A DNA stretch of 39,088 bases from Sulfuricurvum sp. Its GTDB lineage: Bacteria; Campylobacterota; Campylobacteria; Campylobacterales; Sulfurimonadaceae. Where the stretch lies: the NCBI GenBank assembly GCA_011391735.1, contig JAABPY010000217.1, positions 1 through 39,088 on the forward strand. Reading direction: 5' to 3'. Both the position numbers and the translations under genes were made by a program. Numbering within the stretch: the first letter of the stretch is position 1; each line of letters starts with the position of its first letter. The notes beneath the pieces were generated by a model. The model saw nothing but the letters and a program-made list of their open reading frames with translations. It was not told where the DNA came from and ran no database searches. Of this stretch, positions 1 to 39,088 are shown in pieces.

Positions 1-1463
1 GATGCGGAGTCGATGGGGATGCAATTAAATTTACGATGGAGTACGAAAAACTAAGCTACCCCGAAGCACTTGAAAAATTAGCGGCCTCCGTCAATTTTAC
101 CCTCCACTATACGGATAATAACGAGCGTAAAGAGCGTTCAAACCTACTTGAGACGTTAAGCGGATGGTACCAAAAACTTTTAGTCGAAAATACCATTGCT
201 AAAACCTATCTCACGCAACGGGGAATATTTACCTCCAGCATTGAAAAATTTGGTATTGGCTATGCCCCATCTTCTGCTCAAACACTCCGTTTTTTGGAAC
301 AGCACCGTTTTACCCCTCAAGAATCAATTGAACAAGGGGCAATAGGACGAGGAGAGGAGGGGAATTTATTCGCCCGTTTTATCGAACGTATCACCTTCCC
401 TATTTACTCCCCAAGCGGAGCGATTGTTGGTTTTGGAGGGCGTACTATTACGGGGCACCAAGCGAAATATGTCAACTCCTCCCAAAGTCCCCTTTTCAAC
501 AAATCACGCCTACTGTATGCCTATAACCTTGCTCGTGAAACGATTTATAAAAACCGTGAAATTATTGTCACCGAGGGGTATCTTGATGTCATTATGCTCC
601 ACCAAGCAGGATTTACCCACGCCGTAGCAACTTTGGGGACGGCACTCACAGCCGAACACCTCCCACTACTGCGTAAAGGAGAGCCTAAAATTCTCGTTGC
701 CTACGACGGGGATAAAGCAGGACGAACAGCTGCCCTTAAAGCAGCAAAACTGCTCAGTACAGGAGGATTTGACGGAGGTATTATCCTCTTTGGAGAGGGG
801 CTTGATCCCGCCGACATGGTCAAAAATGGACAAATCGAACAACTAAACGCCCTACTACACCACCCTATTTCGTTTATCGAATTTGTTATCACCGAGATTA
901 TCACCAGCTACAATATTAGTGACCCAAGGGCAAAAGAGACGGCTCTCAATGAGATCACTGGGTATCTCAAAACCCTCTCTCCCCTTATGCAAGAAGAGTA
1001 CCGAGGCTTTGTCGCCTCACGTTTGGGCATTTCAACAGCACTCGTGCGACTCTCAGCCCCCTCCTCCACAGTACATCAACCTCTTATTTTTTCCCATCAC
1101 GACATTTGGGAACTTAGTCTTATTAAAACGATTTTGGAGCGTCCTCAAATCACCGATTCACTCCTTGATTTTATCGATCCCACTGTATTACAATACCACG
1201 GGAGTGAACTCTTAGCTGCACTAAATGGGGAAGATGATCCGAGGCTAAGTGCCCTTTTAATGGATGATCGGATTCATGTTTTTGAAGGAGACATGGGAAT
1301 TAGGGCGGAACTTATCACTTTCTTAACCCAACATTACAACCGAGAACTAAAAAAAATAGCCTCTCAACCTTCGGTATCATTCGATGAAAAATCGTACAGT
1401 ATCCGTCAAATTCGCGATAAAATTACGCGACTAAAACGGGGTGAACTTGTACCGCTTACGTAA
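1..1463 (+). CDS. dnaG: DNA primase DnaG, 5' end outside window
   Basis: DnaG makes the RNA primers that start Okazaki fragments at the replication fork. The reading frame is open from base 3, so the gene starts before the window. The first codons read CGVDGDAIKF, which fits the last cysteine strand of the CHC2 zinc-binding domain. The primase core follows, with the TOPRIM motifs VTEGYLDVI (near base 570, carrying the metal-binding Glu) and VAYDGDKAGR (near base 700, with the Asp-x-Asp pair). The C-terminal part (about 950-1463) is the less conserved helicase-binding region. About 486 codons are present; the family is usually 550-600 aa, so roughly 60-100 N-terminal residues are missing. The next gene begins 12 bases after the stop and is probably co-transcribed. 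The identification is firm; the true start cannot be seen. Confidence 0.96.
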   Translation, partial: CGVDGDAIKFTMEYEKLSYPEALEKLAASVNFTLHYTDNNERKERSNLLETLSGWYQKLLVENTIAKTYLTQRGIFTSSIEKFGIGYAPSSAQTLRFLEQHRFTPQESIEQGAIGRGEEGNLFARFIERITFPIYSPSGAIVGFGGRTITGHQAKYVNSSQSPLFNKSRLLYAYNLARETIYKNREIIVTEGYLDVIMLHQAGFTHAVATLGTALTAEHLPLLRKGEPKILVAYDGDKAGRTAALKAAKLLSTGGFDGGIILFGEGLDPADMVKNGQIEQLNALLHHPISFIEFVITEIITSYNISDPRAKETALNEITGYLKTLSPLMQEEYRGFVASRLGISTALVRLSAPSSTVHQPLIFSHHDIWELSLIKTILERPQITDSLLDFIDPTVLQYHGSELLAALNGEDDPRLSALLMDDRIHVFEGDMGIRAELITFLTQHYNRELKKIASQPSVSFDEKSYSIRQIRDKITRLKRGELVPLT

Positions 1464-1475
1464 AAAGGAAATTAT

Positions 1476-2450
1476 ATGAAAGCTATCGCTTTATTTAGTG
1501 GTGGACTTGATTCAACATTGGCGATGAAAATCATCATCGACCAAGGAATTGAGGTCATTGCCTGCAATATTAATACAGGATTTGGTTCAACCAAGGATCG
1601 TCTCACTCATATGAAAAATATGTGCAACCAAGTGGGAGCCGAGTTTCGAAGTATTGATATTCAAGAGGAATACATCGAACAAATACTCTTTACCCCCAAA
1701 TACGGTTACGGTAAAAACTTCAACCCCTGCATCGACTGTCATGGTAAAATGTTTGAAGTGGCAAAGCGGGTTATGCAGGAGTGGGGGGCTAGTTTTCTCA
1801 TTAGTGGTGAAGTGTTGGGTCAGCGTCCTATGAGCCAAAATGGGGAATCCCTCCAAAAAGTCCTTGATTTGAGTAATTGTGAGGGGTTATTATTGCGTCC
1901 ATTAAGTGCCCAAGCGTTAACACCGACAATTCCTGAAATAGAGGGTTGGGTCAATCGGGATAAACTTGAAAACATCGTGGGGCGTAATCGTGATCGTCAA
2001 CTAGAGCTAGTAAAGAAATTTGAACTCAAAGATTACGAAGGACCAGGGGGTGGATGTCTCCTCACCGATGAACATTTCTCTCGTAAAATTCGAGATTTCA
2101 TCGCCTATGATCCCCACTTTGTCAAAGCCGATATTCCCACCCTCAAATACGGTCGTCAGCTACGACTTCCCGATGGGGCAAAACTTATTATTGGGCGCAA
2201 TGAAGAGGAAAATAGAATACTTGAGACAATTGAGAATAAAAAATACACCCCTATTTCTACCCAACTCTTTGGTCCTTATTCCTTAATTTCAGCCAATTCA
2301 ACCAAATCAGACAAAATTTTAGCCACAAAAATTATTTTGGCATACTGTAAACCCACTTTTAGTGGTGAACAAACATTCACGATTGGAGAAGATAAAGTCA
2401 CTACCCTTTGTGATCTAAATCGTAGCGATGCCGCAAAGTATTTTATTTAA
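1476..2450 (+). CDS. PP-loop ATPase of the MnmA/ThiI-like type (putative tRNA thiolation)
   Basis: The 324-aa protein opens with a PP-loop nucleotide-binding motif, SGGLDST at residues 8-14. PP-loop enzymes adenylate a substrate carbonyl, as in tRNA 2-thiouridine or 4-thiouridine synthesis. A CIDCH motif lies near residue 86, and a GPGGGCLLTDEHFSRK block near residue 190 resembles the region after the PP-loop domain in a group of bacterial proteins often labelled ThiI-like or DUF814-associated. It lacks the THUMP domain of classical ThiI and is not the canonical MnmA. An ATG with GGA upstream starts it 12 bases after dnaG. To my recollection, a dnaG-linked PP-loop gene is also found in Helicobacter. 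Role in sulfur transfer to tRNA is inference; PP-loop membership is clear from sequence. Confidence 0.8.
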   Translation: MKAIALFSGGLDSTLAMKIIIDQGIEVIACNINTGFGSTKDRLTHMKNMCNQVGAEFRSIDIQEEYIEQILFTPKYGYGKNFNPCIDCHGKMFEVAKRVMQEWGASFLISGEVLGQRPMSQNGESLQKVLDLSNCEGLLLRPLSAQALTPTIPEIEGWVNRDKLENIVGRNRDRQLELVKKFELKDYEGPGGGCLLTDEHFSRKIRDFIAYDPHFVKADIPTLKYGRQLRLPDGAKLIIGRNEEENRILETIENKKYTPISTQLFGPYSLISANSTKSDKILATKIILAYCKPTFSGEQTFTIGEDKVTTLCDLNRSDAAKYFI

Positions 2451-2495
2451 TAATGTGTTATACTGCTTAAAAATTATTAAAGAGGGGAATTAAGA

Positions 2496-2912
2496 ATGGC
2501 AGGAGTATCCTTTTCATTTAATAATTTCAAACCATTAGTTGATCTTAATATCGGAATTGCAAAACGGTTGGATGAGAATCGAGCAGAGAGTTTTACTTTA
2601 CTCTTTTGTGATTTTTCTACAATTTCAAAAGAGTTAATTGCGTCTAGCCTCTCAGCTCTCTTGCGAACTTCTGATTCAATTCTTCATTATGAAAATTATT
2701 ATTTTTTTGTTATGCCCTACACCGATCGATATGGGTGTAAAATTGTTAAACAGATGATAGACGATCTTTTTATGACATCCATCCCTTCAACAGAAGTCTG
2801 CTACCCTGTAAATGGTGAAAATACAATTGAATTATTTGATTCACTCTACGTTGAAACCAAAAAAATAAAAAATATACATTTAGAATGTCTTTACATCGCA
2901 CTTACGAAGTAA
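2496..2912 (+). CDS. Small protein resembling a degenerate GGDEF-like fold
   Basis: This 138-aa protein has no signal peptide and no membrane segment. Residues 33-93 follow the pattern of a diguanylate-cyclase core: a hydrophobic strand ending in CDF, a helix, LLRTSDSILHYENYYF, then VMPYTDRYGCKIVKQMI. In the position where GGDEF would stand, the protein reads ENYYF, so no catalytic or metal-binding residues remain. I infer a non-catalytic relative that might act as a protein-interaction or regulatory module. It has an ATG with AGGGGAA upstream, and a TATACT hexamer near 2459 could be its own -10. It is convergent with the next minus-strand gene, with 13 bases between the stops. The gene is well supported; the family assignment is tentative and needs a profile or structure comparison. 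Confidence 0.65.
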   Translation: MAGVSFSFNNFKPLVDLNIGIAKRLDENRAESFTLLFCDFSTISKELIASSLSALLRTSDSILHYENYYFFVMPYTDRYGCKIVKQMIDDLFMTSIPSTEVCYPVNGENTIELFDSLYVETKKIKNIHLECLYIALTK

Positions 2913-2925
2913 GGCTACCCTTTTT

Positions 2926-3474
2926 TTATTGTCGAAGGATAACAGGCTCAAATCTGTAATAAGATGACGTTGCATAAAAATTAATTGCATCAGAAATTTC
3001 ATCTCTTCTCATCTCTCGTTTTTGTAGTGGGGGGGAAACTATAGAAGTGGGAATAATCACCTTAGGAATAGCTATAAGAGGTGTTTCCTGCGCAATTACA
3101 GGCGTTGTCGCTACAGGTACAGGAGAAGGCTCAGTTAAGACGATGGATGTAGTATTAGAATCATGGAGAGGTGTTTCACTACTTACAGTACGATTAACAA
3201 GACGTACAAAAGCATCTTTAGTGACAGTAGTACGTACTTTTTTAAGTGCTGGTTGGGCTTGCTTAACATCTTTATACTCTCCGAGAGTAACAATAAATTT
3301 TCCCTCTTCAACTTTTTTATAAATTGCCAAACCCGTTTTCTTTAACTTTGCATCAAAAGTATCTGTTATCGATTTTTCATGAACCGCACTAATCACCTGC
3401 ACGGTAACATCTTTTGTTTCGCTAGCCAAGAGAATATTTACCACCCCCACCATCAACAATATCCATTTTTTCAT
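2926..3474 (-). CDS. Periplasmic SPOR-like domain protein
   Basis: The 182-aa product starts with a Sec signal peptide (MKKWILLMVGVVNILLAS, cleavage likely after residue 18). A region of about 75 residues follows: VTVQVISAVHEK, YKKVEEGKFIVTLGEYKD, QAQPALKKVR. This matches the alpha/beta rhythm of a SPOR peptidoglycan-binding repeat, including the typical 'yrV.iGpf.....A......' strand-helix pattern. The remainder is a Pro/Thr/Val-rich low-complexity stretch and a charged tail ending in a short aromatic segment. SPOR domains bind denuded glycan strands, often at division sites, so an envelope role is plausible. It stands alone on this strand. Confidence that it is a real exported protein is good; the SPOR call is by eye. 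Confidence 0.65.
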   Translation of the reverse strand: MKKWILLMVGVVNILLASETKDVTVQVISAVHEKSITDTFDAKLKKTGLAIYKKVEEGKFIVTLGEYKDVKQAQPALKKVRTTVTKDAFVRLVNRTVSSETPLHDSNTTSIVLTEPSPVPVATTPVIAQETPLIAIPKVIIPTSIVSPPLQKREMRRDEISDAINFYATSSYYRFEPVILRQ

Positions 3475-3607
3475 TTTAACTACACCTTTTATTTATCATC
3501 ACTGACACCATATCGACATTGCCCCTAAAAAACTTTAAATTCTCACCCAAACAAAAATTAAGTACAGAAAGGGCATAATTTCAATTCCCAACCAAAAGAA
3601 CTCTTTT

Positions 3608-3683
3608 GGGCCCTTAGCTCAGCTGGGAGAGCGCGTCGCTGGCAGCGACGAGGTCAGCGGTTCGATCCCGCTAGGGTCCACCA
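3608..3683 (+). tRNA. tRNA-Ala, anticodon GGC
   Basis: The 76 bases fold into a standard cloverleaf. The acceptor stem pairs GGGCCCT with AGGGTCC, the D stem is GCTC/GAGC, the anticodon stem is CGTCG/CGACG with loop CTGGCAG, and the T stem is AGCGG/CCGCT around TTCGATC. The anticodon is GGC, which reads GCC alanine codons. Position 3-70 is a G-U wobble, the main identity element for alanyl-tRNA synthetase, which confirms alanine independently. The 3' CCA is encoded. The gene stands alone between a minus-strand gene and a plus-strand lipoprotein gene. A CATAAT hexamer at 3574-3579 could be its -10. Confidence 0.97.
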
Positions 3684-3752
3684 ATCTATCATTTAACCCC
3701 CTCTCATCAAATACCAATAAAACGGCTACAATATCAAAAAAGGAAACCAAAA

Positions 3753-4547
3753 ATGAAACAATTTTTAATTTTTCTATTGGCAATACTACTTTTGGAAGGA
3801 TGCGTTCCTCAACCTTCTACGACATCTCCAAAAAGTTGTATGAATGCTACACAATTAAATTCGTATAGCTATGAATACCTATCTCGCGTGGCTAAACTTC
3901 TACGTGAAGATAAAAAGAGTCTCGAATCCTTTGAGATATTTATCAATGCGCTAAAAGGGACAGTGGATAACTATTCCAAAATGATCAAATCGAGCGTTTA
4001 TATCAGTAATGTTGTCCGTTATCTACCAATTCCTTACGCAGGAGAAGTATCTAATACCACCAAACTTATTTCTAAAACTGTTTTAAATTTGGGGGGTGCT
4101 GCTGGAGCCCTTAATCGTTATAAAAATAGTTCTGATATTTTTTTAGAAAATTTTGACAAACTGAGTCCAACAAATGCTAAAGCATCCGAAATAGCTAAAG
4201 TAGCAATCTACGCCGATACCAAACTATTAGCGGATGCAAATGATCTTCAAATGGCATTAAGAGAGATTTCCGCTTCCACAGCGATGATGGCAGCAACAAC
4301 ACAAAGTATTGCCGATACACTTGATGCAACCAGTGGATATTTCAATCAAGCAAAAAGTTGGGCAGGGCTATCTCAACCTACGGGAGATGATAGTGCAAAA
4401 GTGGTACAAAACCATAATTCAATGAATGCTCGCATTGGACAACTGAACCAAAAAATTACCTCTTTGGGAAACAGTGCCCAAACCTATCGCCTTAATATTG
4501 AAAAAGCTCGCATTTATTCCGAGTTGGCTTTACAGCTTGAAAGCTAA
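3753..4547 (+). CDS. Predicted lipoprotein of unknown function
   Basis: The 264-aa product has a short charged N-terminus, a hydrophobic stretch and a lipobox LLEGC with the acceptor Cys at residue 17, so it should be an envelope lipoprotein. The rest is rich in Ala, Ser, Lys and Asn and appears mostly helical (for example EIAKVAIYADTKLLADANDLQMAL). The C-terminal third (NARIGQLNQKITSLGNSAQTYRLNIEKA) may form a coiled coil. The start has AAGGAAACC upstream. I do not recognise a family. Its stop is only 5 bases from the stop of queF on the other strand. Confidence 0.75.
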   Translation: MKQFLIFLLAILLLEGCVPQPSTTSPKSCMNATQLNSYSYEYLSRVAKLLREDKKSLESFEIFINALKGTVDNYSKMIKSSVYISNVVRYLPIPYAGEVSNTTKLISKTVLNLGGAAGALNRYKNSSDIFLENFDKLSPTNAKASEIAKVAIYADTKLLADANDLQMALREISASTAMMAATTQSIADTLDATSGYFNQAKSWAGLSQPTGDDSAKVVQNHNSMNARIGQLNQKITSLGNSAQTYRLNIEKARIYSELALQLES

Positions 4548-4552
4548 GTTTT

Positions 4553-4936
4553 TTATTTTTTCATCTTTTGACTGTCAATTTCGATCACCGTGTGAACATT
4601 CCCGCGTGGGTAATAATCTGCGACTACTTTGAGGTGCTTAGGAGCGATTTTATTCTCAAAGAGTGAATAGATCTCATTGGCACCGTTTTCGTGCGAAATA
4701 TGACGGTTTCTGAACGAATTAATATAGAGTTTAATAGCTTTGAGTTCTGCAACCCATTTATCGGGAGTATACTCGATAGTAATTGTTGCAAAATCAGGAT
4801 ATCCACTACGGGGACAAAGACAGGTAAACTCAGGTAATGTCACTTTAACCACATAATCACGCTCATGAATATTGGGCCAAATTTCAAAATCTTTTTCAAC
4901 ATCGAAATTTTCAACTATTAGTTCGCCGTATTTCAT
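4553..4936 (-). CDS. queF: NADPH-dependent 7-cyano-7-deazaguanine (preQ0) reductase QueF
   Basis: QueF reduces the nitrile of preQ0 to the aminomethyl group of preQ1, the last step before queuosine precursor insertion into tRNA. The 127-aa length fits the short single-domain type. The active-site stretch FTCLCPRSGYPDFATI (residues about 37-52) holds the nucleophilic Cys, the SG-PDF motif and the catalytic Asp. A later HENGANEI block (residues about 82-89) carries the conserved His-Glu and Glu used in substrate binding. The start codon overlaps the stop of the upstream gene as ATGA (4933-4936), which implies translational coupling. It is the last gene of a gyrB - GGDEF/EAL-like - queF run. No preQ1 riboswitch can fit upstream because there is no leader. 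The identification is firm. Confidence 0.95.
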   Translation of the reverse strand: MKYGELIVENFDVEKDFEIWPNIHERDYVVKVTLPEFTCLCPRSGYPDFATITIEYTPDKWVAELKAIKLYINSFRNRHISHENGANEIYSLFENKIAPKHLKVVADYYPRGNVHTVIEIDSQKMKK

Positions 4937-6348
4937 TCTAGTACCTCTTTTATAATTATATTAACAGGGGTAATTTTACCGTGATAATTCCCCTGTCGGT
5001 AGTTAATTTTTAGCTTTTTAGCAATTTTGTCACTTTCATCCTCTTCGATCATCCCAATCCATGTTGTAGCACCGCATAAATGTGCCGTAATATTAAGCCC
5101 TTGAATAATATTTTGATACTTTTCTTCTTTTATATGACGTGAATACAGAGGATCAAAACGGACAAAATCAACTTGAAATTCTTTAAGATACATCAACGTT
5201 GTATGATTTCCCCCCAAACGATCCAACCCAATTTTATATCCTACCGCACGATATTGGGCGATTTGTTCACGAAAACGTTCGATATGGGGGCAGTACTCTT
5301 TTTCATCCAGCAACAAGACAACTTTATTTTTCGCCTCAGGGTAATGTTGCAATAGTTCCAACGCATACTGAAAAAACAGACTGTTACGCAAGGTTACGGC
5401 TGAGAGAGAAATAATATGACAAACGACCCCTTGAGATGCCATTGTAATTACAATTTTTAAAAGATGTTCTTCGTACTCCCTAATTTTTCCAATACGATTT
5501 AAAAAAGGGATAAATCGACTTTGATGAATTAACTGTCCCTTGTCATCAATAAGCTTGAATATCACTTCAACGATTGAAGCTACGTCACAACATATTATTT
5601 GTGTCGCAACAGAATAACGGTGATGCTCTAATGCCTCTAATACTAAAAATTCAAGTTTTGCGGGGACAATGGCATCTCCCTCATCTTCTATTTTTTTATC
5701 TTTTTGGGCATATTGAAGTTCGTATAAGCGTGTTATCACCTCTTCTTGTTGTTTGAAAAATTTGGTATCCAATACAACTGCTGAAAATGCAACTTCAATT
5801 TCAGCAATACTATTTTCTTGATATTTGGTACAAAAAAGCTCTATTATGGAACTGTAATTTTCTTTTTCACCGGTAAGTAAAAGGATAAAACTACCCCCTT
5901 TATATTTACAAATAGGGAGTTTTTTAATCTCTTTTAGGGCAAAAAAATCATTAATTTGGATAACAGCCTCTTTTAAAATAAGATCCCCATTTTTCATCCC
6001 ATACCCCTCATTAATAAGGGAAAGATTATCAATAGTGATCATAACAAGGGTACAGGTTTGCGTTTTACCCCAACGATTATAGAGTTTAAAAAAATATTCA
6101 GGGGTAAAAGTATGGGTAACGGAGTCGGTTATGTGTTCATAACTACTTTGATTAATTAAAAAAAAAATAAAATATATTGCCATTGACAACAAAATAAGAG
6201 AGAGAATTATTAAGGATGAAAGGGTTGTATGCAACTGCGAAAAAAGGGTAAAAAGACTCACACCACTGAGTAAAAAGATGGGCAATCCCATCCTAAGTGC
6301 TAATACAAAATGGTGGGAACGCTCTTTTTCTTCTGTATAAAAAGACAA
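4933..6348 (-). CDS. Membrane protein with degenerate GGDEF and EAL domains
   Basis: The 471-aa protein has two N-terminal membrane segments (about residues 17-37 and 44-65), a GGDEF-like domain (about 75-215) and an EAL-like domain (about 230-471). Both look catalytically dead. The cyclase signature is reduced to CKYKGGSF (GG at 151-152, acidic pair lost). In the phosphodiesterase half, the EAL motif reads EVIF, the DDFG position reads LDRLGG (375-380) and the lysine of the KID motif is Arg397. Such proteins usually bind c-di-GMP or a partner instead of turning it over. The start is TTG directly after the gyrB stop TAA, and the stop overlaps queF. A later Met20 is a possible alternative start. 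The domain order is clear; the function is inferred. Confidence 0.78.
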   Translation of the reverse strand: MSFYTEEKERSHHFVLALRMGLPIFLLSGVSLFTLFSQLHTTLSSLIILSLILLSMAIYFIFFLINQSSYEHITDSVTHTFTPEYFFKLYNRWGKTQTCTLVMITIDNLSLINEGYGMKNGDLILKEAVIQINDFFALKEIKKLPICKYKGGSFILLLTGEKENYSSIIELFCTKYQENSIAEIEVAFSAVVLDTKFFKQQEEVITRLYELQYAQKDKKIEDEGDAIVPAKLEFLVLEALEHHRYSVATQIICCDVASIVEVIFKLIDDKGQLIHQSRFIPFLNRIGKIREYEEHLLKIVITMASQGVVCHIISLSAVTLRNSLFFQYALELLQHYPEAKNKVVLLLDEKEYCPHIERFREQIAQYRAVGYKIGLDRLGGNHTTLMYLKEFQVDFVRFDPLYSRHIKEEKYQNIIQGLNITAHLCGATTWIGMIEEDESDKIAKKLKINYRQGNYHGKITPVNIIIKEVLE

Positions 6349-8721
<2,373 letters not shown>

Positions 8722-8735
8722 CTAAAAGAGAAATT

Positions 8736-9803
8736 TTAGATAACTATTGGCATTACAATCGTTTTAAAATTATCACTTTTTAGTACAAAAGGTTGATTGG
8801 ATTCGTTGGCTTCGAGGGTAAATTCATTGGTAGTAATTTGTCCTAAAAAATCTAAAATATAACGGCTATTAATCGCCAATTGAAAAGGAGATTCAAAGCC
8901 ACTTACAATTTCTAATGTCGTTTTTGCTTCAATATTATCATCACTTAAGCTTTCAAATTCAATTGAATCATGTTTAAATACTAATTTTATATCATTTGAT
9001 ATTGTAGTAATTTGTTTGATAGAATTAATAAAAGAACTTTTTTCCAAAGTAATTGAACGGGAAGCTTCTTTGGGGATGATTCGGGTGTAATCAGGGAATT
9101 TTCCGTTAATAAGTTTCGTAAAGAAAAGAGAATTATCAGATTTAATAATTAAATGGGTGTTGTCATAATAAATTTCAATATTATCAGGAAACAATTTTTG
9201 AATTTCAATAATTGCTTTTTTAGGGACAATAATAGAAAGTTCATGATTATTGTGATTTTCTATATGAACTAGCGCAAGACGACGGGTATCCGTGGAGACA
9301 AAATTAATTTGATTAATTTTAATATCAATAAGAGCTCCATTGAGTTCAAATTTTGGATTATTGGTATCAGCTGCGGGTGTGATTTTTTTTAGAGATTCAA
9401 TTAGTATTTGCGAATTGATAGCAATATTTGGTTTTTCTTCGATTGAAGGGAAAAGAGGGAATTCATTACTATTATAAGTAGGTAGTTTAAAGTTGGAACG
9501 TTTTTGACGAATATGAAGGTTATCATTAATAACTTCTAATTCTAGATTTTCATCTTTTAAAATACGAATAATATCAAGCAGCTTTTTACCATTAGCCGTT
9601 ACAGAACCTGCTTGAGTTGTAGTGTGTGCATGGGTATATAACGTAAGTCCTATTTCGTAATCGGTTGCTTTGGTACTTAAAATTTTACCATCAGTACTTA
9701 TAAGAATATGAGAGGTTATTTGTGAAGTATCTTTTTTTTCTAAAAAAGGTTGTAAATGAAGCAGCATATTCTCTAAAACGGACTTATCAATAGTTATTTT
9801 CAT
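8736..9803 (-). CDS. dnaN: DNA polymerase III sliding clamp, beta subunit
   Basis: DnaN forms the ring clamp that tethers polymerase III to DNA and docks mismatch repair and translesion enzymes. The 355-aa length and the pattern of three repeated clamp folds fit. Typical landmarks are TTQAGSVTANGKKLLDIIRIL in domain 1, LNGALIDIK and VSTDTRRLALVHI in domain 2, GKFPDYTRIIP in domain 3, and the end NFKTIVMPIVI. An AAGGAG ribosome site precedes the ATG. It is downstream of dnaA on the same strand, with an origin-like region of 189 bases between them, so it probably has its own promoter or shares the dnaA transcript. Confidence 0.97.
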   Translation of the reverse strand: MKITIDKSVLENMLLHLQPFLEKKDTSQITSHILISTDGKILSTKATDYEIGLTLYTHAHTTTQAGSVTANGKKLLDIIRILKDENLELEVINDNLHIRQKRSNFKLPTYNSNEFPLFPSIEEKPNIAINSQILIESLKKITPAADTNNPKFELNGALIDIKINQINFVSTDTRRLALVHIENHNNHELSIIVPKKAIIEIQKLFPDNIEIYYDNTHLIIKSDNSLFFTKLINGKFPDYTRIIPKEASRSITLEKSSFINSIKQITTISNDIKLVFKHDSIEFESLSDDNIEAKTTLEIVSGFESPFQLAINSRYILDFLGQITTNEFTLEANESNQPFVLKSDNFKTIVMPIVI

Positions 9804-9832
9804 AACGTATCTCCTTATTATTTATATTCTTA

Positions 9833-9854
9833 TAATAGCTAATAGTAGTAGTAA
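9833..9854 (-). other. Candidate DnaA-trio tract (origin unwinding element)
   Basis: Read 3' to 5' on the plus strand from the G5 tract (9855-9859), the bases give AAT, GAT, GAT, GAT, AAT, then a single C, then GAT, AAT. This matches the DnaA-trio consensus (G or A, A, T or A) known from the basal unwinding system of bacterial origins. The tract lies directly next to a GC-only spacer and two same-facing DnaA boxes (9860-9876), the expected order. DnaA bound at the boxes would extend along one strand of this tract and open the duplex. The pattern is seen directly; the function is inferred. Confidence 0.7.
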
Positions 9855-9949
9855 GGGGGTGTGAATGTGTGAATAACTTCATTTAGCACCTTATCCTTGG
9901 GGTGAATAGATGTGATCAAAAGGGAAGTTTTCATTCACACCTATTCACA
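9855..9949. other. DnaA-box cluster between dnaN and dnaA (oriC part)
   Basis: Five boxes of the epsilonproteobacterial type can be seen. They are TGTGAATGT at 9860-9868, TGTGAATAA at 9868-9876 (sharing one base with the first), GGTGAATAG at 9901-9909, TCATTCACA at 9931-9939 and CTATTCACA at 9941-9949. The first two face the DnaA-trio tract across a G5 spacer. The last two are adjacent and face the other way. The dnaA stop is at 9993. I read this as the core of the chromosomal origin, with the unwinding site on the dnaN side. Confidence 0.8.
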
Positions 9950-9992
9950 TCTTGAATTATAGCTTTTTTAAAAACCCTTTACAAATCAAATT

Positions 9993-11327
9993 TCAATCGG
10001 TTGTAAGGGTAGAAACTTTATTAGAGAGTTCATCTACTTTAATTTTAAAATCTTCATCATTTTTCATCAATTCTTGAATTTTTTTCATGGTATGACTAAC
10101 AGCGGTATGATCTTTCATCCCAAAATATTGCGCCAATTGGGGCATAGAGTTGGGAGTAAGGTTACGTGAGAGGTAAATAGCGATACGACGAGCATAAACA
10201 ATGTTACTGTTACGACTTTTGGAACGAATTTCACTGGGTTTGACATTAAGCTCTTTGGAAACAATTTCCATAATGGTATCAATGGTAATGTTACTTCGTT
10301 TTTCAGCTATTTGCTCTTTGAGAACATTACGGGCAAATTGGATATTAATATCAACACCCATAAGTTGAGAATAAGCATTAAGTTTGGAGAGAATTCCCTC
10401 TATTTCACGGGTATTATTTTCGATAATAGTGGCAACATAGTTAATAACCTCTTTATCGAGTTTAACCCGATTGATTTCACATTTTTTCTTAATAATTTCA
10501 ATTTTTGTCTCAAGCTCAGGAGGTTGAATATCAGCAACCAAACCCCATTCAAATCGGCTTTTTAACCGTTCTTCTAAGCCTCCTATTTTTTTAGGATGTT
10601 TATCAGAAGTAATAATAATTTGCTTATTTTCATTACGTAATGCCTCAAAAGTATGAAAAAATTCCTCTTGAATTTGATTTTTACCACTTAAAAATTGAAT
10701 ATCATCAATAAGAAGTAAATCACATTTTCGATATTTGTCTTTAAACCGATCCATTGTTCGATTACTTAAATGACGACTAAAATCATTCAAAAACTGTTCT
10801 ACGGAGGTGTAAATAACCACTTTTCCTTGAGCTGCCATAACATTCCCAACTGCCTGCATCAAGTGGGTTTTTCCAAGACCAACCCCTCCATAAATGAAGA
10901 GTGGATTGTAAACAATCCCTGGTTTTTCACTGACGCTTTTGGAAGCAACATAGGCAAAATTATTGGATCCCCCAACAACAAAATTTTGAAATGTATAGGA
11001 AGGATTGAGAAGGGTATGGGGTAATTTTTCACCAATAACAGGAGCCAAAGGTGTAGTTGCGGGTGCTGTTGTCGATGTATTCCCTGTTTTGACACCAATT
11101 GTCACCGTTGGTTTTACCCCAGTTTTTATTTCAAAGAGATGTGAAATTTTATGGGAGTATTTTGTCTGTATCCAATTGGCTATAAGAGGGTTTGGAGCAT
11201 AAAAAATGACAAGATTACTTTTAGATTCCTCTTCATTGTACTGGAGCTGTTTTATGTAACGTTTATAGTCAACTTCACTAATTTCATTTTTTAGCATCTG
11301 CAATACCATGCCACCGATGTTATTCAT
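9993..11327 (-). CDS. dnaA: Chromosomal replication initiator DnaA
   Basis: DnaA binds the origin boxes, opens the duplex and loads DnaB helicase. All four domains are visible. An N-terminal interaction domain (about 80 aa) is followed by a short Thr/Pro/Ala-rich linker. The AAA+ domain has Walker A GGVGLGKTHL, Walker B LLIDDIQFL and sensor ITSDKHPKKI. The C-terminal domain has the DnaA signature ARRIAIYLSRNLT and the GMKDHTAVSHTMKKI helix-turn-helix that reads the boxes. I take the ATG at 11327 (444 aa) because GAGGA stands just before it; an ATG four codons earlier (11339) is possible. DnaA-box clusters flank the gene on both sides, and the upstream cluster overlaps its promoter region, so autoregulation is likely. 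Confidence 0.96.
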   Translation of the reverse strand: MNNIGGMVLQMLKNEISEVDYKRYIKQLQYNEEESKSNLVIFYAPNPLIANWIQTKYSHKISHLFEIKTGVKPTVTIGVKTGNTSTTAPATTPLAPVIGEKLPHTLLNPSYTFQNFVVGGSNNFAYVASKSVSEKPGIVYNPLFIYGGVGLGKTHLMQAVGNVMAAQGKVVIYTSVEQFLNDFSRHLSNRTMDRFKDKYRKCDLLLIDDIQFLSGKNQIQEEFFHTFEALRNENKQIIITSDKHPKKIGGLEERLKSRFEWGLVADIQPPELETKIEIIKKKCEINRVKLDKEVINYVATIIENNTREIEGILSKLNAYSQLMGVDINIQFARNVLKEQIAEKRSNITIDTIMEIVSKELNVKPSEIRSKSRNSNIVYARRIAIYLSRNLTPNSMPQLAQYFGMKDHTAVSHTMKKIQELMKNDEDFKIKVDELSNKVSTLTTD

Positions 11328-11342
11328 ATTATTCCTCATCTA

Positions 11343-11452
11343 TGTGAATAGTGTTGAGGAATAATAGCAATATTTCCCTATAATTAGGGATAAATTTAAA
11401 TGTGAATATCTTTATTCACACCTGTGAATAAGTTTTGAATAAATGTGAATGG
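11343..11452. other. DnaA-box cluster between dnaA and ruvC
   Basis: Five boxes are present: TGTGAATAG (11343-11351), TGTGAATAT (11401-11409), TTATTCACA (11412-11420), TGTGAATAA (11423-11431) and TGTGAATGG (11444-11452). The middle three start exactly 11 bases apart, and the fourth follows at 21, so they share one face of the helix. The boxes at 11412 and 11423 form a perfect inverted repeat with a 2-base spacer. A short palindrome, TCCCTA-TAAT-TAGGGA, lies at 11375-11390 and includes a TATAAT hexamer on the plus strand. The region must hold the divergent dnaA and ruvC promoters, so DnaA binding here could both help initiation and control dnaA expression. Confidence 0.78.
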
Positions 11453-11459
11453 AAAAAGT

Positions 11460-11975
11460 ATGACAATTTTAGGGATAGATCCAGGGACACGTAACTGCGG
11501 ATATGCATTAATAAAAATAGAGGGGCAAAAATTTAAACTTATTGAAGCAGGACTTATTAAAATAAAAGCGGAAGGGTTACAATACCAAATCCCTCAAATG
11601 GTGGAAGCAATCGAACACCTTTTTAAACTCCATATTATTGATGAAGTTGCAATGGAAGATATTTTTTATGCCCACAATCCAAAAACAGTATTAAAATTAG
11701 CTCAATTTCGAGGGGCAATTATGCTCAAAATTTTACAAGAGCATGGAATGTTTGCTGAATATACAGCCCTCCAAGTGAAAAAAGCGTTAACAGGAAAAGC
11801 AAAAGCAGCCAAAGAACAAGTAGCATTTATGGTAAAACAAATTTTGGGGATAACAAAAGAGATAAAACCACTCGATATAACGGATGCGATGGCAGTGGCA
11901 ATCACGCATGCACAAAGAGTAAAATTAGAGATAAATCAGAAAAATAGTGTAGTGCGAAACATATCAATTAAATAA
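11460..11975 (+). CDS. ruvC: Holliday junction resolvase RuvC
   Basis: RuvC cuts four-way DNA junctions made during recombination, working with RuvAB. The 171-aa form begins [14 protein letters not shown], with the first catalytic Asp at residue 7. It continues with [20 protein letters not shown] (catalytic Glu) and ends its core with [12 protein letters not shown] (the last catalytic Asp pair), as in the RNase H-like fold of the family. I chose ATG 11460 with GGAAAA upstream. The longer frame starts at GTG 11445, which lies inside a DnaA box and would add five residues before the conserved MxILGID start. Divergent from dnaA; the spacer is packed with DnaA boxes. The call is firm. Confidence 0.95.
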
Positions 11976-12338
11976 AATAGTAATAAACTAAAGAAAGCGA
12001 CCAACACACCAGGAGAGTCGCTTGGTTGTAAGTGTAGCCATATTTTTCTTAGTATTTCTCTACTTTTAAAGGGTAAAAAAGCTTTTAAGAATGACAAAAT
12101 TATTTTATATTCACACTGTGTGTTGATTGTGAATAAATAACTGTTTTTGTAAAATTTTTATACACCATTTTAGAAATTTTTTAGTTCAAAGGGTTTCCGA
12201 AGGATTAAAACTAAAAAAGTGAATAGATCCCAAGAAATAGGGATTTAAAGTGGCTGTTTTGAATAATTGTAGACGCTTTTATACGCATTAAATGGGGCAT
12301 CTAAAAGTTATTCACATCAATTTACTAAAATGTAAATA
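11976..12338. other. Gene-free AT-rich region with four DnaA-type boxes
   Basis: No plausible gene is seen in these 363 bases. DnaA-like boxes occur at 12107-12115 (ATATTCACA), 12128-12136 (TGTGAATAA), 12218-12226 (AGTGAATAG) and 12308-12316 (TTATTCACA). Between them is a very AT-rich stretch (about 12132-12215). Near the ruvC end, AAGCGAC (11995-12001) and GTCGCTT (12017-12023) form a 7-bp stem with a 15-base loop. It lacks a clear T-run, so it is only a weak terminator candidate. The region most likely forms an outer part of the origin, separated from the others by ruvC and dnaA. Confidence 0.6.
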
Positions 12339-13262
12339 TTATACAGCTTGAGTGAGCTTCATAGCTTCAAAACACGTTCTTTTAAAATCCTCTTGAGAAA
12401 CAATATGATAGTAGTGTTCTTTGTACACAAACTCTAAACTGTGAGCATGTAATAACAATCGGTTTGCCCCACTTTTATGAAATCGTTCTTCTGAAGATAT
12501 CTCTTTGTCCAAAAATCGTGCCACATCAATCTCTTCTTGACCATAAATGGGATCACCAACAATAGGATGTTTCACGTGAAACAAATGGACTCGTATTTGA
12601 TGGGTGCGACCTGTTAGGGGAGAAGCTTCAACAAGGGTTATGTTGTGTTTGGGAAAGTATTGAAGAGGCTTTATAAAAGTACGAGACGCTTTCCCTTCAG
12701 GATCAACTTTTACCACCATTCGAACCAGTGTACTTGGATCTTCACGACGCAATAACGGCTCTTGAATATCCATAGGGTGTTCTAAGTGACCATGTACCAT
12801 AGCTATATAACGCTTAGTTATTTGTCTCTCTTCAAACAATAATTTTAGAATACGTTCACTTTTTTTGTTACGGGATGCCAAAACTAAGCCACTTGTCTCT
12901 TGGTCAATTCGGTGGGTAACATTGGCATCATGTCCAAATCGATGTTTGATTTCATCATTAAGTGAGTAAGCGGTACGACGGCTTTGGGGATGGACGAGAA
13001 CACCACTTGGTTTGTCATAAATGGCAAAATCGGGAGCCACAAAAGTTGCAGCAAGACCAAGTGATAACGGTTCAAAACAGATAAAATCAAAATCACCTTC
13101 GATAAATCCCATTTGGTTCGACATAACAATTCCGTTTTGTGATAATCGTCCTTTGGCAATAAGGCGTTGTGCTTCGGGCTGACCAAGACCCAGCTCGCGA
13201 ATTAAAAACAAGAGTGCTTTTTGACGGGTAGGTGCATGAAGTTTTTTAGTGATAAAGGGCAA
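12339..13262 (-). CDS. RluA-family pseudouridine synthase
   Basis: These enzymes isomerise specific uridines in rRNA or tRNA to pseudouridine. The 307-aa product has an N-terminal S4-like RNA-binding segment (LGQPEAQRLIAKGRLSQNG, about residues 28-46). The catalytic core includes AIYDKPSGVLVHP and the signature HRIDQETSGLVLASR, whose Asp (about residue 139) is the catalytic nucleophile. It also has the SPLTGRTHQIRVHLFH strand that is typical of the RluA/RluC/RluD group. Which RNA site it modifies cannot be told from sequence alone. The gene faces the origin region and is divergent from purB with 92 bases between the starts. Confidence 0.9.
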   Translation of the reverse strand: MPFITKKLHAPTRQKALLFLIRELGLGQPEAQRLIAKGRLSQNGIVMSNQMGFIEGDFDFICFEPLSLGLAATFVAPDFAIYDKPSGVLVHPQSRRTAYSLNDEIKHRFGHDANVTHRIDQETSGLVLASRNKKSERILKLLFEERQITKRYIAMVHGHLEHPMDIQEPLLRREDPSTLVRMVVKVDPEGKASRTFIKPLQYFPKHNITLVEASPLTGRTHQIRVHLFHVKHPIVGDPIYGQEEIDVARFLDKEISSEERFHKSGANRLLLHAHSLEFVYKEHYYHIVSQEDFKRTCFEAMKLTQAV

Positions 13263-13354
13263 AATATATTCCTTTGTAAGGGAGGGTTAGATAGACTAAA
13301 GAGATACTTTTAGCGCAGTTTTAAAGCGCATTTTAGCACACTAAGGAAAAAATT

Positions 13355-14698
13355 ATGGTAGATCGTTACAGTAGAGAAGAGATGAAATCCAAATGGAGTA
13401 TTCAAGCAAAGTATCAAGCATGGCTTGATGTTGAAAAAGCAGTGGTGGTTGCGTGGAATAAATTGGGGCTTATCCCTGATGAAGATGCGGCAAAGATCAT
13501 TGCAAACGCAGGATTTAGTGTTGAACGTATTGATGAAATTGAAGCCGTTACTCGACATGATTTAATAGCCTTTACCACATCGGTTTCTGAAACCTTGGGT
13601 GAAGAGAGTCGTTGGTTTCACTATGGGATGACGAGTTCGGATACGGTTGATACAGCTGTTGCATTACAAATGCGTGATTCGTTAACCCTTATCATCGACG
13701 ATGTTAAAATGGTGATGGAGTCGATTAAGCTTCGAGCCATTGAGCATAAAATGACACTGATGGTTGGACGCAGTCACGGTATTCATGGAGAGCCGATCAC
13801 GTTTGGTTTGGTGTTGGCCGTATGGTATGACGAAATGGCACGACATCTTACAAACTTGGAACAAACGATGGAAGTTATTGCTGTTGGGCAAGTATCGGGA
13901 GCTATGGGAAATTTTGCCCACGCACCGTTAGAACTTGAAGAGTATACATGTGAGGCATTAGGACTAAAACCTGCCCCCGTTTCCAACCAAGTTATTCAAC
14001 GTGACCGTTATGCCCGCCTTGCCTCTGCGTTAGCGTTGTTAGCTAGTTCGATTGAAAAATTTGCGGTACAAGTGCGCCATTGGCAACGTACTGAAGTATA
14101 TGAGTGTGAAGAATATTTTGCTGTTGGACAAAAAGGTTCATCGGCAATGCCTCATAAGCGTAACCCGATTTTAACAGAGAATATAACAGGGCTTGCCCGT
14201 ATGGTTCGCTCGTATGCCGTCCCTGCGATGGAAAACGTCGCATTATGGCATGAGCGTGATATTTCTCACAGCTCTACTGAGCGTTTTTGGCTTCCTGATA
14301 GTTTTGTGACCTCTGATTTCATGTTGCATCGTTTTAATAGTGTTATCAGTAAGCTCGTCGTTTATCCTGAAAATATGATGCGCAATCTTAATCTAACGGG
14401 TGGGTTAGTTTTCTCCCAACGGGTACTTCTTGAACTTCCTCTTAAAGGGGTAAGTCGTGAAGATGCCTACCGTATCGTTCAACGCAATGCGATGAAAGTA
14501 TGGGAAGGATTGCAACACGGGAAAAGTGCAACCAATGAAAAAGGGGAGAGTTTGTATCTTCAATATTTGTTAGCCGATAATGAATTAGCTCAGAGTTTGA
14601 GTGAAGAGGCTATTCGTGAATGTTTCAATTTTGACTATTACACAAAAAATGTAGGGCGTATTTTTGATCGTGTCTTTAAGGAGTCTGCACAATGCTAA
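13355..14698 (+). CDS. purB: Adenylosuccinate lyase
   Basis: PurB removes fumarate from SAICAR and from adenylosuccinate in purine synthesis. The 447-aa protein begins VDRYSREEMKSKWS, typical of the family. It carries the conserved TSSDTVDTA and GRSHGIHGEPITFG blocks and the superfamily signature loop GSSAMPHKRNP (about residues 262-272), which holds the catalytic Ser. A strong AAGGAA ribosome site lies before the ATG. The last 7 bases overlap the start of nrdA, so purine and deoxynucleotide synthesis genes are probably co-translated here. The identification is firm. Confidence 0.96.
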   Translation: MVDRYSREEMKSKWSIQAKYQAWLDVEKAVVVAWNKLGLIPDEDAAKIIANAGFSVERIDEIEAVTRHDLIAFTTSVSETLGEESRWFHYGMTSSDTVDTAVALQMRDSLTLIIDDVKMVMESIKLRAIEHKMTLMVGRSHGIHGEPITFGLVLAVWYDEMARHLTNLEQTMEVIAVGQVSGAMGNFAHAPLELEEYTCEALGLKPAPVSNQVIQRDRYARLASALALLASSIEKFAVQVRHWQRTEVYECEEYFAVGQKGSSAMPHKRNPILTENITGLARMVRSYAVPAMENVALWHERDISHSSTERFWLPDSFVTSDFMLHRFNSVISKLVVYPENMMRNLNLTGGLVFSQRVLLELPLKGVSREDAYRIVQRNAMKVWEGLQHGKSATNEKGESLYLQYLLADNELAQSLSEEAIRECFNFDYYTKNVGRIFDRVFKESAQC

Positions 14699-17058
14699 CG
14701 ATTATCAAACGCAATGGTCGTCGTGAATCATTGGATATCAGCAAAATACAAAAATACACATCAGCAGCGGTTAGTGGATTGACAAATGTATCCCAAAGTG
14801 AACTGGAACTGGATGCTCATATACAGTTTCGTGATGGTATTGCAAGTCATGAAATTCAAAATACCCTTATCAAAACAGCGGTTGATAAAATCGATATTGA
14901 CAGTCCGAACTGGACGTTTGTTGCATCTCGTCTCTTCTTATACGATTTATATCACCGTGTTAATGGATTTACAGGGTATGGAAGTTTATTAAATTATTTC
15001 GAACGGTGTGAATCAGAGGGGCGTATTCTTCTAGGGCTAAAAGAAAAATATGATCTAACTGAATTGGAAAAACACATTGTCCCTGATCGTGATTTGGAAT
15101 TCAATTATCTCGGAGTAAAAACACTTTATGACCGTTATTTGATCAAAGATCGTAAAGGTGATCCGATTGAACTGCCTCAGCATATGTTTATGGCGGTAGC
15201 AATGTTCTTGGCACAAAATGAGGAAGATGCTCAAGGGTGGGCGATCAAGTTTTATGACATGATGTCGAAATTCGAAGTGATGATGGCTACCCCTACGTTG
15301 TCCAATGCACGGACAACGCGTCATCAGCTTAGTTCATGCTATATTGGTTCTAGTCCTGATAACATCGAGGGAATTTTTGATGCCTATAAAGAGATGGCAC
15401 TTCTTTCGAAATTTGGTGGCGGTATTGGTTGGGATTGGACGCAGGTACGTGCTATGGGTTCGTTTATCGACGGACACAAAAATGCAGCTGGGGGGACGGT
15501 TCCCTTTTTGAAAATCACCAACGATATTGCTATTGCGGTGGATCAATTGGGTACTCGTAAAGGGGCAATTGCTGTCTACCTTGAGCCGTGGCATATGGAT
15601 ATTAAAGACTTCCTTGATATTAAGAAAAACTCAGGGGAAGAGCGACGACGGGCTCATGATTTGTTCCCTGCTTTGTGGATCAATGATATGTTTATGAAAC
15701 GGGTTCTTGAAGATGGTATTTGGACGATGTTTGACCCTTATGATGTCAAAGAGTTAACGGAGCTTCATGGGGATGCGTTTGAAAAACGGTATTTGGAATT
15801 GGAACATGACACCTCAATCCTCAAGGAACATATTAAAGCCAAAGATTTATGGAAACGAATCCTTACGAGTTATTTCGAGTCGGGGAGCCCCTTTTTGTGT
15901 TTTAAAGATAGTGCTAACCGTGCTAATCCAAATGACCATTACGGGATTATTCGTAGTTCCAATCTTTGTACGGAGATTTTTCAAAACACCCAACCTAACC
16001 ACTATTTGATCAAAGTAAAATTCGAAGATGGATCGTTTGTTACCTATGAAGAGGATGAATTGGTGAGGGTTGACAGCGGTATTGAAAAAACGGCGAATAA
16101 AGTTACCGCCCTTGATTCACTCGGAGGACGACCCATTTATATCGTGGAAAAAGAGAAAGTGGATGGGGCAACGGCGGTGTGTAATCTAGCTTCCGTCAAT
16201 CTCTCTCGTATCCATACCAAAGAGGATATTGACCGCATCGTCCCTATTGCTATTCGTGCTTTGGACAATGTAATTGATCTCAATTTTTACCCCCTTGAAA
16301 AAGTGAAACGAACCAATATGCGTAGCCGTGCTATCGGTTTGGGTGTTATGGGTGAGGCACAAATGTTAGCGGAACAAAAAATACTTTGGGGGACACAAGA
16401 ACACTTTGATAAGATTGATGAAGTGATGGAGGCGGTGAGTTATAACGCTATTAAAGCTTCCTCTGATTTGGCAGTGGAAAAAGGATCCTACGCTGAGTAT
16501 AACGGTTCGAAGTGGAGTCGTGGAATTTTGCCGATGGATCACGCTAGCTCTGAAGTACGAAAACTTGTTGATCGAGGTGGATTATTCGCCCCTCATTATG
16601 AATGGGATGTTCTACGTGAAACAATCAAAAAACAAGGGATGCGTAATGGGTATCTGATGGCAATTGCCCCGACGAGTTCAATTTCTATTCTGACGGGGAC
16701 GACGCAAACGATTGAACCTGTCTACAAACGTAAATGGTTTGAGGAAAATTTATCAGGACTTATCCCTGTTGTAGCTCCTAAACTCTCTCCCGATACGTGG
16801 GGATACTATACTCCTGCGTACGATTTGGATCAGACGATTTTGATCAAAGCAGCAGCGATACGACAAAAATGGATTGACCAAGGGCAAAGTCTCAATATCT
16901 TTATCACCCTTGATAAAGCCAGTGGTAAATATCTTAATGACATTTATATGCTCGCATGGAAGCTCGGTCTCAAATCAACCTACTATCTTCGTTCTCAATC
17001 GCCAGAGCAAAAACAAGATACCGCTGATCGCTCTATGGAGTGTGACGGGTGCCAGTGA
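14692..17058 (+). CDS. nrdA: Ribonucleoside-diphosphate reductase, alpha subunit (class Ia type)
   Basis: NrdA reduces ribonucleotides to deoxyribonucleotides together with a radical-generating beta subunit that is not in this window. The 788-aa chain has an N-terminal ATP-cone (IIKRNGRRESLDISKIQKY). The active-site cysteine of LSSCYIG pairs with that of CNLASVNLS, and NLCTEIF gives the Asn-Cys-Glu catalytic triad. The YYLRSQSP region carries the radical-transfer tyrosines, and the tail MECDGCQ holds the shuttle cysteine pair. Between NLCTEIF and CNLASVNLS lies an insert of some 60-70 residues (YLIKVKFEDGSFVTYEEDEL and on), longer than in E. coli; I recall similar inserts in Helicobacter homologues. 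Overlaps purB at its start and a small gene at its end. Confidence 0.95.
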   Translation: MLTIIKRNGRRESLDISKIQKYTSAAVSGLTNVSQSELELDAHIQFRDGIASHEIQNTLIKTAVDKIDIDSPNWTFVASRLFLYDLYHRVNGFTGYGSLLNYFERCESEGRILLGLKEKYDLTELEKHIVPDRDLEFNYLGVKTLYDRYLIKDRKGDPIELPQHMFMAVAMFLAQNEEDAQGWAIKFYDMMSKFEVMMATPTLSNARTTRHQLSSCYIGSSPDNIEGIFDAYKEMALLSKFGGGIGWDWTQVRAMGSFIDGHKNAAGGTVPFLKITNDIAIAVDQLGTRKGAIAVYLEPWHMDIKDFLDIKKNSGEERRRAHDLFPALWINDMFMKRVLEDGIWTMFDPYDVKELTELHGDAFEKRYLELEHDTSILKEHIKAKDLWKRILTSYFESGSPFLCFKDSANRANPNDHYGIIRSSNLCTEIFQNTQPNHYLIKVKFEDGSFVTYEEDELVRVDSGIEKTANKVTALDSLGGRPIYIVEKEKVDGATAVCNLASVNLSRIHTKEDIDRIVPIAIRALDNVIDLNFYPLEKVKRTNMRSRAIGLGVMGEAQMLAEQKILWGTQEHFDKIDEVMEAVSYNAIKASSDLAVEKGSYAEYNGSKWSRGILPMDHASSEVRKLVDRGGLFAPHYEWDVLRETIKKQGMRNGYLMAIAPTSSISILTGTTQTIEPVYKRKWFEENLSGLIPVVAPKLSPDTWGYYTPAYDLDQTILIKAAAIRQKWIDQGQSLNIFITLDKASGKYLNDIYMLAWKLGLKSTYYLRSQSPEQKQDTADRSMECDGCQ

Positions 17059-17420
17059 AGCCATTGAAGACTTCTTCGCTAACGCCATTGTTAGTGAGAC
17101 TGGATCACCTCTGTGGGGGTGATCTTTGTTCCATTACTACACTCTCCCCTACTTCTCTCTCGATTAGATTCAGTGTTCAAGATAGTGCTCGTGGATATGA
17201 CTGGATTGATATACAGTTTGTTGTTAGTGGTGTGAGTAATGCCAAACTGGTGAGTGATAACGTCTTGTCCTCTCTTGATATGTCTGAGGGGATTACAGTT
17301 GAAATAAATGCTAACACGTGTGCCTTAGCAATCGGGGCGTATAAAGGGCGTGTTAATGAGGCACCACTTTATATTATGGGGACTTCGATGGCGTATGAAG
17401 AGTTGCCGTTTAGTGGGTAA
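17049..17420 (+). CDS. Small protein of unknown function overlapping nrdA
   Basis: A 123-aa frame begins at GTG 17049, with GGAG 8 bases upstream inside the end of nrdA. A second GTG at 17055 overlaps the nrdA stop as GTGA. The sequence shows no signal peptide or membrane segment. It has alternating strands (SIRFSVQDSARGYDWIDIQFVVSG, EGITVEINANTCALAIGAYKGRV) and a terminal SMAYEELPF segment, suggesting a small beta-rich domain. I do not recognise a family. The overlap implies coupling to nrdA, but no role in nucleotide metabolism can be claimed. Confidence 0.65.
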   Translation: MPVKPLKTSSLTPLLVRLDHLCGGDLCSITTLSPTSLSIRFSVQDSARGYDWIDIQFVVSGVSNAKLVSDNVLSSLDMSEGITVEINANTCALAIGAYKGRVNEAPLYIMGTSMAYEELPFSG

Positions 17421-17491
17421 GTTAATTGAAAAATTAGATGGTACGTTTTTTGCTTAAGCTATAGAAAAACCAATAGTTAGGCAGCGGATCA

Positions 17492-17917
17492 TTGAAAACA
17501 TTTTTAGGACTCTTTTTTCTTTTTAGCACTGTTGTGTATGGGGCGTACAACCCTTTTTTCAGTGACACTGCTCCTGCCAAGAAAATCGCCAAACCTGAAC
17601 GTACCCTCATCCCCCCTCCTCGAATGTTTGCCCCTTTACCAATGCTTCCCCCTCCTCCTGCTATCAATGCGGAAATAAAGCCCCCTCAAACTCCTATTGC
17701 TATGCGCTATTTTGGGTATATCGAAAGTGATAAGGGGAGATTTGCATTGGTAAAAGTACAAGAGAGTACGATTGTTTTAAAGGAGAATAATCGAATTTAT
17801 TTGAACAGTGTCCCCTATTTCGTTCGAGAGATTAACAGTAATATGGTGCTGTTGGAAGATGGATTAAAACAGATGAAAAGTATCTACTTTAGTGGTGAGA
17901 TGGAGAGTCAGCGATGA
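17492..17917 (+). CDS. Periplasmic pilus/secretion accessory protein (CtsR-like position)
   Basis: The 141-aa product has a signal peptide (KTFLGLFFLFSTVVYGAY) and a very proline-rich linker (about residues 40-67). A small beta domain of some 70 residues follows (MRYFGYIESDKGRFALVKV, SVPYFVREINSNMVLLEDGL). This layout recalls PilP/GspC-type proteins, which link inner-membrane parts to the secretin. It also recalls CtsR, which precedes the secretin CtsD in the Campylobacter transformation locus. The start is TTG with only a weak upstream ribosome site. Its stop overlaps the next ATG as ATGA. The gene is well supported; the role is inferred from architecture and neighbours. Confidence 0.72.
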   Translation: MKTFLGLFFLFSTVVYGAYNPFFSDTAPAKKIAKPERTLIPPPRMFAPLPMLPPPPAINAEIKPPQTPIAMRYFGYIESDKGRFALVKVQESTIVLKENNRIYLNSVPYFVREINSNMVLLEDGLKQMKSIYFSGEMESQR

Positions 17918-19380
17918 TACGATTTCCTATCGTTCTTTTAGTGGGAGTATTGTTTGTTGGGTGTTCAGTAGCAACGAAGAAAGAACTTTTAATGCCTCAA
18001 ATGTCTCCTGAAAACAGTATCCCCTTTTCGCACGATAGTAAACCTGCCATGGAGACAATAGAAATTACGGCAGAAAATTTTAAAATAGAGACGAATGATG
18101 TCCCCGATGGAGAGAGTATTAAACGGGTGAAGATTATGGGGGCGGAGTTACAAGATGTACTAAGTCTCCTCTCAGAAGCAACCAATGAAAATATGGTCTT
18201 TCAGCTTGAATCAGAGTCTCGGGGACAATCAGGGGGAACGGATGTAAGCCAATCCCTTAATTTGGCAATACAATCAACGACGGGAGGATCCTCCTCCTCT
18301 TTCAATATGCGCGAGACGAATGACTATTTGATTAAAAAATCCAAAGTCTATGTTGCAGCTGCAAATATTGGCTTTGGACGATTGCTTCAAAAAAGTGTAG
18401 GGAATAAAATCAGTATAGGATATTCGGAAGGGACTTATTATTTAGGAAATGTTCGTACGGTGACGGTGAAAATTCCCTCGATTAACAATCTTGGGGTGAT
18501 ATTAAAAAGTGCCCTTGCAACAATGGGGGGGAGTAATGTCTCTTTTGATGCCGTTACGTCATCGCTGAGTTTTTCGGCACGGGAAAAAGAGTATGGGGAT
18601 ATTATGCGTTATTTGGAAATTTTACGCAATAATCTATATGTTATAGAGTATGAGATTTCAATTTACAATGTTGAATTAAGTAATGACTACAGTTTGGGAA
18701 TTAACTGGAGTGTTATCCCCTCTTTAACCAGTAGCTTTGGAATTGTATCGGCGGCAACTGCTGCAGCTGGAAGTGTAGGGGCGGCGCAAACACCTTTGAC
18801 GTTTGGGGCACTGGTAAATAATGGTTCCTACAGTGGAGAAGCTCTTATCAATGCGTTGGAACATTTCGGAAAAGTGGAGAGTATTCAGCGACCCAAACTC
18901 CTCGGTCTTGCAGGGACAGACGTAAAACTGACCGATGGATTGGAAGAACCGTATATCAAGGAGCTTCAAACAACCTCGGTTGCCAATGGGGTGGTACAAA
19001 CCTCTACAGTCAGCGGTACGGCACTTAGTGGGATGGATATTACCCTTAATTCCAATATCCTTGATGGGACGGTGATTACTGATATTGCCCTCAAAATCAA
19101 TGATATTGTCGGATATACCAATTTTGAAGTGGATAAAACCAAATATTCGCAACCCAAAACGGTTACTAAACTCATCCATAACACAATGCGCGTTCAACCA
19201 GGGGTCCCCATTGTCATCTCAGGGTTGTTTCGCAATACAAGTGACAAAGGGTATAAAGGGATTCCCGGATTGGGGGAAAGTGCCATGGGTGTTGTCGGCG
19301 GAACACGCTATGAGGGGACGACGAAAAGCGAAATGGTCATTATCGTTACCCCTAGAGTTATCAAATACACAATGAAATAA
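17914..19380 (+). CDS. Secretin lipoprotein (PulD/MshL/CtsD-like)
   Basis: Secretins form the outer-membrane channel of type II secretion, type IV pilus and DNA-uptake machines. The 488-aa protein has a lipobox FVGC (Cys at residue 17). N-domain-like repeats follow: LQDVLSLLSEATNENMVF, and VTVKIPSINNLGVILKSAL with EKEYGDIMRYLEILRNN. The C-terminal secretin domain ends in the hallmark GVPIVISGLFRN ... GIPGLGE ... SEMVIIVTPRVI. A Ser/Gly/Gln-rich loop sits near residues 102-128. The preceding gene overlaps it and the next starts 2 bases after its stop, so the run is one operon. The secretin call is firm; pilus, secretion or competence use is open, with the ctsR-ctsD-like order favouring DNA uptake or a pilus. 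Confidence 0.9.
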   Translation: MIRFPIVLLVGVLFVGCSVATKKELLMPQMSPENSIPFSHDSKPAMETIEITAENFKIETNDVPDGESIKRVKIMGAELQDVLSLLSEATNENMVFQLESESRGQSGGTDVSQSLNLAIQSTTGGSSSSFNMRETNDYLIKKSKVYVAAANIGFGRLLQKSVGNKISIGYSEGTYYLGNVRTVTVKIPSINNLGVILKSALATMGGSNVSFDAVTSSLSFSAREKEYGDIMRYLEILRNNLYVIEYEISIYNVELSNDYSLGINWSVIPSLTSSFGIVSAATAAAGSVGAAQTPLTFGALVNNGSYSGEALINALEHFGKVESIQRPKLLGLAGTDVKLTDGLEEPYIKELQTTSVANGVVQTSTVSGTALSGMDITLNSNILDGTVITDIALKINDIVGYTNFEVDKTKYSQPKTVTKLIHNTMRVQPGVPIVISGLFRNTSDKGYKGIPGLGESAMGVVGGTRYEGTTKSEMVIIVTPRVIKYTMK

Positions 19381-19382
19381 GT

Positions 19383-20177
19383 ATGGCAATTTTCACGGCT
19401 GGATCAATACCTCTGACACATGACATTAAGCGTATACGTGAACACGTCTATGCGCAAGGTCGTCATGATCTGGATTCTTCCGCTATCAAAGTTTCTCTAC
19501 GTCAATATGCCAATGGGATTAACTATATCGCTTTTCTCCCCAAAGTTAAACTCTATTATGAAAATATTTTATTGATGGTTTCCAAGGTTCATGAGCGCAG
19601 TGTCGTCGTTTTTGAACTGGATTATAAGCTAGTGGGGGTTATTTGTGAAGCGGGAAATATTCTCGATTATATTCTCGATAAACCTGAAGAGTATGCCAAA
19701 GAGAGAGGTTACCGTGTTGTGGCAGCGGATAATAGTAAGGGATCAAAACTCATATCCTTAAATCTCGAACAGCAACGTAAAGAGACGTGGATGGGGACAT
19801 TTTTGCTTCTTGCTACGGTGTGTTTGACCACGTTTATGTTTTATATCGGATACGATCATCTCAAAGAGATCCCCCTTTTGAAGTTTGATAAGAAAGAGCT
19901 TGTGGCGCAGTTTCACGAAACCCTTGAAAAGCAAAAAGAGCAAACGGCTCAGATGACGAAGAAAGTCGATATGCTCCACGTCCTTGAGCAAATTGAGATA
20001 TTGATGCAAGAGACCCATTCACAGTTACGTAATGTGGAGTATAAGGGGAATAAGGTGTATGTGGAGGTAAAAACAGAGAACCTCACCGCTTTGTTGGCAA
20101 AACTCCCTTCGGATGCAACGATTCAAAAGCAAAATGAGCTAGAGGGTAGTGTACAATATTGCTATGAAAAAATATAG
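19383..20177 (+). CDS. Inner-membrane PilN/GspL-like protein
   Basis: The 264-aa protein has a cytoplasmic N-terminal part of about 135 residues, one membrane segment (about residues 138-158, TFLLLATVCLTTFMFYIGY) and a periplasmic part. The latter contains a charged helix (KKELVAQFHETLEKQKEQTAQM) and a small beta/alpha region. The layout is that of a GspL or PilN-type assembly protein, or of CtsX in Campylobacter. No actin-like ATPase motifs of PilM/GspL are evident in the N-terminal half. It sits between the secretin and a PilO-like gene, which supports the assignment. The following gene overlaps its end by 14 bases. Confidence 0.65.
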   Translation: MAIFTAGSIPLTHDIKRIREHVYAQGRHDLDSSAIKVSLRQYANGINYIAFLPKVKLYYENILLMVSKVHERSVVVFELDYKLVGVICEAGNILDYILDKPEEYAKERGYRVVAADNSKGSKLISLNLEQQRKETWMGTFLLLATVCLTTFMFYIGYDHLKEIPLLKFDKKELVAQFHETLEKQKEQTAQMTKKVDMLHVLEQIEILMQETHSQLRNVEYKGNKVYVEVKTENLTALLAKLPSDATIQKQNELEGSVQYCYEKI

Positions 20178-20607
20178 CATTGTAGCCATGTTTATTGTGG
20201 TGTTAATCACCATTTCCGTCTCTTCGTATTTCTTTTTTTTGGATATTACCCATGATAACAAGTTGGTAAAAGAGGAGGTCGATGCCCTCCAAGAGCTCAA
20301 AAGTACGATCAATACCCCCGTTGCCGAATATCTCACTGCTAATGATCTTCAAGCAAAGGGTTCAGAGTATGGGGATATTTTGGAAGAGTTGGGGATTAAG
20401 GGGACGTGCCGTACGGAGAAAGAGTTTATCTTCATAGAGGGGGTAATCGAGGACAGCGAATCGTATGTGCTAATGAAGCGACTTTTGGCGGTAGTGAAAA
20501 ATGACAGTGTCACGTTGATCGCGAGTTGTATCGGCAAAGGGTGTGTGCAGGCCGATTATGGCTATAAAATAACCATTCGCCCTTATAAATTAAACTTTTC
20601 GAAATAG
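20164..20607 (+). CDS. Inner-membrane PilO/GspM-like protein
   Basis: The product of about 147 aa has a short cytoplasmic N-terminus, one membrane segment (SIVAMFIVVLITISVSSYFFFL), a coiled-coil-like helix (NKLVKEEVDALQELKST) and a small periplasmic alpha/beta domain. This is the build of PilO/GspM proteins that pair with PilN/GspL. Two cysteines (ASCIGKGC) lie near the C-terminus and one earlier (GTCRTE). I use ATG 20164, which overlaps the preceding gene by 14 bases; a GTG at 20149 is the longer alternative and would add five residues before the charged MKKY start. Assignment rests on topology and context. Confidence 0.65.
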   Translation: MKKYSIVAMFIVVLITISVSSYFFFLDITHDNKLVKEEVDALQELKSTINTPVAEYLTANDLQAKGSEYGDILEELGIKGTCRTEKEFIFIEGVIEDSESYVLMKRLLAVVKNDSVTLIASCIGKGCVQADYGYKITIRPYKLNFSK

Positions 20608-20654
20608 GTGCCGATATACCCATTATAAAATTGGTCAACAGAAAAGGATCTTCG

Positions 20655-21284
20655 ATGACACACGGTACTTCAGGGATGAGAAAAGGTATCTCACTAGTTG
20701 AGATGATGATTGCAATTGTTTTGCTAGGGGTTTTGTCGGTAATTGGGTACAAGTACTACAAAAACTTTTTTGATACGGATTTGGTGGCGAAGAAAGCACG
20801 GATGGCAACGGTTGTCGATCAAGCGTCACAGCTTTCTAGTGCGTATGATGTCTATCAGCAACAGTTTGGAACGGCACCGGATGTAATAGCTAAATTGACA
20901 GATGCTAATGTGCAAATTTTAAAAACTCTTCCAACGATGCCATCAAGCATAACAGCGACGGGTTGGACGTTAAATGTGGGAGATGTTGATGGGGCGGGTG
21001 CAGCAACGGATTCGGTATTCGTTCTCCCTTTGGATGGGACAGCAACCACAGCTGATAAGAAAAAATATTGCCGTGTTTTCAATAATATGATGATTAATAC
21101 AAAAAGCTTAACGGACGAATCATCGTATGCTAATGCTGATGGATCAGTTCCACTTCTAATTCCAACGGCAGTAACTGGGATGTATGCTCTATATACAAAT
21201 GCTTTTTGTGTAGATGAAACAGCTGCTAGCACATTGGGTACTGTTACAGGTTTAAAAATTGTTTTTGTTAAACAGTTGAACTAA
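20655..21284 (+). CDS. Type IV prepilin/pseudopilin-like protein
   Basis: The 209-aa product has a class III prepilin leader: MTHGTSGMRKG, then the mature start ISLVEMMIAIVLLGVLSVIG with Glu at position 5 and a hydrophobic helix. Position +1 is Ile instead of the usual Phe. The body is a 170-residue domain rich in Ala, Thr, Asp and Ser, with a KKYCRVFNNMM segment and a second Cys near the end (NAFCVDET), which could form a disulfide loop. I take ATG 20655 because AAGGA lies just upstream; the longer frame starts at TTG 20631. A peptidase of the PilD type, not in this window, would cut after the Gly. The prepilin call is firm; major or minor pilin status is unknown. Confidence 0.85.
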   Translation: MTHGTSGMRKGISLVEMMIAIVLLGVLSVIGYKYYKNFFDTDLVAKKARMATVVDQASQLSSAYDVYQQQFGTAPDVIAKLTDANVQILKTLPTMPSSITATGWTLNVGDVDGAGAATDSVFVLPLDGTATTADKKKYCRVFNNMMINTKSLTDESSYANADGSVPLLIPTAVTGMYALYTNAFCVDETAASTLGTVTGLKIVFVKQLN

Positions 21285-21292
21285 TTTCTATC

Positions 21293-21787
21293 GTGGGACG
21301 TAAAGGCTTCACCCTCTTCGAAGCCCTCCTCGCCATCGCCCTTATTGGGGTGATGGGTTTTTTTAGTTTTACCTACCTCAATATTTCCACCCTCACCTCC
21401 ACTCAAGCAAAAGCACAACTGCAAACCCATATCACCCTCCTCTCCTCTATGGTACTAGAGTGCAAAACCCTTTCGGAGTCAATGCCCAAACAAACTGGCG
21501 GAGCAAATGCAAATGCCACCTATATGGATCAGCTAGTGTGTCAAACCACCCCGACGTATAACCTCAATGGAGGGAGACATGCGTTTGTCCCCAAATCACC
21601 GACGGGATTTGATACCTATACGGCGACGGAATTGGGAGGGGACTTTTTTATCACTTTTGCAGCACTTCATGGTTCTGTTGAAGCTAAAGTGTTGGAGTCG
21701 ATTTTTAATGGGTATTTACCAACACAAGCGACGTTCAATCCAAATATTGGGGGTAAAGCGGTGTTGAATGTGTATTTGGCACGGTGA
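21293..21787 (+). CDS. Minor pilin/pseudopilin-like protein
   Basis: The 164-aa product begins MGRKG and continues FTLFEALLAIALIGVMGFFSF, a canonical prepilin cleavage site with Phe +1 and Glu +5. The leader is very short. The globular part has two cysteines (LECKTL, LVCQTT) and a Gly-rich stretch, and it ends NVYLAR. The start is GTG, 8 bases after the stop of the previous prepilin gene, so both are co-transcribed. Codon use in the first third is more C-rich than in the preceding gene. It is the last gene of the pilus-like cluster in this window. Confidence 0.82.
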   Translation: MGRKGFTLFEALLAIALIGVMGFFSFTYLNISTLTSTQAKAQLQTHITLLSSMVLECKTLSESMPKQTGGANANATYMDQLVCQTTPTYNLNGGRHAFVPKSPTGFDTYTATELGGDFFITFAALHGSVEAKVLESIFNGYLPTQATFNPNIGGKAVLNVYLAR

Positions 21788-21879
21788 GAGGGTAAAAAAC
21801 ATTTGAATGGCTATTGTAAATGTGAAGAGTAGCTCAAAGTGTTTGAGAAAAAATTTAATGGAAGGAAAGAAGATCAACA

Positions 21880-22302
21880 ATGTCCTATAAAGAGTGGTTC
21901 GATGCGCACGGTGCCAAACACGCCAAAATTATGGAAAAGTTAACGCATTTAAACGATGCCGAAGTAATCGAGTATTTTCGATTTGAAAATATGGTACGCA
22001 ATGAAACCAATTTTTGTCCCCTCTATGCGGAAAATAAAAAATGCCACGATATGGAGGATCTTAACTGCTACCTTTGTGCTTGTCCTAATTTTCGATTTAA
22101 CGACAAAGGGTTTACAAAAGAGGGGGAGAAAACTCTCTTTAGCACCTGTAGTATCGAGAGTCCCGATGGGGATCGTTATATTAGTGCGCAGGCTATTCAT
22201 CAAAACTGTGTAGGGTGTCTCGTCCCCCACCGTGAGAGCTATGTGCGCAAAGTCTTTGACCGTAGTTGGTTTGCGGTTATGAACGAGGTGGTGTGTGAAT
22301 AG
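21880..22302 (+). CDS. Cysteine-rich protein next to cobS, likely metal-binding
   Basis: The 140-aa cytoplasmic protein has nine cysteines: 46, 55, 63, 66, 68, 90, 110, 113 and 139. They form CPLYAENKKC, CYLCACP and NCVGCLVPH motifs. The tight CxxCxC group and the later CxxC suggest a zinc or iron-sulfur site. There is no signal peptide. The last 8 bases overlap cobS, and cobC follows, so it is tied to the late steps of cobalamin synthesis or to a shared metal need. I do not recognise a named family. A GGAAGGAAAG ribosome site lies upstream. The 92-base gap to the previous gene is too short for a normal cobalamin riboswitch. Confidence 0.78.
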   Translation: MSYKEWFDAHGAKHAKIMEKLTHLNDAEVIEYFRFENMVRNETNFCPLYAENKKCHDMEDLNCYLCACPNFRFNDKGFTKEGEKTLFSTCSIESPDGDRYISAQAIHQNCVGCLVPHRESYVRKVFDRSWFAVMNEVVCE

Positions 22303-23041
22303 CATCTATTTGGGGGTTAAATTTGCCTTGAGTTATTTCACCGTTCTCCCTATAGGCTTTAAAGGAAGCGATGATCTTTCTCAACAGCGTGTTCTCTCCT
22401 CGATGCTCTATACTCTCCCTTTCATTGGTATTTTCCTCTCATTGCTTACTATTGGAGTCTCTTTTCTCACCCAACCTTTGGGGTGGCTGGGGGCGATCCT
22501 CTCTGCGGTGGTGTATATGGTATTGTATGGATTTATCCACACCGAAGCGATTTTTGATGTCACTGATGCCCTTTATGCTGCCCATAGTGGTAAAGATCCC
22601 TATCTTGTTATCAAAGAGCCAACGGTGGGGGCGATGGGGGTTTTGTACGGAGTTGCCTTTTTGATTCTTAAAATTGCTGCTGTATCGACACTTCTCATGC
22701 ACCATCTCTTTTTGGAATTTGTCGCCATTGCCCTTATTAGCCGTCTCTCTTTACTGTGGCTTATTAAAGGGTTCCTCTTTCGCTCCTCGTTTGTCTCTAG
22801 CTTGCGTGAGAGCCTCACGTTATTACCTCTTGTCTTTATAACTATATTCACTACACTTCTTGGATTTTGGTTCCTCTCTTTTGCTTTTCTCGCACTCTTG
22901 GGGGGTGGGATTTTTGTCTCCTTTTTGATCGTCTCCTTTACTCGAAAATCACTTGGCTTTCTTAACGGTGATGTTTTGGGGATGACATTGGAATTGGTTG
23001 AATTGATTTTACTTTTGGGAGTATTACGGCTATGGAACTGA
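22295..23041 (+). CDS. cobS: Adenosylcobinamide-GDP ribazoletransferase (cobalamin synthase)
   Basis: CobS joins adenosylcobinamide-GDP and alpha-ribazole in the membrane to give adenosylcobalamin (or its 5'-phosphate). The 248-aa protein is strongly hydrophobic with several membrane segments. It begins KFALSYFTVLPIGF, as family members do. It has the conserved HTEAIFDVTDALYAAH block, in which the family's His/Asp residues lie in a short loop, and the FLNGDVLGMTLELVELI end. The start is GTG, inside the 3' end of the cysteine-rich gene; the stop lies 10 bases inside the next gene. Such overlaps on both sides point to translational coupling. The call is firm. Confidence 0.92.
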   Translation: MNSIYLGVKFALSYFTVLPIGFKGSDDLSQQRVLSSMLYTLPFIGIFLSLLTIGVSFLTQPLGWLGAILSAVVYMVLYGFIHTEAIFDVTDALYAAHSGKDPYLVIKEPTVGAMGVLYGVAFLILKIAAVSTLLMHHLFLEFVAIALISRLSLLWLIKGFLFRSSFVSSLRESLTLLPLVFITIFTTLLGFWFLSFAFLALLGGGIFVSFLIVSFTRKSLGFLNGDVLGMTLELVELILLLGVLRLWN

Positions 23042-23553
23042 CTCTCTTACGCCATGCCCCCCTTGCAAAACATCTCCAAAAACGATACATCGGGCACTCT
23101 AATAGGACTCTTGATACCACCCTTTTTGAGATAGAGAAAGTCGCCCCTCTTTTGGAAAAAAAATACGATGCGATTTACACTTCTGATCTTTTGCGATGTA
23201 CCCAAACATTGCAACAGTGTGGATTGAATGATTTTATCCCCGATAAACGGCTACGAGAGGTTCGGTTTAAACCCCAATTTGAGGGGAAAAACTTCGGAGA
23301 AATTGAACAAATGGAGGAGTTTGACCCCCTTTTTTTGGAGTCCCAAGAGCGGTGGCATACTTTTATTTGTGATGAGTCTCCCTCACAATTTCACGAGCGA
23401 CTCCGCCATTTCTTAGAGGAACTCCCTAAAGAGGGGAGTGTTTTATGTTGTACCCACGCAGGGGTGATACGGGAAATTCTCACCCTTTTAACTCCCCAAA
23501 ATTCGCCAAAAATCCTCGATTACCTCGACTACGTAATAGTTACGGTAAAATAA
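23032..23553 (+). CDS. cobC: Histidine phosphatase, alpha-ribazole phosphatase type
   Basis: The 173-aa protein is a histidine-phosphatase family member: LTLLRHAPL at residues 3-11 carries the phospho-accepting His, YTSDLLRCTQT follows, and the second catalytic His is in CCTHAGVIREI (about residues 140-150). CobC removes the 5'-phosphate from alpha-ribazole phosphate or from adenosylcobalamin phosphate. The family is broad, so the substrate is inferred from overlap with cobS. The ATG lies inside the end of cobS. At 173 aa it is slightly shorter than the usual 190-200 aa, but both catalytic histidines are intact. Confidence 0.85.
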   Translation: MELTLLRHAPLAKHLQKRYIGHSNRTLDTTLFEIEKVAPLLEKKYDAIYTSDLLRCTQTLQQCGLNDFIPDKRLREVRFKPQFEGKNFGEIEQMEEFDPLFLESQERWHTFICDESPSQFHERLRHFLEELPKEGSVLCCTHAGVIREILTLLTPQNSPKILDYLDYVIVTVK

Positions 23554-23578
23554 CACTACCAATCTTTCAAGGGTGATA

Positions 23579-25267
23579 ATGCGGATATTTTTACTTTTTA
23601 TTACCGTATCCCTTTGGCTCTTTTGCAAACCTTTGCCCCTTTTTTTTTCAGGTAATGAAAAAATGTCTTCAAGCGATCTCTATAGTACGTTGGGGCTTCG
23701 CCTCCCCTACGCCCTTGAACTATGGGAAAATAAACCGTCCATTGAGCCAATCCTTATCTCTCAAAGCGTGACGACCCTTACCGATTATTATCGCTCTCAT
23801 GGCTATTTTGATGCCAAAATCACCTCTGAAGAGGGGAATGAATCGATCACCTTTGTTGTCCAAGAAAACACCCCCATAAAAATCGCCGATATTCAAACCA
23901 ACAGTATCCTCGATGTTCATAAAGCAATTGAACTGGAGGAAGGGGATGTATTTAATCACGATAAATTTTCAGAAACCAAAACCAAAATCAAAAAACAATA
24001 CTACGCCGCAGGGTATTGCAACGCAACGTTTAATACCAAAGCATGGATTGACACCCAAGAGCACAAAGCCCATTTGCTGTTTGAAGCTACTCCCAATGAA
24101 CAGTGTACCTTTGGACCTATTATCGCCTCCTCCTCCCCCAATATTGACGGCAATCTCACCGCCTCTATGTTGCGCTTTCATGAGGGGGATCCTTACACTC
24201 TCGAAGCGATACAACGAAGTTATGAAACCCTCTATGCCCAAGAGGCCATTGCTAGAGTAACAATCAATGATATTGACCGAAACGGAAGTATCGTCCCCAT
24301 CACACTGGGGATTGAAGAGGTGGATAAGCCAATACGATTTAGTACGGGGTTAGGATACAGTACCGATCAGGGATTTGGTGCCCAAATGGGGATAAAACAC
24401 CGTAATTTTTTGGGGAACATGAAAACCCTCTCGCTGGATGGACACTATACTCAAATCAAAGAGAGGGCTTCTGCTTTACTCTCTGTCCCTTTATGGGATC
24501 ATATCTCCGCTAGCGGTGAAGTGGGATACGTGAATGAACAATTTCAAGGGTATCGTTCCCAAAGTGTTTTTGAGAAACTGACCCTAAAACACCAAGATAT
24601 TCCAAACTCCCTTCTGGGTTCACTTCTCTTTGATGAGGCGAAAACCTACCAAAGCGATAACCTAGTGGCATTTCCTCAAAGCGGTTTGTTTATTATCTCC
24701 CCCATCGTGGAGTTTAACCGTGATACTCGTGACAAGCTTCTTGAACCCTCCAAAGGGAATTGGATCAATGTCAAAGCACAAGGCTCCCTCCTCTCCAACT
24801 ACAGTGATGCAACTTACTTTAAAACCCTCCTTACCGCGGCCCATATCGAGAGTTTTGGCGACCATGTACTCGCCGCACGTGTACACTGGGGGACGTTGCG
24901 CACCTACGAGGGGGCGGTTCCTAGTGCGTACCGTTTTTATGCAGGGGGGATGAACTCCAACCGTGCCTATACCTACCGCAATTTGGGGCCCAAAGATCTT
25001 AATGGGGATCCATTGGGATTTAACGCGCTCCTTGAGGGGACGCTGGAATACCGCTTTCCCCTTTACTCCCAGCTACGAGGGGTCATTTTTAGTGATCTCT
25101 CCTACGGTTCCAACAACTATATTCCCGATTATCAACTCCCCTATTGGGGTGTAGGGGGGGGATTACGCTATGTGACTCCTGTGGGACCCATTGCCATTGA
25201 TATAGGGGTCAATCCCCATGATTTCGGACAACATACCCTTCAGTTTCGCATAGGGGAGCTGTTTTGA
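23579..25267 (+). CDS. tamA: TamA-like outer-membrane protein of the BamA superfamily
   Basis: TamA is an Omp85-family barrel that works with TamB in outer-membrane protein or lipid transport. The product of about 562 aa has a signal peptide, three POTRA-like domains (to about residue 240, for example DYYRSHGYFDAKITSEEGNE and KKQYYAAGYCNATFNTKAW), and a 16-strand-type barrel. The barrel ends with AGGMNSNRAYTYRNLGP, VGPIAIDIGVNPHD and a terminal aromatic strand QFRIGELF. I prefer ATG 23579 with AAGGG upstream to the GTG two codons earlier. Its stop overlaps the TTG start of tamB. The neighbour strongly supports TamA over BamA. Confidence 0.88.
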   Translation: MRIFLLFITVSLWLFCKPLPLFFSGNEKMSSSDLYSTLGLRLPYALELWENKPSIEPILISQSVTTLTDYYRSHGYFDAKITSEEGNESITFVVQENTPIKIADIQTNSILDVHKAIELEEGDVFNHDKFSETKTKIKKQYYAAGYCNATFNTKAWIDTQEHKAHLLFEATPNEQCTFGPIIASSSPNIDGNLTASMLRFHEGDPYTLEAIQRSYETLYAQEAIARVTINDIDRNGSIVPITLGIEEVDKPIRFSTGLGYSTDQGFGAQMGIKHRNFLGNMKTLSLDGHYTQIKERASALLSVPLWDHISASGEVGYVNEQFQGYRSQSVFEKLTLKHQDIPNSLLGSLLFDEAKTYQSDNLVAFPQSGLFIISPIVEFNRDTRDKLLEPSKGNWINVKAQGSLLSNYSDATYFKTLLTAAHIESFGDHVLAARVHWGTLRTYEGAVPSAYRFYAGGMNSNRAYTYRNLGPKDLNGDPLGFNALLEGTLEYRFPLYSQLRGVIFSDLSYGSNNYIPDYQLPYWGVGGGLRYVTPVGPIAIDIGVNPHDFGQHTLQFRIGELF

Positions 25268-27357
25268 TTTTCAAGCATCCTATTTTTAAAAGGGCGTTAA
25301 AACACCTTCTTGTTGCCCTTCATGCCCTTCTTGTAATGGGGCTCTTGGTTGCGGTCGCCCTTATGTATCTTGTTTTTCATCCCAATGGGCTCTCGTTTCT
25401 CAACACCTATATCCTCCCCCCCTTAGGAATTCACACCCAAGCAGAGGGTTCTTTAACCAATGGTGTTACGTTACGTAATCTCCATACAAATACGATCGAT
25501 GCCAAAACCCTCACTCTTGATTACAATCTCACCGCTATGTTAAAAGGGCAACACGTTATTGATTCGGTGACCATTGACGGTTTGCGCATTCATCTGGATG
25601 ACTTTATGGACGATAGGAAAAACTCTTCCCTGCCATTGCCCACCTTTGCCCTCAAAAAAGTGACCTTGACGAACCTCCAACTCATCAGTGCATACCCCGT
25701 AGAATTGAACCTCTACGGTAAGAACGGCTCTTTTGATGGGAAGAAGCTTAATTTTAAAGAGTTTAAAGCAACCGTCGCCACCCGTCATGCAAGTGCCGCA
25801 TTATCGGGTGCAATCCACAACAGCTCCTTTGCAGGTGCGGCCTTTTTGTATCCCAATAAAGGTGCACTTGACCCCTATATCTCAAAACTCACCACCTTGC
25901 CTGTTATGCAACCGTTAAAGGTACTCGAACTCTCACCATCACGGGTTCAGCTAAATACCCAAATTGATCGTCTCAATGCCGCTTTTGATTCCAATGTATC
26001 GCTTCAAAACATTGCCCTCTCCATGGAGTACCGCTACAGCGATCATCTCCTTAATTTTGATTTTCACCACACCCTTGTGCGTGGAGAGGAGAGCCTCCAA
26101 ATTGCCCAAAAGTTGAGTTACCATCTGAATGGAACCATGACAACCTCTCTTGAAGGGCTCATCACCTCATCACGCCCCCTCCCCTCCAAAATCTTTACGG
26201 CACACTTTCGTAATGATCCCCAAGGGGTTGCAGGAAGAGTTGTTTTAGGGGGGAGCGAGTTACTTTTGCAAAGTGGCGATTATGACCATTTTGTATGGAA
26301 CCTTACGAGCCTCAATCCGACGCTTGATTTCTTCCCGACACTTCCCGAAAACTTTCGACATTCCTACTTCAATGCTAATGCTCAAGGGAACTTTACCGCA
26401 TCGACCAAGAGTCTTGAGGGGAAACTAACCGCCCACCACAATCATGCCAACATCAATGGATCGCTTCAAATTCACAATGACGCTATAACGTTCAAAGGGG
26501 AACTTCTCCTCCCCAAAGATGCCCCAACATGGAGAGAGTGGTCTCTTAAGCCTCCTTCCAAAACAACACTCTTTCTTACCCATAATGCAAACATCACCCA
26601 AGTTAATCTCAAAGGGGATGAATTAACCCTCCTCGTGCAACGTACGAACAATGCTATCAAAGGTTCAGGAAATTATTTGGAAAGTACCTTTACTCTTAAT
26701 GGGACGATGAACCTTATGACTATCACCACAGCTACCCCATCGTTGGCAAAAACCCTTTCTTCTATCCCCTCATTCTCCCTCCCCAATATCGATTATTACG
26801 ATGCCGAAATAACGTCAACCACCCAAATCAATACGGAGACAATGAGTGCCTCTACGGATATAGTGGTTCCATGGTATGGGGTGATTATAGACCCTCGTCA
26901 TCAATACAGTGGTATTCATAATACCCTGAGCATTCATTATCGTAATGGGGATATTGTGATGGATAAATACCGTCTTGATATTGCCGATCATCCAATCTTT
27001 AGCAATCAACCCTCCTACGCTCACATCGACGCTGTTGGTAATTTCATCCTTGATGATATACGAATCTTTGATACTCTACGTCTTAATGGTTCTATTGACC
27101 CCGCTACCTTTGCCACACAGCTACATCTCACCTCGGAGAACTTTAGCTACAAAGGGCCTGAGGGAAATGCTCACGTCGCCACGGATGTGTACTTTACTCG
27201 CGATGGTAATGCCACCCAAAACCTCGAAGGCTCCCTCACACTTTTGGATGCCACCATTGACCATCTTCCCTTACAACAATTCAAAGGTAAGGATGAGGAT
27301 ATTATCATCGTCCAAGATATTCGCCCCCCAAGTACCACACCACTGGGGATGATGTAG
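25264..27357 (+). CDS. tamB: TamB-like translocation protein, N-terminal and central part (frame broken)
   Basis: TamB is a long beta-helical inner-membrane-anchored protein that spans the periplasm and partners TamA. This frame has an N-terminal membrane anchor (LLVALHALLVMGLLVAVALMYLVF) and then AsmA/TamB-like text (LPPLGIHTQAEGSLTNGVTLRNLH, HVIDSVTIDGLRIHLDDF) with repeating beta strands. It stops after 697 aa at TAG 27355-27357, inside what should be the conserved C-terminal DUF490 region. The rest of that region continues in other frames to 28108. It is therefore either a disrupted gene or a sequence error. The start is TTG 25264 with GGGGAG upstream, overlapping the tamA stop. Confidence 0.82.
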   Translation: MIFKHPIFKRALKHLLVALHALLVMGLLVAVALMYLVFHPNGLSFLNTYILPPLGIHTQAEGSLTNGVTLRNLHTNTIDAKTLTLDYNLTAMLKGQHVIDSVTIDGLRIHLDDFMDDRKNSSLPLPTFALKKVTLTNLQLISAYPVELNLYGKNGSFDGKKLNFKEFKATVATRHASAALSGAIHNSSFAGAAFLYPNKGALDPYISKLTTLPVMQPLKVLELSPSRVQLNTQIDRLNAAFDSNVSLQNIALSMEYRYSDHLLNFDFHHTLVRGEESLQIAQKLSYHLNGTMTTSLEGLITSSRPLPSKIFTAHFRNDPQGVAGRVVLGGSELLLQSGDYDHFVWNLTSLNPTLDFFPTLPENFRHSYFNANAQGNFTASTKSLEGKLTAHHNHANINGSLQIHNDAITFKGELLLPKDAPTWREWSLKPPSKTTLFLTHNANITQVNLKGDELTLLVQRTNNAIKGSGNYLESTFTLNGTMNLMTITTATPSLAKTLSSIPSFSLPNIDYYDAEITSTTQINTETMSASTDIVVPWYGVIIDPRHQYSGIHNTLSIHYRNGDIVMDKYRLDIADHPIFSNQPSYAHIDAVGNFILDDIRIFDTLRLNGSIDPATFATQLHLTSENFSYKGPEGNAHVATDVYFTRDGNATQNLEGSLTLLDATIDHLPLQQFKGKDEDIIIVQDIRPPSTTPLGMM

Positions 27358-27502
27358 GACTGCCGCTTCTTACATAAATACCGCCGCCAAGAGCGTCACC
27401 GCCAAACAACCCCTCAAATACATCTCCAAAGAGCTTGAGCTACAGCTTGATCCCGATATTACCCTCTGGAAAGATCCCCTAGGTGCCATTGAAATACTCG
27501 GG

Positions 27503-28108
27503 ATGGTCATCCTCCCCACAGGAAGTGCTACCAACAATGGCAAACATTTCGATATCGAACACAGCGAAATCTATTTCGATGGAACCCTTCCCTTTAACCC
27601 CTATCTCAACCTCACGATACGACATGAGGTCGATTACAAAAAAATTCTCATCTATGTGACCCATACCCTCGAATCCCCTATCTTTTTGTTCACCTCCGAT
27701 CCTGTTATGAGCCAAAATGATATTATGAGCTATCTCCTCTTCGGAGCTCCTGCTAGTGCCTCTATGAGCAGTGACAAAAGTGCCCCAACGGTTCGTGCCG
27801 ATGCAACAAATTTTATGTTAGGGGCAGGAATAAAAGGGCTTATTGGAGGGGTGACCAAAATTCAGCTGGATACGATGAATATCCTCACGACCAAAGAAGG
27901 GGGGATGGGGTTTGAAGTGGGGACGCGTCTTAATAAAGATCTTCGAGTCTTGTATAAAAATGATTCGGTCTCCAGTGTACTCGTTCAATACACCCTCAAC
28001 CGATGGATACGAATTGATGCGGATATTCATGATTTGGGGCAAGGGATCAATGCTATTTATATCAAAGATTTTCGAGATTTTCTTCCTCATAACAAAGGCA
28101 GACCTTAA
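27503..28108 (+). CDS. tamB: TamB C-terminal DUF490 part, separated by frameshift
   Basis: The 201-aa frame holds the best conserved part of TamB: HFDIEHSEIYFDGTLPFNPY, the strand pair IYVTHTLESPIFLFTSDPVM, and SQNDIMSYLLFGAP, followed by RLNKDLRVLYKNDSVSSVLVQYTLNRW to the end. The frame is open further upstream, from 27353. Coding sense clearly begins by TAC at 27371 (YINTAAKSVTAKQPLKY, KELELQLDPDITLWKDP). So the ATG at 27503 is an internal codon and not a natural start. There is no ribosome site before it. It should be read as the 3' exon-like remainder of the tamB frame upstream. Its end overlaps the stop of the minus-strand SHOCT gene by 4 bases. Confidence 0.8.
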   Translation: MVILPTGSATNNGKHFDIEHSEIYFDGTLPFNPYLNLTIRHEVDYKKILIYVTHTLESPIFLFTSDPVMSQNDIMSYLLFGAPASASMSSDKSAPTVRADATNFMLGAGIKGLIGGVTKIQLDTMNILTTKEGGMGFEVGTRLNKDLRVLYKNDSVSSVLVQYTLNRWIRIDADIHDLGQGINAIYIKDFRDFLPHNKGRP

Positions 28109-28437
28109 TCTCGGCTCATGATTTTTTGCTTTTCTACTTCAAATTCCGCTTCGGTGAGAGTACCGTTGTCATAAAGTTGTTTAATCCGTTCCAAATCATC
28201 GTATTTTTGGTTAGTATTCCTTGCTCTTTTAGGGATTTTTGTCGATGTTCCAAGAAGTGCGTATAGAATAAATCCAAGGAATGGGATAAAAAAGACCAGT
28301 AAAAACCAGAAAATTTTAATCCCTATGTCAGTAAAGTCAGAACCAATAATATCAACCAACGCCCACACCCACAGTGCAAAGATAGCAACACCGATGAGTA
28401 ATCCCACCATTCCAAACATCATAATTGAATTTTCCAT
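28105..28437 (-). CDS. PLDc_N-type membrane protein with SHOCT tail
   Basis: The 110-aa protein has two membrane segments (about residues 5-30 and 40-65). The first holds ALWVWALVDIIGSDF, and the second FLLVFFIPFLGFILYALLG, the pattern of the small PLD-nuclease N-terminal (PLDc_N) module. The C-terminal 30 residues, LERIKQLYDNGTLTEAEFEVEKQKIM, are a standard SHOCT motif. SHOCT tails are thought to mediate oligomerisation or quality control of small membrane proteins. An AAGGTGAG ribosome site stands before the ATG. It is convergent with tamB, and the stops overlap. Function unknown. Confidence 0.85.
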   Translation of the reverse strand: MENSIMMFGMVGLLIGVAIFALWVWALVDIIGSDFTDIGIKIFWFLLVFFIPFLGFILYALLGTSTKIPKRARNTNQKYDDLERIKQLYDNGTLTEAEFEVEKQKIMSRD

Positions 28438-28477
28438 TCATCTCACCTTTTCGTTAGTTACAAAAAGATTGTACCGT

Positions 28478-30265
28478 TTATTTGATTGATTCGATGATGG
28501 ATACCCCGTCTGCATCAACAATGCTAATGTGTTTGGGAGATTTTTTTGCATTCTTTTTCTCTACAACAAACAATCGTTGCAAATCTTCACTTGTTAAGAA
28601 AGGGGAATTTTGAGGAATATGGATAACAACCGCACTGACAGAGAGAAGTTTAAACTCTTTGATATTCCCCTCTCTGTCTTCGCTTATGATGCATCCACGT
28701 TCACGATCTTTGGGATCATAAAAATCCGCAACATCGTCAATGAATTTTTGGATGAGCCTCTGTATTTGAAGACATACTGTCTCAAATTGGATGGACTCAT
28801 TTAAAATTGTCCCCATAAAGAAATCATCTCCTCCAATATGACCCTTAAAATAATCAGGTGATAACACTTTGTGCATTAGCTCAGTAAAGAGCAAAATTAC
28901 CCGATCCCCATTACGGAACCCATAATAATCGTTGTAGGGCTTGAAATGGTCAAAATCAAAATAGACAATTATCGCTTCACTATGGGACTCAAGCATTTGG
29001 GCGATGTATTCATTGATTCTGAAATTTCCAGGTAAACGACTTAGTGGATTTTCATCACGCGCTCGGATAAGATTTCGTTCATGAATAACTTCAATCATGA
29101 CTCTTGCACTAAGATACCCAATATAGCGAGACGCTTCAACGATCAAAACCCCTGGAGCACTTGGAGAGAGTGAAAAAAGCTCAATTATTTTTTCCAAGGG
29201 CATCATAATATCCACAATGGGAATAGTTTCAATATAGGTTTCTAAAATAGAAAGATTTGAGGAGCGGTTTTGCGTCAATGCTCTTCCAAATTGGGAGTAA
29301 ATGACCGATTTTAGACGATGTTCATGGATAATACCCTGTGGACAGAATGCAGCATCAATAATGGGGACTAAAAAAATCTCCTTATCCTCTTTGAGCAAAT
29401 CCAACAACGATTCCATTGAATCACCAATAACAATCGGCTTAAGGACTTCAAGTCGTTTGAGAATAATATTTTTATCCCCTTGACAACGCTTATCTTTTAA
29501 TAGTGATTCAATAATATGAGGATATTTGAGCTGAATTTCGGTTGTTGTAATCGTTGGACGCTGAATATAATACCCCTGTACCAAATGGGCACCAATTTCT
29601 TTACAAATTAAAAATTCCCGCTCCGTTTCAATCCCCTCGGCTACAACTTTACATCCTATTAATAAAGCAAGCTGCACCATATTGCGAGTCAAAAGTTTCT
29701 TTTTGGGGTCTTTGTCGATGGAACTCAAAAAGAAGCGATCAATTTTAATAATATTGGGGGTGCAATGGTAAAGAAGTTTGTACCCTGATTGTCCAATACC
29801 AAAATCGTCAATAGCAATACAAAATCCCTCATCATGATAATGCTTCATTAGTTTGGTAAAATGGTCAAGATTGATGATTTCGTTGTGTTCAGAGAGTTCA
29901 AAAACGATACTTCTGTAATCCAAATCATAGCGTTTGAGCAATTGATAAGTATTGCCTTTAGAAAAATTGATCATTTCTAAAACACGATTATCAAGATTAT
30001 AAAAAAGTTTCAAATGGTGATACCCCTCTAGGGTACAAAATTTTTGAATCACTTTTTCACGTAAGACTAAATCAAAACTATAGAGAATATTATTCTCATA
30101 AAGATGATCAAAAAAAGATTCTATCGAGGGGTATCCAAGGGTGTCTGTACCTCGTAAAAGGGCTTCCACTCCAAACGTAATTCCCGAATGAATATCAACA
30201 ATAGGCTGAAAAGCCACCTCTAAAATATCAAAATAACGTTCATAAAAGGGGTGTAGTGGTTCCAT
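28478..30265 (-). CDS. EAL-CBS-GGDEF c-di-GMP turnover protein
   Basis: The soluble protein of about 595 aa has an N-terminal EAL phosphodiesterase domain with the key residues intact: EALLR at 34-38, FELSEH near 123, DDFG at 153-156, KID at 174-176, AEGIET at 209-214 and QGYY. A CBS-pair-like sensory region (about 270-400) follows, with PIVIGDSMESLLDLL and GVLIVEASRYIGYLSAR. The GGDEF domain has FDFDHFKPYND and GHIGGDDFF (GGDDF at 478-482). It may degrade or make c-di-GMP depending on the CBS signal. I take ATG 30265; a TTG at 30295 would add 10 residues but lies within the predicted promoter. No ribosome site is seen before 30265. A Pho-box-like promoter lies directly upstream. Confidence 0.88.
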   Translation of the reverse strand: MEPLHPFYERYFDILEVAFQPIVDIHSGITFGVEALLRGTDTLGYPSIESFFDHLYENNILYSFDLVLREKVIQKFCTLEGYHHLKLFYNLDNRVLEMINFSKGNTYQLLKRYDLDYRSIVFELSEHNEIINLDHFTKLMKHYHDEGFCIAIDDFGIGQSGYKLLYHCTPNIIKIDRFFLSSIDKDPKKKLLTRNMVQLALLIGCKVVAEGIETEREFLICKEIGAHLVQGYYIQRPTITTTEIQLKYPHIIESLLKDKRCQGDKNIILKRLEVLKPIVIGDSMESLLDLLKEDKEIFLVPIIDAAFCPQGIIHEHRLKSVIYSQFGRALTQNRSSNLSILETYIETIPIVDIMMPLEKIIELFSLSPSAPGVLIVEASRYIGYLSARVMIEVIHERNLIRARDENPLSRLPGNFRINEYIAQMLESHSEAIIVYFDFDHFKPYNDYYGFRNGDRVILLFTELMHKVLSPDYFKGHIGGDDFFMGTILNESIQFETVCLQIQRLIQKFIDDVADFYDPKDRERGCIISEDREGNIKEFKLLSVSAVVIHIPQNSPFLTSEDLQRLFVVEKKNAKKSPKHISIVDADGVSIIESIK

Positions 30266-30272
30266 ACTTATT

Positions 30273-30304
30273 AGTATAAAGAAGCAGTATTGCAAAATGG
30301 TTAC
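30273..30304 (-). promoter_or_regulatory. Pho-box-like promoter before the EAL/GGDEF gene
   Basis: On the minus strand GTAAC (30304-30300) is followed at an 11-base period by GCAA (30293-30290), then after 11 bases by TATACT (30278-30273). This is the same geometry as at phoU and pstC. The second half site has C for T. The expected start of transcription (about 30266) falls at the chosen ATG, so the message would be leaderless or the start lies elsewhere. Probable but weaker than the other three sites. Confidence 0.55.
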
Positions 30305-30332
30305 AGAGTGAGCTTTGGGCTCACGCTTGTCA

Positions 30333-31817
30333 TTATTTTGCGATAAAACTCAGACAGTAGTAAATTGATGCACTTAACAATGCGGTGACGGGCAAAGTGA
30401 ACACCCACGAGAGTAAAATTGTTTTTACCATACTTTTTTGCACTCCCCCTTCGGGCTCTGCCACCATCGAGCCTGCAACGGCGCTGGAGACGATATGGGT
30501 TGTACTAACGGGAGCATGGGCAAAGTTGGCTAATAGAATCGTCATCATTGCCATAGCTTGTGCCACGGTAGCTTGCATATAGTTAATGGGTTGAGAGCCG
30601 ATTTTTTCACCAATGGTAATGACAATTCGTTTATATCCAATCATCGTTCCAATACTCAGCGCAAAAGCAACGGCGAGAATGACCCATGTAGGGACGTATT
30701 CGGTTGCGGATACCAACACTTTTCGTTGGGCTGATACATAATCGGATTTATCTTTGTCGGTTATCAAATAGATTTTTTCGACTTGACCAAAGAAATTGTC
30801 CGAACATAAAATAGCGGTATGAACACGCCAGCTATCTTGGGGTGAAAGCTGTGAATACGATTTGATTCCATCCAACTTAGTTGCAATCAAAGAGGTGGTT
30901 TCGAAGACTTGGTTGACGTTACACTCCGCAATGGTGTTTTTTGTTTTCAGGGCACTGATGAGATGTTTTTCACTCACGAGCTTAGTGAGACTTTCATTAT
31001 TATCAGCATAAAATTTTGCTAAATTTGCGGCACTGTCTCGTGTTTGCTTGATTTTATATTCGTGTGAATTCATATCAAGGGCGTAATAGGTTGGCAATAT
31101 TCCAATCAGGATAATCATAATGATACCGATCCCTTTTTGACCATCATTCGAGCCATGGGCAAAACTCACCCCTGCACCCGTCGCAATAATCCCTGTGCGC
31201 ATCCAGAAGTTGGGGCGTTTTCGTTTTGACTCGCTGTCGGGTGTTTTGAAATATTTTGGATTAGAAACAAATTTTTTCGTCGCTTTCATGAGTAAATAGG
31301 CAAATCCAAATCCCAAAAGCGGAGAAAGGGCTAAGGCGGTTAATACACCGTATAAGGCTTTCCAATTGACGCTTTGAGAAAATTCAAAACCATGCATAAC
31401 ACCAAAAACGGTACTAACGCCAATAAGGGAGCCGATAAGGGAATGGGAACTCGAAACGGGTAAACCAAAATACCATGTTCCAAAATTCCAGATGACGGCG
31501 GAAATCAAGAGGGAATAAATCATCACTAACGTTGCATTTTGATTGGATGCGACCATGATGTCCAGTGGCAATAAATGGACAATGACGTAAGCAACGCCGA
31601 TACCGCCCATAATAACTCCTAGAAAATTCATAATACCCGACATAATGACAGAGTATTTCGCTTCCATAGAGTTGGTGTAAATGATCATGGCTACTGAATT
31701 AGCCGTATCGTGAAACCCATTAATTATCTCATAAAAAAGGGCGATACCGAGTGACAGAAGTAGTAAAGTAAGGGTGAGAGTATTGACATTATTGAGTGCT
31801 TCCCAAATGACAGACAT
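30333..31817 (-). CDS. pit: PiT-family inorganic phosphate transporter (PitA-like)
   Basis: PiT carriers import metal-phosphate with protons or sodium through the inner membrane. The 494-aa protein has about ten membrane segments and both family signatures: NGFHDTANSVA near residue 34 and SFAHGSNDGQKGIGII near residue 218. A large soluble loop (about residues 245-355) sits in the middle, as in PitA, and the repeat resumes with PTWVILAVAFALSIGTMIGYKRI and HAPVSTTHIVSSAVAG. AGGA lies 7 bases before the ATG. It lies downstream of pstB with its own multi-copy Pho box. That is unusual, because PitA is often not phosphate-controlled. Confidence 0.93.
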   Translation of the reverse strand: MSVIWEALNNVNTLTLTLLLLSLGIALFYEIINGFHDTANSVAMIIYTNSMEAKYSVIMSGIMNFLGVIMGGIGVAYVIVHLLPLDIMVASNQNATLVMIYSLLISAVIWNFGTWYFGLPVSSSHSLIGSLIGVSTVFGVMHGFEFSQSVNWKALYGVLTALALSPLLGFGFAYLLMKATKKFVSNPKYFKTPDSESKRKRPNFWMRTGIIATGAGVSFAHGSNDGQKGIGIIMIILIGILPTYYALDMNSHEYKIKQTRDSAANLAKFYADNNESLTKLVSEKHLISALKTKNTIAECNVNQVFETTSLIATKLDGIKSYSQLSPQDSWRVHTAILCSDNFFGQVEKIYLITDKDKSDYVSAQRKVLVSATEYVPTWVILAVAFALSIGTMIGYKRIVITIGEKIGSQPINYMQATVAQAMAMMTILLANFAHAPVSTTHIVSSAVAGSMVAEPEGGVQKSMVKTILLSWVFTLPVTALLSASIYYCLSFIAK

Positions 31818-31850
31818 GGCATTATCCTAAAATTAAAAATATGAGGCGCA

Positions 31851-31893
31851 ATAGTATTACGAAACCATTACAACAAGGTTACGAAATTGTTAC
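31851..31893 (-). promoter_or_regulatory. Four-copy Pho box and promoter of pit
   Basis: TTAC occurs on the plus strand at 31857, 31868, 31879 and 31890, a strict 11-base period; on the minus strand this reads as four GTAA half sites. The hexamer TACTAT (minus, 31856-31851) lies 11 bases after the GTAA at 31871-31868, the spacing seen at the other Pho promoters. The last GTAA copy then falls between that box and the -10. The pattern is direct; PhoB as the binding protein is inferred from context. Confidence 0.75.
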
Positions 31894-31931
31894 ACTATTA
31901 TGCCACGATACTCTTTTAAAGGAGTTTTATA

Positions 31932-32717
31932 TCACCCAAATTTCCCTGTAATATATTCTTGGGTTAGTTTCTCTTTGGGGGTAACAAAGAGCTCTTCGGT
32001 ATACCCTAGCTCAATCAAATCACCCAAATACATAAATCCTGTGTAGTCACTTACCCGTGCTGCTTGCTGCATATTGTGGGTAACGATGATGATACTGACT
32101 TTTTCTTTGAGTTCGATAACAAGTTTCTCAATCCCTTGGGTCGAAATAGGGTCAAGTGCCGATGTGGGTTCATCGAAGAGAAGCACCTCGGGTTCAACGG
32201 CGATGGCACGAGCAATACACAAACGCTGTTGCTGTCCCCCAGAAAGACCATTTGCATCGTGCTTGAGACGATCTTGGGTCTCTTTCCAAATAGCGGCATC
32301 TTGGAGTGCTTTTTCAACTCTCCCATCAAGTTCCGATTTATTCTTAATCCCTTTTAGACGTAATCCATAGGCAACGTTATCGTAAATCGACATGGGGAAT
32401 GCTGTGGGTTTTTGGAAAATCATCCCGATACGGGTACGTAGGTGAATAAGATCCTCTTTGGGATCAAGGATATTACGTCCGTCGAAGAGGATTTCCCCCT
32501 CGTACTTGTTCCCTGGATAAAGGTCGTGCATACGGTTAAAAGAACGTAATAGCGTTGTTTTCCCACACCCAGATGGACCTATGAGTGCCGTAATTGAGTT
32601 TTTGGCAATGGGCATGGAGATCTTTTTTAGACTCGGAGCCGTTGCACCTTTGTAGGTGAAATCGAAATTGCGTACGTGGAGGGCACACTCCCCTTTAATA
32701 TCAATAATACTTGCCAT
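31932..32717 (-). CDS. pstB: Phosphate ABC transporter ATP-binding protein
   Basis: PstB drives high-affinity phosphate import by the Pst complex. The 261-aa length fits. Walker A is [11 protein letters not shown], the Q-loop lies in [18 protein letters not shown], the ABC signature is [14 protein letters not shown], Walker B is [12 protein letters not shown], and the switch His is in [15 protein letters not shown]. The [11 protein letters not shown] stretch is typical of PstB. It begins 3 bases after the pstA stop and is the last pst gene; pit follows after 114 bases with its own promoter. Confidence 0.96.
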
Positions 32718-32720
32718 TGG

Positions 32721-33566
32721 TTATTTCCCTTTTTTTGTCGATAATAAGATTAAGCGTCCTAAAATGTTAAGACCCAAAATAAACATAGAGAGGATAAATG
32801 CTGCCGCCCATCCCAGCTGTTGCCAATCTTCATACGGACTGGTGGCGTAGTTAAACATCGTTACGGTCAATGAGGGCATTGCCTGACTCAAATCGGTAGT
32901 GAAGAAGTTGTCATTGAAAGAGGTAAACAGCAATGGTGCTGTCTCTCCAGCAACACGGGCAACCCCAAGTAAAACACCTGTTAAGATACCCGCTTTGGCT
33001 CCGCGATAAACAACATTGAGGATAACTTTGTACTTGGGGGCACCCAATGCAAAAGCCGCTTCTCGTAATGTCCCAGGGACGAGTTGAAGCATATCATCGG
33101 TGGTACGCAAGATAATGGGGATCATTATAATCCCTAACGCAATCGAACCTGCCCACGCACTAAAATGCCCCATGGGTAAAACAACGATAGCATAGACAAA
33201 TGCCCCGATAACAATAGAGGGGGCGGACATCATAATATCACTAATATCACGAATAGTGTTGGCGAGTTTGGAGTTTTTACCGTATTCACTCAAATAGGTC
33301 CCCGCCAAAATCCCCAAAGGGACACCTACTCCTGTTGCCATCCCCACAAGGATGAGTTGACCCACAAGAGCGTGCTTAAGACCACTCTCTTCATATCCTG
33401 GAGGTGCTCCTTCGTAGATAAAGATATTCCAGTTAAGGGCACTTAACCCCTTCATCACCAAAACACCTAAAATCCAAAATAAAAAAGCCAAGGCGATAAT
33501 AGCACTGAGTGTTGAAAATATTAACGCCAATTTATTGATAAAAATTCGCTTTTGTACGGGACTCAT
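32721..33566 (-). CDS. pstA: Phosphate ABC transporter permease PstA
   Basis: PstA is one of two membrane channel subunits of the Pst system. The 281-aa protein has six membrane segments and the binding-protein-dependent permease loop (EAAFALGAPKYKVILNVVYRGAKAGILTG), in which PstB docks. GVPLGILAGTYLSEYGKN and the TAPLLFTSF segment are standard PstA landmarks. Its ATG overlaps the pstC stop by one base (TAATG), so the two permeases are translationally coupled. The call is firm; pairing with PstC fixes the substrate as phosphate. Confidence 0.94.
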   Translation of the reverse strand: MSPVQKRIFINKLALIFSTLSAIIALAFLFWILGVLVMKGLSALNWNIFIYEGAPPGYEESGLKHALVGQLILVGMATGVGVPLGILAGTYLSEYGKNSKLANTIRDISDIMMSAPSIVIGAFVYAIVVLPMGHFSAWAGSIALGIIMIPIILRTTDDMLQLVPGTLREAAFALGAPKYKVILNVVYRGAKAGILTGVLLGVARVAGETAPLLFTSFNDNFFTTDLSQAMPSLTVTMFNYATSPYEDWQQLGWAAAFILSMFILGLNILGRLILLSTKKGK

Positions 33567-34414
33567 TAGGCTCTCCTAGCTTTTCGTAAAAAGTAAAATT
33601 TAGCAACCGCAATCACCACAAAACTCATAATAAGAAGGGTTAATGCTAGACCAAACAAGCTTGAAAAATACAGCGACGTATCGGCTTCGGTAAACTCATT
33701 GGCAAGGGTGACTGGAATAGAGGTTGTTGGACTGAGGATGGAGGTGGGGACTTTGTGAACATTCCCCATAACGAAGGTTACCGCCATTGTCTCACCAATT
33801 GCCCGCCCTAGTGCCAAGATTAAAGAACCGATAATCCCCGCCTTTGCGTAGGGGATAATAACGTCTTTGATAACGTCCCATTGGGTACCACCAAGTGCGT
33901 AGGCGGACTCTTTGAGAATGTCGGGAGTCGTGTTCATCGCATCGCGTGTCACTGCTGCCATAAAAGGGAGAATCATAATCGCCAAAACAATCCCTGCTGC
34001 AAGAAGACCAATCCCCATACCACCAGTAAGGTCACGTAGGATAGGGACGAAATAAAACAGTCCCCACATTCCATAAATGACCGATGGGATAGCGGCGAGA
34101 AGCTCAACACTCACCCCGAAGAACCCTTTGATTTTAGGGTGTGCAATTTCACTGAGGAAAATAGCGACACCAATCGCAATGGGAATAGAGAGAAGCATCG
34201 CCAAAAAGGTAGAGGCAACGGAACCGAAGATGGCGGCATACGCCCCGAATTTATCGACGTTGGGAGCCCACTCGTCTTTGGTTAGGAAATCCAATCCAAA
34301 TGTCTGCATCGCCTCGGTCGATTGATTGAACAATACGACAAATATCCATGCAACGATCAAGAGGATCAAAAATGCACTGATACGGGTCAGGTTTTGAAAG
34401 AGTTTATCGATCAT
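33566..34414 (-). CDS. pstC: Phosphate ABC transporter permease PstC
   Basis: PstC is the partner permease of PstA. The 282-aa protein has six membrane segments, the N-terminal FVVLFNQSTEAMQTFGLDFL region, the GVAIFLSEIAHPK loop and the permease motif KESAYALGGTQWDVIKDVIIPYAKAGI. RAIGETMAVTFVMGN is a strong PstC marker. It is the first gene of pstCAB here; no gene for the periplasmic phosphate-binding protein PstS precedes it. A Pho-box promoter at 34443-34474 lies just upstream, with a predicted 22-base leader that contains an AAGG ribosome site. Confidence 0.94.
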   Translation of the reverse strand: MIDKLFQNLTRISAFLILLIVAWIFVVLFNQSTEAMQTFGLDFLTKDEWAPNVDKFGAYAAIFGSVASTFLAMLLSIPIAIGVAIFLSEIAHPKIKGFFGVSVELLAAIPSVIYGMWGLFYFVPILRDLTGGMGIGLLAAGIVLAIMILPFMAAVTRDAMNTTPDILKESAYALGGTQWDVIKDVIIPYAKAGIIGSLILALGRAIGETMAVTFVMGNVHKVPTSILSPTTSIPVTLANEFTEADTSLYFSSLFGLALTLLIMSFVVIAVAKFYFLRKARRA

Positions 34415-34442
34415 GCCAAGCCTTGCCTAAAAATTTTGGGCA

Positions 34443-34474
34443 ATTTTAGTATAGGATGATTACAACGGCGTTAC
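34443..34474 (-). promoter_or_regulatory. Pho-box-like promoter of pstCAB
   Basis: On the minus strand GTAA (34474-34471) recurs 11 bases later as GTAA (34463-34460), and TAAAAT (34448-34443) follows after 11 bases. A TATACT hexamer overlaps at 34453-34448 as an alternative -10. The first half site contains the stop codon of the upstream nucleotidyltransferase gene. The layout equals that before phoU. Confidence 0.72.
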
Positions 34475-35871
34475 GAAGTACCCCTTGGGAGAGTCTTGAG
34501 GTAGATAGTTAGCCATCCCATTGCCTCTTCATGGGTTGCAAAAACACCATCAAGCTGTGCGGTATAGGCATTATGGAGCAGTGTTTTAAATGCACGTGAA
34601 GGAGAGAGTCCAAGTGCAATAAGATCACGCCCCAAAAGCAAAGGGGAAGGGGGAGCATACAGCACTCCCAATCTATCGGCGCATTGATAAAGCCACTCTC
34701 CTGCTTCAAAATGCTTCGGTACCTCACCCACAAAATCACGCCCATAAAAATCAGCCTGCGCAACACGAATCAAATCATCAAGACATACATGCGTAGAGAG
34801 ATGACGAATAGCACTATCGCAAGCGTTGGATTTAAAAAATTTACGGACAGCTCCATGGTACCGTACGAGAGGGAGAATACGCTCAACTAGCTCTTTTTCA
34901 TTGGTGATCCGCTCCAAAAAAGTTCGGGCAATCTCCACCCCTGCTTCTGCGTGTTTGGGGGCGTTGAGAACACCGTCGCAAATGATCGTTGTAGAGGGTT
35001 TCCCCACATCGTGTAATAAAAGTGCAAAGAGGAGAATTAAATCCCGTTTGGGGTTCCCCGTTTTTTGCGTTGCCATGGTATCTAGTGCCATAAGGGTGTG
35101 AGTCCAAACATTCCCCTCGGGGTGAGAAAAACTATCTTGAGGTGTTGCTTCCAAATAAAGGAGCTCTTTAAAAAAAGCAAGTCCCCCCATCTCTTTGAGC
35201 AATGCAAATCCAAGGGAAGGGTTGGGGGAGAGGAGGAGCAATTTTTTGAGCTCCTCAAAAATCCTCTCTTTGGGGAGTTCATTGAGTGCCCCGTGCTCAA
35301 TCATTTCACGGCATAACCGTAATAAATCCTCATCGCACGCAAGCGCATACCGTGCGGCAAACTGCACGGCACGCAAAATGCGCAACGGGTCATCCCCAAA
35401 CGTTGTTTTATCAACATGGCGCAACTGTTTCGCCTCTAAATCGTTTATTCCACCATAAGGGTCTAAAAAGGTATGAGAGAGGGGATCATATCCGATGGCA
35501 TTGATCGTAAAATCACGACGGCGAGCGGCGGTGGCAAAATCAAGATCATTGCACCACTGTATTTCAAATCCCTTATGCCCAAAGCCGTGTTTGGATTCGA
35601 TACGGGGGGGAGAAAAATCGAGGTTAAACCCTCCGTAGGAAAGTTTGAGAACCCCGAAGCTTTTACCAACAAGATTGACTTTCCCAAACTCCCCCAAAAT
35701 TTTTTCGAGCTGGTCGATGGAGCTAACTCCATAGAGTTCGATGTCAATATCGGTAGTGGGTAGAAAAAGGAGGGCATCACGGACATACCCCCCGACGATA
35801 ATGGCTTTGATCCCATGGTTTTTTAAGTGCGTCAGCAACCGCTCAAGAGGTGGATTGAGGGTAATCACCAC
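34471..35871 (-). CDS. cca: tRNA nucleotidyltransferase (CCA-adding) with HD domain
   Basis: The 466-aa protein belongs to the class II polymerase-beta-type nucleotidyltransferases that build or repair the CCA end of tRNA; poly(A) polymerase is the close alternative. The head domain shows GGYVRDALL and the metal-binding DIDIELYG. Motif B RRRDFTINAIGYD and the D-loop GDDPLRILRAVQFAARY follow. An HD phosphohydrolase domain (HDVGKPS, with HTLMALD and a later HGAVRKFF) fills the C-terminal half, as in multifunctional CCA enzymes. It overlaps phoR by one base and is probably made from the phoU-phoB-phoR transcript. The one tRNA in this window already encodes CCA, so repair seems the likely role. 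Confidence 0.88.
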   Translation of the reverse strand: MVITLNPPLERLLTHLKNHGIKAIIVGGYVRDALLFLPTTDIDIELYGVSSIDQLEKILGEFGKVNLVGKSFGVLKLSYGGFNLDFSPPRIESKHGFGHKGFEIQWCNDLDFATAARRRDFTINAIGYDPLSHTFLDPYGGINDLEAKQLRHVDKTTFGDDPLRILRAVQFAARYALACDEDLLRLCREMIEHGALNELPKERIFEELKKLLLLSPNPSLGFALLKEMGGLAFFKELLYLEATPQDSFSHPEGNVWTHTLMALDTMATQKTGNPKRDLILLFALLLHDVGKPSTTIICDGVLNAPKHAEAGVEIARTFLERITNEKELVERILPLVRYHGAVRKFFKSNACDSAIRHLSTHVCLDDLIRVAQADFYGRDFVGEVPKHFEAGEWLYQCADRLGVLYAPPSPLLLGRDLIALGLSPSRAFKTLLHNAYTAQLDGVFATHEEAMGWLTIYLKTLPRGTS

Positions 35872-37277
35872 TACGATTTCTTAGTGGCGTGGACAAGGGG
35901 ATGGATCGAAAAGGCAAAAGTAGACCCTTTTCCAAGGGTTGATTGTATGGAGAGGGTCGTTCCATGAAGACGGAGGATATAGCTGACGATAGAAAGCCCC
36001 AATCCCATCGAGTTATCCCAGCGGTTCTTTTGGACACGGTAAAATTTATTGGTGATATTCTCAAGCTCACTGGGGGCAATACCGATGCCTCTATCGGTCA
36101 CCGTAAGCACAGTGTCCGTGAGCTTTAAGGTCACCTCCTCTTCAGAGTATTTGAGGGCATTATCGATGAGGTTGGTGATGACCATCTCTATCATTGTTTT
36201 ATCGGCATAGACACTTTTGTGAAAGGGCGCAAAGAGGATCTTACGATTAGCATATTTACTGTGTAAAAGGGAGACAATATCGGCACACACCTCCCCCATA
36301 TCAAAATGGGTCAGCTTGGCGGAGAGATCATTGTTCTCAAGTTTTACTGAGAGGGTGAGACGATCAAGCATCATGGTTATTTTACGGGTATTGGAGAGGA
36401 TCTTTTCGAGAAACTTATTCCGAATTTTGGGATCAATATGGGGATCATCATGGAGTGTTTCGGCGTATCCCATAATGGCGGCAATGGGGTTTTTGAACTC
36501 ATGGCTAATGGCGGAGAGGATGTCATTTTGCTGCTTATTGATGAGTCGTAAACGGGCGGTGTACTTGCGTTTTTGTTTATCACGATTACGTAACTTTTTG
36601 ACCAAATTTTTGAGCAAAAGGGAGAGATACAAAAACTCTTGAAAATAGTGGGGCTTGTAGACGGCTTGATAATTTTTTTCGGCAATGGCATTGAGATATT
36701 GGGTGATTTGACCAATATCATGACGCGTTCGTTTCGAGATTTTGTAGGCGATCATAAGGGCAATCAAGATAAAAACAACAAACGAGGCAAGAAGTCTAAA
36801 CCACAGCTCATAAAAGTGGTGCATCACCCCACCCAAATCCGTAGAGAGACGAAAGTAGAGTACTGTGTGGGGAAGGGTGATTTTTTGGGCGACGTAGATG
36901 AAGTCCGTTTGGAGTGTTTTGGAGTACCGTATGACCATCCCGTACGGCTTGCTCATGGCCTCCATGATTTCGACACGTCCTGAGTGATTTTCCATCGACC
37001 GTTTATCGGCATTTGTTTCGGCAATGACCGTCCCGTTTTCATCGATAATGGTAACCCTAAAATCACTTCTTTTGGCAATGGAGCGGGCTAAGGTATCATA
37101 ATCGGGTGACGTTGCGATTTGGGGGACGAGAAGATTAATCGTTTGGAGTAATCGCTGTTCATTATCCTTAATCACCATGGATTTAAGGGTATAAAAACTA
37201 ATAAGGGAAGCAATCAACAGTGAGGCAACAAAAAGCCCCAAAATATTGAGAAAAAAGACTTGATGTATTCTTAACAC
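35871..37277 (-). CDS. phoR: Sensor histidine kinase, PhoR-like
   Basis: The kinase probably senses phosphate supply, through Pst and PhoU, and phosphorylates PhoB. The 468-aa chain has two membrane segments (about 8-30 and 160-180) around a periplasmic domain of some 130 residues. A linker helix follows, then a HisKA domain with AISHEFKNPIAAIMGYAETL (phospho-accepting His259) and a HATPase domain with NLIDNALKYSEE, DRGIGIAP and GLGLSIVSYIL. The long periplasmic domain differs from E. coli PhoR, which has almost none, so it could read another signal. The start is GTG, overlapping the phoB stop by 7 bases. Confidence 0.88.
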   Translation of the reverse strand: MLRIHQVFFLNILGLFVASLLIASLISFYTLKSMVIKDNEQRLLQTINLLVPQIATSPDYDTLARSIAKRSDFRVTIIDENGTVIAETNADKRSMENHSGRVEIMEAMSKPYGMVIRYSKTLQTDFIYVAQKITLPHTVLYFRLSTDLGGVMHHFYELWFRLLASFVVFILIALMIAYKISKRTRHDIGQITQYLNAIAEKNYQAVYKPHYFQEFLYLSLLLKNLVKKLRNRDKQKRKYTARLRLINKQQNDILSAISHEFKNPIAAIMGYAETLHDDPHIDPKIRNKFLEKILSNTRKITMMLDRLTLSVKLENNDLSAKLTHFDMGEVCADIVSLLHSKYANRKILFAPFHKSVYADKTMIEMVITNLIDNALKYSEEEVTLKLTDTVLTVTDRGIGIAPSELENITNKFYRVQKNRWDNSMGLGLSIVSYILRLHGTTLSIQSTLGKGSTFAFSIHPLVHATKKS

Positions 37278-37945
37278 AGTGTATAGCCAACTCCCCTCAC
37301 GGTTTTAATGTACTCTTTAGACTTATCGGGATCAATTTTCTCTTTGAGACGATTGATAGCAACATTGACGGTGCGGTCTTGGTACACTTCATCTCCACCC
37401 CAAACACTCTCGAGAAGGGTGTCCCGATCTAAAACAACGTTTTGATTGGAAACAAGGGCATAAAGAAGATCAAACTCAAGCTTGGTAAGCTCAATGGGAT
37501 GGGTATCGATAGTAACGGTACGAGCAGGGAGATTTAAATGAATGTCCCGATAGATAACGATCCCGCTATTGGAAACTTTTTTCGTTCGTCGTAAAATTGC
37601 CTTAACCCGAAGTGCGAGCTCTTTCATACTGAAAGGTTTGGTGAGATAATCATCCCCTCCCCTCTCAAACCCCTCTTCGATATCGCTCTCTTTGTCTTTT
37701 GCGCTGATAAAGATGACTGGAGTTTGAATTCCACGTTGACGCAATGATGCGACAAATTCAGACCCTTCAGCCCCGGGGAGATTACGATCCATAAGGATCA
37801 AATCAACACTCTCTTCTTCAAGTACTTTGGTCACACGTTTGGTATTGAGAAACCCTATGGTCTCATACCCCTCACGAGTGAGATTAAATTCAATGAGTTC
37901 GAGGATATCCACTTCATCTTCGACGATTACTATTAATGCATCCAA
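37271..37945 (-). CDS. phoB: Response regulator, PhoB-like (OmpR family)
   Basis: The receiver domain shows IVEDEVD, the phosphorylated Asp in LILMDRNLPG (about residue 53), the switch Ser in ISAKDKESD and Lys in TKPFSMKELALR. The C-terminal winged helix has KLEFDLLYALVSNQNVVLDRDTLLESVWG and RTVNVAINRLKEKI, the DNA-reading part. I favour a TTG start at 37945 because AGGAG lies 7 bases upstream; the longer frame from 37966 would include that ribosome site. Placement between phoU and phoR and above pst makes PhoB the natural reading. It is the likely binder of the 11-bp-period GTAA boxes found here. Confidence 0.9.
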   Translation of the reverse strand: MDALIVIVEDEVDILELIEFNLTREGYETIGFLNTKRVTKVLEEESVDLILMDRNLPGAEGSEFVASLRQRGIQTPVIFISAKDKESDIEEGFERGGDDYLTKPFSMKELALRVKAILRRTKKVSNSGIVIYRDIHLNLPARTVTIDTHPIELTKLEFDLLYALVSNQNVVLDRDTLLESVWGGDEVYQDRTVNVAINRLKEKIDPDKSKEYIKTVRGVGYTLC

Positions 37946-37962
37946 AGTCAGGCTCCTTTGCC

Positions 37963-38634
37963 TCAATTATAGATTCGTATCTCGCCACCTTTTTGGGCGT
38001 AGAGCAAAAGGGCAGCGATATTGACGGTGCGATCTCCTGTTCGTTCAAGTTTACGAAGGGTTCCCAAAATCTTAACATACTCAACAGAAAGCTCACCCGA
38101 AATAACAATATTATTCAGAAGCTCTTTTTCCATAATCGAGAAAATATCATCATTTTTGGACTCTTCCACCATCACTTTACGATAAAGCTCTTCGGTATCA
38201 CACTCGTCCATTGCGTTCAAACACGCAGCGATGTATTGTAGCGCATTCAGAGTCGTTTTGTGTAGCTGAATGATACTTGGAATAAGAATCGTAAGATCAC
38301 ACCCTCTTACGCAGTGCTCTTGCAGTCGTCGATTGTATTTTTTCACCGCATCACCGATACGATCGAGTTCATTGGTCATTTTTAAGAATGCGACCAATTG
38401 ACGTAACTCCTCAGCTTCAGGACCAAAAAGGGCAAAGGTTTTGATAATTTCGTTATCAATATTATTGGCTTCACTTTGAAGATTTTTTAAATACGTTTTG
38501 GAGAGGTCGTAATGAGAATCCTCATGCGCTTCAAACCCTTTTAGCGTCTCTTCACTAGCAAGGATAATTTCCCCTACCAATGAACTAAGCATTGATCGAA
38601 TGGCAGTCATTTTGTTTTCATAGCGTGGGAGCAT
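37963..38634 (-). CDS. phoU: Phosphate signalling regulator PhoU
   Basis: PhoU links the Pst transporter to the PhoR kinase and restrains the response when phosphate is ample. The 223-aa protein is all helical with two PhoU repeats. Marks are NIDNEIIKTFALFGPEAEELRQLVAFLKMTNELDRIGD in the first and YVKILGTLRKLERTGDRTVNIA in the second, each ending in the metal-binding E/D-R-x-G-D type motif. It is the first gene of phoU-phoB-phoR-cca. A Pho-box promoter with a perfect TATAAT lies upstream, giving a leader of about 22 bases. Confidence 0.93.
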   Translation of the reverse strand: MLPRYENKMTAIRSMLSSLVGEIILASEETLKGFEAHEDSHYDLSKTYLKNLQSEANNIDNEIIKTFALFGPEAEELRQLVAFLKMTNELDRIGDAVKKYNRRLQEHCVRGCDLTILIPSIIQLHKTTLNALQYIAACLNAMDECDTEELYRKVMVEESKNDDIFSIMEKELLNNIVISGELSVEYVKILGTLRKLERTGDRTVNIAALLLYAQKGGEIRIYN

Positions 38635-38662
38635 TTACTTACCTTTAAAAATAATAAGGGGG

Positions 38663-38694
38663 ATTATAAGAAGTTTAGATAACGAAAAGGTTAC
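38663..38694 (-). promoter_or_regulatory. Pho-box-like promoter of phoU-phoB-phoR
   Basis: On the minus strand GTAA (38694-38691) is followed at 11 bases by GTTA (38683-38680), and a perfect TATAAT (38668-38663) comes 11 bases later. The predicted start is near 38656. The same plan occurs at pstC, pit and the EAL/GGDEF gene, which implies that PhoB controls its own operon. The IS256-type element ends only 35 bases upstream of the first half site. Confidence 0.75.
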
Positions 38695-38729
38695 AGAGAA
38701 ATTCACAGGGATGAAATCTTAGGAAAAAA

Positions 38730-39088
38730 GGGACTGTAAATAATTCTGTGTCAATTTGATAAAATTGGACACACAGAAGGAAATACAGATGAAAATAGAA
38801 ATAGATGTTGCAGATTTTGCAGAGAAAATTAAATCAGGGAAAGGGCTATCAGGTAAAGATGGTGCTTTGACCGCATTAGTTAAGCAAATCACAGAGATGA
38901 CCCTCCAAGCAGAATTAGAAGCTCATTTGGCGCAAGACCTAGAAAAAAACCGTAAAAATGGTTATATGTCAAAGACTATGAGAACCGAACATGGGGAGTT
39001 TGAACTAGCAACTCCAAGAGACCGTAATGGGAGTTTTGAGCCTCAGATTGTAAAAAAAAGCCAAACAAATCTCTCGGATGAAATAGAA
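38730..39088 (+). mobile_element. IS256-family insertion sequence, left end (truncated by window)
   Basis: The element begins near 38730 with GGGACTGT, followed by AATTCTGTGTC, which resembles the terminal inverted repeats of IS256-family elements. An inverted repeat (TGTGTCAATTT at 38747-38757 and AAATTGGACACA at 38762-38773) lies between the end and the transposase start. A hairpin there may limit read-through from outside. The right end and any target duplication lie beyond the window; the 8 bases before the left end (38722-38729) are the candidate duplication. Confidence 0.8.
38789..39088 (+). CDS. IS256-family (Mutator-type) transposase, 3' end outside window
   Basis: One hundred N-terminal codons are seen. 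The text MTLQAELEAHLAQDLE, KNRKNGYMSKTMRTEHG and ELATPRDRNGSFEPQIVKK matches the N-terminal part of IS256/MULE-type DDE transposases (the LEAHLGY, NGY-KT-T-G and PRDR-G-FEP-I signatures). The catalytic DDE residues would lie downstream, beyond the window. A GAAGGAAA ribosome site precedes the ATG. Whether the gene is intact cannot be judged. Confidence 0.93.
   Translation, partial: MKIEIDVADFAEKIKSGKGLSGKDGALTALVKQITEMTLQAELEAHLAQDLEKNRKNGYMSKTMRTEHGEFELATPRDRNGSFEPQIVKKSQTNLSDEIE

Follow-up and report, generated by a model that had tools for sequence, protein, structure and literature searches.

Four minus-strand promoters in a 39,088-nt stretch of the Sulfuricurvum sp. genome (the window), upstream of phoU, pstC, pit and a gene encoding an EAL/GGDEF protein, carry what are very probably Pho boxes, that is, direct half sites (YTGTAAY) lying 11 bp apart, replacing the -35 element and acting as putative PhoB operators (Table 1). 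This high confidence applies to the explanation as a whole, including a PhoB-type regulator, control by phosphate and a leaderless EAL/GGDEF mRNA. When both strands of the window were scanned for GTAA-N7-G(T/C)(A/T)A-N11-TANNNT, the four promoters were the only matches, with none on the plus strand, and the distance from the second GTNA to the -10 hexamer was 11 nt in each. The original prediction of an 11-bp repeat with a -10 hexamer at fixed distance at four promoters was therefore borne out, although its 'GTAA-type' half sites hold as a family rather than as one word, as the second site reads GTTA at phoU and GCAA at the EAL/GGDEF gene. Its argument that the spacing is not due to chance also stands, as 20 one-strand windows of dinucleotide-matched simulated sequence gave no matches, and the simulated chance per 150-nt promoter was at most 0.0007 at each of seven promoters of the same genome (3000 simulations each). 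As the pattern was shaped on the four window sites, the independent evidence comes from the rest of the genome and from relatives, not from the window count alone.

Table 1 Features of the window, with half-site and -10 positions as read back from the sequence.
Feature	Position	Strand	Description
Pho box and -10 of phoU	38663..38694	-	GTAAC-N6-GTTAT-N10-TATAAT; half sites 38694, 38683; -10 38668-38663
Pho box and -10 of pstC	34443..34474	-	GTAAC-N6-GTAAT-N10-TAAAAT; half sites 34474, 34463; -10 34448-34443; starts at 3' end of tRNA nucleotidyltransferase/poly(A) polymerase-like gene
Pho box of pit	31851..31893	-	Four half sites, 11-bp period (31893, 31882 [first of pattern], 31871 [second], 31860); -10 TACTAT 31856-31851
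Pho box and -10 of EAL/GGDEF gene	30273..30304	-	GTAAC-N6-GCAAT-N10-TATACT; half sites 30304, 30293; -10 30278-30273
EAL-GGDEF protein	28478..30265	-	595 aa from ATG 30265; predicted c-di-GMP phosphodiesterase; predicted leaderless mRNA
phoU	37963..38634	-	Pfam PhoU
PhoB-type response regulator	37271..37966	-	Presumed reader of the box
PhoR/PhosS-type histidine kinase	35871..37277	-	
tRNA nucleotidyltransferase/poly(A) polymerase-like gene	34471..35871	-	Within operon
pstC	33566..34414	-	
pstA	32721..33566	-	Named from position and translation
pstB	31932..32717	-	Named from position and translation
pit	30333..31817	-	PHO4 family phosphate permease

Elsewhere in the same genome, the box geometry of the window sites recurs upstream of pstS, a porin-like gene and phoX. 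The genome was scanned with a sequence model instead of the pattern, trained on relatives with the genome itself left out, and the 14 matches in 2.14 Mb were headed by phosphate genes rather than scattered at random: ranks 1-5 were phoU (the best match genome-wide, E 6.9e-6), pstS, the EAL/GGDEF gene, pstC and the porin, while pit ranked 8 (E 0.05), phoX 9 and a second porin site 11. Five of the 14 matches (C142, C181, C36, C185 and C133:19049) had no nameable phosphate gene, and the match at a ppk1-like gene named by eye (C172) had one half site only. Of 83 listed sites, 62 went into the model (R1); the other 21 were set aside by hand because they resembled others, were out of register or had a weak second half site, a selection that biases the model toward strong boxes. 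Two pattern matches in the genome, one within a gene (L001) and one without a -10 (L003), look like chance. The porin had no Pfam match and its NCBIfam porin match fell below the cut-off; 'OprP-like' is a working label for it.

The box was also present at the corresponding genes of relatives, where a score of at least 15 was reached upstream of phoU (45/50), pstS (41/44), porin (31/32), pstC (28/37), EAL (14/17), pit (4/6) and phoB (10/80), before none of the inner operon genes phoR (0/71), pcnB (0/39), pstA (0/36) and pstB (0/36), and before 24 of 557 other ORFs. The half sites were separated by a gap of 6 in 161 of 180 upstream regions (any other gap, at most 19), and the -10 by a gap of 10 in 126 (gap 11 in 11; any other, at most 11). 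Several of the nine pstC regions below the score cut-off kept the half sites with the -10 one base more distant, and the second half site of phoU is weak (GTGAY) in part of the genus. At the level of class, matches were found in 39 of 150 genomes, with no match in the other 111 at E<=0.01 under stricter filters. Among 29 loci read, one each from 29 of the 39 matching genomes with the weaker matches of other genomes set aside, 24 lay at pst/phoU and two at porin-like genes. Some genes were named by eye from N-terminal sequence (PstS-like or porin-like in L217, L222, L223, L224, L227, L234, L236, L237 and L239; DUF3450 in L078, L082 and L240). All 20 out-of-family loci read were at pst/phoU genes, and the box extends to other families of the order. 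Of the suggested lineage-specific Pho box, the Pho box is thus supported and the narrow lineage is not. An open-access literature search found no published Pho box for this large sulfur-oxidising group, and the model offers one that is usable across it, making it possible to propose phosphate regulons from sequence.

Assignment to the Pho boxes draws on the 11-bp direct repeat at all four window sites, its fixed position relative to the -10 and its genome-wide location at phosphate genes. The half sites are of GTAAY type and differ from the E. coli CTGTCAT, as originally predicted, but Pho boxes are described as varying among species, so CTGTCAT is not needed for membership (PMC4415409). The difference is also small: the E. 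coli box, likewise reported to take the place of the -35 (PMC3616915), reads GTCA-N7-GTCA-N11-TATAGT at phoA (NC_000913.3), with the same 11-bp period and -10 spacing, and the present box, with GTAA for GTCA, looks like a one-letter variant of it. Of the base-contacting residues reported for E. coli PhoB (T194, V197, R201 and R219; PMC3264566, PMC3973317), the first three were kept in 93/93 regulators covering the helix and R219 in 89 of 94 aligned, while the phospho-acceptor Asp (E. coli position 53) occurred in 95/95 alignment rows, E. coli included. In contrast, E. coli D196, H198 and R203 are replaced by N, A and K in all 93 aligned recognition helices. One might guess that D196N underlies the C-to-A change in the half site, although E. 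coli D196 is reported to make no contribution to DNA contacts (PMC3264566). The window regulator scored 188.1 bits against NCBIfam TIGR02154 (PhoB), below the cut-off of 296.2, with PhoB the best of the listed models; the kinase and PhoU likewise fell below their curated NCBIfam cut-offs (PhoR, PhoU). Under phosphate limitation, the PhoR/PhosS-type kinase would phosphorylate the PhoB-type regulator of the same operon, two molecules of which would bind the half sites head to tail and bring sigma70 polymerase to phoU-phoB-phoR, pst and pit and, elsewhere in the genome, to pstS, the porin-like gene and phoX.

That the sites are plain sigma70 promoters in which AT-rich GTAA words occur by coincidence is scarcely credible. 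Both half sites and -10 are AT-rich, and the first pass of the model scan of the genome listed 970 weak candidates (150 of them scored), but the expectation for the pattern in the window is near zero, the 11-bp and 11-nt spacings are fixed in relatives and no box reaches the cut-off before the inner operon genes; simulation and the relatives' counts together rule out chance or AT-richness as the source. Nor does TTGTAA fit as a sigma70 -35, since it lies 11 or 22 from the -10 instead of about 17; with a 17-nt spacer from the fixed -10, the -35 would fall in the gap separating the half sites rather than on either. It is also decidedly unlikely that the boxes, though real, are read by another OmpR/PhoB-family regulator, with PhoB one reader among several. 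Related genomes encode several such paralogues, and some Sulfurimonas-type loci have two or three tandem PhoB-like regulators sharing the recognition-helix core TVNVAI; against this, phosphate uptake genes make up most of the targets, the gene for the regulator itself belongs to a boxed operon and the aligned regulators have a near-invariant recognition helix.

The preferred reading of PhoB-type control extends to the EAL/GGDEF gene, whose -10 ends 7 nt before the ATG. A search of 200 genomes for EAL orthologues listed 113 places in 110 of them; 23 places were left out as short, partial or lower-scoring and 90 were taken with upstream DNA; three (L114, L163 and L209) had no usable upstream region or match, leaving 87, including the window's own gene (L104). 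Of these, 71 had their own box, three a weaker box and 13 none, and the second half site was often degenerate (GAAAT in 24/74, GTGAC in 14/74). In 69 of the 71 with their own box the ATG followed the -10 by 5-7 nt, and none of the 69 had a Shine-Dalgarno-like word (1/71 by one word list). Such words occurred at the boxed phoU (45/45), pstS (41/41), porin (31/31), pit (5/5) and pstC (19/29) genes, where the median gap from -10 to start was 32, 32, 29, 22 and 29 nt, respectively. Because the -10 ends so close to the ATG and no ribosome-binding word is present, transcription should begin at the start codon, leaving the mRNA without a leader. The alternative, that the functional transcript comes from a second, unseen promoter upstream and the nearby -10 is a coincidence, is unlikely: the first ATG lies 30-36 nt downstream in 2/71 boxed orthologues and read-through from the adjoining upstream pit gene is possible, but the other 69 keep the short spacing even where protein identity drops to about 45%, and a longer leader in these would also be without a ribosome site. 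A leaderless phoB in Sulfurimonas was ruled out (median -10 to start 27 nt, Shine-Dalgarno-like words in 10/16). The same arrangement, a sigma70 -10 directly before the ATG with no ribosome site, is described for leaderless mRNAs of C. jejuni and H. pylori, which are reported as little conserved among Epsilonproteobacteria, one gene excepted (PMC3847290). In contrast, the arrangement described here is conserved across two large genera within a single family and goes with an activator box. The gene offers a clean natural example of apparently leaderless expression under the control of an activator.

The EAL domain carries its catalytic motifs, with EALLR and DDFG in 45/45 aligned rows, while the GG(D/E)EF motif of diguanylate cyclases is replaced by GGDDF in 44 of 45, and the protein is a predicted c-di-GMP phosphodiesterase. 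No Pfam domain was found in its middle at E<=1, which gives the impression of being CBS-like; fold comparison covered mainly residues 4-250. The 13 orthologues without their own box lie behind another gene, OlsF in nine and a chemotaxis receptor in three (OlsF outside L251 and L253, and the receptor in L249 and L250, named by eye from N-terminal sequence). A box was found upstream of the leading gene in all 13 operons, picked as the strongest within a stretch of 2.3-3.6 kb, a looser measure than a fixed upstream region, and in each the -10 ended about 23-32 nt before an ATG. OlsF was not found in the 85%-complete Sulfuricurvum genome. Because most orthologues have their own box and the other 13 a boxed upstream gene, the predicted phosphodiesterase looks like a fixed member of the Pho regulon. 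Phosphate starvation would then reduce c-di-GMP and promote departure from the surface, tied to this second messenger through a promoter with conserved start-codon spacing. Similarly, RapA of Pseudomonas fluorescens, from a different phylum, is described as a PhoB-controlled phosphodiesterase that reduces c-di-GMP and brings about biofilm detachment when phosphate is low (PMC3032545), although here EAL comes first and GGDDF last, and the gene is arranged as leaderless. A bolder reading, possible but doubtful, is that the phosphodiesterase is an obligatory Pho output in Sulfurimonadaceae-type bacteria, reached through varied genomic solutions (its own leaderless promoter, an olsF operon, a chemotaxis-receptor operon or a pstS operon, the last in another family), and that the leaderless form is itself a device, allowing translation by a route that prefers such mRNAs when phosphate starvation makes ribosomes scarce.

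The title of Wosten et al. 2006 describes the phosphate system of C. jejuni as 'non-classical', and that study reportedly gives its box as GTTTC-N6-GTTTC, as against GTAAY-N6-GTWAY here. In C. jejuni, a related bacterium, PhosS/PhosR is likewise described as controlling phosphate uptake genes and phoX (PMC9449129, PMC3197622), and the C. jejuni tlp2-phoX operon (PMC6250842) recalls the boxed chemotaxis-receptor operons found among relatives of the EAL/GGDEF gene.

The minus strand of the window carries phoU, a PhoB-type regulator, a PhoR-type kinase, a tRNA nucleotidyltransferase/poly(A) polymerase-like gene, pstC, pstA, pstB, pit and the EAL/GGDEF gene, on one contig (C205) of an assembly of 2.14 Mb in 229 contigs that is 85% complete. 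PhoB is the best NCBIfam model for the regulator, with a score under the cut-off, and the kinase and PhoU likewise fall under their own cut-offs; the regulator's closest named loci are in two MAGs labelled Campylobacterales and Helicobacteraceae (L008, 91%; L009, 90%), followed mostly by Sulfuricurvum MAGs, which places the host as a Sulfuricurvum-like member of the Campylobacterota. Paired half sites with a -10 hexamer at a fixed distance had been proposed upstream of phoU, pstC, pit and the EAL/GGDEF gene, and re-reading of the sequence confirmed all four at the coordinates given. The layout of GTAA-type half sites held throughout, but phoU has GTTA, and EAL/GGDEF has GCAA, as its second half site. 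A search of both strands of the 39-kb window for GTAA-N7-G[TC][AT]A-N11-TANNNT gives four matches, all at these promoters, and the pattern is absent from 20 simulated one-strand windows of equal dinucleotide content, in keeping with the original view that the spacing argues against chance.

Pho-box sites (first half sites for those in the window), ranks in the own-genome model scan and associated features
Feature	Position	Model rank
phoU	window 38694 (-)	1
pstS	contig C133	2
EAL/GGDEF gene, 28478..30265 (-)	window 30304 (-)	3
pstC	window 34474 (-)	4
porin		5
ppk1-like gene, half site only (L094)	G000:C172:8518-8546	6
match	C142	7
pit	window 31882 (-)	8
phoX		9
match	C181	10
second porin site		11
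match	C36	12
match	C185	13
match	C133:19049	14
site in L008, where pstS and phoU are divergent with two boxes	L008 9254-9270	
region compared with L008 and L090 for the break in homology	window 38634-39088	
Mutator-family transposase	window 38756-39088	

Across the genome, exact matches to GTAAY-N4-TT-GTAAY number six: the window's pit and pstC, a site ~50 nt upstream of phoX (identified by Pfam PhoX), a porin-like gene, and two others that by appearance are chance matches. The reversed motif, used as a control, gives two. The box is likewise carried by pstS, located by protein family, and the N11 spacing to the -10 is common to pstS, porin and phoX. A genome-wide scan with a sequence-only model (62 sites from relatives, with the own genome and its two nearest relatives excluded) gave 14 matches at E<=10, headed by five of these promoters; 7 of the 62 training sites are relatives' EAL sites, so the rank of the EAL/GGDEF gene is helped by its own kind. 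Among 23 EAL-family matches in the genome, only the window's gene coincides with one of the 14. The near-identical single half site and -10 at the ppk1-like (polyphosphate kinase) gene also occur in five same-genus loci (L286, L287, L288, L289, L300), chosen for that same partial match. In L008 and L009, the two boxes of pstS and phoU lie ~20 bases apart; in the own genome, homology to this arrangement breaks between them, leaving phoU with its box adjoining a transposase and pstS with its box beside another gene, although an assembly error may be the cause.

Upstream regions from 80 named loci with the regulator were scored by a matrix built from the seven own-genome sites (phoU, pstC, pit, EAL/GGDEF, pstS, porin and phoX). 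Scores of at least 15 were found at pstS (41/44) and phoU (45/50), as well as porin (31/32), pstC (28/37), pit (4/6), EAL (14/17) and phoB (10/80), and at none of the inner operon genes phoR (0/71), pcnB (0/39), pstA (0/36) and pstB (0/36). Other ORFs reached this score in 24 of 557 cases, some being porin-like or phosphoesterase genes; of the 481 ORFs not near pho genes, 15 did so. The half-site gap was 6 in 161 of the 180 regions, with no other gap between 2 and 14 counted in more than 19, while the gap to the -10 was 10 in 126 and 11 in 11, a count that leaves out hexamers such as TATACT; several of the nine pstC regions below the cut-off have the -10 one base further. Genes for DUF3450-type coiled-coil proteins also lie behind boxes (L071 and L081 by Pfam; L078, L082 and L240 named by eye), and weaker boxes precede genes named by eye as a probable TonB-type receptor (L290, L293, L296), a sensor or chemotaxis-type membrane protein (L301, L303, L304), an elongation-factor-G-like protein (L294) and a probable cytochrome peroxidase (L305).

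In the class, 39 of 150 genomes had a match at E<=0.01 and 111 had none. For 29 of the 39, one locus each was examined: 24 were at pst/phoU, two porin-like, one DUF3450-like and two of uncertain assignment, several genes being identified by eye from the N-terminus. All 20 out-of-family loci were at pst/phoU genes, and the box therefore belongs to several families of the order; the proposed lineage-specific Pho box extends beyond a single genus. A small ORF of ~100 aa lies opposite or beside the boxed porin-like gene in L222, L225 and L234, that of L222 having no Pfam match.

The half site differs from that of E. coli, as predicted: the phoA promoter, GTCA-N7-GTCA-N11-TATAGT, has the identical layout, with A replacing C here. 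The E. coli Pho box substitutes for the -35 element (PMC3616915). The base-touching residues of E. coli PhoB are given as T194, V197, R201 and R219 (PMC3264566, PMC3973317). Their equivalents are retained in the aligned regulators, whereas N, A and K replace D196, H198 and R203 in 93/93 aligned helices, to which some loci contribute more than one regulator. The C. jejuni PhosR box is reportedly GTTTC-N6-GTTTC. Pho boxes are described in a review as differing between species (PMC4415409), and PhosS/PhosR is reported to control phosphate uptake genes and phoX in C. jejuni (PMC9449129, PMC3197622). Searches on an Epsilonproteobacteria/Campylobacterota Pho box or regulon and Sulfurimonas PhoB, and on leaderless mRNA with PhoB and Sulfurimonas phosphate with c-di-GMP, found neither the box nor the EAL/GGDEF gene described in open-access titles and abstract openings, a coverage outside which most subscription papers fall.

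Of 200 family genomes, 110 carry an EAL/GGDEF orthologue, full-length or partial (E<=1e-60). Upstream regions were taken for 90 of 113 places and 87 were scorable with a matrix built without the EAL site: 71 scored at least 13 (56 at least 15), three with the same layout scored 12.1-12.6, and 13 lacked a box of their own. The last base of the -10 lies 5, 6 or 7 nt from the ATG in 69 of the 71 (7 nt in the window), and no SD-like words were found in those 69. All 33 same-genus orthologues scored, window included, show the close spacing; by the word list used for other genes, one of the 71 has such a word, at a gap of 30 nt. Median gaps at the other genes are 32 (phoU), 32 (pstS), 29 (porin), 22 (pit) and 29 nt (pstC), with SD-like words in 45/45, 41/41, 31/31, 5/5 and 19/29, respectively. 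Given a normal start 7 nt past the -10, the EAL/GGDEF mRNA is predicted from sequence to begin at the ATG or within a base or so. Such leaderless mRNAs have been mapped in C. jejuni and H. pylori, where their interspecies conservation is reported to be poor (PMC3847290).

All 13 EAL genes without their own box have one (score at least 15.8) upstream, in the cluster of which each is the last gene. Nine of the 13 stand behind a ~570-aa gene matching OlsF, an ornithine-lipid synthase (L251, 826 bits against a cut-off of 620; L253, domain match; others by likeness), with the box some 260-290 nt upstream of olsF and another ATG between in L248, L254 and L255. Another three are preceded by a chemotaxis receptor gene, recognised by Pfam in L258 and by likeness in L249 and L250, while L256 has boxes after olsF, the nearer preceding a 134-aa ORF and then the EAL gene. 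In another family the order is box, pstS-like gene, EAL gene (L236, L237), and in L242 a boxed pstC comes after an EAL gene. Several arrangements that all place a Pho box upstream of the EAL gene make a stronger case for phosphate regulation than any single promoter. OlsF makes phosphorus-free ornithine lipids, and in some related genomes its gene stands behind a Pho box and before the EAL gene (L246-L248, L251-L255, L257). The boxed methyl-accepting chemotaxis receptor before the EAL gene (L249, L250, L258 and also L067) recalls the C. jejuni tlp2-phoX operon.

The EAL catalytic motifs EALLR and DDFG are invariant in 45/45 aligned rows, and 44/45 have GGDDF at the GGDEF motif, the window sequence being counted twice. 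The predicted structure (mean pLDDT 78.9, pTM 0.60) matches solved EAL phosphodiesterases across residues 4-254. The output would probably be c-di-GMP hydrolysis in low phosphate, the same as that described for RapA of P. fluorescens (PMC3032545).
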